DNA of 64,000 nucleotides, taken from positions 1 to 64,000 of the forward strand of contig JAHHHT010000028.1 of the NCBI GenBank assembly GCA_019359235.1, read 5' to 3'. A program made the translations under genes and the position numbers. A model generated the notes under the pieces. The model was not told the origin of the DNA and did not search any database. It worked only from the letters and a program-made list of their open reading frames with translations. Every line of letters begins with the position of its first letter. Within the stretch, counting starts at the first letter, position 1. Shown here one piece after another: positions 1 through 64,000 of this stretch. This DNA is from Oscillatoria princeps RMCB-10 (GTDB lineage: Bacteria > Cyanobacteriota > Cyanobacteriia > Cyanobacteriales > Oscillatoriaceae).

Positions 1-126
1 GGCGGCGGAATTCCAGGACTCGGCGGCGGAATTCCAGGACTCGGCGGCGGAATTCCAGGACTCGGCGGCGGAATTCCAGGACTCGGCGGCGGAATTCCAG
101 GACTCGGCGGCGGAATTCCAGGACTC
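1..126 (+). repeat. 21-bp tandem repeat, six identical units
   Basis: The unit GGCGGCGGAATTCCAGGACTC repeats exactly from base 1 to 126 and is in frame with the partial CDS (one GGGIPGL per unit). The array probably continues upstream of the window. Confidence 0.9.
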
Positions 127-252
127 GGCAACCTGTCTGCGCAACAGGTGGCGCAGCTGCAACAGCTGGCGCAGCTGCAACAGCAGTATGGGCTCTCACC
201 GCAACAGGTGGCGCAACTGCAGGCACAAATACTGCATGGAGGGCAGAGGTAG
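1..252 (+). CDS. C-terminal end of a GGGIPGL-repeat protein (partial)
   Basis: Reading frame 1 is open from the window edge to a TAG at 250-252, so only the C-terminus is present. Residues 1-42 are six perfect copies of the heptapeptide GGGIPGL, encoded by a 21-bp tandem repeat that is identical in every copy at DNA level. A 41-residue Q/L/A-rich tail follows (repeated VAQLQ blocks), which would form a helical or low-complexity segment. The DNA identity of the repeats points to recent expansion. I do not recognise the family and cannot see the N-terminus. Glycine-rich repeats of this sort suit a surface or scaffold protein, but that is inference. Confidence 0.6.
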   Translation, partial: GGGIPGLGGGIPGLGGGIPGLGGGIPGLGGGIPGLGGGIPGLGNLSAQQVAQLQQLAQLQQQYGLSPQQVAQLQAQILHGGQR

Positions 253-286
253 GATACTGCTCTAGCTGACAGCGATCTGGTGAGTT

Positions 287-2137
287 GTGAGCCGGTTATT
301 GCGAGAATTTCAACAAAAGCTGGCACTGGCAGGAGTGTTTGAGAGAAAGGCCTGCCGGCAAGCGGGGAGCGGCAGCGCTCCTGGAATTTCTCACGAGCTG
401 GCAATCCCAGAGTTCAACTTTTTTCCTCAATCTGAAGAACCGCCGGTTAATGCTATGCGAAGTCCTAGAGCTGCTGGGTACAGACCTGTATCGCCCCCTG
501 AGAGCAAGCCTTTTATCCTGGAGCACGCCGCGCGAGCGTCACTGCAAGAAGTAGGGGGCTTGAGAGAAGTTCTGGCAGAACTGCACGATCTGGTAGCTCT
601 GCCCCTGAAGCGTCCGGATTTGCTGGCCAGACTGGGGTTGGAGCCGGCACGTGGGGTTTTGCTGGTCGGACCGCCGGGGACGGGGAAAACCCTGACCGCT
701 CGCGCCCTGTCAGAAGAGCTGGGTGTGAATTATATCGCCCTTGCCGGTCCTGAGATTATAGGGAAATACTATGGGGAGGCGGAGCTGCGCCTGCGGCAGG
801 TGTTCCAGAAAGCCACGGCCTCAGCGCCTTGCCTGATCTTTATTGATGAGATTGACAGCCTCGCACCCAATCGCGCCAGCGTCGAAGGTGAGGTGGAGAA
901 GCGCGTCGTCGCTCAGCTGCTGAGCCTCATGGATGGCTTCGCTCAGCTGAATGGGGTGATTGTTCTAGCGGCAACGAACTGTCCCGACCGGGTAGATCCG
1001 GCCCTGCGCCGTCCGGGCCGGTTTGACCGGGAAGTGTATTTCCGGGTTCCAGACCGGAATGGCCGGCTGGAAATTCTCAGGATTCACACTCGCTTTATGC
1101 CCCTGGAGCCATCTGTGAGTCTGGGGGCGCTCGCCGATCTGGCGGTGGGATTTGTCGGCGCTGATTTGCGAGCTCTCTGCCAGAAGGCGGCCTATAACGC
1201 TCTGCACCGCTTGGCTCCCTCTTTAAACTCAGCGGGAGCGGAGATCCTCAGCATCAGTCACCAAGATTTTTTGCACGCCTTGAAGGATGTCAAGCCCTCC
1301 GTCCTGCGGCCAGTGGCGATCGAAACTCCCACCGTTACCTGGGACCAAATTGGCGGGCTGGAAATGATTAAATATGTCTTGCAAGAATCTGTAGAGGGGG
1401 CGCTGCTCTATCCGGAACTGTACCGGCACATGCGAGCGGTATCCCCACGGGGAATTCTGCTGTGGGGTCCGCCGGGAACTGGCAAAACACTGCTGGCAAA
1501 AGCTGTAGCCGCTCAGGCACGGGCGAATTTTATTTCTGTCAACGGACTGGAACTTCACAGCCGCTGGGTGGGGGCGTCGGAGCAAGCTGTGCGCGAATTG
1601 TTTGCGAGAGCCAGGCAAGCAGCGCCCTGCGTGATTTTTATCGATGAAATTGATACCCTCGTGCCGGTGAGAGGGGGTTCTGACGGGGACTCCGGTGTCA
1701 GCGCTCGTGTTGTCGGCCAGCTTCTTACGGAGATAGATGGCATACAGTCTTGTAACGGCGTTCTGATTGTTGGTGCGACCAACCGGCCTGATATGATTGA
1801 CCCCGCTCTGTTGCGAGCCGGTCGTCTGGATTTGCAGCTGAAGGTGGACCTGCCGGATGTCACGAGCCGGCTGGACATTTTGCGGGTTCACAATCGCGAG
1901 CGCCCCGTGGCAGAAGATGTTAACCTGGTGACTTGGGCTGTGCGCACGGAAGGTTGGAATGGTGCCGAACTCGCACTGCTCTGCAATCAGGCTACCCTGC
2001 AAGCTATTCGGCGCTATCGGGCGCAGGGATTTACGAACTTGATGGCTCTCCGTATTGTGGCAGCGGATTTTGAAGTGGCCTATCAATTTCTGCTCCAGCG
2101 CCGGAACACTACCGGCAATAACGGAAGTGCCTCTTAG
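287..2137 (+). CDS. CDC48-like AAA+ ATPase with two AAA modules
   Basis: This 616-residue protein has two AAA+ modules in tandem, the layout of Cdc48/VAT-type unfoldases. Module 1 has Walker A GPPGTGKT at residues 128-135, Walker B LIFIDEID at 183-190 and the arginine-finger region RRPGRFD at 241-247. Module 2 has Walker A at 394-401, Walker B VIFIDEID at 449-456 and an RAGRLD finger region. The first 80 residues are not conserved-looking and there is no clear Cdc48 N domain, so the adaptor region is reduced or different. By family it should form a hexamer that pulls proteins apart using ATP in the cytoplasm. The start is GTG at 287, and an internal ATG at residue 57 is an alternative. It begins 34 bp after the repeat-protein stop, so co-transcription is possible. 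Confidence 0.85.
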   Translation: MSRLLREFQQKLALAGVFERKACRQAGSGSAPGISHELAIPEFNFFPQSEEPPVNAMRSPRAAGYRPVSPPESKPFILEHAARASLQEVGGLREVLAELHDLVALPLKRPDLLARLGLEPARGVLLVGPPGTGKTLTARALSEELGVNYIALAGPEIIGKYYGEAELRLRQVFQKATASAPCLIFIDEIDSLAPNRASVEGEVEKRVVAQLLSLMDGFAQLNGVIVLAATNCPDRVDPALRRPGRFDREVYFRVPDRNGRLEILRIHTRFMPLEPSVSLGALADLAVGFVGADLRALCQKAAYNALHRLAPSLNSAGAEILSISHQDFLHALKDVKPSVLRPVAIETPTVTWDQIGGLEMIKYVLQESVEGALLYPELYRHMRAVSPRGILLWGPPGTGKTLLAKAVAAQARANFISVNGLELHSRWVGASEQAVRELFARARQAAPCVIFIDEIDTLVPVRGGSDGDSGVSARVVGQLLTEIDGIQSCNGVLIVGATNRPDMIDPALLRAGRLDLQLKVDLPDVTSRLDILRVHNRERPVAEDVNLVTWAVRTEGWNGAELALLCNQATLQAIRRYRAQGFTNLMALRIVAADFEVAYQFLLQRRNTTGNNGSAS

Positions 2138-2859
2138 GGGCGGGGATATCTTTAATCTGTAGCAGGCAAAAGATATTTATCAGCCGGCTCGCCGGATGGC
2201 GCAGGGCGCGGTATGTGATAGAATAACTTATTGCCTCCATGCCTGGAGGAGAAAACGGCTTTCCTGACATTGAGTTGCCAGCCACTACCCGCGCTGACGC
2301 TGCCCAACCTTTGAGTTGGGTAGCAATCTCCTGCAAGGGATTGTCGTGCAGTGATTCGACCGGCACCACCCAGCAGCCACCGGCTGCCGGTGGAACAGTT
2401 CCACTAGGGCATCCTCCATTCCTGGGGAGGATCTCGATGTTTTCAGGGCGTCTTTTATCCCTTTTCTATCTTGCCCAGGGTGAAAGCCCGATCTGCCGTT
2501 GGCTGAAATGCCGCAAATTCGTCAATTTGCCCCAAAATGACAAAAGCGGGATAACTGTCTTTTCAGACAACTTGGCATTTGGCTTTTTATGCAATCCGCG
2601 CTTAACTCAAGTTGAGATCCTCGTCGCGTTGAATTGCCTTTGCGCGAGCGAGTTTTTCTTTTCCCTAGTCGGGAGAACGCTGCGGGATTTGCGGGTTGGA
2701 TTCACCGGCAGCAGAGAGGTAGGTGCATCTATTCACAGAGATGCCGGTGGGCTCACCTCGGTGAACTTCGGGTAACTTTTTATCTTCCCCAAACTGCCCT
2801 TGCGAAGTTCCAGATCCTGAATTAAGCTTGGACTATTCCGCGATTAAGAGGATAAAAGA
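2138..2859. other. Gene-poor spacer upstream of the helicase
   Basis: One plus-strand ORF runs 2239-2775, but its sequence has no recognisable motif, no good ribosome-binding site and an odd composition. I see no RNA gene signature. The last 20 bases hold an AGAGGA Shine-Dalgarno before the ATG at 2860. Confidence 0.4.
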
Positions 2860-2935
2860 ATGTCCGCGAACCGTTCCACTGTGATGGCTAATGTCGCGAT
2901 CCAGCTAGAATTGATCGGAGCCGATCTCGCACATC
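2860..2935 (+). other. Likely true start of the helicase gene, out of frame
   Basis: The ATG at 2860 follows AGAGGA by about 9 bases and encodes MSANRSTVMANVAIQLE and onward. This frame leaves the helicase frame by one base near 2938. I read it as the displaced N-terminus of the gene that continues at 2936. Confidence 0.5.
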
Positions 2936-4411
2936 TTGGTCAAAGAATTCCCCCAGGCCCGCAGCTTTCTTCGTGGGATTGCCGGTTCTGGGAAAACAGT
3001 CGTGCTGTGCCAGAAAGCAGCGTGGACGCACTTGCAGCACCCAGAATGGGACATTGCCTTGGTGTTTTTCACGCGCTCGCTCTACGATCTGGTGATTGGA
3101 CAAGTGAAGCTCTGGTTGCATCACTTCAGCAAGGGCGAGGTTCAGTACGAGTCGCAGAATTCTAAGCTGCGAGTCTTTCACGCCTGGGGAACAAAAGATC
3201 AACCCGGGCTGTACCGGACAATTTGTAAAGCGCACAATATCAAGCCTTTCCCTCTCAACCGGAGTTGCAATTACACGCCGCCTGAAATGGTGGCGGATGT
3301 GGTTATCCAATTGCTGAAGGCTACAGAAATCACTCCCATGTTTGATGCCATTCTCATTGATGAAGGGCAAGACCTTGTGGTTGGCGACGAGTTGAAGTAT
3401 AATGGAAAACAGCCAATTTACTGGATGGCGTGGCAAGCTCTGCGACCTGTTGACCCGCAACACCCAGAAAAGCGCCGGTTGATATGGGTATACGATGAAG
3501 CGCAAACCCTGCACGGTCTAAAAGTCCCTACCGCTAAGGAATTATTCGGTGAGGAATTAAGTAATATAGTAGTGGGCGCGCACAAAGGGGGCATTCAAAA
3601 AAGCGCGGTTATGAAAACCTGCTACCGCACGCCGGCTCCGATTCTTACTGCCGCTCACGCGATTGGCATGGGATTGCTGCGCCCAGAGGGGATGCTTTCA
3701 GGATTTACGAAGAAAAAGGACTGGGAGGGGATTGGTTACGAAGTCACAGGAAACTTTTGCAACGGTCAGCAAATCACTCTGCACCGACCTTGGCAACATT
3801 CTCCCAATCCTGTACCGGCTCTTTGGGAAAAGCCAGTTTTAGAGTTCGAGATGTATGAATCAAGGGAAGCTGAACTGACTGCTTTAGCGCATAACATCCG
3901 CCAGAACCTCGAAGTTGAGGGACTGAAACCGTCGCGGGATATTTTAGTCGTGGTTTTAGGAGCGAATGCCGAGGAGGCAATGGAACAGGAAACTGAAGTC
4001 GCTGGATTTTTGAAGGATCGGGGAATTGATATCTATATTCCCACGGCACAAAAGATTAATGATTTAGAGCGCGATAATGACAGCCGAAACCAATTCTGGA
4101 GGGAGGGGGGAGTTACAGTTTCTCTCATCCATCGAGCTAAGGGGAATGAGGCTGATCTGGTGTATGTGGTTGGGTTTGACAGTGTGGCCAGGGATGAGAG
4201 CAATATCAATCTCCGCAACTCGTTATTTGTGGCTTTGACGCGGGCGCGAGGCTGGGTAAAATTGAGTGGGGCTGGCAGCTATCCTATGTGTGATGAGATG
4301 CGCCGGGTGATTGCCGGTGGAAACACTTTCTCTTTTACATACAAGCGCCCACCGCAGTGGAATATTAGCTCTAATTATAGCGGTTCTCAGTTGGATAAAC
4401 CGCCGGTCTGA
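2936..4411 (+). CDS. UvrD-like superfamily 1 helicase, probable frameshift at the N-terminus
   Basis: The 491-residue frame has Walker A GIAGSGKT, motif II LIDEGQD and the late UvrD motifs VSLIHRAKGNEADLVYVVG and FVALTRARGW, so it is an SF1 DNA/RNA helicase of the kind often annotated as DEAD/DEAH or UvrD-like in cyanobacteria. The only in-frame start before Walker A is a TTG at 2936 without a Shine-Dalgarno. A well-placed AGAGGA-ATG lies at 2860 in another frame, and that frame reads up to LIGADLAHL exactly where this one resumes with VKEFPQ. Removing one G at about 2938 would join them into one protein, so this is either a real frameshift or a sequencing error. The last residues (SGSQLDKPPV) are encoded by half of a dispersed TATAGCGG repeat, so the C-terminus may also be truncated. 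Confidence 0.8.
   Translation: MVKEFPQARSFLRGIAGSGKTVVLCQKAAWTHLQHPEWDIALVFFTRSLYDLVIGQVKLWLHHFSKGEVQYESQNSKLRVFHAWGTKDQPGLYRTICKAHNIKPFPLNRSCNYTPPEMVADVVIQLLKATEITPMFDAILIDEGQDLVVGDELKYNGKQPIYWMAWQALRPVDPQHPEKRRLIWVYDEAQTLHGLKVPTAKELFGEELSNIVVGAHKGGIQKSAVMKTCYRTPAPILTAAHAIGMGLLRPEGMLSGFTKKKDWEGIGYEVTGNFCNGQQITLHRPWQHSPNPVPALWEKPVLEFEMYESREAELTALAHNIRQNLEVEGLKPSRDILVVVLGANAEEAMEQETEVAGFLKDRGIDIYIPTAQKINDLERDNDSRNQFWREGGVTVSLIHRAKGNEADLVYVVGFDSVARDESNINLRNSLFVALTRARGWVKLSGAGSYPMCDEMRRVIAGGNTFSFTYKRPPQWNISSNYSGSQLDKPPV
4376..4404 (+). repeat. Half copy of the TATAGCGG repeat (family A) at the helicase 3' end
   Basis: TATAGCGGTTCTCAGTTGG followed by ATAAACCGC matches the left end of the elements at 13049 and 47317. 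It supplies the stop region of the helicase frame. Confidence 0.7.
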
Positions 4412-4935
4412 AACCTAACCGCCCTCTCCCCTTTTCCCCTCATTCCCACAGGTTCTTTTCTCCCTTTCTTTCTAGGGAAGGGGGAGAAGGACATGAGTAG
4501 CTCCCCTGCCCTGCGGGGCTGTGCCTTACCCGCATCTTTCTTAACAATTGACGACCGCCCGGGCCTGTGATTCTGCTGTGGCTGATTTTCAATAGTGAGA
4601 GTTGATTGTCAAAAAGCAACCCGTTAAGACTTGTTAAGTTAGTGGCTGGAATCCGCTTCTCGCAAGACGGCTGGAATGTTAAGAAAGATGTGGGTCACGG
4701 ATAAGTTATCAGGCTAATAATGCTGCATGTGGTCGAAAGGAGGCAGAGCCGACCGATCCGCGTTCCCAGGCTGCGCCATCGGCGGGCCCCCGTGCCATTG
4801 GTGTCAACTTAAGGGAACAATCCTGATTTTTCTGGCTTTTAGCCCAGTTTCGATCCCCCTAAATCCCCCTTAAAAAGGGGGACTTTGAGCGCCGCAGGTT
4901 CCAGTTTCGGCATCAACGAGCAGATTTTCTGCGCT
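4412..4935. other. Spacer with palindromes
   Basis: No gene is visible. It contains the hairpin TCCCCCTTAAAAAGGGGGA near 4864-4882, a form scattered through many cyanobacterial genomes, and borders the cut 3' end of the TnpB relic. Confidence 0.4.
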
Positions 4936-5827
4936 CTAATTCACGTTTTTACGCGCTACGCGCTGGTATGTCTTTGAATTATTCAAGCTCCTTTTACCCT
5001 TTTTACACGTACCTTTCTTGGTTATCGTCTTACGCCCCCACTTCCCCTCAAAGTCAGGATTGTAGTTCTCAGGATTGTTGGCGCGTTTTGACCTCTCCAT
5101 CTGGCGCTGTAAGGCTTTTACCTCTCGCTCAAATGCTGGCACTCCCTCTGCAAATGGCAATAAGCCAGCTCCGCTATCTCCTACAAAAGCTATATTAGAG
5201 ATATTCAGGTCTAATCCAACTACACCATCAGATATATAGTTCTTTTGTTTTTGGTAGGGGTCTCCTTCATTGACTAACTGAACATCCCCCCGGCGCTTAC
5301 CATTCAGTTCCCGCCACAATAACCTAATGTACTTGACTGGGGAATTTAGTCCACAGTTCATTACGGAATTGTTCCAGTCAATAATGGGAGTCAGCTTTAA
5401 CTCGCCCCAGACTACTTGGTTATTTTTCCACCTCAGCCCCTGCTTGTTGGTTTTCCCCTCTACAGACTTAAACCGAGTGGGGACTTTGTAGCGCACCTTT
5501 TTAGCACGCTGGAACAGCACTCTCTGACTCGCCTTAAATGCGCGAGTGGCTAAAGTCTGCCGGGTCGTCTAACTTTTCCGATATCCACTTAGACTTACTG
5601 CTGACTATCGTTGCATAGGCATGAAGTTCATACTCACTATAACGAGAAGTTTGACGCGCAGCAGTAAAAGCCTCACCACGTTTTTTATTTTGCTCTCTCG
5701 GGATTTTCCTCGCTGCTTGGTATAGCTCTGAGTTCCGGACTAGATTCATCCGCACCATCTCCTTATTTAAGCAAGCATTATACAGCTGTCGCCCTGCTTG
5801 AAACCGCGACAGCAACTCGGCAAGCAT
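4936..5827 (-). pseudogene. tnpB: TnpB (IS200/IS605-type RNA-guided nuclease) relic
   Basis: Two minus-strand frames form one decayed TnpB. 5534-5827 gives the N-terminal part (SRFQAGRQLYNACLNKE, then the YSEYELHAYA region) and 4936-5520 gives FKSVEGKTNKQGLRW, LNSPVKYIRL and the RuvC-I motif GVVGLDLNISNIAFVGD. They are joined by a frameshift near 5560, because the other frame reads TRQTLATRAFKASQRVLFQ straight into the second ORF. The protein stops about 75 residues after RuvC-I. The RuvC-II glutamate, the zinc ribbon and the RuvC-III aspartate are absent, so it cannot be a functional nuclease. No tnpA is adjacent and I could not identify transposon ends. Confidence 0.85.
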
Positions 5828-7599
5828 GCTTGCTATCTACTCCCAGTGGTAGTTCCGTTACGAATGAAGCTGTCTTGCTCGGAGCCAACCCCGATCGCCT
5901 CCCTTAAACTGTTTATAGCTGTATTCTATATATAGTAACACAAAATAACACCAGTCCCGCCCTGATGTAAAGTTTTATGAAGATGACAAATAAGCTTTTG
6001 CAGGCATAACAATCATTATGTTGGCCCTGCAACTGTGCAACCGGCAACTGAAATTGCCTGACTCATGCCTACTTCTATGACACTACTGGTAAGGTAAGTT
6101 CTGCTATTACAGAAGCCTGGATCAATGACCCACATCATTACAAGTGAATGTGGAAGGCGGATGAATCCGCACCCGTCGCATTTCCGCCCCGAACTAAAGT
6201 TGCGGGGCTGCCATGCTCCCGATTTCCTGTAGGTGTGATGTCCCTTGCTTGTTGCGCTCGCTGCGCCAAATTTCCCCAAATTGCGGTGCCGGTGCGGCGT
6301 CTCTTGGCAGTGCCGGTGTCAATTTTGCAAATATACCGGCTTGAATGGGCAAAAATCAGGGCATGCCCACCGGCAGCCGGGGCGCAGTATTTTTGCTTGA
6401 GTGATACGCTTTTTCTCCCCTTCGCATGCTTTTGCCGGTAACGCGGCGCTGAATCTTTACGGCAAAAGTGCAGCGCCGCCGCAGGTCGGGAGCTCAAGAG
6501 TGCCTGCCTGTGGGCCTAGGCTTTCGTAGCGGATTTTGCACAGAGGTTGGGCCCTGTCCGCCAGCCCTCCCCGAAGCCCGCTGGGTCGAGTTGACAGGGC
6601 ACCGGCTTTGCTGCCAGCGGAAGCCAGCAAGACCGGCCACCCCAATCAAGACCGGCACGCGCCCGCCCGCCGCCGCCAACATCACCGCCGCGCACACCGG
6701 CACACCGGCTCGCTTTGTGGGGGCAGCGCTCCTATGAGGCAAAGCCCGCAGGCGGGGAGAGTTAAACGCGGTTCAGGCAAAGGGGGCGGCCACGGGGAGG
6801 CGGCCACGGGGGGCCGCCTTTACATGCCGGCTGCAAAAATTTTAAACAAGTCAGGCCATTTGTTCACTCTAGCCTGAGAGCGCCGTTTTTCTCACAAAGA
6901 AAGCGATTTTCAACCGGCACCGAATCGCTGTGGGGCAGGGGCAGGGGCTGCCGGTTCCCACTCAACAGCGAGCGCAGCCGTTGCCCTGCCGGGGATTAAA
7001 GTGGCTGGCCATTGGCCTGCTTGAAGCTAGGAGGAGCCACCCCCTTCAAGGAGAGTCTAGCTAGTTCTGAGCGCGATGGCAGCAGAGCGTGGGGGAAAGC
7101 CGGCACTCATCTAAAGCCGGGAGCGCCAGGGGGTATTGTGCGACCGGCAGCCGAGGGCTGTGCCAGTCACCGCAAGGGCGTCCCTCCGCACGACGAGACG
7201 GCAATCACAAAGCACTGCTTTCCTCTTGGAGGAGGAGCGATCTGCGGGATTTCTCTGGCTCCAACTCTGCTGTTTCCGGTCAATCCTTCCATCCTTTTCT
7301 TTATCTGGCCCTTTCAGCACCTCGGGAGGGGACATTCTCCTTTGGCAGCGGAATGTCCCAGCCGGCTTCCTTTAGGCTTTACAGCTTCCCGAACTCACAA
7401 GCCTCAATTGTTAATTTTTGTTAAAGTTTTGCAAATCCCACTCTTTTGACTAGACAATCTCACAAAATAGCGATATTATAGTAAGCAGAGCAGACGAAGA
7501 GCGTCTGAGTCCCCCAGGGGCCAAGCTCAACCGCATAAATTTAAAAGTCCGCTCACTCCAGCCCATTGTCCAACTTAGAAGTTGCAGAGTGCGTTACTT
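5828..7599. other. 1.7-kb region without a convincing gene
   Basis: Many short overlapping ORFs occur on both strands, as expected for GC-rich non-coding DNA, but none shows a family motif or a ribosome-binding site. TGCCGG/CCGGCA motifs are dense. A promoter-like pair lies at 7451-7479 ahead of the next gene. The part next to 5828 may hold the lost end of the TnpB element. Confidence 0.4.
7451..7479 (+). promoter_or_regulatory. Candidate sigma70 promoter
   Basis: TAGACA at 7451-7456, a 17-base spacer and TATTAT at 7474-7479, about 120 bases before the ATG at 7600. Assigned from consensus match only. Confidence 0.4.
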
Positions 7600-8268
7600 A
7601 TGACTGAGCGTTTAACCGACTACATAAATCCGCGTTCTCTCAAAATCGTGATGGCCGATATCGCTAAGGGGACAGGAAAGGCCGCCCATAAGCTGTCCTT
7701 CCCAAAACAAAAGCCCAAGCACGAAAAACCGGAAGATGCCTGGAAATGGGACTACATATTTTTGATTGTGGTTGAGGGGGAAGGGGGACTATTTTGCAGC
7801 TATCGCATCCTGCGGTGCTGGCTGGAGGCGGTGATTCAGTTGCTGGCCAGGTGTGAGGAATGGACAGCGCTAGAAAACCTTATTAAACTGACAGAAATGG
7901 ACATAGAAACCCATGCCTACACTGACGCGAACAAACAGGCATTGCGGGAAGTCTTGCAGAAGCAAAAAGTGCGCTTGCAACAGCTAAAAGCTGAAGCCGT
8001 CAGCTTCGAGGAAGCCCTAGAGCGCGCCCGATGGTGGGTGTTTGTCCTGAGGTCCTGTATGAACAAGCGTTGCTGGAATCTGGCCACGAAACTGAAGGAC
8101 TCACAGAAGGGTTACTTTGAGAACTATCCAGAACTGCTGGAGTGGGTGGAGCGGGTGGCGCTCGAACAGCTCGAATGGCTGCGCCGGTCGAAAAAGGGTT
8201 GCCAGAAGCGCCTGAAGGGACAGGATTCCCGCACCGGCATGGGGCAGAGAGGTCTGGCTCAAATCTGA
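7600..8268 (+). CDS. Conserved-looking protein of unknown function
   Basis: About 222 residues from ATG 7600 (MTERLTDYINPRSLKIVMADIA); an in-frame TTG at 7582 would add six. Neither start has a clear Shine-Dalgarno. The sequence is rich in Trp, Cys and charged helices (KWDYIFLIVVEGEGGLF, then CEEWTALENLIKL and a Glu/Lys/Gln-rich helix around residues 110-160). There are no transmembrane segments or known motifs. It stands alone between two long gene-poor stretches. I do not recognise it, but the length and the clean amino-acid composition favour a real gene. Confidence 0.6.
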   Translation: MTERLTDYINPRSLKIVMADIAKGTGKAAHKLSFPKQKPKHEKPEDAWKWDYIFLIVVEGEGGLFCSYRILRCWLEAVIQLLARCEEWTALENLIKLTEMDIETHAYTDANKQALREVLQKQKVRLQQLKAEAVSFEEALERARWWVFVLRSCMNKRCWNLATKLKDSQKGYFENYPELLEWVERVALEQLEWLRRSKKGCQKRLKGQDSRTGMGQRGLAQI

Positions 8269-9856
8269 ACCGGCTGACAGTCGCGCGACTCGTAACGAGC
8301 GCCCTGCACAGTGGGGGTTCTGGCACAGCCGTAGCGCGGCGCTGGGAAACTTAGGGTTCCCTTCGAGATGGCCTTCCCAGCGACGCTGGCAATTAAATAA
8401 GACTTCCCCTCAGCCCGGGAGAACCGGCTTGTGGCGCTGCGGGTATGGCCTGAGAAGCGGTATCTGGGAGACGCGCGCGAACCGCGCAGGGGAGGAGGCA
8501 GAATAAGAACAGAGCTGTCTGGGGCAGGCGTTCGCTACTTGCTAAGCGGCTACCGCACTGTTTGACTGAGGTCGCCCAGGACCCATGCCGGCGGATGACA
8601 GTCACTGCCATTGCTAAAACCCAACTTCTCCGATGCCTGGAACAACCGGGGCGCAACGCTGGGGAGCTGTTGTCACCCTTGTGAAGCGGTGCGGCGCAGC
8701 CCGCCTGGGGTGGCTGTGGCGGCGGCTCTGGGAGGGAAGGTGGGGATTGCGGGGATGGGGAGAGAGATGTTCCGCCCCTGAGGGAAATTTATCTATTATC
8801 CGGAAGAATGCTTATATACAAAACTGGTCTTCAGCCCTGTTTATTTAAAAACTTTTCTATCGGATAGTTTTTTGTTCGCTCGCTCCCGTGAAAACAAACC
8901 AGGCGGGAGGGCGGAGGAATTTTCAAGCCGGCGCGGCTGCTGCTGAGCGTCTGTCTTGATTTGGCCGGCGTTCGGGCGTGCGAGAGCCTGACGCCGGCAC
9001 CAGACTGCTTTTGGCGGAGCTGTTTTTCAGAGCCACCGGCAACCGGGCATTACTTCCCGGAGTTTATTATCAGTAATTAGGGATTTTTGCTAATGCCGGC
9101 AGGGGGAGACCGGGCTGGAAGTAGGGCGAGCCGGCATCCAATGCTCTGGGAGCAGCGTTCTGGGACTTGTGGGCAATGACCGGCACAGCCCTTCGGGGTT
9201 GGAGGACTGGTCTTGGCGCGACGGGGGCGTTCCTTTGAGCCGGCGGTAAAGAGTGCCGGCACCCACGGGCGGTTCCCCTCGGCTACCAGTGCCCTAACCC
9301 TTGCAATGGCAACTGCGCTGCTGCTGTCCCGCACTGGTGAGTTGCAACTTCGGTGCACTTCGCGCTCGTGTGATAAATTAGGCTTTATAACGCCATCTAC
9401 CTGTTAGAACAACATTCCTAAATCCCCACTTCCAAGGGCTTTGGAGAGGATTCCTCTCCTCTTTGAAGGCCAATAAAGTTGATGGCGTGCGGATTCTACG
9501 CCGGCTGTCCCTTGAGAATTCTAAAGAAAATCCAATCCGGGGAGCCGGTGGGTGCTTCGGACCGGCACCGGCAGCGCCTGCAGCTGGATTGCGCCTGTAA
9601 AATTGGGGTCGCCGCAGTTTACAGACCTCTTCCCTGACTGACAGACATCTTGGATGAACCCGCCCCTACGCGCCCTCGACTCCCACACGCTCCCGCCCGT
9701 GCCGGTTGACCCAAGAAATTTGATTGTGCGCAAATCAAACGTCTTGCCGGCGAGAAAATAATACAGCATATAAACTATAGGACATGAGAACAGGAGCAAG
9801 CCTTGCCGGCACAAAGGTGAAAGAGCAGCGCCACCGGCTGCAGGCACTCCGCAGTC
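8269..9856. other. 1.6-kb gene-poor region with one MITE-like repeat
   Basis: No supported gene. The short ORFs here are Arg/Pro/Ala-rich frame shadows of GC-rich DNA. It holds the family C palindromic element at 8793-8866. Confidence 0.4.
8793..8866 (-). repeat. MITE-like palindromic element, family C copy 1
   Basis: An imperfect palindrome of about 74 bases with ends CTATTATCCGG and CTATCGGATAG. The inner part CCGGAAGAATGCTTATATAC is the reverse complement of the right half of the elements at 27482 and 27695. AT-rich within GC-rich surroundings. Confidence 0.65.
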
Positions 9857-10660
9857 ATGCATAGCGGTAACACAACAAGTATGGCAGTGGAAAACTCACA
9901 CACCCTCGAAGAAGCAGTCGCCGGCTGCGACCGGCACCTAGCCCTTCACCCCGACGACTGCGCAGTCTGGAACCAGCGGGGTTTAGCCCTGGAAAAGTTG
10001 GGCCGGCACTACGACGCCATCGCCAGCTACGACAGCGCTCTCGCCCTCAAACCAGACTTTCCGGAAGCTTGGAGCAACCGGGGCGCAGCTTTAGAGCAGC
10101 TTGGGCGATATCAGGACGCCATCAGGTGCTATGACCAAGCTCTGGCGATTAAACCTAACATGTCTCTAGCCTGGAATTTGCGCGGCATTTCCCTGCGCAA
10201 ACTCGGTCGCCACCAAGCCGCCATCGCCAGCACGACAAGAGCCTTGGTACTTCAACCCAATGACTGCGAAGCCTGGAACAACCGGGGAATTGCCCTGTCT
10301 GAGTTAGGTCGCTATCGAGAGGCGCTCGCCAGCTACGACAGAGCCTTGGCCCTCAAGCCAGACGACTGTCAAACCTGGACGAACCGGGGCAATGCCTTGA
10401 CGAAACTCTGTCGCTATGATAACGCTACAGACAGCTATGACGAAGCCTTGGCAGTCAACCCCGCTCTCGGTCACATCTGGTACAACAAGGCTTGCTGTTA
10501 TGCTTTGCAGGGGAAAGTTCACCCAGCCATTGAGAGCCTGAAAAAAGCCATCACTCTCAATCCTGAGAGATACTTAGAAATGGCCAAAACTGACTCTGAC
10601 TTGAACAGGATTCGCAGACAGTGGCAGTTTCGGGCTTTGATGCGAGAGCAAACAGATTGA
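9857..10660 (+). CDS. Tetratricopeptide repeat protein
   Basis: 267 residues made almost entirely of about six 34-residue TPR units with the W-x-x-x-G and A-x-x-x-Y-D-x-A-L signatures (for example AWNNRGIALSELGRYREAL, then YDRALALKPD). There is no signal peptide, so it is probably cytoplasmic. TPR superhelices bind protein partners, but the partner here is unknown. The repeats are very similar to each other, suggesting expansion by duplication. Starts at ATG 9857 or the in-frame ATG 9881. It stands alone. Confidence 0.85.
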   Translation: MHSGNTTSMAVENSHTLEEAVAGCDRHLALHPDDCAVWNQRGLALEKLGRHYDAIASYDSALALKPDFPEAWSNRGAALEQLGRYQDAIRCYDQALAIKPNMSLAWNLRGISLRKLGRHQAAIASTTRALVLQPNDCEAWNNRGIALSELGRYREALASYDRALALKPDDCQTWTNRGNALTKLCRYDNATDSYDEALAVNPALGHIWYNKACCYALQGKVHPAIESLKKAITLNPERYLEMAKTDSDLNRIRRQWQFRALMREQTD

Positions 10661-10671
10661 ACTGGCATCAT

Positions 10672-10770
10672 CGCATGGGGCATTGGGGATTCGGCATGGG
10701 GCATTGGCGATTCGGCATTGGGGATTGGGGGATGCAAGGATTTTGGATTGGGCATTCGGCATTCGGCATC
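10672..10770 (+). repeat. GCATTGG/GATTCGG short-repeat tract
   Basis: Irregular tandem copies of GCATTGGGGATTCGGCATGG-type units follow the TPR gene. A related GCATCGGGATGG tract lies at 27348. Confidence 0.7.
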
Positions 10771-10810
10771 ATCGCATTGGGACGGTCTTCAATTATCACT
10801 TCCCTCCTCA

Positions 10811-10884
10811 CCCCTAACCCCTAACCCCTAACCCCTAACCCCTAACCCCTAACCCCTAACCCCTAACCCCTAACCCCTAACCCC
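10811..10884 (+). repeat. CCCCTAA heptanucleotide array
   Basis: About ten and a half uninterrupted copies of CCCCTAA. It resembles the short tandemly repeated repetitive heptamers known in filamentous cyanobacteria and, superficially, telomeric repeats. The G-rich strand could form G-quadruplexes. Confidence 0.95.
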
Positions 10885-10970
10885 TTAAGGGCATTGCGCA
10901 TCATCGCATTGGGCATCCTCTGTCCGGAGCGCAATTGCGCTTAACTTTTAGGGTATAATATTATACTATA

Positions 10971-11077
10971 TAGCGGTTCGTTATTGAGTTGTGAAAATTA
11001 TTTTTTTAAGAAACCGCGCCTGATCCAAGAGCGCCAAGGAAAAGAGAGAGGGTTTCACAAATCATTTAGAACTGCTC
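10971..11077 (+). repeat. MITE-like element, family B copy 1
   Basis: Starts TAGCGGTTCGTTATTGAG and ends with AACTGCT, an imperfect terminal inverted repeat. It shares AGAGCGCCAAGGAAAAGAGA with copy 2 at 11441-11581 and is about 35 bases shorter. Confidence 0.6.
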
Positions 11078-11368
11078 AAGAAAATACCTCTATCAGGTTA
11101 ACCGGCTTCTCTGTTCTTTGTCAAGGGCAACCGGCACTTTTGGGAGTGATTTTACCCGCACCGGCTTTGGGTATTTCTCAGACAGCTGGGGAAAGTGGCT
11201 GGCGTGCGTGGTGACAGCCAACCCCTGACAGCACGAGGCGGCTAAACTGCGGAGAAGAATGAATTAATCTGTTTTTATCCTTATCCTAATTTCGGGTATC
11301 CGTGTTGCGCTATCGCCTGTCCTGCAAGGGAAGCCGGTGCGGCTGCAGCACAGACCGGCTTTCCTAAA

Positions 11369-11765
11369 TTTCGGCAGCCGTAAATCAGCTTGGTATCCTC
11401 AATCTCCTGTCGCACTTCGGGGGAAAGATTACAATGGCTTTAGCGGTTCGTTATTGAGGAGTAAAAATTAGTTTTAAATCAACCGCCAAGACGCCATATA
11501 CGCGCTTTCTCGGCTTCCCGCTTTCTTAGAGCGCCAAGGAAGAAAAAGAGAAAGGATTTCTCAAATAATTTATAACTGCTATATTCAGGCAATATACCAG
11601 CAACCGTCTGGCATTGCATTAACGCTTGAGTGCTTGCCGGCACTTCGCAGCTGAAGTGCCGGTGCGCGGCTCTCAACCGGCTTGTTTTTCAAACAGCAAA
11701 CACCGCCACGGCAGGGCTTTCTCAATTTTTGGTTTACTTTTCGCAGAGCGTCTGCTTTTTTTCAG
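11369..11765 (-). pseudogene. Collapsed second copy of the NACHT gene
   Basis: 11372-11440 and 11582-11665 match the last about 150 bases of the intact NACHT gene (14319-14470), including the stretch GGTATCCTCAATCTCCTGTC. The two pieces are separated by a family B MITE-like element. Next to them, 11665-11765 reads on the minus strand as KKSRRSAKSKPKIEKAL, reminiscent of the NACHT N-terminus, and is followed by a promoter matching that of the intact gene. The whole central 2 kb, with the NTPase domain, is missing. This is what remains of a tandem paralogue after internal deletion and repeat insertion. Confidence 0.7.
11441..11581 (+). mobile_element. MITE-like element, family B copy 2, inserted in the NACHT relic
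   Basis: 141 bases from TAGCGGTTCGTTATTGAGG to AACTGCTA. The flanks read GGCTT-TA and TA-TTCAGG, while the intact NACHT gene has CGCTATTCAGG, consistent with insertion at a TA dinucleotide as for Tc1/mariner (IS630)-type elements. No transposase lies inside. Confidence 0.6.
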
Positions 11766-11796
11766 TTTTGGCCCTCTATCATGCCCGATCATCTTT

Positions 11797-11826
11797 ATTA
11801 TAAACACACTTGGGCGGGGAAGTCAA
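11797..11826 (-). promoter_or_regulatory. Promoter of the NACHT relic
   Basis: On the minus strand, TTGACT, an 18-base spacer and TATAAT, the same hexamers and spacing as the intact NACHT promoter. Upstream (11834-11950) are degenerate AGCCRAATGA repeats like those of the intact gene. Confidence 0.6.
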
Positions 11827-12211
11827 GAAGATCAGCCGAATCAGCTTTTGGGAGCTTGGGTGAGCCCGCACATTAGCCAAATGAACCTTTAGGAGCTTGG
11901 GTGAGCAAGCACATGAGCCGAATGAACTGGCGGATCTAAATGAGCCGAAACCTGCGCTAAAGCCTGAGCCAAAAACCCGTTACATCGCCTTTTTTGCGTG
12001 GCATATTCAAAGTGTGGGCAGCCAAGTTCATCAAAAAGCAACTCCCACTCCTTCACCTTTCAGTTATTGCGCTTTTGCGCACGGGTTAAACCGCACCTGT
12101 CAAGTGGCGTTAAGCGCCTGCGATTCCACAGTCTAGCTGCAGAGCTTAGACGCGGAGCGCTGTGCGCGAAATGCCGGCAAACCACCTTACTATCTTAACA
12201 CCTTAACACCC

Positions 12212-12988
12212 ATGAACACCAAACGTTTAATTGCAGCAGTCGCAGCCGGTTACAAGAAGCAGCTTTTGTTAGCCGGTTCAAGTGTCGCCTTAGCTATCGG
12301 CTCACTCCCTGTTATTCCCCTGACCCCCAGTCCGAGTCTGGCTCAAAGTGCGGGGTTTTGCCAGTGCGTGGGCTATGTGAAAAACCGCTTTGGGTTGCAA
12401 GGTGCAGTTGGCAACGCTAAGGACATGATTTACAGTTTGCCCAATCTGGGTTTCCGCCGGATTTCCGGTCCTCAGCAAGGTGCTATTGCAGTCATGCAGC
12501 CGTCGTTTCCAGGCGCAAACCGGACTTACGGACATGTGGGGGTAGTTGAGAGCATTCAGCCTAACGGTCGAATTAGTTTGCGCGGTGCAAACCAGCTCGG
12601 GAACAAGTTTACCGAATATGGCTGTAACAATGTTACGGTTATCGGCTTTCTCACCAGTGTTAACAATCGCCCCGACTTGTCGTTTTGGGTTCGCGGAACT
12701 GCGACCATGCCTCCCCCTGGCGGTATCAATCAGGTTAACTTTTCTGGCTGGGTAATGTCAACGACAGGGGTGAATCTGCGCAATAGCCCTCGTCTTTCGG
12801 ATCGCAGCAACCAAAACGTGGCTTATCGCCAGACGCTTTCGTTTGACGGCTGGACTTATGGCGAGACAGTCAACGATTTGCAATTGGGAACCCCAGACGC
12901 TCGCTGGTACAAGCTAGCCGGCACAAATTTTTGGGTTCCTAGCGCTTATATCTACGGCAATGCGCCTAACTCTCGCCCTATGCCCTAG
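12212..12988 (+). CDS. Exported CHAP-domain peptidase/amidase with SH3-like domain
   Basis: 258 residues. A signal peptide runs to about residue 45 (hydrophobic LLLAGSSVALAIGSLPVIP, cleavage near SLAQS-A). The CHAP domain follows: the expected catalytic Cys is in GFCQCVGYVKNRFG (Cys50 or Cys52) and the His is H108 in YGHVGVVE. An SH3-like module at about 180-250 (GVNLRNSPRLSDR, then WYKLAGTNFWVPSAYI) would bind peptidoglycan. By family it hydrolyses peptide or amide bonds in the cell wall. Start ATG 12212 directly precedes the signal peptide. The gene is monocistronic. Confidence 0.85.
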   Translation: MNTKRLIAAVAAGYKKQLLLAGSSVALAIGSLPVIPLTPSPSLAQSAGFCQCVGYVKNRFGLQGAVGNAKDMIYSLPNLGFRRISGPQQGAIAVMQPSFPGANRTYGHVGVVESIQPNGRISLRGANQLGNKFTEYGCNNVTVIGFLTSVNNRPDLSFWVRGTATMPPPGGINQVNFSGWVMSTTGVNLRNSPRLSDRSNQNVAYRQTLSFDGWTYGETVNDLQLGTPDARWYKLAGTNFWVPSAYIYGNAPNSRPMP

Positions 12989-13048
12989 CTACAGACTCTG
13001 TTTATCTGCTGACAGATTCGTTTTAGGTTGAGTTGCGCGACCGCACTT

Positions 13049-13135
13049 TATAGCGGGTTTCAGTTGGATGAAGTGCGCCCCAGAAACCCGGTTTCTTAAA
13101 GAACCCGGGTTTCTCAGTACCTCAAAACCGCCTAC
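13049..13135 (+). repeat. MITE-like element, family A copy 1
   Basis: Ends TATAGCGGGTTTCAGTTGG and CTCAAAACCGCCTA form an inverted repeat. The core AGAAACCCGGTTTCTTAAAG and its complement makes an inner palindrome. Same build as 47317-47412 and 62517-62612. Confidence 0.75.
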
Positions 13136-13151
13136 AACTTGGGACTATAAT

Positions 13152-13775
13152 ATGATTGCTCAAAACCATCAGCTTCACAGGGGATTCGGGTTGCTAGCTG
13201 TCGCAATGGGGATGTCTGTTCCCATGATTGCCTTTAGCGCCCAGAAGTCTTTAGCCATACCTCTGCAACCCCTCCTCGACCGCATGGGGCGTCGTGCTGT
13301 GGAGGGCTTTTTCGGGATTGGATATGACACTCAAGGATTGCCGGTGAATCCCACACTCACAAACACCGAAGAGCAAGCCGGTTCTGGAGACGCATATCCC
13401 GCCTCCCCCGCCGCACCGGCATATCCGGGCTATTCCCCACCGGCATATTCCCCACCGGCATATCCGGGCTATTCCCCACCGGCATATCCCAACTATCCCC
13501 CACCGGCATATTCCCCACCGGCATATCCCAACTATCCCCCACCGGCATATCCAAACTATCCCCCACCGGCATATCCAAACTATCCCCCACCGGCATATTC
13601 CCCACCGGCATATCCCAACTATCCCGCACCGGCATATCCCGCCGCACCGGCATATCCCAACTATCCCGCACCGGCATATCCCGCCGCACCGGCATATCCC
13701 CTTCCCTATCCACTCCCCTATCCCAGTTATCCACCCCCAAGAGCAAATCCGCCGGTAATCATCAACAACTTTTAA
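13152..13775 (+). CDS. Exported Pro/Tyr-rich repeat protein
   Basis: About 207 residues from ATG 13152. An upstream in-frame ATG at 13068 lies inside a MITE-like element and is unlikely to be the start. A signal-peptide-like N-terminus (LLAVAMGMSVPMIAFS, then AQKSLA) precedes PLLDRMGRRAVEGFFGIGYD, and residues 85-200 are about 18 copies of PAYP/PPAYS/PNYP units. The last residues are PPVIINNF. Such sequences are intrinsically disordered and typical of cell-surface or sheath proteins. No enzyme motif is present. The DNA repeats (CACCGGCATATCC) contain the locally abundant ACCGGCA motif. Confidence 0.75.
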   Translation: MIAQNHQLHRGFGLLAVAMGMSVPMIAFSAQKSLAIPLQPLLDRMGRRAVEGFFGIGYDTQGLPVNPTLTNTEEQAGSGDAYPASPAAPAYPGYSPPAYSPPAYPGYSPPAYPNYPPPAYSPPAYPNYPPPAYPNYPPPAYPNYPPPAYSPPAYPNYPAPAYPAAPAYPNYPAPAYPAAPAYPLPYPLPYPSYPPPRANPPVIINNF

Positions 13776-13863
13776 GAACAGCTACGCCAAAGGAACATCC
13801 AGCTGACAAGATACCAATAACCTTTTTTCACAGCCCCCCACCCCCTGCTCTTTCCCCGCGCCC

Positions 13864-14202
13864 ATGAAGACTGTTATAATAGTAGCACTCGCCACCAAGC
13901 TTACCTTTATTATTGGCGAAATTCCAGCAGCCGCCTGCATGTCCAAACTCGGCTTTCACCTCGCCAGTCTGCATCACCCTTGGTTTTCAGTATTTTTCGT
14001 CACTCGCCTGTTGGGAATCGTCGGGCAACTTTATCTCTGGTCAGAGGTTCCTTTGGGCCAAGTAGCCGCTTTACTCGGAGTTTTTGGCCTCGTGTTGAAT
14101 AACCTGCTAGGCGCATTTTTCCTGCACCAACACTTATCCCCATCTGCATGGGCGGGAATAGGGCTTGCTGTCGCCAGCATCTTGCTTTTGACTTCCAAGT
14201 AA
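13864..14202 (+). CDS. Small four-helix membrane protein, EamA/DMT-like
   Basis: 112 residues, mostly hydrophobic, with about four transmembrane segments (residues 3-22, 36-57, 62-85, 92-110). The end GLVLNNLLGAFFLHQHLSPS, then AWAGIGLAVASILLL, has the typical C-terminal half of a drug/metabolite transporter repeat (a helix, H-x-x-L-S/T-x-x-W/Q, then a final helix). Its size fits a half-transporter acting as a dimer. The substrate is unknown. Confidence 0.7.
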   Translation: MKTVIIVALATKLTFIIGEIPAAACMSKLGFHLASLHHPWFSVFFVTRLLGIVGQLYLWSEVPLGQVAALLGVFGLVLNNLLGAFFLHQHLSPSAWAGIGLAVASILLLTSK

Positions 14203-14214
14203 TTCCAACCCAAT

Positions 14215-14287
14215 TGTAGCGCAGGCGTCTCGCCTGTGCCAACCCTTATCAAGCCAAATTGTAGCACAGGCGTCTCGCCTGTGCCAC
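14215..14287. repeat. Pair of CAGGCGTCTCGCCTG palindromes
   Basis: Two copies of AATTGTAGC(G/A)CAGGCGTC followed by TCGCCTGTGCC. The CAGGCG-TCT-CGCCTG palindrome recurs at 29098, 31109 and 51300, so it is a dispersed REP-type element of this genome. Confidence 0.8.
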
Positions 14288-14314
14288 CCCCAGCAAACAG
14301 CCTACCGGCACCCC

Positions 14315-16678
14315 TCAATTTCCGCAACCGGCAATCAGCAAGGTATCCTCAATCTCCTGTCGCACTGCGGGGGATACGTTACAATCGCTATTCAGGCAAT
14401 CCACCAGCAACCTATTGGCATTGTAGTAATGCTTTAGTTTTGACCGCTGTTCGCAGCTGAAATGCCGGTGCCAATCATAACCAATGTTGCGATACCGAAT
14501 CATAACATCTCTTAATTGCTCAGTCCAATCCTTACCTGTTTCAGATTCCCACCACGCCTCATTGTCTACTGGATTGGGCAATTTGGTTTTCAGTTCTTCC
14601 AGAGCGTTCTTCAGTTCAGGGTTGACCTTTTCAGGATTGCCGGCTTTCTCAATGGCCCGGTAGAGAATTCCATCCCGACTGCTGCGAATACCGGCAAGTA
14701 GGTGCAGCTCGTAACGGTCTCTTGCCTTACTGTAGTCAAGGAGGGGTGGGCTGTCATTATTATATTGCGAATCGATGTTTCGTTCAAGAGAGGTTTCAGC
14801 CCCGCTAGCGCACTCAGCATCTAAATATGGATCGCGGACAGCAGCCACACCTAAGGCACCAATTAATGCCCAATCGAGAGATATGTCATATTCTAGCGTG
14901 CCCTCCTCAGCACAAATAGCCCTGGCGTAATTGTTCATAATCTTTTCCAAATACGCCGCTCGAACACACGCATCTTTATATTTAACGCTGACCGATCGCT
15001 GTTTTTCCCTCAACCACACCAGCAGTTCCTGCAACTTTTCATCCTTCTCCATAATGCGATCAGCTTTCTGTTTCATCCGCCGCAGCAGGTTATCCGGTTT
15101 TCGCAGCATCTGGACAGTCAGCAGAAACACCTCTCGCCAGTGCCGGTCTGTGATATGGCTGAGCAGATTTTGAAACGCCAACTCAAATTCCTCTGGAGCT
15201 GAACAGGTGACAATTTTTCGAGCTGTGAAGTATTCCTGAAATGTCAAATGAGAGAACGAGTAAATTCTGTTGGCGCGTTCCACCAACAATCCGTGCTGCG
15301 CTTCAATCGACTTCAGCACTGCTTCACTATCCAGTGTCAGCAGCTGTGGGTCAGTTTGAGCCTCCGGTAATTCCCCGATCCAGTCAGTAATATACCACTT
15401 TAAGTCTTGCTGACGAAAGAAATAGTTCCCCAGCTCAAATGTTGTCGAGGCAATCTGGCTGAGTAAGTCCTCCTTTTGCTGCAGCGAGAGCTGCTGGTAA
15501 ACATGCTCCCGCTCGAGACTGCGCCGGACATTCCATTTTTTGAGAAGCAGGTCTATTCCTTTTTCATAGAGGTCGGAACGGCGCAAAGGAAAGCTGTCGC
15601 TTTCTTCAAACACCAAACACAGCAACGTCAGCAGCAGCGGATTTGTCGCCAATTCTTTCACCGGCTCATTTTCCGGTTCGTTCAGCTGGCGCACAAATCG
15701 GTCAGCTTTATTAGTATCAGGGTTAAACCACTTGTGGGCAAACTGGTCAATTTGCTCCTTATCAAAATCAGCGACCTCTACGTCTCCGAATCCCTCAAAA
15801 CGGTAATCTTGCGCAGCGATTCGGCAAGTTATCACAAACTTACTGTCGCGAAATTTGTCAGAAAACTCCTTAATTTGCTGCAAAACCCGCTGACTCCGCG
15901 CCTCGGTGACTTGATCCAGTCCATCCAGCAGCACCAGCACCTTTCCGTTTTTGAGTAACTCTGTTACCTCTGTCTCCTTAACCCGGTTATATTGCTGTTG
16001 GATATAGGTCTGTAAACCTATCTGTCCATCAGCTGCGGCAAAATCTTCCAGGGTGACGAAAATCGGGACGAGGTCAGATTCAAATTCCCCTTCACTGCAC
16101 TGAATGGCCAAATATTTCAAAAAGGTGGTTTTACCCGAACCCGGTTTCCCCCAAACCATCAACTTGTCGTAACTTTCCACCGCTTCTATTACTGGAATTC
16201 GCCGCTCATCCAGGCGCGGACTCAATCCGATGCGGTCAAAGGTTTCTGGGTTGACGCTTTCCTGCATTTTGGAAAAGTCGATGTGCTTAGATGCGCTAAT
16301 TCCCTGCAGGATGTAAACCCTCGTGTAGATGTCATTCACCTCAATAGAGAAGTCCCTGTCCAGCACCTTCATTGTGCCACATCGATACTGGATGTCGCCG
16401 CGTACCCTCTCCCGCACCTGTCGCACTAGGGCGTCAATCTGGGATTCTCCCATCTCCCTGGGTTCAGCAACCTCTTCCCAGTTTACCCCTACAGCTTCAC
16501 AAATGCTTTCAAAATAGTCACGCCCAATTTTCTCCTTTCTCCAAAACCGCTTCAGGGTTGCTACTGACGTTAAGGCTTTCTCCGCCCACGGCTTCTCGTA
16601 ACGGTCCCAACCTTGCTCTCTGCGAGCTTTGTCAACTCTTTTTTCGCCTGACGCAGATAATCTGACCATCTCTTTCAT
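14315..16678 (-). CDS. NACHT-domain STAND NTPase with N-terminal HTH-like domain
   Basis: 787 residues. Residues 1-75 resemble the Xre-like helix-turn-helix modules that head cyanobacterial NACHT proteins (TLKRFWRKEKIGRDYFESIC, then EAVGVNWEEVAEP). The NACHT module follows: Walker A GKPGSGKTT at 177-185, Walker B VLVLLDGLDQV at 247-257, ITCRIAAQDY at sensor 1, and winged-helix sequence ending near residue 520. The C-terminal about 260 residues are helical and not recognisable, presumably the sensor. Bacterial NACHT proteins act in anti-phage defence and signalling; whether this one does is inference. A promoter with TTGACT-18-TATAAT lies 37 bases upstream, and three direct repeats sit just beyond it. 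A collapsed copy of the same gene lies 3 kb away. Confidence 0.85.
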   Translation of the reverse strand: MKEMVRLSASGEKRVDKARREQGWDRYEKPWAEKALTSVATLKRFWRKEKIGRDYFESICEAVGVNWEEVAEPREMGESQIDALVRQVRERVRGDIQYRCGTMKVLDRDFSIEVNDIYTRVYILQGISASKHIDFSKMQESVNPETFDRIGLSPRLDERRIPVIEAVESYDKLMVWGKPGSGKTTFLKYLAIQCSEGEFESDLVPIFVTLEDFAAADGQIGLQTYIQQQYNRVKETEVTELLKNGKVLVLLDGLDQVTEARSQRVLQQIKEFSDKFRDSKFVITCRIAAQDYRFEGFGDVEVADFDKEQIDQFAHKWFNPDTNKADRFVRQLNEPENEPVKELATNPLLLTLLCLVFEESDSFPLRRSDLYEKGIDLLLKKWNVRRSLEREHVYQQLSLQQKEDLLSQIASTTFELGNYFFRQQDLKWYITDWIGELPEAQTDPQLLTLDSEAVLKSIEAQHGLLVERANRIYSFSHLTFQEYFTARKIVTCSAPEEFELAFQNLLSHITDRHWREVFLLTVQMLRKPDNLLRRMKQKADRIMEKDEKLQELLVWLREKQRSVSVKYKDACVRAAYLEKIMNNYARAICAEEGTLEYDISLDWALIGALGVAAVRDPYLDAECASGAETSLERNIDSQYNNDSPPLLDYSKARDRYELHLLAGIRSSRDGILYRAIEKAGNPEKVNPELKNALEELKTKLPNPVDNEAWWESETGKDWTEQLRDVMIRYRNIGYDWHRHFSCEQRSKLKHYYNANRLLVDCLNSDCNVSPAVRQEIEDTLLIAGCGN

Positions 16679-16714
16679 GTTTGGCCCTCCCTAGCGAGCG
16701 TTCTGATCAGTCTT

Positions 16715-16744
16715 ATTATAAAGAGAGTGTTGCGCCGAAGTCAA
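16715..16744 (-). promoter_or_regulatory. Promoter of the NACHT gene
   Basis: On the minus strand, TTGACT (16744-16739), an 18-base spacer and TATAAT (16720-16715), 37 bases before the ATG at 16678. The hexamers and spacing are kept in the collapsed copy at 11797-11826 while the spacer has diverged, which supports function. Confidence 0.7.
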
Positions 16745-16761
16745 TAAAAATAAGCGGTTAG

Positions 16762-16830
16762 AGCCAAATGAACTTTTAAGAACCAATCAGAGCCAAATGA
16801 GCTTTTAGGAGCCAGAAGCATAGCCAAATG
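16762..16830. promoter_or_regulatory. Direct repeats upstream of the NACHT promoter
   Basis: Three copies of AGCCAAATG, at 16762, 16791 and 16822. The first two extend to AGCCAAATGARCTTTTARGA. The spacing is about three helical turns, ending 17 bases upstream of the -35 box. Related copies precede the NACHT relic. Candidate operator or activator sites. Confidence 0.5.
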
Positions 16831-16927
16831 CTGAACCGGCACCCCCTTTCCATGAAAGATTTATCGGGGTATATGAGAAAATAGGACAGCAGAGTTCAGA
16901 AAAAAGCGCCCCCACACTCACTAAACA

Positions 16928-18487
16928 TTGACTGAAATCACCAAAGGGAGTAACATGTCTAACTGGCATAGCAATGCCATCTTCTACGAACTTTATATTC
17001 GCGCTTTTGCTGACGGCAATAACGACGGTTATGGGGACAACACCGGCTTGCTCCAGAAACTCGACTCCCTGGAATGGCTGGGAGTCGATTGCATCTGGCT
17101 CCTACCCATGTACCCCTCACCCCTCAAAGATGACGGCTGCGACGTAGCCAGCTACTATGGCATCCATCCCCAGTACGGCTTGCTGGAAGACTTCAAGATG
17201 GCACTCGATGAAATCCACTCCAAGCGGTATGCGAGTCATTGTGGATTTAGTCCTCAACCACACCTCAGACCGGCACCCCTGGTTCCTGCACTCCCGCAGT
17301 TCCAAAAACTCCCCCTGGCGATATTTCTAGGTCTGGAGTCCGACACCGGCAAAATATCAGGGTGCCCCCATTATCTTCTCAGATGTGGGAACATCCAACT
17401 GGACTTACGACGCCCAAACCGGCGAATATTACTGGCACCGGTTTTACAGCAGCCAGCCAGATTTTAACTGCGACAGTCCCCAGGTGCGACAAGCCATGCT
17501 AGATGTCCTACAATTCTGGCTGGACATGGGCGCAGACGGCTGACGCGCTGACGCTGTACCTTACCTATTCGAGCGGGAGGGAACCTGCGAGAATTTGCCA
17601 GAGACACACGCCAATATTTCAGAAAATGCGCCAAGTGATTGACGCCCAATATCCCGACGCAGTTTTGCTGGCAGAAGCTTGCATGTCTCCGGAAGAACTG
17701 CTAGAATATTTCGGGGAGGGCAATCAGTTCCAAATGGCTTTCCACTTTCCGCTGATGTCGCGGCTTTACCTCGCCCTGGCAAAAGCAGACAGTTCCTGCG
17801 TGGTGGAAGTGCTGGAAAATACCCCCCAAGTGCCAAAAGGCTGTCAGTGGGCGACATTTCTCCGCAATCACGACGAGCTGAATTTTAATCCGGTAGCGGC
17901 GGATGCGGAGCTGGAATTCCTCTTCAGTCACTGCGCCCGAGACAGCCGGGATCATTTCGCCAATCGGGGAGTTGTCCGCCGGCTGGCACCCCTGATGGGC
18001 AACGACCGGCGTAAAATAGAACTGATGCACTCCCTGCTGCTGACTTTACCTGGAGCGCCGGTACTATACTATGGGGACGAGATAGGCACCGGCGACGACA
18101 TCTCCCTACCCGACCGCCACGGAGTGCGCACCCCAATGCAGTGGAACAGTGGAATAAACGCCGGCTTCTCCAAAGCGGACAAACTCTACGCGCCGGTTGT
18201 CAGCGCCGCAATTTACTGCTACACTAAAGTAAATGTCGAAGCGCAACTCTCAGCCGAAATCGCTGCTGCATGCCGTGCGCAAAATGATTCTAACCCGCAA
18301 ACGGCTGCCGGCGCTCGCTTCTGGCGAACTGCAATGGCTGGAAACCCTACCCCCGCAGGCGCTGTGCTTCTGGCGCAAATCCCCAGATGCCGGTGTGCTG
18401 GCGCTGCACAACTTGTCGGAAGCGCCGCTGACTGTTAAAGTGCCGGTGGGAGTAGCGCTTCGCTTCAAGACGCGCTCGCCCCTGTAG
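16928..18487 (+). pseudogene. treS: Trehalose synthase / alpha-amylase-family (GH13) pseudogene
   Basis: Adjacent frames spell a GH13 trehalose synthase. The N-terminus is [20 protein letters not shown] and [20 protein letters not shown] second frame at about 17230 gives [19 protein letters not shown], an internal TAG follows PWRYF, and the frame goes on with [14 protein letters not shown] to FWLDMGADG. After another shift comes [13 protein letters not shown] (holding the nucleophile Asp), then VLLAEA (acid Glu), FLRNHDE and APVLYYGDEIGTGDD. A last shift near 18235 leads to a short amylase C-terminal domain ending at 18487. At least four frameshifts plus a stop make it non-functional. The reaction was maltose-trehalose interconversion. 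Confidence 0.85.
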
Positions 18488-18752
18488 GTGAGCCGGTTCG
18501 CGATTCTATTATTTTACCGGCTTACTGCTACCGCTGGCTGAGTGCCGGTGGGGGTGGGTGACTGCGCAGTTCCGCAGAGGTGATGATTTTATAAACCGCA
18601 GAGGGCGCAGAGGTCGCAGAGGGAAGAAATGAAGGGATTTGGTTCGGGTTGGTAGGGGAGAAACCGGCACTCTTGTCCTCTCACCTTCCAATAGCACATT
18701 TGTGGGTGAATGTCAAGAGAGCCGGTGAATTGAGCGGGCGCAGGGGGCGGTG

Positions 18753-19235
18753 CTATCCCCCCGAACTGCGCCCTGCGCCTTGCAACTCGGGCGGGGGAGT
18801 TTCAGACTCTTTAGCATTGAGCTTGCGGTTGAATTCGCGAATGCGGCGGGAGAGAAGGCGGATAATATTAACAGCAATTCCCGGCGTTTCTTCAATGGCG
18901 TCGTAGAGTTGCTGCTGGGTGAGCATCAGGCACTCGCAGGGGTCTACAGTCGTGACGGAAGCGGAGCGCGGTTCAGCATCAAACAAAGACATCTCGCCAA
19001 AACAAGCTCCCTGCTCGAGTTGAGCCAAATCTTGCTCGCCAATGTGAACACGAACCCTGCCAGAAACGACGATGTAGAGCGAGCGCCCCTCCTGACCTTG
19101 GGTAAAAATCGTGTGATTTGCCGGAAATGAAAGCTCGTCCATAACAGAAGCAAGCCGGACGAGAAAATCATCCCGCAGCTCTTTAAAAATGGGCACTCCT
19201 CTGACAAATAATAGCCGGTCTACACTGGTAAGCAT
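18753..19235 (-). CDS. Cyclic-nucleotide-binding domain protein
   Basis: 160 residues, essentially one Crp-type cNMP-binding domain: ELSFPANHTIFTQGQEGRSL, then YIVVSGRVRVHI, then the phosphate-binding cassette FGEMSLFDAEPRSASV, ending with a C-helix rich in Arg. No DNA-binding HTH follows, so it is a stand-alone sensor rather than a transcription factor. It lies 107 bases downstream of the transporter-HEAT gene on the same strand and is probably co-transcribed, which suggests it regulates that protein by binding cAMP or another nucleotide. Confidence 0.85.
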   Translation of the reverse strand: MLTSVDRLLFVRGVPIFKELRDDFLVRLASVMDELSFPANHTIFTQGQEGRSLYIVVSGRVRVHIGEQDLAQLEQGACFGEMSLFDAEPRSASVTTVDPCECLMLTQQQLYDAIEETPGIAVNIIRLLSRRIREFNRKLNAKESETPPPELQGAGRSSGG

Positions 19236-19342
19236 TTAGGTAGTTTATCCTGACGATGCCGGTTGCCGCACGGTCAAATTTCGAGGGGAGAAGTTTGAAT
19301 CCTGAACGCCTTCAAAATTCAAACTTCAAAGTTCAAACTTCT

Positions 19343-22300
19343 TTATGTGGCCTCAAAACCGGCTATTCCCTGATAGCTGGAAGCGGGGCTAGCGCCCCCA
19401 GGGGAGCCGGCGGTTGCGGGTGAGTCGCTAACGCCCAACTCAGCCATGATCTGCTTGACACCCCCCGCAACGAGGCGGTCGGGATCGTTGCGCAGCATTG
19501 GTAGCAATTCTATCAGAGCGCGGGGTGACGCCACTCGCAAGTAGGCAATCGCCGCTTCCCGCACAAACCCTCGGGGGTGGCGCAGGCAGGCCAAAATCTG
19601 TTCCGGCGTCAGGCTCCACCGGCTGGCGCGAGCCAGATGGAAGCAGCAAGCCAAAGGCCAGTCCGAGAGGAAGTGGCGCAACTCCAGGAGCCGGCGAACC
19701 CGGTCGCCACTCGCCATTGGCTGGTACGCCACCAGATCCGACAGACTTTGCAGCTTTTCCAAATCCGAGCGCCGGTCGAGCACGCTCAGCAGGGCTCGCT
19801 TGCTGGGCAAGTCCACCGTGTTGTCCAAAATTTCCAACCCCCGCGCCATATTCGCCCGGTTCCCGGACTTGAGATTGAAAGCCGCCGCCTGAATGCTCGA
19901 GTGGGGGTAAAGGAACTTCATCAGCAGGAACAGCCGCTCTTCCGCATCCGACTGCAAGTCCCGCAGCGCCCGCTGCAGCAGCTCAGCTTCTCCCCCCGCC
20001 ACCCGCTCCGGGCTCAAATCCAGGAGCGCTCCATAAAGCTGGGCGAGGAACATCAGCTCCTGGTCAATTAACAGCTCCACCCCGCTGCGGCCAAACCTGT
20101 CCAGCACCCCCTCAATCCCAGCTTCTCCGGGAATTTTCAGGAGGATGCGCAGGATATTGCGGCGCGTCGCGCCCCAAGAGGCGATCAAGTGATTGGCCAA
20201 AGCGTCGAGAGCTTCCGGAGTGCCAATCTGGCCAATGGCGCTCCATGCGTGGGCCCGCACCAAATCCGGCTTGTGAATATCTTCCGCCAGCTGAACCAAC
20301 TTGTCGATCGCTTCGTTTTCCAAGCGCACCAAAGCCCGCATGGCAGCGTCGCGAGTGGACTTGTAGTAAAGCCCCCGCAGCAGGGAAGGGTAGTATTCCT
20401 CCAAGTGGGTGGATGCAATCACCTCCAGCAGAGCGCAGCGCACCCGCAGCGACTCGTCCTGCAGCAGGTTGGGGATGTACAGCCGCAGCCCCTGCAAATA
20501 GTCGGCCTCTCCCAGCGCCCGACAGCCCATCACCCGCTCTCGCTCCTGCTTGTGGGTGAGCATCCGCCGCAGGGCGTTAGTCGCTTCGGCTTTTTGCTCC
20601 CGGGAGCCCTGGCGCATGATCAGGGCGGCGGCGGTTCCCCGCACCACCGGGTCCACTGCAGGGGCTAAATAGGGCCTCAAGGCTTCAATATCTGGATTTT
20701 TCTCGGTCAGCCAGACGTAGCGCAGGGCCAGGGCCAGGACTTCCGGAGGCAGGGGCTTGCCGATCAGCCCCCGCACTTGCTCCAGGTAGGCGGCTGTGGG
20801 GTGGGCGAGCATGGCTTCTAGGCTCTGGCGCTGCAGTGCCGGCGGCAGCGCTGGCAGCAGCGGCGCTAAGACCTCGCCCACATTTTTGGGGTCGATTTGG
20901 GCCAGCAGTTCAATACAAGAGCGCTTGTCGGCTTCTGTGCCGGGCTGCTGCAAGGTTTCCACCACGGCCCGCTTCAGGGCTCGCATGTCCACATCGGAAA
21001 CCCCCAGGCGTCCCCTTTCGGCACTGGAAACCAGCAGCCCGACGTAGCGGGAGCGCAGCATCCAGACGACGGCAGCCCAGAGCACGGACAGCAGTACAGT
21101 CAGACTGACGATTACCCCGCCCTCTACCTGCGACAGCTGATTCTCACCGGCACCAGGGAGCGCCAGACGGCAGCCCCAAATGATGGCGAAAATCAGCAAG
21201 CCGGTCAGCCCATCAGACAGGGGCTCGGCAATGCCGTTGACCCACGCCTGAACGTCGTCGCGATTGGCTTCCGGGATGGGCTGGAACAGGACGGGGCTGG
21301 CACCCTCAAATATGGTGTAGTGCAGCAATTCCTCGAAAAACTTCAGCAGCACCAAGCCGGAAAAGAAGGGAAACAGTTGCGTCACCGAGCCGAGTACGGA
21401 ACCGGCACCGATTATGGCCAGTCCTGCCGGCAGGATCGTGGCCGAGACAAACACGCCGATGCGCTCGACGAGCCGGCTGGAGGCAAACCACTGCATCACC
21501 AGCTCAAAGATGCCCAGGACGCCGTTGAACAGACCGATGAACGCCGCGATCGCCGTGCCGGCATCTTCTGGGTTCCGCTGTTCCAACTCGCTGAGGAACT
21601 GGAAATCCACCAGCAGATTCAGCACCTCGGCGAGGACAAAAAAGCCAATCAGGGGCGCGACGTAGTTCCAGATTGGCCCCCGGAGCCGCTTGTTGGCAAA
21701 CTCAGCCTGCTCGTCTTCTTCCTCCCTGAGCGGCGAGTCGGGAAACGATTGCTGGTAAGCTTCGCTGATATGCCAGAGAATCACCGCCCCCACCAGCATC
21801 ATCAAGAAAGCCATCAGGATCGCCCCCTTGAGCCCCACCCACTCCAGGAGCACCGGCAGGGAAAAGCCGCTGAGCACGTCCGCCACCAAGATGCCGCTGC
21901 TGACAATCGGGAAAGCCCGCTTAATTTCCCGGATGTTGAACAGTTGGTTGGCGGCGATCGAGGTGTTGAGGTCGTTGAGGGTGTAGATTCCGTCCAGCCA
22001 CAGCCGCATCAGAAACACCGTGATCCCAGCTACCCAAGCCAGCTCCAGCCCCAAGCCCCCGAGAAATAGCAGCAGCGGAGCCGCCATAATCAGGGCGATC
22101 AGCACAATCACCCGCCGCAGGGGCAGGATTTGCTGCAGCCAAGTGTAAAGCCCCCCTAATGCCGATCCAATTACGGCACCGGAGATATAAATCCACGGCA
22201 GCTGGTCGGCTCCGTACTCTTCCAAAAACAGGCCCACCGTGCTCGCCTCCAGCCACAGCACTCCCACAGAGGTTGCCGTGTAGAAAGCGAACATCAGGAA

Positions 22301-22390
22301 GGTTCGCTCCGCTTCTTCTGGACGGAGATTCACCCACTGCAGCAGTAGCTGCACCCATCTCCCTGCGTTCCGCTGATCTCTCAGTTCCAT
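19343..22390 (-). CDS. Large MFS/nucleotide-translocase-like protein with HEAT-repeat tail
   Basis: 1015 residues. The first about 440 form about 12 transmembrane helices resembling the Npt/ATP-ADP-translocase branch of the MFS fold (FLMFAFYTATSVGVLWLEAS; GIYTLNDLNTSIAANQLFNI). Residues about 480-980 are soluble HEAT-like helical repeats (DPVVRGTAAALIMRQGSREQ; RVMGCRALGEADYLQGLRLY; LVRAHAWSAIGQIGTPEAL). The HEAT part probably works as a cytoplasmic docking or sensing platform. The substrate cannot be read from sequence. The downstream cNMP-binding gene would complete a transporter-sensor unit. Starts at ATG 22390. Confidence 0.8.
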   Translation of the reverse strand: MELRDQRNAGRWVQLLLQWVNLRPEEAERTFLMFAFYTATSVGVLWLEASTVGLFLEEYGADQLPWIYISGAVIGSALGGLYTWLQQILPLRRVIVLIALIMAAPLLLFLGGLGLELAWVAGITVFLMRLWLDGIYTLNDLNTSIAANQLFNIREIKRAFPIVSSGILVADVLSGFSLPVLLEWVGLKGAILMAFLMMLVGAVILWHISEAYQQSFPDSPLREEEDEQAEFANKRLRGPIWNYVAPLIGFFVLAEVLNLLVDFQFLSELEQRNPEDAGTAIAAFIGLFNGVLGIFELVMQWFASSRLVERIGVFVSATILPAGLAIIGAGSVLGSVTQLFPFFSGLVLLKFFEELLHYTIFEGASPVLFQPIPEANRDDVQAWVNGIAEPLSDGLTGLLIFAIIWGCRLALPGAGENQLSQVEGGVIVSLTVLLSVLWAAVVWMLRSRYVGLLVSSAERGRLGVSDVDMRALKRAVVETLQQPGTEADKRSCIELLAQIDPKNVGEVLAPLLPALPPALQRQSLEAMLAHPTAAYLEQVRGLIGKPLPPEVLALALRYVWLTEKNPDIEALRPYLAPAVDPVVRGTAAALIMRQGSREQKAEATNALRRMLTHKQERERVMGCRALGEADYLQGLRLYIPNLLQDESLRVRCALLEVIASTHLEEYYPSLLRGLYYKSTRDAAMRALVRLENEAIDKLVQLAEDIHKPDLVRAHAWSAIGQIGTPEALDALANHLIASWGATRRNILRILLKIPGEAGIEGVLDRFGRSGVELLIDQELMFLAQLYGALLDLSPERVAGGEAELLQRALRDLQSDAEERLFLLMKFLYPHSSIQAAAFNLKSGNRANMARGLEILDNTVDLPSKRALLSVLDRRSDLEKLQSLSDLVAYQPMASGDRVRRLLELRHFLSDWPLACCFHLARASRWSLTPEQILACLRHPRGFVREAAIAYLRVASPRALIELLPMLRNDPDRLVAGGVKQIMAELGVSDSPATAGSPGGASPASSYQGIAGFEAT

Positions 22391-22995
22391 GCTGCGCTGA
22401 TTTCCGTTGCTTGTAGATGTCCGAAGGTGGCCTTGGCGCTAGCCCCACTCTCTGGCTGTTTCAACTGACATCCAGAATTAAAATCTTATTATTATAAACT
22501 CAACCCGCTTTCTTTTCAACTGTATTTTTAATTTTTAATTTTTAATTCCTTCTGGCCCTCACCCGACCGGCCCCGATGGCATAACCGTCAAGCCGCTCGC
22601 TGGGTTTCCCACACCTCACACTTGAGACTTCCGACTTCAAACTCCCGCTCTCTAAAACTCACTCAATACGCTGACTCTGACTGAATCAGGGCACTGGCGC
22701 TCACTTCCCGCTCGCCCCTTGGACTTGCGCCCGCCCCCTCTCTACAGGCTGTCACGCCTGCCGGCGCTCGCTGGCTCGCCTCCCGCTTCGCTGCCTGCCC
22801 CCACTGAATTCCACCTTCCCAGGCCGGTGCTGCCTTCCTTACTTTAGCTGCAATTAAGCTGCAATGGCAAGAGAGCGCACCTTAATAAAAATTAGGCGCT
22901 TTCAGTAATTTAGGTACAGATTTGCGCCCGATGGACAATCGGTCGCTTCTGGCGCTCTTTGGCGAAAGGCCAATATCCAGAAGCGACCGCTGCCA
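22391..22995. other. Spacer between infC and the transporter gene
   Basis: No gene seen. It holds runs of ATTTTTAATTTTT near 22530 and, at 22941-22988, a strong hairpin just after infC. Confidence 0.45.
22941..22988 (-). terminator. Long hairpin downstream of infC
   Basis: GGTCGCTTCTGG (22941-22952) and its perfect complement CCAGAAGCGACC (22977-22988) flank an inner stem TTGGC/GCCAA. It begins 8 bases after the infC stop. No U-tract follows on the minus strand, so it may stabilise the mRNA end rather than act as an intrinsic terminator. Confidence 0.5.
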
Positions 22996-23526
22996 TTATT
23001 TCTTGGGGGAGAGCAACATCATCATGCTGCGCCCCTCTTTCTTAGGGGCTTGCTGAACTTCCGCCACTTCTTGCAAGTCCGCTGCCATTCGCTTCAGCAA
23101 CTCCTCTGCCAGGTCAGTGTGTTGAATTTCCCGCCCCCGGAACATAATCGTAGCCTTCACCTTGTCCCCATCCTTGAGAAAGCGCTCCGCTTGATTGATC
23201 CGCACCTGATAGTCGTGCTCCTCAATCTTATAGCGCATTTTCACTTCTTTAACTTCAGCCGTGTGCTGCTTCTTCTTGGCCTCCCGGGCTTTTTTCTCCT
23301 GTTCAAACTTAAACTTCCCGTAGTCCATAATTCGGCAAACGGGCGGGTCCGCCTTGTCACTGACCAGGACTAGATCCAGCTCTTTTTGCTCTGCCATCCG
23401 CAGCGCCTCCTGAGGCGTCATAATCCCCAGCTGGTCTCCGTTCGTGTCAATGACGCGAATCTTGGGAAAGCGAAGCCTTTCGTTAATTTGGGGTAAATCG
23501 CGATTAGGACGTTTTTTTTCAATCAC
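22996..23526 (-). CDS. infC: Translation initiation factor IF-3
   Basis: Binds the 30S subunit, keeps it free of 50S and checks start-codon pairing. The IF-3N domain ([20 protein letters not shown], then [10 protein letters not shown]), the linker rich in Lys ([14 protein letters not shown]) and the IF-3C domain ([37 protein letters not shown]) are all complete. The frame is open to 23664, but homology starts at [10 protein letters not shown], so the true start lacks AUG: candidates are GTG 23526 (used here), ACG 23532 where homologues carry the initiator of MPVIEK, or ATT 23523. Rare start codons in infC are the classical basis of its autoregulation. No rpmI-rplT follows. Confidence 0.9.
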
Positions 23527-23532
23527 AGGCGT

Positions 23533-25230
23533 AGAAAGCGATCCGATTTTTAGTTGACAGTTTAGATGTAGTTTGGTCGGGGTGAAACTCCCCCCGGACT
23601 CATCCGCGGGGAGCTGTCGAAGGCGGACTTTGACCGCTGCCAAACTCTCGCGGGCTGGCTGCAAGATTTTGGATTGGACTCAAAGCTCTCTTCTCTTCTG
23701 AAACGTCCCGAACCTGGCGCGTTGGCTGCCGGCTCTGGGGTGGTTCCCCCAGTCCCAAGCCACCGCTGCCTCAACCCTAGCTGGCATCTCCAGAGCTGCT
23801 GAAAGCCCCAACCGCCAGCGGTTCGGCACTGATGTCTTTTGCAAAGCTTTCACCCGCCGCTGCCCTCGTCGGGTGCGCCAGCCCGGAATTGCCCTGTGCG
23901 GCTGACGCCATTGATCGCACACAGCATGCCGCAGCAGCTCCGCCCTCTGGCAGAGCTGCGCCGCACAGCCAAGCCAGACCAATGAGCGAGAGCGCTGGCG
24001 CTGTTTGGTGGCAATGGAAGCAAGGGCGTCCGGTTGGCAAGTGGTCTTCCTTCTGTCGGGGAAATGTTGCAACTGTTTGTCTATTCTATCCATATCCGGC
24101 TGCCAGCCCCTACCGGCACAGGCCAGCTGCGGCTGCAGCACCCGCTTTAAGCGAGCTGGTGGAAAGTTCTGCTGGTGAGTGAAATGATTTAGGCATTTGT
24201 TAAAAGATGTGTGATTATACCGCACTCTGTCAGCGCCGAGCTACTCTTGAGTCACTCTTACCTGCCATTCTACTCACAAGGGCGCTGAATTTTTATAACG
24301 CATGCCAATCAATTTTCTCACAGGACAGGAGTCCTGCGAAAGGCGGCCCGGTATTTTCAGAGGGCTTGGGCAGCGGCTGCTTTCGTCCCGCGACTCCCAG
24401 AACTGACCGGCTTGAAAGTCAAGTTGTTTTGAGCTGAGGCGAGGGTGAGGAATTCGGGGCACTGGCACAGGGGGTTGGATTTCAGCGAAACGGGTTCTGG
24501 CGGAACCGGCCCTGTGGCCGCACACAACTTCCGCGAGCGGGACGCCACTGACTCGGGGTTTGTTGACTTTCACTCCCCCGATCTTAGCGCACGATTTGAG
24601 GCATTACCAGGTCTGGCGTCAAAATAGATGCTGCCGGGAAAGGCTGCCGGTTCAGGCAATGGACATGCTGGTGGGGTTGGCGGCGTCCGAAGACAAGCGC
24701 CGGCGCAGCTATTGAGTTTCCCTCTGGCTGCAGCGAGTCTCTCGACTCCCCCACTCTCCGGGGTGCCCGCCTGAGTGCCAAACTGCTCGCTGGCAGCTGG
24801 CACGAGGAACTGAAGGCGGCCAACTGGGGACTAACAACCATAGACGCTGGCATTGCTTGCCAAGCCTAGAAGAAGCAACACGGGTTTTGGGCGCCCCCCA
24901 CCCGCCACGCAGCAAGGGCAGAACTTAACCGCCAGCTTTCCTTTGCAGTGGCCACCCAATAAATGGCCATCCCTAAGAAACTCTCTTCTGATTGTGCCCC
25001 TGCGCCCAAGCGGATCGTGCGGTCAGTCAAATCGCGACTTCTCTGGCACTCCCCAACGCCCGCCCCAGTTTGCGGACAGGCATTCGGTTTCCGCACTCAG
25101 AGCACCTGCCAGCGAGCCGGTGCGGCGCTGGCAGAAAGCCAGGAATAGGGGGCTCAATCGAGCCGGCGGCTGGCGCAGTGGCGATACCGTTTATGATCAC
25201 TGCTTATCTTGTCCCCGAAAGGAGAAACCT
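23533..25230. other. 1.7-kb region without a supported gene
   Basis: ORFs on both strands (for example 23680-24225 minus) lack family motifs and ribosome-binding sites. The strand before 25231 includes the Shine-Dalgarno of the pentapeptide gene. The upstream part may carry the infC leader. Confidence 0.4.
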
Positions 25231-25746
25231 GTGAAATTCAGAATACTTGCTATCCTCACACTGCTAGCTTCCCTGTGGTTGGGGGCTGCAGCTTTAGCTG
25301 AAAATCCCCAACACGTCAGGCGGTTGCTAAACACGAAGCAATGCCGGGGGTGCAACCTGAGCGGCGCTAACCTCAGACAAGCCGACCTCAAGGACGCCGA
25401 TCTGCGGGACGCCTACCTCGCCGGCGCTGACTTGCAAGGGGCTAACCTGTCGAAAGCTGTGCTGGTTCGCGCCGATCTCAGGAACGCCAAACTTGCCGGT
25501 GCCACTCTCACGGGTGCTGACCTCCAGGAAACCGCTCTCAATAACGCTGACTTGACGGGAGCTGACCTCAAACAGACGCGGATGAGTTTTGCCACTTTGG
25601 TGCAGGCGAACCTGCGCCAAGCCGATTTAAGGGGGGCTTACCTGATTCGCGCCAATCTCCGAGAAGCCAACCTGACTGGGGTGGATTTAACCAGTGTAAT
25701 TTTAACGAGAGCCACCATGCCTGATGGAAGAATCCACAAGGATTGA
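25231..25746 (+). CDS. Exported pentapeptide-repeat protein
   Basis: 171 residues from GTG 25231, chosen because AAAGGAG lies 7 bases upstream and a signal peptide starts right there (MKFRILAILTLLASLWLGAA, cleavage after ALA-E). The frame is open further upstream but without motifs. After NTKQCRGCNLSGANLRQADL come about 20 A(D/N)LxX pentapeptides, forming a right-handed quadrilateral beta-helix. Secreted or lumenal pentapeptide proteins are frequent in cyanobacteria and their roles are mostly unknown. The CxxC pair in the first coil could be redox-active. Confidence 0.85.
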   Translation: MKFRILAILTLLASLWLGAAALAENPQHVRRLLNTKQCRGCNLSGANLRQADLKDADLRDAYLAGADLQGANLSKAVLVRADLRNAKLAGATLTGADLQETALNNADLTGADLKQTRMSFATLVQANLRQADLRGAYLIRANLREANLTGVDLTSVILTRATMPDGRIHKD

Positions 25747-25842
25747 GGGCTGCCGCCAGTGGCGCGAGCGAAGGCGGTAAGCGTTTCCACGGTTGGCTTT
25801 CCGGGATGTCTACCAACAGTGAACAGTTAGCAATTACCAGCC

Positions 25843-26946
25843 ATGCAAACAGCAAAATTAGCGGGAAAATTAGCGCGGTTAATTCCAGTGAGTCTGGGAG
25901 TGCTGGCAGGCGGAAGAGGGCTCAGCCACCGGCTGGTCACTCTCGTGCTGCTGGGAGCGATAGCCGCTGCAGCGCCTGAAACGGTACGGCGACCGGCACT
26001 GGCGGCTGTCCTTTCTTCTTGGGAATTTGACGGGGCTGCCAATCAGCTTGAACTGACGGTGGAGCAGGGAACGAAGCCGACTTATTTTGTCCTCAACCAG
26101 CCGCCGCGCATTGTTGTGGAGCTGCCCAAAACCCAGCTGGGAGCCCGCACATCCCAAAAAACCTACTCGGGCGTCGTGCGGCAAATTCAGGTGGAGGAGT
26201 CAGGGGCGGGCCTGGTGCGGGTTGTTATGGAGTTCTCTCCGGAGGTGATTTTGAATCCGGGACAGGTGAGGCTGCTGAAGGTGGCAGCGCCGGTGGAGAC
26301 CGGCGCGTTCACGGAGCGCTGGGTGTTGAATTTCTTCATTTCTGAATCTCGCTCAATGCCGGCACCGCCACCGGGTCTGGCACCCGTGTCTGAGACTCCC
26401 CGGCTGCCGCCCTCTTTTGGCGGCCCGCCGGCAGCTAGCTTTCCTCCCCTGGGTGCCGCACCCGGCCCCTCACCGGCACTGCAGCCTGTCTCCGGCGGTC
26501 TGCCTGCGCTCCCCCCCGAGCGCTCCGCCCTTCCCAGTTTGCCGCCCGCCCCTGCTGTGGCTGTTCCTCCGTTGCTGCGCCCGTCCCCACTGCCACCGGC
26601 TGCCGGTGTCTCCCCGTCCCTCTTGCTCCCCGCCCGCACTCTGCTGAGTTTGCGCTATATCGGCGAGGGGGTTTTGGATCTCGAACCGGGGAAGCAACTG
26701 CAGGAAGTGTTGCTGCTCGAAGACGAGATTCGCGACTCTTTTGGCAATATTGTCGTGCCGGCGGGAACCCAGGTGATCGGGCGCTTTGAAACCAATCTCC
26801 GGGGCAGCCGGTTTATTGCCCAGGGCATTAGTCTTTTCGGTCGCAATGTTCGTCTGGAGGCTGAGTCTGACCGGCTTTCCCAACTCTCCGCCCTTCAACC
26901 GGGCCAAATTGTCCGCGTCCGCTTGAAAGAGGCTCTGCGCCCATAG
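25843..26946 (+). CDS. AMIN-domain periplasmic protein with TrbI/VirB10-like C-terminus
   Basis: 367 residues. A hydrophobic export signal lies at 28-55. The AMIN domain (residues 55-155: WEFDGAANQLELTVEQGTKP, IVVELPKTQLG, RVVMEFSP) targets proteins to cell-wall or secretin-type complexes. A Pro-rich linker fills about 170-265. The last 100 residues (LEPGKQLQEVLLLEDEIRDS; VPAGTQVIGRF; GSRFIAQGI) look like the beta-barrel domain of TrbI/VirB10 proteins, which caps outer-membrane channels. A role in an envelope-spanning complex is inferred. It follows the pentapeptide gene by 96 bases. Confidence 0.75.
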   Translation: MQTAKLAGKLARLIPVSLGVLAGGRGLSHRLVTLVLLGAIAAAAPETVRRPALAAVLSSWEFDGAANQLELTVEQGTKPTYFVLNQPPRIVVELPKTQLGARTSQKTYSGVVRQIQVEESGAGLVRVVMEFSPEVILNPGQVRLLKVAAPVETGAFTERWVLNFFISESRSMPAPPPGLAPVSETPRLPPSFGGPPAASFPPLGAAPGPSPALQPVSGGLPALPPERSALPSLPPAPAVAVPPLLRPSPLPPAAGVSPSLLLPARTLLSLRYIGEGVLDLEPGKQLQEVLLLEDEIRDSFGNIVVPAGTQVIGRFETNLRGSRFIAQGISLFGRNVRLEAESDRLSQLSALQPGQIVRVRLKEALRP

Positions 26947-27122
26947 GGAATCGGGCGCAAGCCAGCGCCCCGGATGAATAACCCCACCTCCGCACCCCCT
27001 TCCCCCCAGTAGGGCGGGGGACTGAGAGGGGGGTTTTAAATTTGCTCTGAAAAGTTTGGCAAAAGTCTTTCTCGTTTGCAAGACCGGCACTCGGGTGCGC
27101 GCGGGCGCGCACCCCTCTCGCT

Positions 27123-27242
27123 TTAGGTTTCTTTGCTCAAAAACCCTTGGATTTGTTTGATGGCAGCGGGAGCAATGTTAAACAGTGCCCAACCGGCGGC
27201 CAGCAGCAGTGGCCCAACAACGATAAGTACGCGCCAATCCAT
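27123..27242 (-). CDS. psbY: Photosystem II protein Y
   Basis: 39 residues: [20 protein letters not shown], then [19 protein letters not shown]. The MDWR start, a single transmembrane helix and the A-I-x-Q-(I/L)-Q tail identify PsbY, a peripheral small subunit of photosystem II near cytochrome b559. The Shine-Dalgarno AGGGGGA precedes the ATG. The gene is monocistronic and convergent with the AMIN gene. Confidence 0.9.
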
Positions 27243-27347
27243 AGTTGATTCCCCCTTGTTACAAAACTGTTACGCGGTTCTCAGTTTTTATATTTTGCTC
27301 TGAAAGGGCGGATTTTTCCAGTCCTTTTGCGGAGCGTTGGGCATGGG

Positions 27348-27410
27348 GCATCGGGATGGTCTGATGGCGCATCGGGATGGTCTGATGGCGCATCGGGCAT
27401 CATCCCATCA
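27348..27410 (+). repeat. 21-bp tandem repeat GCATCGGGATGGTCTGATGGC
   Basis: Units start at 27348, 27369 and 27390, the last degenerating into CATCATCCC. Confidence 0.75.
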
Positions 27411-27481
27411 TCGCACCATCGCATTGGACAGGGGTTTGAGTGCTGCCTGACACCTGACACCTGACATTCAATTTATTAATC

Positions 27482-27552
27482 TCCGAAAGAACGGTCTTTA
27501 CAAAACACGCCTTCAGACGGGTTTTGTATATATGCTTTCTTCCGGAAGTAAG
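27482..27552 (+). repeat. MITE-like palindrome, family C copy 2
   Basis: TCCGAAAGAACGGTCTTTAC to GTATATATGCTTTCTTCCGG folds into one long imperfect hairpin with GCCTTCAGACGG at its tip. Nearly identical to copy 3 at 27695-27766. Confidence 0.8.
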
Positions 27553-27694
27553 GAATATAGTTAGATTTTGGACTTGGGATGTCGGGATTTTGGGCTGATT
27601 GCACCCGACTTGGGGCTGAAATTTGGCCACTGGACACTAGAAATCGCCTCCTAGGTGCCTGCGGATGGGACGCCACTGCCATAAATTCAGTTAT

Positions 27695-27766
27695 CTCCGA
27701 AAGAACGGTCTTTACAAAAGACGGCTCCAGACAGGTTTTGTATATATGCTTTCTTCCGGAAGTAAG
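27695..27766 (+). repeat. MITE-like palindrome, family C copy 3
   Basis: Same ends and stem as copy 2, with compensatory-looking changes at the hairpin tip (GGCTCCAGACAGG). Only about 140 bases separate the copies. Confidence 0.8.
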
Positions 27767-27887
27767 AAATGTGCTTCAATTGGGCGCAGGGTGTGGGGCA
27801 TCATCGCATTGCGGCGGGAGTGGGGAACTGAACAATCTCCAATGCGCTGTGCCCCATGCGCTATGCGCCATGCGCTGTGCCCCGATA

Positions 27888-28442
27888 TCAGTGGGGTGCA
27901 CAGAATCCGAGATTGGTGCCAATGCCTGCGTGCACTAAGGCGAGCTGCTCGTAGCGCAGCGCGTGCTCTATGAGTCCAGCTGCCTCAGCTTCGGATACGT
28001 CTCGCAGCCGTTTGGCGGGGACGCCGACAACGAGGGACAGGGGCGGCACGTCTTTGGTGACAATGGCACCGGCACCGATGATGCTGCCGGTGCCGACGCG
28101 CACGCCGTCCATGACGACTGCGCCAATGCCGATCAGGCTTCCCCGCTCAATGTAGGCTCCGTGAACGACGGCGCGGTGCCCGACGGTGACGCAATCTTCT
28201 AAAATTGTGGGCGATCCCGGGTCGCCGTGCAAAACGGCTCCGTCTTGGATGTTGGTGCGCTCGCCGATTTCGATGCGCTCGACATCGCCGCGCACGACGG
28301 CGCTGTACCAGATGCTGGCACCGGCACCCAGTAACACCGAGCCGGTGACAGTGGCGTTGGGGGCGACGAAAGCCGCTAGGGAGAGGTCGTTTGGGGGCCA
28401 GTAGGATGCCGGTTGGGGAAAGATATCGTTAAAATTGCTCAC
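27888..28442 (-). CDS. Gamma-carbonic-anhydrase-like hexapeptide-repeat protein
   Basis: 184 residues of left-handed beta-helix (VTGSVLLGAGASIWYSAVVR; IEIGERTNIQDGAVLH; TVGHRAVVHGAYIERGSLIG) followed by a C-terminal helix. The three metal-binding His are at H94-type positions in LHGDPG, VGHRAVVHG. It belongs to the YrdA/PaaY/CcmM-like gamma-CA superfamily, trimers with zinc or iron between subunits. Many such proteins are not active carbonic anhydrases, so activity is uncertain. There is no Rubisco-small-subunit-like repeat, so it is not full CcmM. Monocistronic. Confidence 0.85.
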   Translation of the reverse strand: MSNFNDIFPQPASYWPPNDLSLAAFVAPNATVTGSVLLGAGASIWYSAVVRGDVERIEIGERTNIQDGAVLHGDPGSPTILEDCVTVGHRAVVHGAYIERGSLIGIGAVVMDGVRVGTGSIIGAGAIVTKDVPPLSLVVGVPAKRLRDVSEAEAAGLIEHALRYEQLALVHAGIGTNLGFCAPH

Positions 28443-28548
28443 TAGGGTATCCGCAATCAGGTGAATGCCCGTAGAATTTCTCCAGGGGATAGAATGCCCC
28501 TAGCTATAATAAAAGCACTAAAAGTGCCGCATAATATAATATGCTGGT

Positions 28549-29067
28549 ATGCCCTCAATGATTAATCCAGGCTTGCAGTACCCTATTTTTGGCTCGGAGA
28601 TTCAGTGTCCCCACTGCCGGCAGACGATTCCGGCACTGACGCTGACGGATACTTATTTGTGCCAGCGTCACGGGGCGTTTGAGGCCAATCCCAATACGGG
28701 GGAACTGATCCATCTCCAGTCAGGACGTCACTGGCGCATGTGGAACAGTGAGTGGTACCGGCAGCACACCCATCCGGACGGGATTCGCTTTGAAATCCAC
28801 GAGGCGCTCGACCGGCTCTACACGCAAGGCTTCCGGGCGACTCGGGTGATTATCGCCCGCCGCTATATGGATTTGATTAGCGGCTATTTGGAGCGCAGCA
28901 CGCCTTGGCGGGGTCAGGGGGAGCTTCAAAAACCCCGTCTCTACGGTTTGCCGGTGGAGTTCAGCCCCGACCCCTCGGAAGATCCCTCCTGGGAGGTGAT
29001 TAATTTTGAGCTGGAAAAAGAGCCGGGTGTGCCGATTCGCTACCCCTATTTCCGCCTGTTTGAGTAG
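28549..29067 (+). CDS. TIGR02652-type cyanobacterial protein with zinc ribbon
   Basis: 172 residues. The N-terminus has IQCPHCRQTIPALTLTDTYL followed by CQRHGAFEANP, four metal ligands of a zinc-ribbon type. The rest (SGRHWRMWNSEWYRQHTHPD; LYTQGFRATRVIIARRYMDL; LYGLPVEFSPDPSEDPSWEV) matches what I recall of the cyanobacteria-restricted TIGR02652 family of unknown function. A TATAAT lies near 28505. Presence in most cyanobacteria suggests a core role. Confidence 0.75.
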   Translation: MPSMINPGLQYPIFGSEIQCPHCRQTIPALTLTDTYLCQRHGAFEANPNTGELIHLQSGRHWRMWNSEWYRQHTHPDGIRFEIHEALDRLYTQGFRATRVIIARRYMDLISGYLERSTPWRGQGELQKPRLYGLPVEFSPDPSEDPSWEVINFELEKEPGVPIRYPYFRLFE

Positions 29068-29166
29068 GGCTCAGCGGTTAGACCGGCGCGGCTTGGACAG
29101 GCGTCTCGCCTGTCCTGCAAGGGGATAATTGACCGCTGACTGTTGACCGCAGACAAATTTTATGTT

Positions 29167-29601
29167 ATGCATCACGCTTCTATCCGCACTGCTAATATTT
29201 ACCGGGCGATGGCGTTCTACGAACAGCTGGGCTTTGCTGTCTGCGAGCGCTTTACCGCCGGGATCACTCTGGCTTGCTGGATGGAAGGGTTGGGCGGGCG
29301 CATTGAGCTGATCCAAATTCCCCAGCCGAAACCGGCACCGGATGCGTTTGAGGACGAGCACTATACGGGTTACTATCATCTGTCTTTTGATCTCACCGGC
29401 ATGACGCCGGATATCCCCGGCTGGCTGAGCGCTTTGCGGGAGCGCTTTGCGCTAGCCGCCGGCGAGCAGCCTGATTTGTTGCAACCCCTGAAGGTACTCC
29501 TGGAGCCAACTCAGCAGATGATTGGCGAGCGCGTTTATGAGGTGGCTTTCATTGCTGACTCTGACGAGTTGCCTCTGGAGTTTATCAGAGTTTTGAGCTA
29601 G
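29167..29601 (+). CDS. VOC (glyoxalase/bleomycin-resistance fold) protein
   Basis: About 144 residues from ATG 29167 (MHHASIRTANIYRAMAFYEQ, then LGFAVCERFTAG); a TTG at 29143 is a less likely start. Pattern typical of the VOC fold: H-x-S-I-R-T near the start, E-L-I-Q-I central strand, HLSFDL, and a final LEFIRVL strand with the metal Glu. It is probably a metal-dependent enzyme or binding protein; the substrate is unknown. A hairpin at 29642-29670 ends the unit. Confidence 0.8.
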   Translation: MHHASIRTANIYRAMAFYEQLGFAVCERFTAGITLACWMEGLGGRIELIQIPQPKPAPDAFEDEHYTGYYHLSFDLTGMTPDIPGWLSALRERFALAAGEQPDLLQPLKVLLEPTQQMIGERVYEVAFIADSDELPLEFIRVLS

Positions 29602-29641
29602 TTGCCAGGGGGCGACACCCCCTACCCCTCATTCCCAGTAG

Positions 29642-29670
29642 GGTGGGTTCCGATCTTAGCGGAACCCACC
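29642..29670 (+). terminator. Terminator-like hairpin after the VOC gene
   Basis: GGTGGGTTCCG and CGGAACCCACC form a perfect 11-bp stem with a 7-base loop, followed by ATTTTGGT. Confidence 0.55.
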
Positions 29671-29781
29671 ATTTTGGTGTGGGGAGGGTGTGGGGGGAAT
29701 TTTTTTGGGTTGGGGGCGGGTGCCGGTGGGGAGCGAGGGGTGGGAAAATAGGGGGGTGGAAATTGATTTTAATTATATCTT

Positions 29782-30270
29782 ATGTTGCGGTTTGTTTCCA
29801 ATCTTTTGAAGGATTTGGCGTGCCGGTGGGGGCTTTGGGCGCTGCTGGGCGCTGTTTTGGGGTTCTGTGTTGCGGTGACGCCACCGGCTGCTGCTGCGCC
29901 GGCTCCTGTGCCGGTGGCTGAGGTAAAAGTGAGTTTGGGGAGCGCTGCGAATGAACTGAAGTTTTTCCCGAACCAGCTGGAATTTGTGGCGGGTAAGCGC
30001 TACAAATTGGTGCTAGACAATCCCAGCCCTCAGAAGCACTATTTTACTGCAAAAGATTTTGCTGATGCCATTTGGACGCAAAAGGTTGAAGCGGGTAAGG
30101 TGGAGATTAAGGGCGCGATTCACGAGCTGGAATTGAAGCCGGGAGCTGTGGCGGAGTGGGTGTTTGTGCCAGAAAAGCCGGGAACTTATTCGCTGCGCTG
30201 TCCGATTCCGGGACACACTGAGGCGGGGATGACCGGCACAATTAAGGTTTCGGCTGGGGAGCCGGTGTAA
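29782..30270 (+). CDS. Cupredoxin-domain (plastocyanin-like) exported protein
   Basis: 162 residues. A signal peptide (hydrophobic WALLGAVLGFCVAVTPPAAA) ends near residue 39. The cupredoxin domain carries the type 1 copper ligands His86 (QKHYFTA), Cys140 (YSLRCPIPGH), His145 and Met150 (C-x4-H-x4-M). The C-x4-H-x4-M spacing differs from classical plastocyanin (C-x2-H-x4-M), so this is a plastocyanin-like relative rather than PetE itself. It is likely an electron carrier or copper protein of the lumen or periplasm. Confidence 0.8.
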   Translation: MLRFVSNLLKDLACRWGLWALLGAVLGFCVAVTPPAAAAPAPVPVAEVKVSLGSAANELKFFPNQLEFVAGKRYKLVLDNPSPQKHYFTAKDFADAIWTQKVEAGKVEIKGAIHELELKPGAVAEWVFVPEKPGTYSLRCPIPGHTEAGMTGTIKVSAGEPV

Positions 30271-30320
30271 TCGCAGGGTGCGTTTCCCACGAAACGCCCC
30301 CTAATGCTGCCGGCATGGCT

Positions 30321-30551
30321 TTACTGCTGCTGCAACAGTTGAAAATACTCATCTCTTGAGATTCCCGCTGTTTTCAGGTTTGTCCTGATAATGGACACCG
30401 GCACTTCATCGTAAGTGGGGATTACAATTGGTCTTGAAATGCCCGCTTTTTTATAGGCCCGATGGCTGCCTTCTTGCCGTGCGAACTCAAACCCTGCGGC
30501 GAGAAAGACTTTTTCCAATTGCAGCCAAGAAATCGGTCTAATTTTTGGCAT
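30321..30551 (-). CDS. hicA: HicA-family toxin
   Basis: 76 residues with the dsRBD-like HicA fold and the catalytic His in GSHRAYKK. The C-terminal half VPVSIIRTNLKTAGISRDEY is typical. HicA is an mRNA interferase held in check by HicB. It starts 2 bases after the hicB stop, so the pair is translationally coupled, with antitoxin first. Confidence 0.85.
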   Translation of the reverse strand: MPKIRPISWLQLEKVFLAAGFEFARQEGSHRAYKKAGISRPIVIPTYDEVPVSIIRTNLKTAGISRDEYFQLLQQQ

Positions 30552-30553
30552 CT

Positions 30554-30823
30554 TCAGGCTCCCACGCTTACAGAATGCCTTTCAATCGCCACCCAGCTAG
30601 GACTCACCCATTTTCCCATCTGCAATTCATAGCCTGTTTCTTCGAGAATTTCTTCTAGGGTGCCCTCTTCTGCTGCGGTGACTAAAAACAGGTGTGCGGC
30701 TTCATCTAAGGCCATTCTTGCTGAGTCTGGCGTATCTCCGGAACTCATCACATCTAGTGGCATCGCGTGGGCTACAAATTGATTCCCTTCTTTCCAGATT
30801 TGAACCGTGTATTCGATATTCAT
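30554..30823 (-). CDS. hicB: HicB-family antitoxin
   Basis: 89 residues from ATG 30823 (MNIEYTVQIWKEGNQFVAHA); a longer reading to 30937 lacks similarity. The partial RNase-H-like HicB fold is visible (MPLDVMSSGDTPDSARMALD, then EAAHLFLVTAAEEG). It lacks an added HTH or RHH DNA-binding domain, so autoregulation would need another factor. Partner of the adjacent HicA. Confidence 0.8.
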   Translation of the reverse strand: MNIEYTVQIWKEGNQFVAHAMPLDVMSSGDTPDSARMALDEAAHLFLVTAAEEGTLEEILEETGYELQMGKWVSPSWVAIERHSVSVGA

Positions 30824-31270
30824 CGTTTGTATCCTGCCATTGTCCCTTGGATCTAGTATAGCATGGATTGCAAGTTGCGGGCAAAGCAAATAGCAAGTGG
30901 GGTGCGTCTCACTTTTGTATGGCTCCGGGAACCCCACCCCCTAACCCCCTTCTTGTGGGCTGGCTTTGTCTTGATAAATGCCCTCTGGGTGCCGGCACGG
31001 CGGGACGCTCTCAGAAAGCCGGTCGTTTGCTAAGACACTTTGTTATAATATAGCAATAGACAGATCGGGAATGGACAGGGCATCTCACTTAGTAGCAGGT
31101 ACAGGGACAGGCGAGACGCCTGTCCTACGTCCTAACCTAAGTGGCTAATGCTATAAGTTTAACTGACACGGGGAAGTTAAGAAGTGCCTGAGGCTAATTC
31201 CCGGTGCCGGTGTCAGAGATAGGATAGGGACAGGCTGGAGATTGAATTAGATGAAAATGGGGAGGTTGTC
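30824..31270. other. Spacer with a CAGGCG palindrome
   Basis: No gene. ACAGGCGAGACGCCTGTCC near 31108 is a member of the dispersed palindrome family. A purine-rich GGGGAGGTTG precedes the Uma2 start. Confidence 0.5.
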
Positions 31271-31831
31271 ATGTCTCTGGAGTTACTCAGACGGCAGTTC
31301 ACGGTAAAAAATTACCAGAAAATGATTGAAGCGGGGATCTTTACGGAAGAGGACAGGGTAGAATTGATCCGAGGGGAGATTATTGAGATGACACCTATTG
31401 GAAGACGGCATGCGGCGTATGTGAACCGATTGGTAGCACTGTTCACCGACTGTCTTGGCAATCGCGCAATAGTGGCTCCCCAAAATCCTGTAGAATTAGG
31501 GTCTAGCTCTCAACCCCAGCCAGATGTGGCGCTGCTGCAACCGCGCCCGGATTTCTACGAGGCTGGACATCCCCAGCCAGAGAATATCTTCCTGTTGGTG
31601 GAGGTGGCTGATACAACGGTTGAATCTGACCGGCTAGTGAAAATTCCGCTCTACGCGGAAGAAGGGATTTTGGAAGTTTGGCTGGTGGATATTAATGAGG
31701 TATGCGTGGAAGTTTACCGGCAACCGGCACCGGGTGGCTACCAGGAGGTGCGCAAGTGCCGGCGGGGTGACAGTTTGTCTTTGCTGGCGTTTCCAGATAG
31801 AATTATTATAGCAGATGAAGTGCTGGGTTAG
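31271..31831 (+). CDS. Uma2-family (DUF820) endonuclease-fold protein
   Basis: 186 residues. Typical Uma2 pattern: YQKMIEAGIFTEEDRVELIR, GEIIEMTPIGRRHA, PQPDVALLQPR, then LLVEVADTTVESDRLVKIPL, YAEEGILEVWLVDI. The PD-(D/E)XK-like acidic residues (PDVAL, VEVAD) are intact. The family is hugely expanded in cyanobacteria and its role is unknown; a link to mobile DNA is inferred. A truncated relative lies at 47516. Confidence 0.85.
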   Translation: MSLELLRRQFTVKNYQKMIEAGIFTEEDRVELIRGEIIEMTPIGRRHAAYVNRLVALFTDCLGNRAIVAPQNPVELGSSSQPQPDVALLQPRPDFYEAGHPQPENIFLLVEVADTTVESDRLVKIPLYAEEGILEVWLVDINEVCVEVYRQPAPGGYQEVRKCRRGDSLSLLAFPDRIIIADEVLG

Positions 31832-31942
31832 GAGAGGGAAGCCGGCTTTTGGGCAGCACCGGCATCTTGCCGGTGTTCCCTATTCAGTTCCCAGGCGATA
31901 GCCCCTGGCTTCCCGTAAATTTGCCTGGGAACGAGGGAACTC

Positions 31943-32326
31943 TCAAGTCTGAGAGCTTTGGCTTTTTTCTGCCTCAATTTTCTGGCGCAGCTTTTCCTCT
32001 ACTTCCTTTTCAATTTTCTGGCGCAGCTTTTCTTCCACTTCTCGCTCAATTTTCTGGCGCAGCCTTTCCTCCATCTCTTTTTCCTGCTGGAGTGGCTTCT
32101 CCTCTAACTCCTGAGAGGCTTGCTTGCTTTTTTTGTCAAGAATTTGCTGGAACAATTCAAATTGCTGCTGCTCCTCCTCTTTAGTTTTTGGGGCGGGAAA
32201 GACTGTCACTTCTGTGTCGGGGCGACGGCGGTGGAAAAGAACGCGCAAAGGCTCTATCTCGTCCCGGTGGGCGAGAGCGTAAGCTTTCAGTTGAGCGTTG
32301 GTCATTTCTTCAAAGTTCGGTGGCAT
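31943..32326 (-). CDS. DUF6887-like protein with long coiled-coil tail
   Basis: 127 residues. The N-terminal 40 (NFEEMTNAQLKAYALAHRDE) fits the small cyanobacterial DUF6887 pattern. Residues 55-125 are a charged coiled coil containing three tandem copies of EVEEKLRQKIE. The coiled coil is longer than I expect for the family, evidently expanded by 33-bp repeats. It overlaps the preceding ORF by 17 bases, suggesting translational coupling and a two-protein system, possibly toxin-antitoxin-like. Confidence 0.65.
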   Translation of the reverse strand: MPPNFEEMTNAQLKAYALAHRDEIEPLRVLFHRRRPDTEVTVFPAPKTKEEEQQQFELFQQILDKKSKQASQELEEKPLQQEKEMEERLRQKIEREVEEKLRQKIEKEVEEKLRQKIEAEKSQSSQT

Positions 32327-32537
32327 CTAAAAACCTCCAGCGTCCATTGGGGTAACCTATTATTTGAAGTTCCTCGCCTGCGAAAATGAAGACAATTCCT
32401 GTTCTAGGATCGAAACGGAAAAGTTGAATGTCCTTGGAGACGTTGGAAAGCATCTGGCAGACTCGCAGGCTGGTTTGTGCTTGGTCGTCAGTTGGGTTAA
32501 TGGCCGGTCCCTCAATTGTGACACAAATATTATAATA
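32310..32537 (-). CDS. DUF6888-like small protein, start unclear
   Basis: The minus frame gives TDDQAQTSLRVCQMLSNVSK, then DIQLFRFDPRTGIVFIFAGE, then ELQIIGYPNGRWRFLDATEL, the pattern of the small DUF6888 proteins that pair with DUF6887. The stop (32310-32312) lies inside the next gene. No ATG, GTG or TTG exists between the upstream stop and the conserved start, and a TATAAT sits where it should be, so either a non-standard start is used or the 5' end has been lost. Confidence 0.5.
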   Translation of the reverse strand, partial: YYNICVTIEGPAINPTDDQAQTSLRVCQMLSNVSKDIQLFRFDPRTGIVFIFAGEELQIIGYPNGRWRFLDATEL

Positions 32538-32713
32538 TCAGCAAGGGGCACCGGCAGAAGTCCACCGGCTATCGGGATAGCCCTATTAGCGGGAAGGGAG
32601 ATATGCGCTTAATCCGCTTTGCCGGCAAGGGGTGCCGGTGTGATTTACGCGCACTGTATTGTGGGTTGTATTCACCGGCAATCAGACGCGCCGGTGGGGT
32701 TAAAGCTTAATTA

Positions 32714-32770
32714 CGAACTTTGGGCTGAAGCCCAACTGCGAACCTTTTTGGGCTAAAGCCCAACTACAAA
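32714..32770. repeat. GGGCTTTAGCCC REP element
   Basis: CGAACTTTGGGCTGAAGCCC, then TTTTTGGGCTAAAGCCCAAC and TACAAAC: two GGGCTNAAGCCC palindromes in tandem. Related copies lie at 32925 and inside the NB-ARC gene at 48925. Confidence 0.8.
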
Positions 32771-32774
32771 CGAC

Positions 32775-32913
32775 GCACCGGCAATCGTGTTGCAGGCACC
32801 GGCAATCGTGTTGCAGGCACCGGCAATCGTGTTGCAGGCACCGGCAATCGTGTTGCAGGCACCGGCAATCGTGTTGCAGGCACCGGCAATCGTGTTGCAG
32901 GCACCGGCAATCC
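32775..32913 (+). repeat. 21-bp tandem repeat GCACCGGCAATCGTGTTGCAG
   Basis: Six identical units start at 32775, 32796, 32817, 32838, 32859 and 32880, with a partial seventh. The array is flanked on both sides by GGGCTNAAGCCC elements. Each unit contains CACCGGCA, the motif enriched genome-wide. Confidence 0.95.
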
Positions 32914-32924
32914 AATCCGCCGGT

Positions 32925-32960
32925 GGGGCTAAAGCCCAACTGCGAACTTTGGGCTGAAGC
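32925..32960. repeat. GGGCTTTAGCCC REP element, second side
   Basis: GGGGCTAAAGCCCAACTGCG followed by AACTTTGGGCTGAAGC. It brackets the 21-bp array together with the copy at 32714. Confidence 0.75.
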
Positions 32961-33066
32961 GCAGCGATAGGTATATAATATTATATGTGGCGCTGGCTTC
33001 TGGCGTGGGTCAGTCCCGGTCTGTTGCAGCTATACTGTGAGTGCGATAATTGTGGGGGGTGTGAGG

Positions 33067-33351
33067 ATGGAAGAACAGCGTCTGGAAGCGTATATCAATC
33101 TGATTGTGGCGCTGCTCAATAGTGCCGGTGGGGAGGAATCCGCCATTTTGCAGGCGCACCCGGATTTGACAGATGCCGGTTTGGTGCCGGTGATGCTGGA
33201 TGTGGCTGAGGATTTGAGAGATCGAGGCGATTTAGACAGCGCTAACCGGCTGATGAATATCGCAGGAAAGCTGCTTGGCGTGTACGCCAAGTTGCCGGCT
33301 CTCTCACAGAAAAAATCTGCCCCACATAAGGGGTTCGGGCGAAAGGTTTAG
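33067..33351 (+). CDS. N-terminal module of a CHAT-type protein, stand-alone
   Basis: About 94 residues from ATG 33067 (MEEQRLEAYINLIVALLNSA, then GGEESAILQAHPDLTDAGLV). This helical module normally heads cyanobacterial TPR/CHAT proteins. Here the frame ends at residue 94 just before the 91-bp array, so it is a truncated gene or a free-standing module. A related N-terminus begins at 34223. Confidence 0.6.
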   Translation: MEEQRLEAYINLIVALLNSAGGEESAILQAHPDLTDAGLVPVMLDVAEDLRDRGDLDSANRLMNIAGKLLGVYAKLPALSQKKSAPHKGFGRKV

Positions 33352-33390
33352 TTGGGGCGGGTTTGGCTAACAAATCTGACATCAGATACA

Positions 33391-33930
33391 AGAAAACGGG
33401 TTTCTTTTGGCAAACAGCGGGAAAACTCAGCTTTTGTCGAGAAGAAACCCGGTTTCTGACTCCCTCGCGGGCTGAGATACAAGAAACCGGGTTTCTTTTG
33501 GCAAACAGCGGGAAAACTCAGCTAGAGTCGAGAAGAAACCCGGTTTCTGACTCCCTCGCGGGCTGAGATACAAGAAACCGGGGTTCTTTTGGCAAACAGC
33601 GGGAAAACTCAGCTATTGTCGAGAAGAAACCCGGTTTCTGACTCCCTCGCGGGCTGAGATACAAGAAACCGGGGTTCTTTTGGCAAACAGCGGGAAAACT
33701 CAGCTATTGTCGAGAAGAAACCCGGTTTCTGACTCCCTCGCGGGCTGAGATACAAGAAACCGGGGTTCTTTTGGCAAACAGCGGGAAAACTCAGCTATTG
33801 TCGAGAAGAAACCCGGTTTCTGACTCCCTCGCGGGCTGAGATACAAGAAACCGGGGTTCTTTTGGCAAACAGCGGGAAAACTCAGCTATTGTCGAGAAGA
33901 AACCCGGTTTCTGGTTGGTTTCTGACTCCA
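33391..33930 (+). repeat. 91-bp tandem repeat, six units
   Basis: Units start at 33391, 33482, 33573, 33664, 33755 and 33846 (exact 91-base period). Each has AGAAACCGGGTTTCTTTTGG, a conserved middle GCAAACAGCGGGAAAACTCA and AGAAACCCGGTTTCTGACTC. The two AGAAACCSGGTTTCT motifs are each palindromic and complementary to each other. Because the middle is also conserved, this is not a CRISPR array. Confidence 0.95.
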
Positions 33931-34222
33931 GAGCGAAGACGTCTCCCCGAAGCGCGGGGAGGGGGTTAGGTGCCGGGTTGCTCCGAGTCATGCGCAGCGC
34001 TATCTATATAATAAGGAGTATGCCGGTGCGAGCGGCAGGGGAAAGCTGGGAGTGTCAATTAACAGGGCAATCTCCCGGGGTATGTGGGAGATTAGCCCAA
34101 CACCGAACTGTCGGAGATTAGCCCAGAGTGCCAGAATACCAGGGCACCCCATAGCGGTGGGGGCTGGGGCGAGGCGAATTGGGTGCCGGTAAACAGTGAG
34201 TGGGATAATTTCGGGGTGAGGG

Positions 34223-35205
34223 ATGGAAGGACAAAAGAACCAAGACTATTATCAGCTGATATACGAACTGCTCGCCAGCCCCAAGGAGCGAGCGGAGGAG
34301 ATATTGAGCGCCCGCCCAGAATTGATAGACGCCGAGTTGGTGAAGCTGATGCGAGTGTCGGCTGCTATCCTGGAGGGCAGGGGTGAGAGGGAGCCGGCAA
34401 ACTGGTTTAAAAATCTTTCTACGCCTTCACCGTCACTAAAGCAGAACTGCTGATACCCTATCGCGAATTGCACCTGTTTCCCCTGCACGCGCTCCCCATC
34501 GAGGAAGAAACTCGCCCCCTCGACATCTTCCCCGGAGGCGTGCGCTGTGCGCCCAGCTGTCAACTGTGGCAAATCGCCCAGCGAAACAGCGCACAAAACC
34601 TGAACCAAGCTGAACCCAATCTGTTCGCCATCCAAAACCCAACGGGAGATTTACCCTTCGCCAATATCGAAGTGGAAGCGATTCGCGCCTACTTGCAGCC
34701 GGCTCATATTTTACCCCAGGAGAGCGCCAGCAAAGACGCCCTCAATCAAGACCCAACAGCAACTTTATTTCGCCTCGCCCGCCACATCCACTTTGCCTGT
34801 TGCGGAACGGTTAATTTTGCATAACAGATGCTTTAAAGCATCATCATGGCGGGTGCGGCTGTAGGGCGGATAGCAATTCAGGTGCATCGGACACCCCGGA
34901 AGAGCCGCCGGCAAACTTACCCGCCGCTTCCGAGTCAACCCGCTACCTCCCCTGGCGAGAGGGCGTGCGGATTGACCTGTACAAATGCTATACTTTAGGA
35001 GAAATATTCGCGCTCAACTTGCGCCGGTGCCGGTTGGTAGCGCTTTCCGCGTGCGAAACTGGCTTGACAGCATTTGACAGCCGGCTGGAAGAATACATCG
35101 GATTTCCCACCGGCTTTTTGTATGCCGGTGCGGTCAGTGTCGTTTGCAGTCTGTGGCGGGTGAGTGACTTGTCAATTTTGGATGCAAGGATTTTGGATTT
35201 TGGAT
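34223..35205 (+). pseudogene. CHAT-domain (caspase-like) protease pseudogene
   Basis: The frame from 34223 encodes the helical N-module (DYYQLIYELLASPKERAEEI; ARPELIDAELVKLM), then shifts near 34415 into CHAT sequence (LLIPYRELHLFPLHALPI; FPGGVRCAPSCQL; LFAIQNPTGDL; VEAIRAYLQPAHIL). The catalytic His region reads HFACCG instead of HFxCHG, so the His is lost, and a stop follows at 34822. Further on, from about 34960, a frame carries IDLYKCYTLGEIF and LVALSACETGLT with the catalytic Cys, then FPTGFLYAGAVSVVCSLWRV. It ends in a copy of the ATTTTGGAT repeat at about 35178. Dead protease. Confidence 0.85.
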
Positions 35206-35284
35206 TGAAAAAGGCAATCCAAACTCATCTCCTATCAAAAGCCCCTCATTACCCCCCGTAGGGTGGGTTCCCTCCTAGCGAGAG

Positions 35285-35367
35285 TCAGAAGAAACCGGGT
35301 TTCTTCTGGTGGGGAAGCGGGAAAACTCTGCTAAAGCACAGCAAGATTCCCGGTTTCTGGCTCCCCA
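35285..35367 (+). repeat. Solo unit of the 91-bp repeat
   Basis: AAGAAACCGGGTTTCTTCTG, GGAAGCGGGAAAACTCTGC and TTCCCGGTTTCTGGCTCCC: same layout as the array at 33391, with a divergent middle. Confidence 0.8.
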
Positions 35368-35497
35368 GCCCCGCCCCTAAACTACCACAAACCGCGCAAT
35401 TTGTCAATACCACCACCGGCAGATTCCCGAACCCCGCCGGCACCCCCCGCAAGCCTATACTAGAAATAGTACAGGCAATCACTTTGGAGGCAAGGAT

Positions 35498-36799
35498 ATG
35501 ACAGTCAATCCAGCCATCATGACAGCCGTCGAACAGCTCGGCTACCGCGTCACCACCGGCGACGTAGCCAGCAGAGCCGGTTTAGAGCTAAATCTCGCAG
35601 AGCGCGGATTGCTAGCCCTCGCTTCCGATGCCGGCGGACACTTGCAAGTCGCAGAAACCGGCGATATCGTCTACCTCTTCCCCAAAGACTTCCGGACAAT
35701 CCTGCGCAGCAAATACCTCCAGCTGCAACTCAAAGAATGGTGGGAAAAAGTCTGGCGAATTCTATTCTACCTGATCCGCATCTCCTTCGGCATCGTTCTG
35801 CTGCTTTCCATCCTCCTGATTTTTCTTGCGATCGCCGTCATCATCATCAGCGCCAATTCCTCCAAAGACAGTGACAGGAGAAGCGACAGCCGCAGCTCAG
35901 GCGGCATGATATTCATGCCCCACTTCTGGTTCGGACCGGACTGGTACTGGTTCCTTTCCTGGGATTATAACAGCCCCCACCCGCACCGGCAATCCGAAAC
36001 CAGAGACATGAACTTCCTGGAATCAGTCTACTCCTTCCTGTTCGGAGACGGCAACCCCAACGCCGGCATAGAAGAGCGCCGGTGGCAAGACATAGCCACC
36101 GCTATTCGCAACAGCAAAGGCGCAGCTGTCGCCGAGCAAATTGCCCCCTACCTCGACGACTTAGGCGCAGGCTTTGGCAAAGAATATGAAGAATACATGC
36201 TGCCGGTGCTCACCCGCTTCAACGGGCGTCCCGAAGTCAGCCCCGAAGGGCAAATCGTCTATCACTTCCCCGACTTGCAAACAGCAGCCCAAGCTCGCCA
36301 TCCCCAGCCGGTATCCCCCTACCTGGAAGAAATCCCCAGACGCTTCAGCAAAGCGACTTCCGGGCAACTCATGCTAGCTGCCGGTTTAGGCATCCTCAAC
36401 TTTGTCGGAGGCTTAGTGCTCGGTTCCCTGCTAAAAGATGGCACAGTAGCCGCACAGCTAGGCGGCTTAGTTGCCTTCGCGCAGTCAACATACTGGCTGC
36501 TGCTGGGCTACGGCACAGCATTCCTCGCCGTTCCCTTAATTCGCTACTTTTGGATACAGTGGAAAACCCGCCAAATTGAAGCCCGCAATCAAACCAGACA
36601 AGAGCGGGCCGATATTTTAACACAGCCCGACGAAACCTTGCAGAAAAAACTGGCATTCGCCCGCCGGTTTGCCGCCGAAAGAATCATCAGCAGCCAGGAT
36701 GTAACCTACACAACCGAAACCGATTTAATAGAGCAAGAGATAGAGCAATCTGCTAAAATAGATGCTGAGTGGCAGCGCCGGCTCAATCCAGAGATGTAG
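35498..36799 (+). CDS. Conserved cyanobacterial membrane protein of unknown function
   Basis: 433 residues. An N-terminal soluble domain looks like a winged-helix fold (GYRVTTGDVASRAGLELNLA, then ERGLLALASDAGGHLQVAET), followed by a strong transmembrane segment at about 86-118 and a Trp-rich stretch (MPHFWFGPDWYWFLSWDYNS). A second wHTH-like domain follows (AYLDD-type to GRPEVSPEGQIVYHFPDLQT), then two more membrane helices (about 290-345) and a charged C-terminal tail. AAAGGAGG-like purines (GGAGGCAAGG) precede ATG 35498. The repeated wing-like domains around a membrane helix suggest a scaffold or regulator; the function is unknown to me. It is flanked by 91-bp repeat units. Confidence 0.75.
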   Translation: MTVNPAIMTAVEQLGYRVTTGDVASRAGLELNLAERGLLALASDAGGHLQVAETGDIVYLFPKDFRTILRSKYLQLQLKEWWEKVWRILFYLIRISFGIVLLLSILLIFLAIAVIIISANSSKDSDRRSDSRSSGGMIFMPHFWFGPDWYWFLSWDYNSPHPHRQSETRDMNFLESVYSFLFGDGNPNAGIEERRWQDIATAIRNSKGAAVAEQIAPYLDDLGAGFGKEYEEYMLPVLTRFNGRPEVSPEGQIVYHFPDLQTAAQARHPQPVSPYLEEIPRRFSKATSGQLMLAAGLGILNFVGGLVLGSLLKDGTVAAQLGGLVAFAQSTYWLLLGYGTAFLAVPLIRYFWIQWKTRQIEARNQTRQERADILTQPDETLQKKLAFARRFAAERIISSQDVTYTTETDLIEQEIEQSAKIDAEWQRRLNPEM

Positions 36800-36815
36800 C
36801 GTTCCGCGCCCCCTG

Positions 36816-36990
36816 ACAAGAAACCGGGTTTCTTCTGGTGGGGAAGCGGGAAGAACTCAACCCCAGTCGAGAATAAACCCGGTTTCTAGCCCCCACGAAG
36901 GCGTTGCCAAAAGAAACCGGGTTTCTTCTGGTGGGGAAGCAGAAATAACTCAACCCCAGTCGAGAAGAAACCCGGTTTCTGACCCCCACG
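36816..36990 (+). repeat. Two tandem units of the 91-bp repeat family
   Basis: Units begin at about 36819 and 36911. Both carry AAGAAACCGGGTTTCTTCTG, CAACCCCAGTCGAGAA and AAACCCGGTTTCT, so this pair belongs to the 35285 subtype. Confidence 0.85.
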
Positions 36991-36999
36991 AAGCGACAC

Positions 37000-37233
37000 C
37001 TAACCGCTAACCTCTTCCAACTTAGGGCGCTTAAAAACCAAAAAACCGTACCCGTAAGTTGGGGTATAATTCATGCCAACCAGCTCCCAGCCCTCCTCTC
37101 CTGCTTGATTCGCGTACTCGTGCAGGGAGATCCCCCCATCTTGAGCCGGCAGCTCTTTTCCATTAGCCAATTTTGGCCGGAGATCACCGGCAAAGTAGTC
37201 AAGCCGAACGAAAAGGTACTCCCACTTTTGCAT
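37000..37233 (-). CDS. DUF4177-like small protein
   Basis: 77 residues from ATG 37233, preceded by CAGGAG at -10. MQKWEYLFVRLDYFAGDLRP and EYANQAGEEGWELVGMNY match the small K-W-E-Y / G-W-E-L-V fold of DUF4177. No enzyme motif. Convergent with the membrane-protein gene; function unknown. Confidence 0.75.
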   Translation of the reverse strand: MQKWEYLFVRLDYFAGDLRPKLANGKELPAQDGGISLHEYANQAGEEGWELVGMNYTPTYGYGFLVFKRPKLEEVSG

Positions 37234-37350
37234 GGCGACACTCCTGATCAAAAGCCCTTCCAACCGGCAGATCCCCACAGGGGTGCTACCCGCCCCAACC
37301 GCACACTCCTTGGAAATAGAGTGCGTCTCGCAGAACGCACCCCACCCTAC

Positions 37351-38538
37351 CTACTGTTCCTGAATTCGAGCCAGAGTAGCGCCCCGGTAATAGTGCGCCA
37401 AAATTGCATTGTACGGGTATCCCCGCTTTGCCAGATTGTAAGCGCCCCACTGACTCATGCCGACGCGGTGGCCAAAACCGTACCCTTGAAACACAAAAGC
37501 TGCCGGTGGGGATTTGGAATTGCCCTTATCCGCACCCCCACCCTGGGGGCTAACCCTAAACCGAGAGCTCCTCAGTCCCAGAGTTTCCATCAAAGAATCC
37601 CCACTCAGGGATCTCGTGCCGGCATCCCCCACCACTTTTATAGTAACGATCCCGCCTGCAGGCGTAGTGCGCTCCGGCGTCACTGACACAATATTGCCAA
37701 CACCGGCAATCCGCTGACTGAGTTCAGCCCTGGAAAAACTTTTTGTCCACTGAAATCCCGGCGTTCCCTGGTCGTAATCTGGCACACCCCGCAAATACGG
37801 CAGAGATTCCTCCCAGACATCCTCCACATTTTCCGTGTGTCCCCCTGACGCCGCGTGGTAGGCGGCGAGAATCACCAAGCCGCCGTAAGTCAGAACTTGG
37901 CCCGCTGTAGCGTCCACCGCCGCATAAGTGCCGGAGGATTCCGTTTCCACCCCCCTGTACACCTGCCATCCCTGCGTGTCCCCCACATCATACACCCGCT
38001 TGGCGCTGCTTTGGCGCTCGTAAAGCGCGTAAGAGCGAGCCGCCACAGCTTGGGCCTTGAGGGCGTCTTCGGGCCAGTTGCCCCCCATTTCCGCACCGAT
38101 GACGCTGTAGAGATACTGTTCCAAATCCACATAATTGACAGCCGTCAAACCGCTGCCGGTGGGAACCAGAAAAACCCGCCCGCGATACCAGCGGTTGCCA
38201 ATAAAAACATAGCCATCGCCCTGCGGCTCAATCCAAATTTGGCCCGCCTGCCAGCGATTGAGGGCCACAAAACGGCCCTTGCGCTCCGCAAAAAAGCTAT
38301 TCCGACCGGCCAGCTGGCCCAGTACCTGACCGGCACCATTGCGAACCACAGCCGCAGTCGAACTGCCGACCTTCACCGAACCTGCTCCCTCCTCAATCGC
38401 CACCCGCAATTCCAGCGCCAGAGCCGGTGCCGCAATCGCCAGCCACAGCAGTGCCGAGAGCCACCAGTGACGTTTTCCCCAGAGCACCGACCGCACGAGC
38501 TGCAATAGCACAAAATTGGAGAAAAGTCTAGCCATCAT
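37351..38538 (-). CDS. SpoIID/LytB-domain exported protein
   Basis: 395 residues. A signal anchor sits at 24-43 (WWLSALLWLAIAAPALAL). The SpoIID domain is clear: VNYVDLEQYLYSVIGAEMGG, NWPEDALKAQAVAARSYALY, then AYHAASGGHTENVEDVW and the C-terminal FVFQGYGFGHRVGMSQWGAY. SpoIID is a lytic transglycosylase that cuts denuded glycan, and LytB enhances amidases; in cyanobacteria the role is probably wall turnover or septum splitting. The acidic residue in GAEMG is retained. Starts at an ATG pair (38538 or 38535). Confidence 0.85.
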   Translation of the reverse strand: MMARLFSNFVLLQLVRSVLWGKRHWWLSALLWLAIAAPALALELRVAIEEGAGSVKVGSSTAAVVRNGAGQVLGQLAGRNSFFAERKGRFVALNRWQAGQIWIEPQGDGYVFIGNRWYRGRVFLVPTGSGLTAVNYVDLEQYLYSVIGAEMGGNWPEDALKAQAVAARSYALYERQSSAKRVYDVGDTQGWQVYRGVETESSGTYAAVDATAGQVLTYGGLVILAAYHAASGGHTENVEDVWEESLPYLRGVPDYDQGTPGFQWTKSFSRAELSQRIAGVGNIVSVTPERTTPAGGIVTIKVVGDAGTRSLSGDSLMETLGLRSSRFRVSPQGGGADKGNSKSPPAAFVFQGYGFGHRVGMSQWGAYNLAKRGYPYNAILAHYYRGATLARIQEQ

Positions 38539-38934
38539 TCCTGAAAAATCCTCACATCAAAAAGGTTGAAGCGGACACACACTCACGAGCTTGAAATTGG
38601 GCAGAATTGGAATAGGCAGCCACCGGCCAACCTTGGACAATAGTAAGCCAACTGGCTCGAACTTGGGTAGTATATCGGAGGAGCTCTGGAGCAAGGGAGC
38701 ACAGGAGAGAGGGAGCAAAGTAGGGGCAGCCCTTGTGGCGGCTCTCGCCGGTAGGGGGAAGCCTCTAGGGATATAGCTGTGCCCCTGTCAAACTGAAAAC
38801 CGCTATATAAATAGAGTTAAGGTTGAGAAACCAGGTTTCTGGGGCAACAAAAACCCACCACCCAACACCTGTCCCCTACCCCCTAACACCCAAGCACAAA
38901 CCAAGAGTCAGGCATCACCGCAGGGATAACTACC
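38539..38934. other. Spacer with fragments of family A and AGAAACC repeats
   Basis: TGAAAACCGCTATATAA at about 38797 is the right end of a family A element, and GAGAAACCAGGTTTCT at about 38830 is its core palindrome. No gene is seen. Confidence 0.5.
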
Positions 38935-40065
38935 ATGTTTCAGACTGCTGCGCACGACCGAAACGCCACCCCAACGGACACAGCTCTCGACGTTGAACTG
39001 CGCAAAGTGTTCAAAGTGTTTAACGGCGAAACCGCTGTGCGAGGGGTTGACCTCGACATCCGGCGGGGCGAATTCTTCAGCATTCTCGGCCCTTCCGGCT
39101 GCGGGAAAACCACCACACTGCGCTTAATCGCCGGGTTTGAGACACCCTCAGCCGGAGAGCTGCTGATTAGGGGGCAGTCCATGACCCACATTCCCCCCTA
39201 CCGCAGGCCGGTGAACACCGTATTTCAAAGCTACGCCCTGTTTGGCCACCTGAATGTCTGGGAAAACATCGCCTTCGGACTGCGGATCAAGCGCCAGGGC
39301 AAAGCAGAAATCGAAGACCGGGTCAGAGAAGCCCTCAAACTCGTCAAAATGGAAGCCTACTCCCACCGGTTTCCGGCGCAGCTGTCGGGAGGACAGCAGC
39401 AGCGGGTAGCCCTAGCGCGAGCCCTGGTCAACCGGCCCGCAGTGCTGTTGCTCGACGAACCCCTCGGTGCCTTAGACTTAAAACTGCGCAAAGAAATGCA
39501 GGTCGAGCTGTCCAACCTGCACCAAGACCTGGGCTTGACCTTTGTCACCGTCACCCACGACCAGGAAGAGGCGCTGTCCATGTCAGACCGGATTGCGGTG
39601 ATGAACCACGGGCGCATCGAGCAAATTGGCACCCCCAAAGACATTTACGAGCGACCCAGAAGCCCATTCGTCGCCGATTTTATCGGGGACACCAACCTCT
39701 TCAAAGGCCGGCTGGAAACCTCTGACGGCTCAACCCTGCAGATATTTACCGACAAAAAGCTCAAAATTCTCGTCCAGCCCCAGGAAAGCTGGAACCACTC
39801 CGGAAGCGGGGAGCAGATTGTGGTCAGCGTCCGCCCCGAGAAAATCCAGCTCAGCCTCTACCCGCCTTCCGTGCCGGCGAACTGCTTTGAAGGACGCCTG
39901 AAGCACGTCATGTACCTGGGCACCCACGTTCATTATGTGGTGGAGTTGCTCTCCGGGGACAGCCTAACCGTCATGCAGCCCAACACCGTGGGGAGTTTGC
40001 CAGACACCGACACTCCCATTTACGCCTCTTGGGCACCGGCAGACTGCATCGCCCTGACAGCATAA
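38935..40065 (+). CDS. potA: Spermidine/putrescine ABC transporter ATPase
   Basis: 376 residues. Walker A GPSGCGKTT at 52-60, Q-loop FQSYALF, signature LSGGQQQR at 150-157, Walker B LLLDEP at 171-176, H-loop VTHDQEEA, then a TOBE domain (VSVRPEKIQL) typical of PotA. It powers polyamine import with the permeases PotB/PotC encoded 2-5 kb downstream. First gene of the locus. Confidence 0.9.
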   Translation: MFQTAAHDRNATPTDTALDVELRKVFKVFNGETAVRGVDLDIRRGEFFSILGPSGCGKTTTLRLIAGFETPSAGELLIRGQSMTHIPPYRRPVNTVFQSYALFGHLNVWENIAFGLRIKRQGKAEIEDRVREALKLVKMEAYSHRFPAQLSGGQQQRVALARALVNRPAVLLLDEPLGALDLKLRKEMQVELSNLHQDLGLTFVTVTHDQEEALSMSDRIAVMNHGRIEQIGTPKDIYERPRSPFVADFIGDTNLFKGRLETSDGSTLQIFTDKKLKILVQPQESWNHSGSGEQIVVSVRPEKIQLSLYPPSVPANCFEGRLKHVMYLGTHVHYVVELLSGDSLTVMQPNTVGSLPDTDTPIYASWAPADCIALTA

Positions 40066-40421
40066 CACGGGGAAAGGGGGCCGGGATTTGGGGATTTGGG
40101 GATTGCTCCCGGGCTGTGGCGCGCATCGGGAACAGTTTGTACAGTCAAAGGATTCTCCGCCTCTCCCCAGTGCCGCGACATGTCGCGTCCCCACAGCGCG
40201 CAGCCATTTTGCCAGTCTCCCCTGTGCCGGGGGAATTCTGTAAACTGAACGTGGGGGTCAGTATGGCTGCCGGTGCTGCCCAGTTGGGAATCCGAGCCCG
40301 TCCCGGGCCATCCTTATTGCGGTCGGGGCGGGGCGAACCCGACATATCTGTGGGAAGCAAAAGGCGCGAGCGAACCCGCCCCTACTGCCGGAAACGATAT
40401 GATTATCTGGAAGCAGTTTTG
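40066..40421. other. Spacer after potA
   Basis: Contains GCGACATGTCGC at about 40175, a perfect palindrome. The frame of the next gene is open here but shows no motif. Confidence 0.4.
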
Positions 40422-40829
40422 ATGAAAATGCAGGGATTAAATGAATTTTTAGAAGAGTTGGAGTCGCACTGTAACTCAAAGGCAATCGCCACCTTTGTCG
40501 GCAGTGACGGCGATGGGTTTGCGATCGACCTGGAACGCCAAGGCGATCGGGTGCGCTACGGTTATGAGCCGGGGGTGAGGGAATTGTTCCTCACCAAACT
40601 CGGCAGCCGGTGCAAGCCGGCAGGCTCTCTGGTACTGCGGTCGTTCACCTCAGAAACCGACCCCCTAACAAAATTGCCCGTCAAAGAGCTGCGGGGCTAC
40701 GTTCTCCAGCGCGAAGGCAATCGCTTAAAATTTGAAAAACTCTCTCCAGAGATGATGTTTGCCTGCCAAAATACCGACGCTCAAACCGGCGAACCCCTGC
40801 CCCTAGAACAATCAGTAAAATACTGCTGA
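40422..40829 (+). CDS. Unknown protein between potA and potD
   Basis: 135 residues from ATG 40422 (MKMQGLNEFLEELESHCNSK). The frame is open to 40029, but that part reads as low-quality sequence. Beta-rich, charged and soluble (AIATFVGSDGDGFAIDLERQ; ELRGYVLQREGNRLKFEKLS), no membrane segment. Its position within the polyamine locus could mean co-transcription, but no functional link is visible. Not recognised. Confidence 0.6.
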   Translation: MKMQGLNEFLEELESHCNSKAIATFVGSDGDGFAIDLERQGDRVRYGYEPGVRELFLTKLGSRCKPAGSLVLRSFTSETDPLTKLPVKELRGYVLQREGNRLKFEKLSPEMMFACQNTDAQTGEPLPLEQSVKYC

Positions 40830-40976
40830 TAGCAGAGAGATCCCCCCACCCTATCCATCCCCGATATTCTCCTCCCTCTGCGTCCTCAGCGCCTCTGCGG
40901 TTCATTTAATAACAGCCTCTCCCACACCACCAACCTAAAATCCCCCGCTCCCCAATCCCTAACGCTCAAAAAAACA

Positions 40977-42095
40977 GTGCATTTAACAGATTCAAACAAA
41001 TCTCGGCTCACACCTACGCGGCGTCAGTTCTTGCAGGCGTCAGCCGCCGCGATTTCAGGGATGGCGCTCTCCAGCTGCGGCTGGAGGCTGGGAAGCGTGC
41101 AATCCTCTCCTGGCCCCCTCCCGCCCAATAAAATGTACATCTACACTTGGGCGAACTATACCGATGACGAGTTGCTCAAAAGCTTCTCCGAGCAAACCGG
41201 CATTGAGGTAATTGCCGACGTGTTTGGCTCGAATGAAGAAATGCTGGCCAAGATTCAAGCCGGCGGTAGCAGCGCCTACAGCATCATCTACCCTTCGGAG
41301 TACATGGTGCGAAAGATGATTGAGCTGGACATGCTCGCTGAACTCGACCGCTCCCGCCTCCCCGTCATCAACCAGCTGTTCGAGCAATTCCAAAATCCTG
41401 ACTACGATCCGGGGAACCGCCACAGCGTGCCGGTGAGCTGGGGAACCACCGGCTTGATTTACAACACCGAAAAGTTGAAACAGCCTCCCGAAGATTGGAG
41501 CTACCTGTGGGAGTACCAGAAGGTTCTGTCGCGGCGGATGACGCTGCTCGAAGATGTCCGGGAAGTCATGGGCGCGGTGTTGCGGATGTTGGGATACTCG
41601 TACAATTCCACAGATCCCAAACAAATCGAACAGGCGTATGAGAAGTTAAAAGCGCTCAAGCCGGCAATCGCCTCCTTTACCACCGACGCATGGCGTCCGC
41701 AAATTTTGACCGGCGACCTGCTGGTGGCGATGTGTTACTCTTCAGATGCCACTGAAGTTATTGAAGAAGACGACAAGTTGCAGTATGTGCTGCCCAAAAG
41801 CGGGTCTTCCCTGTGGATAGACACGCTGGTTATCCCCAAATTTGCCCCCAACCCACAGGGAGCCTATGCCTGGATAAACTTTGTGTTGCAGCCGTCCGTA
41901 TCAGCCAAACTCTGCGAGCGATTGAGCTTCGCCACGCCCAGTCGAGCCGCTTTCGAGATATTGCCCGAAGAAATCCGCACCAATACTAGCTTGTTTCCGC
42001 CAGAGTCAGCCCTGAAAAATTGCGAAAGCGTTGCGCCGGTGGGGAACGCCACCGAACTTTACGAGCGTTTGTGGACGCAATTGAGCAGCACATAA
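40977..42095 (+). CDS. potD: PotD-like polyamine-binding lipoprotein, copy 1
   Basis: 372 residues from GTG 40977. Twin-arginine-type signal TRRQFLQASAAAISGMA followed by the lipobox-like LSSC, so a Tat-exported lipoprotein anchored by Cys. The mature part is a PotD/PotF-type binding protein (MYIYTWANYTDDELLKSFSE; YPSEYMVRKM; SVPVSWGTTGLIYNTEKL; AYAWINFVLQPSVSAKL). It captures polyamine in the periplasm and delivers it to PotBC. A very similar paralogue follows potB. Confidence 0.9.
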   Translation: MHLTDSNKSRLTPTRRQFLQASAAAISGMALSSCGWRLGSVQSSPGPLPPNKMYIYTWANYTDDELLKSFSEQTGIEVIADVFGSNEEMLAKIQAGGSSAYSIIYPSEYMVRKMIELDMLAELDRSRLPVINQLFEQFQNPDYDPGNRHSVPVSWGTTGLIYNTEKLKQPPEDWSYLWEYQKVLSRRMTLLEDVREVMGAVLRMLGYSYNSTDPKQIEQAYEKLKALKPAIASFTTDAWRPQILTGDLLVAMCYSSDATEVIEEDDKLQYVLPKSGSSLWIDTLVIPKFAPNPQGAYAWINFVLQPSVSAKLCERLSFATPSRAAFEILPEEIRTNTSLFPPESALKNCESVAPVGNATELYERLWTQLSST

Positions 42096-42155
42096 ACTCT
42101 CATTTGTCAAGCAAATTTCCAGAATTAAATTAACAACTGATTTCAGGTTGAACCC

Positions 42156-43064
42156 GTGTCTGTATCCACCAAAACCTCCCATTCCCCAAGCCCACAGTCT
42201 CAGCCCGACATCCGCCGGCTGGGGTCAAAATTGTTCGGGCCCCTGGTATTGCTTGGCCCAGCCGGCCTGTGGTTGCTGCTGTTGCTGGTGGTGCCAACCC
42301 TAATCATTTTTGAGCTGAGTTTGGTGCCGAATATCAAACCGGGGGAATTGGTGAATCCCTCCGGAATCGACAACTACCTGCGGGTGTTCGAGCCGATCAA
42401 ACTGCAGGTGATGGGACGTTCCCTGTTCTTTTCCACCGGCACCACTGCAATTTGTTTGCTCTTAGGCTTCCCAGTCGCGTACTGGATTGCCCTCAACTCC
42501 CCCAAGCGGTGGCGGAATTTGCTGTTGCTGGGGTTCGTCCTGCCTTTGTGGACATCCTCCCTGCTGCGCTCCTACGCTTGGATTACGATTTTGCGCCCCA
42601 CCGGCGTCCTCAACACAGTCCTCACCACCCTAGGACTTCCGGCGCTGGATTTGCTCAACCGCAGCAGTGCCGTGCTGATTGGCATGAGCTACAGCTACCT
42701 CCCCTACATGGTTTTAATTCTGTACGCCTCCCTGGAAAAGCTGGACAAGCGCTTGCTGGAGGCGTCAGCCGACCTGGGAGCCAATCCGGTAGAAACCTTC
42801 TGGAAAGTCACCGTCCCCCAAACCATGCCGGGAATTGCCGCCGGTTCCCTGCTGGTGTTCATCAACGTCATGGGAGATTTTGTCGATCCGGAATTGCTCG
42901 GTGGCGCGTCCAGCATGACTGCCGCCCGTTTGATTTACAATCAGTTTCTGGGAGCCACTCAAAACTGGGGCTTTGGCTCAGCGCTGAGCATGGTTTTGAT
43001 TTTGTTCGTCAGTATCGCCATCGCCCTGTTAATTCGGTTTGGCGAGGCAACCCCCAAGCGCTAA
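42156..43064 (+). CDS. potB: Polyamine ABC transporter permease
   Basis: 302 residues with six transmembrane helices and the EAA loop LDKRLLEASADLGANPVETF that contacts PotA. Starts GTG 42156. It lies 60 bases after potD copy 1. Confidence 0.9.
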   Translation: MSVSTKTSHSPSPQSQPDIRRLGSKLFGPLVLLGPAGLWLLLLLVVPTLIIFELSLVPNIKPGELVNPSGIDNYLRVFEPIKLQVMGRSLFFSTGTTAICLLLGFPVAYWIALNSPKRWRNLLLLGFVLPLWTSSLLRSYAWITILRPTGVLNTVLTTLGLPALDLLNRSSAVLIGMSYSYLPYMVLILYASLEKLDKRLLEASADLGANPVETFWKVTVPQTMPGIAAGSLLVFINVMGDFVDPELLGGASSMTAARLIYNQFLGATQNWGFGSALSMVLILFVSIAIALLIRFGEATPKR

Positions 43065-43231
43065 AACATCTAAGTTTCATTGGCCATACCAGCTAGCTGG
43101 TTTGGAGCAGCAGAGACGTGACATTTCGCGTCTATCTGGGCGTAAATTCAGCTGAATGGCATTGTGCAAATTAAAAGCAGCTTAATCAGCCGGCGGGCCA
43201 TCCGGGACAGGCTCGCGGAAAGACAAAACCC

Positions 43232-44359
43232 ATGAGAGCGAATCGGATCGGAACATCCCACAGCCGGCGGACCCGGCGCAGATTCTTGCAAACCTCAGCG
43301 GTGGCATTCTTAGCTGCGACGCTCTCGAATTGCGGCTGGAGGCTGGGTGAAGTAGGCGAGAAAAAGTGCCAGCCGCCGGCAGCTAAAAGCAACAAACTTT
43401 ACCTTTACACTTGGACGAGCTACAGCGATGACGACTTGCTCAATAACTTCAAGAAAGCCACCGGCATCGAAGCAAGCCCCAATATTTACGATTCTAACGA
43501 AGAGATGCTGGCGAAGATGCAAGCCGGCGGAGGAGCTGACTACAGCGTCATCTACCCGTCCGACTATATGGTCATCCAGATGGCAGAATCAAAACTGCTC
43601 AGACCACTGGACGGCTCTCAACTGACCGGCTTGTCAAACCTGCTGCCAAAATTCCAGAATCCCGTCTACGATCCGGGGAACCGCTACAGCGTCCCCTTCA
43701 GCTGGGGGACAACCGGCTTTATTTACAACCCCGCCAAACTGCAGCCCGAACCAGAAGACTGGGACTATCTCTGGAAATACCAAAAGCAGCTGCACCGGCG
43801 GATGACACTGCTCAATGACATGCGGGAGGTGATGGGCGCGGCGCTGCGGATGCTGGGCTATTCCTACAACTCGACCAATCCCCAGCAAATAAACGCAGCT
43901 TACGAGCAATTAAAGACGCTCAAACCGTCCGTCGCCTCTTTCACCTCCGACTCTTGGCGGAGTCAAATTTTGACCGGAGACTTAGTGCTGGCGATGTGTT
44001 ACTCCTCCGATGCCAACGAAGTCATCAAACAAAACCCCAAATTCAAATATATCGTGCCCCGCAGTGGCAGCTCCCTGTGGACTGACACCCTCGCCATCCC
44101 GCAGTGCGCTCCCAATCCCGCTGCTGCTTATGCCTGGATTGATTACATGATGCAGCCGGAAGTAGCCGCCTCAATCTGCGAGCGCCTCAGCTTCCCAACC
44201 GCCAATCGCGCCGCCTACAACATGCTGCCTGATGGCGTGCGCAACAATGCCATAATGTTTCCGCCAGACTCGATAATTGCCAAGTGCGAAAGCATCGCGC
44301 CGGTGTGGGAATTTACCGCAATTTACGACCGCTACTGGACGGAATTGACCAGCACCTAG
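43232..44359 (+). CDS. potD: PotD-like polyamine-binding lipoprotein, copy 2
   Basis: 375 residues. Tat-type signal with TRRRFLQTSAVAFLAATL then SNC lipobox-like Cys, followed by GWRLG as in copy 1. The two proteins are similar over their whole length (for example EDWxYLWxYQKxLxRRMTLL and VMGAxLRMLGYSYNSTxP are shared), a duplication that now flanks potB. The ligand pocket residues differ in places (YDSNEEML vs FGSNEEML), so specificities may differ. Confidence 0.9.
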   Translation: MRANRIGTSHSRRTRRRFLQTSAVAFLAATLSNCGWRLGEVGEKKCQPPAAKSNKLYLYTWTSYSDDDLLNNFKKATGIEASPNIYDSNEEMLAKMQAGGGADYSVIYPSDYMVIQMAESKLLRPLDGSQLTGLSNLLPKFQNPVYDPGNRYSVPFSWGTTGFIYNPAKLQPEPEDWDYLWKYQKQLHRRMTLLNDMREVMGAALRMLGYSYNSTNPQQINAAYEQLKTLKPSVASFTSDSWRSQILTGDLVLAMCYSSDANEVIKQNPKFKYIVPRSGSSLWTDTLAIPQCAPNPAAAYAWIDYMMQPEVAASICERLSFPTANRAAYNMLPDGVRNNAIMFPPDSIIAKCESIAPVWEFTAIYDRYWTELTST

Positions 44360-44402
44360 GTCATCTTTTTTCCCCGATGTAACAACTAGAACCTGAAATG
44401 GC

Positions 44403-45248
44403 ATGACAAACACGGTGAGCGAGCGACAGGAGGACATTCCAATCAATATGCTGCAATCCAAAGATAAACCCCGCCTGTCCTGGCAGGTGATATTTGTCGG
44501 GGTGATGTACTTTTTCATGTACCTGCCGATTTTTGTGCTGGCAGTTTACAGCGTCAACCAGTCTCCCTACAGCGCCGGTTGGGAGGGGTTTACCGTAAAT
44601 TGGTATCTAAAACTCTTCAGCGACAAGCGCATTTTAACCGCGCTGCAAAACAGCTTGACCGTAGCTTTGAGTGCGGTTGCCATCTCAGCCGTTCTCGGCA
44701 CCTTGATGGCTGTGGGCTTGGCGAAGTTTCGGTTTCCCGGCAAAAGCTTGTATATGGGCATGTCCTACCTGCCGCTGATTATTCCAGATATTGCCATCGC
44801 CGTGGCGACGCTGGTTTTTCTAGCCGCAGTGCAAATTCGCTTGAGCCTGTGGACGATTGTAGCGGCGCACATCGTCTTCTGCCTCGCCTATATCGGGCTG
44901 GTGGTTTCGACGCGACTGGCGGATTTAAACCCGCATTTAGAGGAAGCCGCCCTCGATTTGGGGGCGACGCCGGTGCAGGCTTTTATGCAAGTTTTGCTGC
45001 CCCAGCTGATGCCCGGGATTATCTCCGGCTGTCTTTTGGCTTTTGTGCTGAGCATGGATGACTTTTTGATTGCCAGCTTCACTGCCGGCACCGGCGCGAC
45101 AACCCTGCCAATGGAAATTTTCAGCCGCATCCGCACGGGGGTAAAGCCGGATATCAACGCCCTGAGTGTGATTCTGATTCTGGTGTCAGGAAGTTTGGCT
45201 TTCGTGGCGGAGTACCTGCGCTATCAGGGGGAGAAGAACAGGGGTTAA
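44403..45248 (+). CDS. potC: Polyamine ABC transporter permease
   Basis: 281 residues, six transmembrane helices, EAA loop LEEAALDLGATPVQAFMQVL and DDFLIASFTAGTGATTLPM typical of PotC. A GACAGGAGGACA purine stretch near 44427 could support the internal ATG 44448, but the frame starts at ATG 44403. Last gene of the pot locus, followed by a palindrome at 45301. Confidence 0.9.
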   Translation: MTNTVSERQEDIPINMLQSKDKPRLSWQVIFVGVMYFFMYLPIFVLAVYSVNQSPYSAGWEGFTVNWYLKLFSDKRILTALQNSLTVALSAVAISAVLGTLMAVGLAKFRFPGKSLYMGMSYLPLIIPDIAIAVATLVFLAAVQIRLSLWTIVAAHIVFCLAYIGLVVSTRLADLNPHLEEAALDLGATPVQAFMQVLLPQLMPGIISGCLLAFVLSMDDFLIASFTAGTGATTLPMEIFSRIRTGVKPDINALSVILILVSGSLAFVAEYLRYQGEKNRG

Positions 45249-45300
45249 ACAGAAACAGCCGCCCCCGTGAAGCAACGCCAATGCGCAACTGCTGGGAGCC

Positions 45301-45361
45301 CAGAAACCCGGAAGAGGGCGGTCTCCGTGGGTGGCCCGCCCCTACGCTCACCGGGTTTCTG
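45301..45361 (+). terminator. Hairpin after the pot locus, built from the AGAAACCCGG repeat
   Basis: CAGAAACCCGG (45301-45311) and CCGGGTTTCTG (45351-45361) pair, with an inner GGGCGG/CCGCCC. AAATTTG follows. The dispersed repeat seems to have been recruited as a 3' end structure. Confidence 0.5.
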
Positions 45362-45468
45362 AAATTTGCGCGAATGATTTAGACTCGCTATATATCCGTA
45401 GGGCAGGCGCTCCCTGCGACCTCAATGGCTTATCTCCCAGTCAATTAGGCTAGTGCTACAGGTGATAG

Positions 45469-46434
45469 CTACACCAATTTCAGGTTGGGGTACTCGGCGA
45501 TCATGTCGTCAGAGGTGAGGGTGTCACCGGCAGCTTGGGGAGTCCAGAGCACCTCGACCGCCAGCAGCTGTTCGCCGGAGATGCCGCCGATCTGGCGCAG
45601 GGCTTGACGCAAGTCGTCGGTGCTGTTAATAGCGGGGAGTTTGAGTTCGCCAAGGGTGCCGGCGATAATTGTCACAACAATATACTCCCCGGGCGCTTGA
45701 CTCAACTCAATCTTGCCCGCCTCGAAGCCTTCGCTTTCCCCCACCGGCAGGTAGGCTTTGCCCTCAGCTTGTCGCAGCTGGCTGTTAACATTGGAGAGAG
45801 TTTCCTCGCTAAACTTGCTGCGTTCGGCGAGGGAGAGCTGGTTGAATTTGGCTTCGGCGGACTGCAAGCGCAACTGGTTGGATTCGCCACCGGCATAGAC
45901 CCAGTATTGCGGGTGGCGCAACAGGGCTAGCGCTGCTTCTTGCAGGACGTGAGCCCGACCGGCAGCGGTGCCGGTGTCCGCTGTTTCGGCGAGTTCGTCG
46001 AGTTCAGCTTGCAACTCTCGCGCTTGAGCCAGCAGCCCCACTTGCAGTTTGGCGACGGAAACCGTGGGGTTGCTGTATCCGAGTTCATCTGTTGCTTCAC
46101 CGGCACCCCGGAAAGCTTGGGCGAGGAAGCCGGCGACAGCGAGGAAAATCAGGATTGAGAATAAACCCCCGCCCCCCCAAAAGAAGGGAATCAGGAAAGG
46201 AAAGCCAATTCCCCCGCCCGGGTAGTAGCCGCCGCCATATCCGCCTCCCGGGGCGTAGGTGCGGGGAGAGGAGTAGGTGCGGCTGGGCGCATGGAAGGAA
46301 CCGCCGCCAATCCGCCCGCCGGTGCGTGCGGCATAAGCTGTGCCGGCGTCACCGAAAACTAGGGCGACAGCCAGTCCGACCGCCAGCAGAAATTTTAACA
46401 GCGGTTTGATTGACAAAGGTAATTTTTTATGCAT
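45469..46434 (-). CDS. DUF1517 membrane protein
   Basis: 321 residues. A signal peptide (LLKFLLAVGLAVALVFGDAG, cut near AYA-A) is followed by a Gly/Tyr/Ser-rich segment (GGRIGGGSFHAPSRTYSSPR), a transmembrane helix at about 90-110 and a soluble domain with EYIVVTIIAGTLGELKLPAI, typical of DUF1517 shared by cyanobacteria and plastids. Function unknown. Upstream of the start is GATAAG-type purine sequence only. Confidence 0.85.
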   Translation of the reverse strand: MHKKLPLSIKPLLKFLLAVGLAVALVFGDAGTAYAARTGGRIGGGSFHAPSRTYSSPRTYAPGGGYGGGYYPGGGIGFPFLIPFFWGGGGLFSILIFLAVAGFLAQAFRGAGEATDELGYSNPTVSVAKLQVGLLAQARELQAELDELAETADTGTAAGRAHVLQEAALALLRHPQYWVYAGGESNQLRLQSAEAKFNQLSLAERSKFSEETLSNVNSQLRQAEGKAYLPVGESEGFEAGKIELSQAPGEYIVVTIIAGTLGELKLPAINSTDDLRQALRQIGGISGEQLLAVEVLWTPQAAGDTLTSDDMIAEYPNLKLV

Positions 46435-46814
46435 GGGTTGAGTGCCTCACTTATCTCATCAAAGCAAGACCTGCTTTGGGTGTTCCCCTGCTGACTGGAA
46501 AGCCGGTTCCGCCATGCCGGCAGCCCACTGCTGAGGGTTGGGCCAGGTTTCTGGTAGGCCACACATCTAATCTATCGCTTTCCCTAAATTCTGGGCAGCC
46601 ATCTGGGGGCGGATACTGCGGGGAGATATCCGCACTTTCCAGAAGTGAGGCGGCGGTGTGCCGGTGTGCTTGTCACCTGGCGCGGAAAGCCAGAGGGCGT
46701 GGGGCGCGGGTTTATTCATCCCCCGAGGTGTGTTAGGACTATCTGGGGCGAACCCGCCCCCGCAAGACGGAGGTGCCACAAAAGAGGTAGTTTATTGAGA
46801 GGGAGGAAGTTGAC
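46435..46814. other. Spacer
   Basis: No gene or repeat recognised; the short frames lack motifs. GAGAGGGAGGAAG just before 46815 is the Shine-Dalgarno of the next gene. Confidence 0.4.
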
Positions 46815-47228
46815 ATGTCTAAATTCGAGGACCTTTGCAAAGCTTATGCCGCCGCTCGGAAGGAATATCGGGACTCCTGTCAAGCTTGCCAGGAGTTTTC
46901 CGAGATTTTTGTGAGGGGGATGAGCGATTACTTCGAGTGTCCGGTCAGCAACGAAAAGGGAAAGTTTGACGGAAATGGGGAGCTGCATTTTAACGCTTCC
47001 CTGACCTTGTGGGAAAATCCAGAGTTACCGGAAGAGTCAGAGCGGGAAGAGGTGACTGTCTCGCTGTCCGTTCGCCGAGTCATTGACAATTACATTCTGA
47101 CGGTGTATCCCTGGATGAGAGAGTTTAAGATTCTCATTGATGAGCCGGCGCACTTTGAGGAAGCTTACGACTACATTTTTGACAGGCTGAAAGAGACTTA
47201 CTTGTACAGAGATGGTTTTGGGTTTTAA
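46815..47228 (+). CDS. Small acidic protein of unknown function
   Basis: 137 residues with a strong GGGAGGAAG Shine-Dalgarno 7 bases before ATG 46815. Helical N-terminus (MSKFEDLCKAYAAARKEYRD) with two Cys, then a beta-rich middle (FNASLTLWENPELPEESERE; VTVSLSVRRVIDNYILTVYP) and a helical end. It resembles small immunity-like or chaperone-like proteins in general look only. Not recognised, but clearly translated. Confidence 0.65.
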   Translation: MSKFEDLCKAYAAARKEYRDSCQACQEFSEIFVRGMSDYFECPVSNEKGKFDGNGELHFNASLTLWENPELPEESEREEVTVSLSVRRVIDNYILTVYPWMREFKILIDEPAHFEEAYDYIFDRLKETYLYRDGFGF

Positions 47229-47316
47229 GGGAAAGGGAATTCTCTACATCCGCAGCCCTGTTAGGGGGATGTCAAGCCGGAATTAGGAGCGCCGGCGGTT
47301 TCAAATTTTGCGAATT

Positions 47317-47412
47317 TATAGCGGTTTTCAGTTGGATGAAGTACATGCCAGAAACCCGGTTTCTTAAAGAAACCGGGTTTCTCAGTATCTCACTCAGATG
47401 AAAACCGCTATA
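47317..47412 (+). repeat. MITE-like element, family A copy 2 (best-preserved)
   Basis: 96 bases: TATAGCGGTTTTCAGTTGGA at the left, TCAGATGAAAACCGCTATA at the right, and between them GAAACCCGGTTTCTTAAAGA plus AACCGGGTTTCTC. Long imperfect palindrome with TA-type ends and no coding capacity. Confidence 0.8.
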
Positions 47413-47515
47413 TGTGTGATTCTTCCTGGCGGCCAACAGATTGCCGGCGCATCTGCCGGCTCTTAGGTTAGAATCATAATTAATCGAGAACTTCCCGAAG
47501 TAGGGAGCTGAGAAT

Positions 47516-47682
47516 ATGTCGGTCGAGCTGACTGTTGAGACAAGCCCCGAAACTGCTGTGGCTGAGCAATGGGAACCCCCGATGCCGCCGGCGGATTTAA
47601 TTTTTGACGATCGTGATCCCTTGGAGACGAACCGCCACCGCATTGCCACTAAGTACCTCACTCAGATGAAAACCGCTATAAG
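47516..47682 (+). pseudogene. Uma2 N-terminal fragment cut by a family A repeat end
   Basis: MSVELTVETSPETAVAEQWE, then PPMPPADLIFDDRDPLETNR and HRIA are the start of an Uma2-family protein. From 47657 the DNA is the right end of a family A element (CTCACTCAGATGAAAACCGC), so the rest of the gene has been replaced. A GGGAGCTGAG Shine-Dalgarno is still present. Confidence 0.75.
47657..47680 (+). repeat. Right-end fragment of family A
   Basis: CTCACTCAGATGAAAACCGC then TATA is identical to the right end of the full element 260 bases upstream, so this is probably a deletion junction between two copies. Confidence 0.75.
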
Positions 47683-47820
47683 CTCTCCCGTCTCGCAAAC
47701 GCTCTTTCGGGCGCAGTTTTGGGGGAACAAGCCTTAATCGCATTGTTCGATGCCAATGCGGATAGGCCAAAAAAAACTAATTACTTGCAACAGTCCTAGC
47801 TAAGGTATGCATTCTTGACA

Positions 47821-48261
47821 CTACTTGCATATTGTTTGTTGGGATGACCACCAAGAGTCGTTGGAAACGCAATCCACAGGGACTACCAACTTACTATCAA
47901 GAGCCACGCGAACTGAAATGAAAATATCAGTTGTTGACTTATTATTGAAAGGGTTTATTACTTCTAACCAATCAACGCCCTGCACCCCATACTTCACAAT
48001 CAAAACATTTTCTGAATCTGTCTTTTGAAACTTATAACCGTATGATCCTACATAAGTGGGGTTTTGAGCTTTAATAAGTTGTTTCACTTCGGACTCAAAG
48101 CTAGGATATTTACTCAAAATGATCCTCTTTGCTAAATTTTCCTTCTCTTGGGGAACGCCATCCAAAAGATTTGTACAATTAGTAATCAACCCCAAAGCAG
48201 GAATGGACAAGACAATTACTATTGTTAGCAAATTTCTTAGCGAATTGATAATTTTATGCAT
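47821..48261 (-). CDS. Small membrane-anchored or exported protein in AT-rich DNA
   Basis: 146 residues from ATG 48261, with GGAGA 7 bases upstream. A hydrophobic segment (LLTIVIVLSIPALGLITN) with a Cys right after it could be a signal anchor or an atypical lipoprotein signal. The remainder (SKYPSFESEVKQLIKAQNPT; SENVLIVKYGVQGVDWLEVI; IFISVRVALDSKLVVPVDCV) is a small alpha/beta domain, not recognised. Base composition is clearly AT-richer than its neighbours, a sign of horizontal gain. Confidence 0.65.
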   Translation of the reverse strand: MHKIINSLRNLLTIVIVLSIPALGLITNCTNLLDGVPQEKENLAKRIILSKYPSFESEVKQLIKAQNPTYVGSYGYKFQKTDSENVLIVKYGVQGVDWLEVINPFNNKSTTDIFISVRVALDSKLVVPVDCVSNDSWWSSQQTICK

Positions 48262-48457
48262 ATGATTCTCTCCTATACTACCTAATCTTAAGTCATTAGC
48301 TACCAACGAGGTTGTTCGCCATCCTTATACGGTTTAAGCAAGCCCACACCTCGATTGACTTCTGAAGCAAGAATATCACAGCTACAGCTGTCAATGTCTA
48401 GGGGATGTGCGGTCTGAAAAATACGGAGTTTTGTACGACCGGCCATGTACGGCCAAA

Positions 48458-48515
48458 TGTACGAAATGTACGAAATGTACGAAATGTACAAAATGTACGA
48501 CTAATCAGCTATAAT
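48458..48515 (+). promoter_or_regulatory. TGTACGAAA iteron array and TATAAT box upstream of the NB-ARC gene
   Basis: Five tandem copies of TGTACGAAA begin at 48458, 48467, 48476, 48485 and 48494 (period 9, the fourth TGTACAAAA), with looser TGTACG copies at 48432 and 48446. The TATAAT at 48510-48515 follows the last unit, so the array covers the -35 region; the ATG is at 48548. The arrangement is that of a repressor/activator operator array. Confidence 0.75.
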
Positions 48516-48547
48516 AGACGCGGCGAACTCGCTCCCATTCCTTACCT

Positions 48548-49933
48548 ATGGACATTGACGAAGTGTTACAACTGGCTGATGACCTAGTTTTTGCGAAGAC
48601 CGGCTCCCACCTCGACTACCTGCAACAAGCTATCCTCAAGGGAACGTTACAAGATAAAACTTACTCGGACATTTCCGAAGAAGTACATTTAAGTAAAAGT
48701 CATGTCAGGAACGTTGGCTCAACCCTCTGGAAACTCCTGTCAGAAGAATTGGGACAAGATATTAGTAAATCAAATTTATGGCCAGTATTAAAGAGCGCTA
48801 GGTTCTCCAAGAATAAAAATAATATTTCCTTCGTGGGAGAAACAGTTACAGTTAATGAAAGCCTTGCAGTGAATAATCTTAATATTTGTCCGGCAACTGC
48901 AAGTTCGCCAGCAGCGCCCCAAAACCCAACTACAAACTTTGGGCTAAAGCCCAACTACAAACTAGACTTAGGCGACGCACCGGCACCCGCTATCTTCTAC
49001 AACCGCACCGACGAACTCACCACCCTCAAACAGTGGATTTTAGAGGAAAACACCGGCCTCATCACTCTCCTTGGACTGACCGGCACCGGCAAAACCGCAC
49101 TCGCCGTCCAGCTCGTCCAACAAATTCAAGCTCAATTTGACTTTATCATCTGGCGAAGCCTTGCAACCGCTCCATCCCTGCCAACCCTGCAAACAAACTT
49201 AATTGAACTCCTCAGCTGCGAACAGCAAACAAAATTCCCCTCCCTCACCGACTATTTGCGCTCCTATCGCTGCTTGCTGATCTTCGACGACCTGCAAACG
49301 ATTTTCAGCCCCTGCCAATTAGCAGGAGAGTGTCAACCTGGCTATGAAAATTACGGCACACTCTTCAAAAAAGTCGCAGAAACATCTCACAACAGTTGCT
49401 TGCTTTTACTCACCTGGGAAAAACCCAGAGAAATTGCCCTCTTAGAAGGGAGCAACCGGCCCGCTCGCACCTTACAGCTCAAAGGTTTAGGCGAGCAAGC
49501 GCGGCAACTCTTACGAGAAAAACGATTAGCCCCCGAAGAAAAATGGTCAGAACTGATTGAACTTTACCAGGGCAACCCCCTGTGGTTAAATATTGTTGCC
49601 GCCACGATCCAAGAGTTATTCTCTGGAAGCGTCTCAGACTTCTTATCTTATGACACCCTACTTTTAGGCGACTTAGAAGCCCTATTGCACCCGCATTTCC
49701 ACCGCTTGTCCGAGTCAGAAAAACAAGTGATGTCATGGGTGGCCAATCAAATGTCAGCGGTCGAGCTATCAAAAATGCCGGCCCATTTGCAACTGACCCC
49801 ACCCGAATTTTTGAAAGTCATGCAATCTTTGAGCCGGCGCTGCTTGCTTGAAAGATTGAAAGACGGCGACAGACAGCTTTTCACGCTTCAACCTGCGATC
49901 AGGGAGTATGTCAAAAATCATCTCCCAAATTGA
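48548..49933 (+). CDS. STAND NTPase: vMAP-type HTH plus NB-ARC, no sensor repeats
   Basis: 461 residues. Residues 1-75 (DEVLQLADDLVFAKTGSHLD; YSDISEEVHLSKSHVRNVGS; LWKLLSEELGQDISKSN) match the N-terminal HTH of vWA-MoxR-associated (vMAP) conflict proteins. NB-ARC follows: Walker A GLTGTGKTA at 176-184, Walker B CLLIFDDLQ at 242-250, GNPLWLNIVA (GxPL motif) and a winged-helix domain ending REYVKNHLPN. Relatives usually continue into WD40 or TPR sensors; here a stop ends the protein, so it may act with a separate partner. Residues 125-139 are encoded by an inserted REP element. Likely a signalling or defence switch. Confidence 0.85.
   Translation: MDIDEVLQLADDLVFAKTGSHLDYLQQAILKGTLQDKTYSDISEEVHLSKSHVRNVGSTLWKLLSEELGQDISKSNLWPVLKSARFSKNKNNISFVGETVTVNESLAVNNLNICPATASSPAAPQNPTTNFGLKPNYKLDLGDAPAPAIFYNRTDELTTLKQWILEENTGLITLLGLTGTGKTALAVQLVQQIQAQFDFIIWRSLATAPSLPTLQTNLIELLSCEQQTKFPSLTDYLRSYRCLLIFDDLQTIFSPCQLAGECQPGYENYGTLFKKVAETSHNSCLLLLTWEKPREIALLEGSNRPARTLQLKGLGEQARQLLREKRLAPEEKWSELIELYQGNPLWLNIVAATIQELFSGSVSDFLSYDTLLLGDLEALLHPHFHRLSESEKQVMSWVANQMSAVELSKMPAHLQLTPPEFLKVMQSLSRRCLLERLKDGDRQLFTLQPAIREYVKNHLPN
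48925..48962 (+). repeat. REP element inside the NB-ARC coding sequence
   Basis: ACCCAACTACAAACTTTGGG followed by CTAAAGCCCAACTACAAAC matches 32714-32770. It is translated in frame as NPTTNFGLKPNYKL in the linker between HTH and NB-ARC. Confidence 0.8.
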
Positions 49934-49963
49934 CACCGGCAAATCTGGGACAAAGCTTAAAAC

Positions 49964-49995
49964 AAAAAGCGCCCCCCTCGCGGAGAGCGCTTTTT
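49964..49995. terminator. Bidirectional terminator between the NB-ARC gene and psbA
   Basis: AAAAAGCGC...GCGCTTTTT pairs over 9 bp with a U-tract on either strand, serving both convergent genes. A second palindrome, GAGACACGATTTATCGCGTC with TC after it, follows at 50004. Confidence 0.85.
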
Positions 49996-50040
49996 ATCTT
50001 GTAGAGACACGATTTATCGCGTCTCTCTTTGAGCTAAATC

Positions 50041-51102
50041 TTAGCCCTTGATAGCGGGAGCTTCAACAGAAGCCAAGTCGAGCGGGAAGTTGTGAGCGTT
50101 GCGCTCGTGCATTACTTCCATACCCAGGTTGGCGCGGTTGATCACATCAGCCCAAGTATTGATAACGCGACCTTGGCTGTCAATCACGGACTGGTTGAAG
50201 TTGAAACCGTTCAGGTTGAAGGCCATCGTGGAGATCCCCAGAGCGGTGAACCAGATGCCAATCACCGGCCAAGCACCCAAGAAGAAGTGCAAGGAACGGC
50301 TGTTGTTGAAAGAAGCGTATTGGAAGATCAGGCGACCGAAGTAGCCGTGAGCTGCAACGATGTTGTAGGTTTCTTCTTCTTGACCGAACTTGTAACCGTA
50401 GTTTTGAGATTCGGTTTCGGTGGTTTCACGCACCAAGGAAGAAGTTACCAGAGAACCGTGCATCGCGGAGAACAGAGAACCGCCAAACACACCGGCAACA
50501 CCGAGCATGTGGAAGGGGTGCATCAGGATATTGTGCTCAGCTTGGAACACCAACATGAAGTTGAAGGTTCCGCTGATCCCCAGAGGCATACCGTCGGAGA
50601 AAGAACCTTGACCGATCGGGTAGATCAGGAAAACTGCCGTTGCAGCCGCCACGGGGGCAGAGTAAGCAACGCAGATCCAAGGACGCATACCCAAGCGGTA
50701 GGACAGTTCCCACTCACGACCCATGTAGCAGAAGACGCCAATCAGGAAGTGGAAAATCACCAGCTGGTACGGGCCACCATTGTACAGCCACTCATCCAAG
50801 CTGGCTGCTTCCCAAATCGGGTAGAAGTGCAGACCGATAGCGTTAGAGGAGGGGACAACAGCACCGCTGATGATGTTGTTGCCGTAGAGGAGAGAGCCAG
50901 CGACCGGCTCGCGGATGCCGTCGATGTCCACTGGGGGAGCGGCGACAAAGGCGATGATGTAGCAGATGGTGGCGGTGAGCAGGGTGGGGATCATCAGGAC
51001 ACCGAACCAGCCGACATAAATGCGGTTTTCGGTGCTGGTGACCCAGCTGCAGAACCGTTCCCAGACGTTGGCGCTTTCACGGCGCTGTAAGGTGGTGGTC
51101 AT
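50041..51102 (-). CDS. psbA: Photosystem II D1 protein, E130 form with short C-terminal extension
   Basis: 353 residues, complete. It carries Tyr161 (YZ), Asp170 (first Mn ligand), His190, His198 and the DE loop [20 protein letters not shown]. Residue 130 is Glu ([10 protein letters not shown]), the state typical of high-light D1 forms (D1:2-type), whereas standard low-light forms have Gln. The pre-sequence after Ala344 is only nine residues (SVEAPAIKG), the length found in chloroplasts and Prochlorothrix, rather than the 16 of most cyanobacteria. D1 binds P680, pheophytin, QB and the Mn4CaO5 cluster. It has its own promoter and terminator. Confidence 0.97.
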
Positions 51103-51149
51103 GTGTTTATGAGTGCTATTGAATTTTCGAGGTTCGTATTATGTCTACT

Positions 51150-51178
51150 ATCTTAAGCAGCCTGTTAAGGTTTGTAAA
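51150..51178 (-). promoter_or_regulatory. psbA promoter
   Basis: On the minus strand, TTTACA (51178-51173), a 17-base spacer and TAAGAT (51155-51150), giving a leader of about 40 bases before the ATG at 51102. The leader lacks a good Shine-Dalgarno near the start. Confidence 0.6.
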
Positions 51179-51284
51179 GGGGGTAAACCACCAGTTGTTC
51201 TGATGAGATATATAAGTTTTACTTATCGTAGGGTGGGGGGGTGGCCGGTGGCAAGCTCCCGGTTTAATGTAATGATTTTTCTTG

Positions 51285-51425
51285 CGCCAGAAGCCGCAGG
51301 ACAGGCGTCTCGCCTGTCCAATGCCTTTGAGAGCAAGCGTTTCGGCCTTGTCCATTACTGAACTGTCCAATGCTATAACCCTCAATCCAAAATCCAAAAT
51401 CCTTGCATCCAAAATCCAAAATCCA
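51285..51425. repeat. Repeat cluster between psbA and thiS
   Basis: ACAGGCGTCTCGCCTGTCC palindrome at 51300 and an AATCCAAAATCC tract at 51375-51425, with CTTGCATCCAAAATCC shared with 35178 and 10736. No gene. Confidence 0.7.
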
Positions 51426-51426
51426 C

Positions 51427-51648
51427 CTACCCTCCTCCGACAATCGTGACAATTTCCAGGCGATCTCCCTCTTGTATGCGGGTTTGCTCCCAGAATTGCC
51501 GGTGGAGAATCTCCCCGTTATACTCCACCGCCAGCAAACGAGGATTCAACCCCAGCTGTTCCAGCAGAGCCGGCAGCGGAGTTTGGGGGGGGCAAGTGCG
51601 GGTTTCCCCATTGACTTGCAGCGTAATTTGTGCTATGTCCTTCATCAT
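51427..51648 (-). CDS. thiS: Sulfur carrier protein ThiS
   Basis: 73 residues (72 if the second Met is used). Ubiquitin-like fold with the C-terminal Gly-Gly (IVTIVGGG) that is thiocarboxylated to donate sulfur to the thiazole ring of thiamine. NGETRTCPPQTPLPALLEQL and LAVEYNGEILHR fit the family. It lies 138 bases after thiE on the same strand. Confidence 0.9.
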   Translation of the reverse strand: MMKDIAQITLQVNGETRTCPPQTPLPALLEQLGLNPRLLAVEYNGEILHRQFWEQTRIQEGDRLEIVTIVGGG

Positions 51649-51786
51649 TTCTCAAATCATTTCCCAAAAGTCAGCCGGTGCGACTGTTAGATGTCCAAAC
51701 CACTTGACAAAACAGAAGACAAACATTTCTCTTCCTCCCCCTCCCCGCTTGCGGGGAGGGGGTTGGGGGGTGGGGTTCCCCTCCAA

Positions 51787-52884
51787 TCACTCAGCACTCT
51801 TCAAAGCTTTCAGCGTTTGCATGCGAGCCAGCTGAGAGATAAAATACTGAGTCACGAGAGTGGGCTGGTCTGCTTCCATAATGGCGCGCACCACCGACAC
51901 CCGCTGAGCGCCGGCAGCCAGAACATCATTGACATTGCCCATATCAATCCCCCCGATAGCAAACCAGGGGATCGGGGAGTGAGCGGCGGCATATTTCACG
52001 TAATCGAAACCGGCAGCTTCCTTACCGACTTTCGTCGGGGTTTCAAAAACCGGCCCCACCCCAATATAATCCGCCCCTTCCAGAACCGCGCGCTGCATTT
52101 CCTCTGGATTGGTCGTCGAGCGACCGACCAGCCGGTGTGGCCCGAGCAGCTGGCGAGCCAGAGCGATCGGGATATCTTGCTGGCCCAGATGAACCCCATC
52201 CGCATCAGCGGCGATGGCCATATCCACGCGGTCATTAATAATAAACAGAGCGCCGTAGCGCCGGCACAGCTGGCACAGCTTCTGGGCGTTCTTGAGCCGG
52301 TCGATGTCCTCAGCGGTTTTATCCCGATACTGGAGCAGAGTCAGTCCCCCTTGCAGAGCCCCTTCCACAATTTGAAACAGCTGTTCTGAAGGAGCCGTCA
52401 CCAGATACAGACCCGATTCCTGCAGCTGCTGGTGGCGCTGGTAAGCCAGCAGATTGCTTTCCATCGTGTAAACCCGATAGCGCATCTGCTTGAATGCCGC
52501 GCCCATATCAGGGCGGTAAAGCTTGCCGTACTCCTCAAGCACCCGCAGCGCTTCTTCCACGCGGCTGAAGTTAACCTGCAAAAGCTGGCGTATGCTAGAG
52601 CGCAGCTCTTCCCTAGGATGAGTCAGCTCCGTCCCCGGGTCGCCCGCAGTGTCCCGCGCCGAGCGCAACTCCTCGGTGTGCCAAGCCGCCAACTCTTGGC
52701 GCATTTGCTTGCAAGCGCCCGCGAACTGGACGCTATTGAGGCCAAACCGGCACCATTCCTCGATAATTCTCAGCCCTTCCCGGGCTCGGTCTAAATTCGC
52801 GTCCAAAATCCTACAGACAGCAGGTTGCGCCCCTGCGGTCGCCGCTCCTTGCCCCTTTTCACTCCAGCTGTGTTTATCGCCCAT
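51787..52884 (-). CDS. thiE: Thiamine phosphate synthase with N-terminal extension
   Basis: About 365 residues from ATG 52884 (MGDKHSWSEKGQG); a TTG six codons upstream is an alternative. The N-terminal about 150 residues (VCRILDANLDRAREGLRIIE; VDPG-type ELTHPREELRSSIRQLLQVN) are the helical domain fused to ThiE in cyanobacteria. The C-terminal ThiE barrel has LYLVTAPSEQL, LLQYRDKT, FIINDRVDMAIAADADGVHL, GQQDI and VGRSTTNPEEMQRA, with IGVGPVFETPTK. It couples the HMP and thiazole halves of thiamine. No TPP-riboswitch core was visible upstream. Confidence 0.9.
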   Translation of the reverse strand: MGDKHSWSEKGQGAATAGAQPAVCRILDANLDRAREGLRIIEEWCRFGLNSVQFAGACKQMRQELAAWHTEELRSARDTAGDPGTELTHPREELRSSIRQLLQVNFSRVEEALRVLEEYGKLYRPDMGAAFKQMRYRVYTMESNLLAYQRHQQLQESGLYLVTAPSEQLFQIVEGALQGGLTLLQYRDKTAEDIDRLKNAQKLCQLCRRYGALFIINDRVDMAIAADADGVHLGQQDIPIALARQLLGPHRLVGRSTTNPEEMQRAVLEGADYIGVGPVFETPTKVGKEAAGFDYVKYAAAHSPIPWFAIGGIDMGNVNDVLAAGAQRVSVVRAIMEADQPTLVTQYFISQLARMQTLKALKSAE

Positions 52885-53499
52885 CACAACACCCCCATAC
52901 AATTTTACTCCTAACAGTCAGTCTGCTGGCCGACCTTGCTGCAGTGTGAGGCGTCAACCAGAATACAGTATACGAACGATGTAAAATTTTGCCATTGAAC
53001 CTGGCTGTTTTAATGATTTTTAAACTTTTCCTGCAGAAAAAACGGAGCGGACAAAATGGGAGGCAATCAGCAGGTGAATAGAGATAAACGGAAAACAGAC
53101 CGCTCGCCCCGTCCCCCCGCCCTGAGTGCGGCCTGACCCTCACCGGCATCACTCAGATATCCAGACGGGTTTTGGCGGAGCTATTTTTCGGGGTGCTGAA
53201 ACAATCCTGGGGTGCGCCGGCGACCGGAGGAGCTGGCACCGGCTGCGGGTATAGCACAACACACCTGACAGCACCCCAGCTTGCCAGGGAGCCGGGGGGG
53301 GGTGGGGAGCTGGAGAGAGGAACAGTTTTATGTTTAGTTTAATGGTGTCCGCCCACTCAATTCTCAGCAACGCTCAAGCGGTAGGAGGGGGAGGAATTGC
53401 CTGTGTACAATGCTATAGATTGTTTTGACTGTATCAGTGGATCGGGTGCTGCGTCCATCAAGAATCGGTTAAAGTCATATCCACCGTTGGAGGAGAGCC
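52885..53499. other. Spacer upstream of thiE and of the beta-helix protein
   Basis: No gene. GTTGGAGGAGAGCC (53485-53498) is the Shine-Dalgarno of the next gene. I searched for TPP-riboswitch motifs on the minus strand and saw none. Confidence 0.45.
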
Positions 53500-55269
53500 G
53501 TGAGTTCGATCAACCAGAACAGCTATTCAGGTAGCCTGCCAGCTAGCTGTCGCCAAATGTCAGTCCGTCCTGCCGATACGGGTGGCGCTAGCGCCCTCGG
53601 ACTGGCCGCCACGGCCTTAGTGTGGCTGTCTTCCCCGGCAGCTGTTGCCCAGACACCCTTAGCGGTTGAGGCGTCAGCGCCCTCACAGCAGCCAGTCACT
53701 GTGGCGCAGACGTCGCCTTCATCCGTGCTGCATGTCAATCCCACGTCCGGTAATGACTCAACCGGCAATGGCAGCGAAGGCGCTCCGTTCAAAACCCTCA
53801 CCCGCGCTTTGAGCGTCGCCGGACCGAACACCGTAATTTTATTAGCGCCGGGAACCTACAGCGCTCAAACGGGCGAAACCTTTCCCATCCCGCTCAAACC
53901 GGGCGTCACCGTTCAGGGCGACCCGAACACCCGAGGCCAAAAAATTGTGATCTCCGGCGGCGGCACCTACCTCAGCCCCAGCGTTGGCACCCAAAACGTA
54001 GCGATTCTGGGAGCGGACAAAGCGGGGCTGGCCGGCGTCACCGTCACCAACTCCAACCCTCGGGGTTACGGGTTGTGGGTGGAATCCACCTCTCCGCTGG
54101 TGACGGACAGCACCTTTGCAGGCAACACCCATGACGGCATTTCTGTCAACGGCACCGGCGCGCCGGTGATTCGCAACAATCACTTCTACCAGAACGGAGC
54201 GAGTGGCATCACCAGCTTCGGCACCTCTCGCCCTGAAATCACCAGCAACCTGTTTCAAAACACCGGCTTCGGAATCAATATCGGCCAAAAGGGCGCACCG
54301 GTCGTCACCGGCAACCGCCTCACCCAGAACCGAGCCGGCGTTGTGGTGCAAGCTTCCGGGCGACCGGTGCTGCGCAACAACCAAATCGAGAGCAACGTGC
54401 AAGATGGCATCGTCGCCATCGCCTCCGCCCAGCCCGATTTGGGCTACCGCAGCGATCCCGGAGGCAATATCATCCGCAACAATGGCCAATTGGACATCAA
54501 CGCCAAGGCCACAAGCCAGACGATCCCGGCGTTTGGCAATCAGCTGTCTGCGAACCGCACCACCGGTCGCCTCGATCTAGCCGGCAATCTCAACCTCGCC
54601 TCTGGCACAGCGGCACTCTCGCCAGTCGCTCCCCCAGCGTCCCGCCCAGTGCCCATACCGGTGCTGCCCCCCCCCGCCCCAGCCTCCCGCCCGGTGCCGG
54701 TGCTGCCCCCTCCCGCCCCAGCCTCCCGCCCGGTGCCGGTGCTGCCCCCTCCCGCCCCAGCCTCCCGCCCGGTGCCGGTGCTGCCCCCTCCCGCCCCAGC
54801 GTCCCCGGCGGTTGCCTCACCAGGGGCAATAGAAATCCCCGTTCCGCCCCCCTCCTCGGCTGCCGTTCCGATCGCAGTCGGCCCTGGTACGAGGCCCTCA
54901 GCCCTGCCCACCCTTGATTCTCCCCCCCCGCCCACCGCAGTGCTGCCGGTTCCCGGCACCGGTATCCCCGGCAGCAGCAGCATTCCAGCCGGCACCCTCT
55001 CTCAAAACCCCAGCAGCGCTGCCGGCGAGCCCCCACCCCCGCCCGGTGGCCCTGCGGCTTTGGGCCTGCGCTATCGAGTAATTGTCGAGACTCGCTCTGA
55101 AAGAGAGCAAGAGCGCGTGCGCTCCCTGGTGCCCGAAGCCTTTCGCACCTACCTCAACGGTCGGGCTGTCATGCAGGCGGGAATCTTTAGCGACCCCGAC
55201 AGGGCTGAGCAACTGCAGCAAATCCTGCAAAGTAACGGTCTGAAAGCCACTGTGCAACTGCTGGAGTGA
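53500..55269 (+). CDS. Exported parallel-beta-helix (DUF1565) protein with Pro-rich linker and SPOR-like end
   Basis: 589 residues from GTG 53500, set by GGAGGAG at 53489-53495. The N-terminus has a hydrophobic export segment (ALGLAATALVWLSSPAAVAQ). DUF1565 begins at about 82 (VNPTSGNDSTGNGSEGAPFK) and continues as a right-handed beta-helix to about 350 (TFAGNTHDGISVNGTGAPVI; GITSFGTSRPEITSNLFQNT). A linker has four ASRPVPVLPPPAP-type repeats, identical at DNA level over about 48 bases. The last 70 residues (LRYRVIVETRSEREQERVRS; AGIFSDPDRAEQLQQILQSN) look like a SPOR domain, which binds denuded peptidoglycan. Likely a cell-surface protein; no enzymatic activity can be claimed. Confidence 0.8.
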   Translation: MSSINQNSYSGSLPASCRQMSVRPADTGGASALGLAATALVWLSSPAAVAQTPLAVEASAPSQQPVTVAQTSPSSVLHVNPTSGNDSTGNGSEGAPFKTLTRALSVAGPNTVILLAPGTYSAQTGETFPIPLKPGVTVQGDPNTRGQKIVISGGGTYLSPSVGTQNVAILGADKAGLAGVTVTNSNPRGYGLWVESTSPLVTDSTFAGNTHDGISVNGTGAPVIRNNHFYQNGASGITSFGTSRPEITSNLFQNTGFGINIGQKGAPVVTGNRLTQNRAGVVVQASGRPVLRNNQIESNVQDGIVAIASAQPDLGYRSDPGGNIIRNNGQLDINAKATSQTIPAFGNQLSANRTTGRLDLAGNLNLASGTAALSPVAPPASRPVPIPVLPPPAPASRPVPVLPPPAPASRPVPVLPPPAPASRPVPVLPPPAPASPAVASPGAIEIPVPPPSSAAVPIAVGPGTRPSALPTLDSPPPPTAVLPVPGTGIPGSSSIPAGTLSQNPSSAAGEPPPPPGGPAALGLRYRVIVETRSEREQERVRSLVPEAFRTYLNGRAVMQAGIFSDPDRAEQLQQILQSNGLKATVQLLE

Positions 55270-55635
55270 CATCCGAGGGCCCGGCGGCTTTGGGCCATTC
55301 CTCCCCCACTCAGCCGCCGGGCCCTCCCCCTCGGGCATTCGGTTGATTACTTTCTATTTGTAAAAGCAGGAAATACCAGATTTGCAAAACGCAAGCCGAA
55401 AGCAAATGATGAATAATTAACCGGTTTTATATAAGATGTGCCAGGGGCGACGGAAGAAAAGTTCCCCACAGTAACCGAGTTCCCCCCGGCGGCCTTTTAT
55501 AGTTGCTATCTTGCTTTTTATGTCAACCGCAGATAGCCGCAGATAGCCGCAGGTATTGATAAATATATCTGCGGCGCGCCTGCGCCCACCGGCGGTTACA
55601 TTAAAGGGGTGGCCAGACCCCTGACACCCGCAAGT
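55270..55635. other. Spacer
   Basis: GGCCCGGCGGC and CAGCCGCCGGGCC (55277-55322) can form a hairpin after the beta-helix gene. GCAGATAGCC is repeated near 55530. No gene. Confidence 0.45.
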
Positions 55636-56781
55636 TCAAAAGGCTTTAATTTGCTCAATGACCCACTCAAAGGTTTCCCGAAACAGGTTGAAAGTAAGTT
55701 CGTCATGCAAGGTAGACAGGCGCAAACTCGGCAATCTTCTCTCCCCCTGGTCTGCGGGGAGGGAAAGACCAATGGAACTCAATTTAGTTCTCAATTCTTG
55801 CCATTTGCGTTCAGAATTAAAGGGCGGCAGGGATGCGTAAGAGCTAGAGGCAATTCCCATCTGGCCAGAAATGTCAAGTGTGAACAGTTCTTGCTGCCAC
55901 ATCCCTTTGCGATCGAGCTTGGCAGAAAACCCTCCGTAGGTGTCGCCGGTGCCCCAGTGAACTTCAATTGCAGGTGCTTGGTCGCAAGCCCATTCATGTA
56001 TCTTTCTGGCAATTTTAGCCTCATCCCTCCCCCGTCTGGCTTCAAATTCTTGAAAGAATGAAACCTCGTCCCACCGCCGTCTTTCGCGAGTGGCGCTGGC
56101 TTTCTTCTGCTGCGCTTCCGCTGTCTGGCCGATGAGTCGGGCCACGAGAGTCCGCAAATCCTCCTGACTCACATACTGCTTAATTTCCAGCGCCAGCACT
56201 TCTGCGGGGTCCATCTGTTCGTTGAGAAACTCCACCACCCGCCGCATTTCTGGGCCAATCTCATCCGCTACGAACACCAAGCGAATTTTGCCGGCTTGCA
56301 GGTTGGTTTTGACTTTCTGCCAAAACCTCTCTTCGTCAGCGTCAGCACCGAGAAATTCTTCAAACACCTGTTCCGGATCGCGACCGTGATCCCGGCAGTT
56401 GGATTCAAACTGGCCAATGATTGACTCCACCGGCCAGTAAGCCGCCACATTGGCCGCGTATTCCAGCATCTGGCCCATGAGTTCCCGCCGGCTTGCTTCG
56501 TGCGAGCTGCGCTTGACGGTGACTAGGGTGGGAGTCGCATCCTGTCCGAGAAACAAATGATCCAGCGCCCACCGCAACGGGCCTTCTTCTTCGGCTGGCA
56601 CTGCAATTTCCCGCGAAATCAGCAGCCAGTGTCGCGGCGTCGCTTTATCTATTTGGTCCCCCGCTAAGAGATTTGGATATTTTTCCAGCAGTTCTTGCAG
56701 CTGGTCTTCCGAATCATAGGCTTGTTCTGTCATTTCGACAAGCCGGTCGCCATCCTGTATCAGATAAATGCCGCCACTCAT
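55636..56781 (-). CDS. PD-(D/E)XK-like protein with altered active site
   Basis: 381 residues, AGGGAG before the ATG at 56781. The N-terminal half resembles restriction-endonuclease-like proteins: WALDHLFLGQDATPTLVTVK, then RSSHEASRRELMGQMLEYAA. In relatives the second motif normally reads LVEVKR with catalytic Glu; here it is LVTVKR (Thr88, Lys90), so cleavage may be lost or the gene is degenerating. The C-terminal half (EVHWGTGDTYGGFSAKLDRK; LFTLDISGQMGIASSSYASL) is a separate beta-rich domain. Possibly a DNA-repair or defence accessory; the function is unproven. Confidence 0.65.
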   Translation of the reverse strand: MSGGIYLIQDGDRLVEMTEQAYDSEDQLQELLEKYPNLLAGDQIDKATPRHWLLISREIAVPAEEEGPLRWALDHLFLGQDATPTLVTVKRSSHEASRRELMGQMLEYAANVAAYWPVESIIGQFESNCRDHGRDPEQVFEEFLGADADEERFWQKVKTNLQAGKIRLVFVADEIGPEMRRVVEFLNEQMDPAEVLALEIKQYVSQEDLRTLVARLIGQTAEAQQKKASATRERRRWDEVSFFQEFEARRGRDEAKIARKIHEWACDQAPAIEVHWGTGDTYGGFSAKLDRKGMWQQELFTLDISGQMGIASSSYASLPPFNSERKWQELRTKLSSIGLSLPADQGERRLPSLRLSTLHDELTFNLFRETFEWVIEQIKAF

Positions 56782-57623
56782 GAAATTCTCCCTATCGTTG
56801 CTGATTAGCCAGATGCGCCACTGCTTTCAAGTATCTTTTGCCGCTCAATTTAGTCTGAACCCACCCACCTGCATGAGTGTATTTCTGCGATATCTGGTTG
56901 ACCGCACACAGCTACTTCCAATTCTAGCTTCTCAGCCAGTTTAAGTAAAATGGGGTGTCGCTCCCCACAAACCCTTGCCACAGGATGGATTTGTCACCGG
57001 CCGTCGCCAAGCCCGGCAATCCTTCCGCAAAGAAACCGCACGACCAGAAGCCCGAAGCTTCCGGAGAAAAGGAGAAATTACTTGGGCTCGACTCGGTTCG
57101 CGCTGCCTTGAGTTGAATTGGCGCGAACGCTTTCCTTTCAATCAGCGGGTTGCTTTAAATTAATTCGGGCTCTCTCCCAGCCGCTCGCTCCAAGCTTAAC
57201 CGCATTTAATCTGCTTTAAAAACCGGCGGCAAAAGACCCGTAAATTCCTATTTAATCAACCCCCTCTTCCCTGAACGCCTGAACCTTAATATAAAAATTA
57301 AATGTGTGACAGCTGGCCGGAAAGCCCCTGCCTGGCCGCACGCCTGTCGGGCTGCCGCGCCGTCCCACTCCCGAAATTCTCTCAACCCGGCTTTCCCCAG
57401 ACGTTGCGCCGGCATACTGGTTCTTCCCTATTTAATATTAGTTTTGCCCCCTCAGACTTCAACGTAAAAGGTTTTAATGCCAAGTTGAAAGCCCCTATAG
57501 GCAATGGCTGCTGGCGAACCGGCACGAAAAGCAGAAACAAGCTCCCTTGCGAAATTTTAGATTTTAGATACTAAGATTTCAAATGAATCGCCCATCTAAA
57601 ATCTAAAATCTCTACTGGAAACT
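56782..57623. other. Gene-poor spacer
   Basis: Several short frames without motifs. ATCTAAAATCTAAAATC-type repeats lie just after the dapF stop (about 57590-57612). Confidence 0.45.
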
Positions 57624-58484
57624 CTAAAATTCCCCGGAGATATTGCCAGCGAAGACTCGCTGAGCCGGGCCGGTCATGTAAACGCGCCCGTCAGCTTCTG
57701 ACCATTCGATTTCCAGACATCCGCCTGGGAGCTCAACGGTGGCGCGGCGGGAGCACCTGCCGGTCAAAGCGCCGGCCACCAGGGAAGCGCAAGCGCCGGT
57801 GCCACAAGCCAGTGTAGCGCCGGCACCCCGCTCCCACACCCGCATTTTCAAGTAATCCGAGCCAACCACTTGAATAAATTCCGTATTTGTACGCTTGGGA
57901 AAAGCCGGGTGGTGTTCAAACTGGGGGCCAATCGTTTCCAGGGGGACAGCCCAGACATCCCCGACAAAGGTAATGCAGTGGGGGTTGCCCATGCTGACAC
58001 ATGTGACCATCCAAGATTGACCGGCCACTTCCAGCGGGGTATCGACAACTTTCTCGCCCGCGTCCCCGAGGGTGGTGGGAATTTCAGCAGCGAGCATGCG
58101 GGGTTGGCCCATATCCACCGTCACCTGGCCATCAGGACGCAGCTGGGGCGTGATCGCGCCGGCGAGAGTGTGGATGCGATAGAAGCGCTCAGCAGCAGAT
58201 TTTTCCTCCCCGGCCTCCAAATCAGCCAGAAACCGGGCCAGACAGCGGATGCCATTGCCGCACATTTCGGGTTCCGAGCCATCCGAATTAAAAATCCGCA
58301 TGGTATAATCAGTCCCCTCCTGTCCGGGCAGAGCGAAGATGACGCCATCAGCGCCCACACCAAAATTGCGGTGGCACAGCCGCACGGCTCCCTCAGGCGT
58401 TAACATTGGTTCTGACGAGGCGCGATTGTCAATCAGAATGAAATCGTTGCCGAGTCCGTGATATTTTGTAAACTCGATGTCCAT
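57624..58484 (-). CDS. dapF: Diaminopimelate epimerase
   Basis: 286 residues from ATG 58484 ([20 protein letters not shown]); the frame extends to another ATG at 58526. The two catalytic cysteines are Cys75 ([14 protein letters not shown]) and Cys227 ([14 protein letters not shown]). It converts LL- to meso-diaminopimelate for lysine and peptidoglycan. Divergent from hfq, a gene neighbourhood often seen in cyanobacteria. Confidence 0.93.
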
Positions 58485-58659
58485 TGATTTTTCCGCTTCT
58501 AGCTTCAACCATTCATTATTGAGCATTCAGTCACCTCAAGGCTTTCCGGGTGCCCTTGGAAAGAAAAGCCCGCTTTTTGCGAGCGTGAGCTGTGAGCTGA
58601 AGGCTGGCGCGAGAAATCTGTAAACGTTCTGCAAATTATCCCACCCGACAGATTTAATT

Positions 58660-58875
58660 ATGGCTGACTTCGATACGACCCTGCCCAGCATTCGCCAAAT
58701 TCAGAACCTTATTAAAGACAAAAAACAAGTCGAAGTGAAACTCCTCACCGGGGAGCTAATGGCTGGCCAAGTTTTGTGGCAAGACAAAAACTGCCTTTGC
58801 CTCGTAGAAGGCTCCGGTCAGCAGACTTTCGTCTGGCGGCAAGCGATTGCTTATGTAAAGCCAAACATGTCATAG
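58660..58875 (+). CDS. hfq: Hfq, cyanobacterial type
   Basis: 71 residues. FDTTLPSIRQIQNLIKDKKQ and LTGELMAGQVLWQDKNCLCL, ending WRQAIAYVKPN, match the divergent cyanobacterial Hfq (Sm fold). In cyanobacteria Hfq binds the pilus ATPase PilB1 rather than acting mainly as an RNA chaperone (shown in Synechocystis), so a link to motility is expected. Confidence 0.9.
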   Translation: MADFDTTLPSIRQIQNLIKDKKQVEVKLLTGELMAGQVLWQDKNCLCLVEGSGQQTFVWRQAIAYVKPNMS

Positions 58876-58955
58876 AACTGTCCGCCTGTATAACTTTGAG
58901 AGTAAAATTAACAATTCTTAACTCAAACCCCCTGACTGGCAAAACCCACTCCCTC

Positions 58956-61268
58956 TCACACCTCTTTCTTGGCGAACTGGGCGTCAATGCGGTTCAAATT
59001 AAAAACCGGCACCTGGAGAGCCGGCAGCCCAGTTTCCGGCGCAATCCACTGGCGCACTTGAGTCAGGGAATGGAAGCCACCGCAGATCAGGAGGCAGTCC
59101 CCCGCTAGCAGGGAGGCGTCGCCTTGGGGAAAGCGGATAAACTTGCCCTCGCGGCGGATGGCTTGCACCTGCACCCCATACAGCCGGCCCAAGTCCAGTT
59201 CCGAGAGCGTCTTGCCGGCGGCGAGGCACGAATCCGGCACCGTCAGCCACTGACAAGAGGAGTGTCCGGTGGGAACGGCGACTTCGCCCTTAGCCAGCTG
59301 CTCGAAGGCTGCCAGTTCTTCAGAGTCTCCCACCACCAGCAGCCGGTCATCGCCGTGCAAGATTGTGCCGGCATTGGGATAGTCGATTTCCTCCCCAGAC
59401 GCCCGAATAATGGCCATCAAGCTGACCCCCGTCAGGCGGCGCAGGTCGGTTTCTTCCAGCGTCATGTCGGCCAGGGGAGATGCGTCTGGCAGCGAGTACC
59501 ACTTGCTGTTCATATCCCGCGCCGCAAAATACACCTCTCGGGACACTTGAGAGGCGGAGCGCTCCGGGCGGAAATCCAAGTAGTGGCTGTTGCGGATTTG
59601 CGCCACTTCCCGCTCAATCGCCGGCTGCGGCAGTCCCATCCCTGCCAGCAGGTGGGCCGATAGTTCCAAGCTAGCCTCAAATTCAGGCTGCACCACCTCC
59701 CGCGCTCCCAGCTGGTACAGCAGTTCGATCTCCTTATCCCGGGTGGCGCGGACAACGATATCCAGGTCGGGGGCCAACTCCAAGGCTCGCTTGAGGCAGA
59801 GTCGGGTGCTCGTGGGGTCTGGCAGAGCGATGGCCATCGCCCGGGCCCGCTCGGCACCGGCGGCTTCCAGAACGTGAAAACTGGCGGCGTTGCCGTACAC
59901 GTAAGGCACGCCCCACTCTCGCATCTGCTGAATCGCACTTTCTGACTGGTCGATGACCACCACCGGCAGCCCGTGCTCTCGGGCCAGCCGGACAATATTG
60001 CGTCCCGCACGCCCGCAGCCGGCGACAACGACGTGATTTTGCAGGGGCACTTCACCCGACACTTCTAGCGGCACGTCTGCAGGGTCTAAATAGGACTGCA
60101 GCCACGGCAGTTCCAGCAATTTCGGCACCAGCCGCAGCACGAAGGGCGTCAGCACCAGAGTGACTGCAGTGGTGCCCAAAATCAGCAAGTAAACCGGGCG
60201 GGAAACCAGGCCCAGCGCTTGGCCGGCACTGGCGAGCACGAAGGAGAATTCCCCAATCTGGGCCAGCCCCAATCCGGCAGTGACTGCGGTTTTCAGGGAA
60301 TAGCCGAAGGCTCGCACCAGGGGAGTGACAATTAAAAACTTGCCGGCGAAGACTAGGGCCACCAGTCCCAGAATCAGTTCGAGATTGTCCCACAGGAACT
60401 TGGGGTCGATCAGCATGCCCACCGAGACAAAAAATAGGGCGGCGAAGATATCTCGCAGGGGTTCGACGTAGGTGAGGGTTTGGTCAGCGTATTCAACTTC
60501 CGAAATCATCAAACCGGCGACAAAGGCACCCATCTCGATGGAAAATCCCAGCCGGTGCGTCAGCAGGGCAATGCCCAAGCACAGGGCGACCACTCCCAGC
60601 AAAAACAGCTCCCGGCTTTCTGTTGCCGCCAGGAATCGCAGCAAGCGGGGGACGATCCAGATGCCGGCGGCTAGAGCGCCTGCGGCAAACAGCCCGATGC
60701 GCAGCAGTGCCGAAGCCACTGCCATGCCGATGGCTTCAGGGGGCTGGTCGAGCGCCGGCAGCACGGCCAGCATCAGGCCCAGTGCCAGGTCTTGCACCAC
60801 TAAAATTCCCAGCATCACCTGTCCGTGAGGTGTTGAGGTTTCGTTGCGCTCCATCAAGCACTTGAGCACCACTGCGGTGGATGATAGGGAGAGGATGGCT
60901 CCTAAGAACACTCCCTGTGCCGGTGAGCTCACCGAGCCGGTCATCAAGGACACTGAGGTGGTGACTAGAATCGTCAGGGCAATTTGCAGACCCCCTCCTC
61001 CGAGACTGATCGCTTGCACTTTTCTGAGTTCGGCGAAAGAAAACTCAACGCCGAGGGCGAACAGCAGGAAGGCGACGCCGAATTGAGCCAGGGTTTCCAC
61101 CTGCACGATTTCTTTTATCAGTCCCAACCCAGCCGGGCCAACGACCATCCCCCCCACCAGATAGCCCAGCAAGGCCGGCTGCCGCAGCAGTGATGCCAGC
61201 AGCCCTCCCGCAGCGGCGGCTGCCAGAACCGTTACTAAATCGACGATCAGTCTAAAGTCTTCTTCCAC
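58956..61268 (-). CDS. Kef/CPA2-type cation:proton antiporter with TrkA domains
   Basis: 770 residues, GTG start at 61268. About 12 transmembrane helices to residue 390 (AAAAGGLLASLLRQPALLGY; FALGVEFSFAELRKVQAISL; ILSLSSTAVVLKCLMERNE). A TrkA-N/RCK domain follows (VVVAGCGRAGRNIVRLAREH; VVIDQSESAIQQMREWGVPY; YGNAASFHVLEAAG), then two TrkA-C modules (GDDRLLVVGDSEELAAFEQL; GDCLLICGGFHSLTQVRQWI). It exchanges K+ or Na+ for H+, gated by nucleotide or ion binding to the RCK part. Duplicated TrkA-C is common in cyanobacterial members. Confidence 0.9.
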   Translation of the reverse strand: MEEDFRLIVDLVTVLAAAAAGGLLASLLRQPALLGYLVGGMVVGPAGLGLIKEIVQVETLAQFGVAFLLFALGVEFSFAELRKVQAISLGGGGLQIALTILVTTSVSLMTGSVSSPAQGVFLGAILSLSSTAVVLKCLMERNETSTPHGQVMLGILVVQDLALGLMLAVLPALDQPPEAIGMAVASALLRIGLFAAGALAAGIWIVPRLLRFLAATESRELFLLGVVALCLGIALLTHRLGFSIEMGAFVAGLMISEVEYADQTLTYVEPLRDIFAALFFVSVGMLIDPKFLWDNLELILGLVALVFAGKFLIVTPLVRAFGYSLKTAVTAGLGLAQIGEFSFVLASAGQALGLVSRPVYLLILGTTAVTLVLTPFVLRLVPKLLELPWLQSYLDPADVPLEVSGEVPLQNHVVVAGCGRAGRNIVRLAREHGLPVVVIDQSESAIQQMREWGVPYVYGNAASFHVLEAAGAERARAMAIALPDPTSTRLCLKRALELAPDLDIVVRATRDKEIELLYQLGAREVVQPEFEASLELSAHLLAGMGLPQPAIEREVAQIRNSHYLDFRPERSASQVSREVYFAARDMNSKWYSLPDASPLADMTLEETDLRRLTGVSLMAIIRASGEEIDYPNAGTILHGDDRLLVVGDSEELAAFEQLAKGEVAVPTGHSSCQWLTVPDSCLAAGKTLSELDLGRLYGVQVQAIRREGKFIRFPQGDASLLAGDCLLICGGFHSLTQVRQWIAPETGLPALQVPVFNLNRIDAQFAKKEV

Positions 61269-61389
61269 AGGCTTTATGAGAAAAAGTATTAAGTTATATT
61301 ATCTTAGCAACTCTCTGGCGAATCTGGGGAACCCTGGTTATAATAAAGTTTCACAGAATCAGCCGAGTGGTTATCGCCGGTACTCTCTA

Positions 61390-62439
61390 ATGGAAAGTCA
61401 ATTGCGTCCCCCCCGCCAACAGCTCAACCTCTTACAAGTTTTTCGAGGCGTAGCCGCTATACTGGTATTGCTTTTTCACGTCCATCTCCTGAGCGAGCAA
61501 AAACTCAATCAAGAGGTTTTTTTTAATCTCTTTCAGTTCGGATGGGCCGGTGTGGATTTCTTTTTCGTATTGAGCGGATTTATTATTTTTTACACCAGCA
61601 GGTCGGACATAGGTAATAAAAAGAGGTTAAAAAAGTTTATCCTGAAAAGGTTCGTGCGTATCTATCCAATTTATTGGGCGGTTGCGGGATCTGCTTTGCT
61701 ATTTTCCCTTTTGCTGCCCTCTCTAAATAGAGGTTTTAATCCGTCCCAAACCCTGCAATCTCTTTTGCTGTACCCCACTCCAAACCCAATCCTTAATGTC
61801 TCTTGGACTTTGACTTATGAAGTATTTTTTTACATCGCTTTTAGCCTTTTAATAGTTTGCGGAAAAAAGGTCTTTACTCCAATACTTATATGCTGGCTTT
61901 TAGGAATACTCCTCAAATGGGCGGGAGTTTTTTCAATTTCTAGTGAATACGAGCTTCTGAATTTTTTATTCAGCTATTACCATCTGGAGTTTTTCGCGGG
62001 GTGCTTGGCTGCCTATTTGGTAAGTTCCAACACTCGATACGGACGTTTTATGCTTTATGCAGGGGGGACACTCTTTATTATTTTAGGACTGTCCGTCTCG
62101 TACAAGTTGGTAGATATAGACCGGATAGTATTTGGCATTCCAGCTTTTTTGACAGTCACCGGAGCGGCTTCTCTAGAAGCTAAGAAAAGCTTTGAAGTGC
62201 CCGACCTTATGCTTTATTTTGGTGACGCATCTTACTCTATTTACTTGACGCACGGCCCTGTCATATCGGTGCTGGCAGGGCTAGTAGCAAAAGCTAAGTT
62301 AGGGGAGATAGAAAATAACTACTTAATGTTTATAGTGGGGGGGATAGCTTTAGGATTTGGCTGCATGTGCTATTCGTTTGTAGAAAAGCCATTGCTTAAA
62401 TATTCAAGAGAAAAATTGGGACTGGGTAAGAGTGGGTGA
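61390..62439 (+). CDS. OafA/Acyltransferase-3 family membrane protein
   Basis: 349 residues from ATG 61390; the frame is open to 61276 but homology begins at LNLLQVFRGVAAILVLLFHV. The active His (FHVH) and the R-G-x-A-x-x-x-V pattern, FVLSGFIIFYTSR and about ten membrane helices mark the AT3 family, which adds acyl groups to extracellular glycans. The region is AT-richer than its neighbours, as often for polysaccharide-modifying genes. Confidence 0.85.
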   Translation: MESQLRPPRQQLNLLQVFRGVAAILVLLFHVHLLSEQKLNQEVFFNLFQFGWAGVDFFFVLSGFIIFYTSRSDIGNKKRLKKFILKRFVRIYPIYWAVAGSALLFSLLLPSLNRGFNPSQTLQSLLLYPTPNPILNVSWTLTYEVFFYIAFSLLIVCGKKVFTPILICWLLGILLKWAGVFSISSEYELLNFLFSYYHLEFFAGCLAAYLVSSNTRYGRFMLYAGGTLFIILGLSVSYKLVDIDRIVFGIPAFLTVTGAASLEAKKSFEVPDLMLYFGDASYSIYLTHGPVISVLAGLVAKAKLGEIENNYLMFIVGGIALGFGCMCYSFVEKPLLKYSREKLGLGKSG

Positions 62440-62907
62440 GCAGCGGACAAGCTCTGCAAAGGCTCTCTCAACAGTGCGTTGCTTTCTGGGGATGGGGTGA
62501 AATATCGGAAGATCGATATAGCGTCTCTCATATTATTGAGGTACTGAGAAACGCGGTTTCTTAAAGAAACCGGGTTTCCCGGCCACAGTTCATCCAACTG
62601 AGAACCGCTATAAGAGCAGAAAGGGCGAGAATTAGTCTGAAACGATTTTTGAGCGGGGAATTAAAAAGTTGCGCAAGCGTTGCGGCGCAGCACGAGGGGC
62701 GTCAAAAGCTTGACGCCAAGCAAGGCTTGAGGTAGGCTATCGCCCCGCCCTTGCTGTGGCAATTGCAAAGAATCAGTTTCCGGGGTGAAGGCTGGCGGGG
62801 CGAATGGTTTCCCGGTCCCTGTTGCCGGAAAATTGATGGAAAGGGCTGGAAACTGCAGAAACAAAACGCTAGTCTAAAAGCCGATAGACACTGAATCCCA
62901 ACCCTGT
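62440..62907. other. Spacer with a family A element and a hairpin
   Basis: Holds the element at 62517-62612 and GGCGTCAA-AAGC-TTGACGCC (62698-62717), a perfect 8-bp stem hairpin with a four-base loop. No gene. Confidence 0.55.
62517..62612 (-). repeat. MITE-like element, family A copy 3
   Basis: TATAGCGTCTCTCATA at the left, TTCATCCAACTGAGAACCGC and TATA at the right, with ACGCGGTTTCTTAAAGAAAC in the core. Inverted relative to copy 2. Confidence 0.75.
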
Positions 62908-63876
62908 ATGACTCCTGCGCACGAAAAGAACCATCTGTGGAATCAGTGGCTGGGTTTAACCCCACGCCCGACACGAATTGCTGCCGGCGATTCCGCGCCG
63001 GCGCAGCGACTTAAGCTTGCCGGCTGGCATTTGACGCTCCTGAGAGCGGGCATGGCTTTGGCGATGGCCAGCTTGGCGCTGCCGGTGCGGGCTTTGCAAG
63101 TGCAGCTGGCACCGGCTAATCCTCAACTGGGGGACACCCTGTCGGTAACCGTTCAGGTGGATGCCGGTGGGGCGGAGAACCCAACGGTTTCCGTGAATAA
63201 GGAAACCTACCCCACCTTCCCCATTGGCCAGAATCGCTTTCGCGCCTTGCTGCCCACCACGCCCCTAGACCGGCCCGGAACATGGCAAATCCAGGTAGCC
63301 GGCGACAGTCAGGTGCGGAATTTAGCCGTGCGGGTTAGCGACCGCGACTTTCCCACGCAGTCCATCTGGCTGCCTCCCGGAAAAGACGAGGACGTCAGCG
63401 ATTATGAATTCGACCGCGTAGACGCCTTCAAACAACTAAACACGCCGCAAAAATTCTGGAATGGGCCGTTCCTGCGGCCTAACGCCGGTGAAATCACAAC
63501 GATTTACGGGGTTCGCCGCTATTATAATGGTAAATTTGCGGAAGACTATTACCACCGGGGTGTTGACTACGCGGGTGACTATGGCTCGCCGGTACTCGCA
63601 CCGGCAGCCGGTCGCGTTGCTTTAGTGGGGCGGGAAGCCGACGGGTTCCAGGTTCACGGCAACTGCATTGGCATTGACCACGGTCAGGGTGTTACCACTA
63701 TTTATTTGCACCTGAGCCGCATTAACGTCAAGGAGGGTGACTTTGTCAAACCCGGTCAGGTGATTGGCGCACTCGGCTCAACCGGCGCTTCCACCGGCCC
63801 GCACCTGCACTGGGGTTTGTACGTCCACGGCAAGTCTGTCGATCCAGTTCCCTGGAGATATAACGGATTTCAATAG
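62908..63876 (+). CDS. M23 (LytM-type) metallopeptidase, membrane-anchored or exported
   Basis: 322 residues. A signal anchor lies at about 38-63 (GWHLTLLRAGMALAMASLAL). An Ig-like beta domain follows, then the M23 domain with the zinc ligands His216 and Asp220 (YHRGVDYAG), and His299/His301 (GPHLHWGLY). It cuts peptide cross-links of peptidoglycan or acts in wall-remodelling complexes. The domain is complete, so it is probably active. Confidence 0.9.
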   Translation: MTPAHEKNHLWNQWLGLTPRPTRIAAGDSAPAQRLKLAGWHLTLLRAGMALAMASLALPVRALQVQLAPANPQLGDTLSVTVQVDAGGAENPTVSVNKETYPTFPIGQNRFRALLPTTPLDRPGTWQIQVAGDSQVRNLAVRVSDRDFPTQSIWLPPGKDEDVSDYEFDRVDAFKQLNTPQKFWNGPFLRPNAGEITTIYGVRRYYNGKFAEDYYHRGVDYAGDYGSPVLAPAAGRVALVGREADGFQVHGNCIGIDHGQGVTTIYLHLSRINVKEGDFVKPGQVIGALGSTGASTGPHLHWGLYVHGKSVDPVPWRYNGFQ

Positions 63877-64000
63877 AGGCGTGGCGTTGCGCCTGTGGGG
63901 TTAGGGGCTAGAATGGTTCTACCCCTAACCGGGAAACAAGCAGCGCTGCCTGTCTTAAAAGATAAATTTTATTTTTATAAAATATAAATAATTTTTATGA
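63877..64000. other. Spacer at the window end
   Basis: GTTAGGGGC...CCCCTAAC (about 63899-63930) forms a hairpin after the M23 gene. The last 40 bases are AT-rich, probably a promoter region. Confidence 0.4.

Follow-up and report, generated by a model that had tools for sequence, protein, structure and literature searches.

Co-variation between a 9-bp promoter array and the putative recognition helix of a cyanobacterial HTH–NB-ARC regulator

MalT represents the closest system found in its working to the regulator described here. In the available text of two reports, MalT multimerises and thereby binds cooperatively to several promoter boxes (PMC4381067, PMC10427625). Both proteins combine a STAND NTPase with a DNA-binding domain. 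However, MalT holds its DNA-binding domain in the C-terminus, carries a TPR-type sensor, and activates other genes, whereas in the protein under study the helix-turn-helix (HTH) is N-terminal, a sensor was not found, and the array lies in its own promoter; on domain order and sensor, the protein thus falls outside the MalT type.

Two further groups of cyanobacterial proteins share parts of this architecture. The accessible text of a domain-architecture survey of cyanobacterial sigma-70 homologs counts r4_2*NB-ARC*TPR_MalT proteins as SigR, lists NB-ARC among the domains accessory to region-4-type proteins, and makes no mention of promoter arrays (PMC11119718). The likeness to the SigR type seen in that text consists of a sigma-region-4-like domain together with NB-ARC in cyanobacteria; unlike it, our protein shows no TPR and scores under the Pfam threshold for region 4. 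STAND NTPases of the NB-ARC/AP-ATPase clade usually, although not universally, carry sensor repeats (TPR, WD40, LRR) at the C-terminus. The VMAP/STAND conflict systems of multicellular bacteria, which include NTP-dependent switches in cyanobacteria, are defined, in the text available, by MoxR-vWA-VMAP gene trios and their effectors, and the word "promoter" is absent from that text (PMC7159879). Arrays such as those reported below are not described in the accessible portions of PMC7159879, PMC8195603, and PMC10907252, and a search of mainly openly available literature, covering titles, abstract openings, and accessible passages, found no earlier description of them. STAND regulators themselves are known, and the present family is a variant of STAND transcription regulators that has apparently not been described before.

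Regulators of the LacI and MerR families are dimers that bind palindromic sites. In the available text of PMC5045206, their recognition codes consist of correlated residue–base pairs with a cluster in the recognition helix, where the classic reading positions are residues 1, 2, and 6. With the helix of our protein counted from K50, positions 2 and 6 fall on residues 51 and 55. Unlike these families, the operators described here are one-way arrays in the promoter of the paralog itself, with a dozen or more paralogs in a single genome. The same genomes also contain the STRR heptamers, the short tandemly repeated repetitive DNA of cyanobacteria, from which the family unit differs in its length of 9 or 10 bp, its single position and orientation, and a core that follows the protein.

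The gene of this protein lies in the window, as we call the whole 64,000-nucleotide stretch analysed from Oscillatoria princeps RMCB-10 (features in Table 1). Its product scores 39.6 bits for NB-ARC (Pfam cutoff 23.5) and 30.8 bits for NACHT (cutoff 26.7), and bears a Walker A motif, GLTGTGKT, at residues 176–183 and a Walker B motif, LLIFDD, at residues 243–248. Among full-length relatives, Walker A is conserved in 184 of 185 and the DD of Walker B in 172 of 185, and a PDB search with a profile built from eight relatives hits PH0952 and plant NLRs. None of the TPR, WD40, or LRR sensor repeats appears in the Pfam list up to an E-value of 1, and the protein ends at residue 461, in agreement with a preliminary description of this DNA as encoding a STAND NTPase without sensor repeats. 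That description also named a vMAP-type HTH, for which neither Pfam nor NCBIfam returned a model (these libraries may hold none). The N-terminus matches Pfam families only below threshold, sigma-70 region 4 and HTH_23 among them; all ten N-termini tested missed the gathering score of Sigma70_r4 and r4_2, the best reaching 18.9 bits against 24.1. A C-terminal LuxR-type HTH was likewise below threshold (a short GerE match at residues 386–406, 14.7 against 23.5 bits).

Table 1. Coordinates of the regulator gene, its promoter array, and a second array locus.
Feature	Position	Strand	Basis or remark
Distal unit TGTACGACC	48432..48440	+	TGTAC motif in sequence
Distal unit TGTACGGCC	48446..48454	+	TGTAC motif in sequence
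Core array, five units, 9-bp spacing exact	48458..48502	+	Sequence, TRF
Degenerate in-register unit AATCAGCTA	48503..48511	+	Last 2 bases are the first 2 of the -10
-10 hexamer TATAAT	48510..48515	+	Sequence and family pattern
Gene for 461-aa HTH–NB-ARC regulator	48548..49933	+	ORF, Pfam
N-terminal HTH region, residues 1–70	48548..48757	+	Sub-threshold matches only
Putative recognition helix, residues 49–60 (SKSHVRNVGSTL)	48692..48727	+	Co-variation with array core
Residue 51 codon	48698-48700	+	Tracks base N3
Residue 55 codon	48710-48712	+	Tracks base N4
NB-ARC match, residues 155–249	49010..49294	+	Pfam
Trypsin-TPR gene	L198:3475-5016	-	Trypsin_2 and TPR domains
GTACGAAATGTCAGAAATGTACG array upstream of trypsin-TPR gene	L198:5090-5112		Counterpart in L181

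The promoter contains seven TGTAC starts, at 48432, 48446, 48458, 48467, 48476, 48485, and 48494. The count of five 9-bp repeats and two looser ones given in the preliminary description is right, yet only three of the five are exact: the units at 48458, 48467, and 48476 read TGTACGAAA, while those at 48485 (TGTACAAAA) and 48494 (TGTACGACT) carry one and two mismatches. TRF reports the array at 48455–48500 with period 9, 5.1 copies, and 94% matches. The TATAAT noted beside the repeats is also where it was described, ahead of the gene, with 32 bases between it and the ATG (48548). A good -35 element is absent at the usual distance from it, the hexamer TACAAA at 48487–48492 scoring 3 of 6. Taken singly, 9-mers that differ from TGTACGAAA by at most one base show no enrichment in the window (6 against 8.35 expected), but four of these matches cluster within 45 bp on the + strand, where 200 first-order Markov simulations of the window reached a clustering count of 1 at most; the signal is the clustering of units and not the abundance of single 9-mers. 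Across the 8.49-Mb genome (60 contigs), the pattern TGTACNNNNTGTACNNNNTGTAC is confined to this array, with three overlapping matches, and its reversed control has none. Orthologous promoters, named beforehand as the place to look, carry TGTACGA units in L034/L063 (protein 93% identical) and in L035 (64% identical).

Relatives of this protein are widespread. Its own genome holds 33 matches, the protein itself among them, of which 14 are full-length and start at residue 1. With this genome counted each time, matches at E ≤0.001 occur in 76 of the 80 genomes searched as relatives, in 268 of 291 at the order level (query L010), and in 140 of 194 at the class level, where many are not of the short type. 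Named records place relatives in Oscillatoria (Prado101, PCC 10802), Phormidium, Planktothrix, and their kin. From 129 loci, four duplicates were removed, and 111 of the resulting 125 were kept for their typical HTH, the other 14 having another N-terminus, a divergent HTH, or a divergent start. The class-level loci (L134–L159) were left out of the 171-promoter, held-out-neighbour, geometry, and tree counts. Many of these relatives lie in open frames of about 1,200 aa, and the period signal is absent from their 26 promoters (self-match at lags 9/10 of 0.287/0.289); the promoter unit is mostly missing from them, with arrays in 4 of 25 by difference of counts.

In most relatives the promoter carries an array whose units, 9 or 10 bp long and of the form W-G-T-N3-N4-G-A-W-A, run in one direction, and inspection of 54 promoters by eye found arrays in most of them, with differing cores. 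An EM model of this unit, with one core per promoter, called 538 sites in the 111 promoters; base frequencies at N3 and N4 were learned for this model and for the 95-promoter analysis below, and set flat for the later held-out and 171-promoter analyses. Self-match at lags 9/10 is 0.333/0.387 in the 111 family promoters, compared with 0.285/0.294 in 101 control promoters taken from these loci (Mann-Whitney p 1.7e-23 for the higher of the two values), 75 of the 111 lying above the 95% point of the controls, and the period signal is absent from eight NB-ARC relatives with other N-termini (0.266/0.280). Units of the exact form number 270 forward against 15 reverse in family promoters, and 0.16 forward and 0.48 reverse per control promoter. 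The best 7-mers frequently recur with a spacing of 9 or 10 bp and, beyond a gap, with one of about 24–26 or 34–35 bp, a recurring gap that parts distal from proximal clusters in promoters such as those of L010 and L119. Two in-register units were not called in 25 of 196 family promoters (class level excluded), including those of L005, from the same genome, L047, L058, and L080.

The period itself co-occurs with residue 24, the best protein column for it: with period 9 this residue is Y in 23 of 30 and H in 5 of 30, and with period 10 it is D, N, or S in 109 of 119 and H in 4 of 119. Since this comparison is uncorrected for descent, it is only a hint, and a protomer–protomer or phosphate contact by residue 24 is possible.

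The core of the array co-varies with a few residues of the HTH. In the 95 promoters left after removing from the 111 the 16 without two in-register units, weighted mutual information over 446 columns peaks at residue 51 for N3 (0.78, the next column 0.52), at residue 55 for N4 (0.48), and at residue 59 for N5 (0.36). Residues 51 and 55 again come first for N3 and N4 with 171 promoters and 435 columns, while residue 59 drops to second place after T213 for N5 and its role as a reader of this base is accordingly weak. The three residues are spaced i, i+4, i+8, and residues 51 and 55 would presumably correspond, in a putative alignment, to E585 and Q589, with which E. coli sigma-70 reads the -35 element. 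Helices and cores form recognisable groups: SEGHVRDV occurs with GTCGGA, SEGHVRNV with GTCAGA, SYDHVKK with GTGGGA, SEAHVKK with GTAGGA, NESYVRD with GTTGG, and the SKSHVRNV/SESHVKNV helices, the group of the window protein, mostly with GTACGA. Exceptions include L083 (SHVRD with GTCGGA) and L132 (SHVRN with GTCCGA/GTAGGA). In 55 clusters at 70% identity, G51 goes with C3 in 16 of 17, D51 with G3 in 8 of 9, and S51 with A3 in 12 of 18; N55 goes with a base other than G4 in 13 of 14, and D, K, E, or R55 with G4 in 37 of 39. This family-wide co-variation of the core with the helix of its own gene strongly supports the earlier claim that the protein binds its own iterons, and it is from this co-variation that we infer the binding itself.

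A one-residue rule fixed before the held-out order-level loci were fetched predicted N3 in 45 of 71 cases, against 34 of 72 for always choosing C, and N4 in 58 of 70, against 40 of 72 for always choosing G, any non-G base being scored as right for N/Q55. Under a stricter cut at 70% identity, 28 loci remained, of which 21 were class-level and 20 lacked an array; the rule was then right for N3 in 3 of 8 and for N4 in 5 of 7. The misses are mostly systematic—T3 accompanies S51-Y52 in 11 of 12, and C4 accompanies S51-R52-E55 in 7 of 7—and K51, for which T was predicted, was twice seen with C in held-out loci. These misses indicate that the putative helix–base code is context-dependent. A one-residue lookup code is too simple for the held-out results, and position 52 matters.

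These features suggest that the gene encodes a STAND (NB-ARC) switch that binds DNA and governs the promoter of its own gene, and we consider it probable that the window protein binds its own array and autoregulates. Its N-terminal sigma-region-4/LuxR-like HTH would read one 9-bp unit, with GTACGA as the core in this gene, residue 51 (with 52) reading N3 and residue 55 reading N4, and several protomers are predicted to occupy the array in head-to-tail order, each on one unit and about one per helical turn. As the array enters the -10 in a fixed register, a filled array would most likely block RNA polymerase, resulting in negative autoregulation, and the nucleotide or oligomer state of NB-ARC may release or strengthen this repression. 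Control of DNA binding by the nucleotide state is plausible, given the conservation of both Walker motifs and the MalT precedent. The differing cores of paralogs could let many regulators of one family coexist with limited cross-talk. If so, the family would provide a large natural set of matched protein–operator pairs, many of them within single genomes, in which a recognition code and its evolution after gene duplication would be directly measurable; the code predicts that residues 51, 52, and 55 set the array bound by a protein. It would also tie NLR-like oligomerising switches to a DNA scaffold and might offer a toolbox of orthogonal bacterial regulators.

The sign of this regulation has to be drawn from promoter geometry. 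In 87 of 171 promoters the best-scoring -10 begins 7 bases past the first base of the last unit, and the distance from AATCAGCTA to the -10 of the window gene is the same; this offset is to be read with care because the W-A end of the unit resembles the T-A of the -10 and favours it. Other offsets are 16 or 17 in 27 promoters, 2 in 16, and 5 in 12. The -10 starts 34–35 nt before the ATG in 91 of 171. Within the self-binding reading, the overlap of array units with the -10 suggests repression rather than activation. Self-binding as an activator is nevertheless a possible alternative, if a tentative one, in which the array substitutes for an absent -35 and the oligomer brings in RNA polymerase, with positive feedback and a bistable switch as the outcome. 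TTGACA at 5 of 6 positions or better is found in just 8 of 171 promoters, the -10 is often fixed to the array with single-base precision, and such a fixed phase would suit activation as well; MalT offers a precedent among STAND factors, since in the text cited above its multimers occupy their boxes cooperatively and recruit polymerase. Against an activator, units reach the -10, one of them sharing its last two bases with it, and this unit partly follows the array core: its N3N4 agrees with that of the distal units at 0.323 against 0.107 when shuffled (0 of 1000 permutations, 87 promoters), although in some subfamilies it is GTGAG (15 of 87) or GTTAG (11 of 87) and not the array core. Furthermore, L009, L066, and L048 hold units inside the spacer of a TTGACA-17/18-(-10) promoter, an arrangement that suits occlusion.

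Another alternative is that sister paralogs are the main binders of the arrays, or that the arrays belong to a broader regulon, with self-binding incidental. The paralogs L012 and L015 of the same genome have the GTACGA core in common with the window gene, and a further array, GTACGAAATGTCAGAAATGTACG, precedes a trypsin-TPR gene in G000 and G002, near the paralogs L012/L093; its distance to L012, in whose own promoter two units read TGTACGA, is about 3.5 kb from array to gene. This reading is nonetheless unlikely, as the core tracks the helix of the adjacent gene itself and most arrays stand before such genes. Two strict generic patterns located 18 distinct three-unit sites in six genomes, 15 of them ahead of an HTH gene (two at about 335 and 690 bp upstream of a 171–172-aa HTH protein), the other three being the trypsin-TPR promoters of G000 and G002 and a short repeat before a gene that by eye resembles dnaG. 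The strict patterns found no array in G061 and G070, though family genes are present, and the reversed control of the 9-bp pattern gave nine matches, all in G039. A laxer scan of the window and 20 stretches of its own genome, which together hold 14 HTH–NB-ARC genes, found nine arrays, seven before such genes, one before the trypsin-TPR gene, and one near a 172-aa HTH gene.

The GTACGAAATGTCAGAAATGTACG array is a possible second operator on an effector gene. A broader and doubtful extension would have a dozen or more sensorless NLR-like switches in each filamentous-cyanobacterial genome, insulated by private arrays with a readable HTH–DNA code; the DNA array would be the scaffold on which protomers assemble, one to each helical turn, the oligomer being set by the promoter in place of a sensor repeat, with some members controlling a nearby effector, such as the trypsin-TPR protease, through a second array.

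The array and the HTH are adjacent in the DNA, and co-inheritance therefore accounts for part of the correlation between them. The matched test is the clearest of those directed at common descent. Among pairs with 50–60% identity in the rest of the HTH, N3N4 is shared by a fraction of 0.72 with the same key (490 pairs) and 0.08 with a different key (5933 pairs). Across the six bins of this identity between 0.3 and 0.9, N3N4 is common to 55–83% of same-key pairs (the 83% coming from six pairs) and to 7–10% of different-key pairs, with 26% in the top bin. Permutation within clusters reached the observed key difference in 0 of 1000 trials at each of three cuts, and a partial Mantel correlation of core with helix distance, given the NB-ARC and rest-of-HTH distances, was 0.26 (0 of 500 permutations).

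Nearest-neighbour prediction of 72 held-out promoters from 99 training promoters points the same way when relatives more than 50% identical are excluded. In this strict version, accuracies for N3, N4, and all three bases were 0.53/0.70/0.35 from the helix, 0.22/0.33/0.03 from NB-ARC, and 0.21/0.53/0.14 from the rest of the HTH, with a random baseline of 0.32 for N3 and 0.40 for N4. Without exclusion, the rest of the HTH (0.77/0.82/0.56) equals the helix (0.73/0.76/0.55), a parity that is as descent predicts. Independent pairs were also counted on a FastTree tree of NB-ARC and the C-terminus. For N/Q55 with non-G4, 20 pairs gave 14.5 in the same and 0.0 in the opposite direction (median p 0.00012); the remaining tests gave 5.4 to 0.0 for D/N51-G3 (6 pairs, p 0.031), 5.5 to 0.0 for S51Y52-T3 (6 pairs, p 0.031), 5.1 to 0.3 for G51-C3 (11 pairs, p 0.0625), and 4.7 to 0.9 for S51-A3 (11 pairs, p 0.219). 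A tree of the N-terminus without the helix supports 2–6 pairs per test, where none of the five is significant and all five lean the same way. The operator core follows the putative recognition helix of its own gene, more weakly on the N-terminal tree.

The weakest alternative, that the arrays are inert tandem repeats expanded by slippage and carried along with the HTH DNA so that the correlation reflects common descent only, could draw on the many short tandem repeats of the genome (for the window, TRF gives 79 rows at score 30), on the physical linkage of promoter and HTH, on the parity seen when close relatives are kept, and on the N-terminal tree, but is very improbable in view of the single orientation and position of the arrays, the missing period in the control promoters and NB-ARC relatives, the lead of the helix over NB-ARC and the rest of the HTH in the strict prediction of all three bases, and the matched test. 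STRR-type repeats or slippage were set aside as a full explanation in view of the single orientation, the position, and the matched helix test.

In some pairs of loci (L115/L084, L297/L265, and L274/L122), NB-ARC domains more than 90% identical stand behind differing HTH keys and cores, which suggests that promoter and HTH move as one module while NB-ARC is exchanged between paralogs. The gene adjoining that of the window protein, at 50041–51102 on the - strand, we take from its sequence to be psbA. The preliminary description also proposed a separate partner that would sense the trigger, a hypothetical component for which the divergent gene on the other side (47821–48306) was considered and rejected: among the loci collected, its matches at E ≤1e-4 were overlapping copies of the same locus only, with none on the ortholog contig L063. 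Other tandem repeats of the window reported by TRF include CCTAACC heptamers in 11.4 copies at 10806–10885, CCACCGGCATAT-type repeats at 13414–13701, and two AAGAAACC-rich repeats of similar letters, with a 91-bp unit in 5.8 copies at 33384–33913 and a 93-bp unit in 1.9 copies at 36818–36993.
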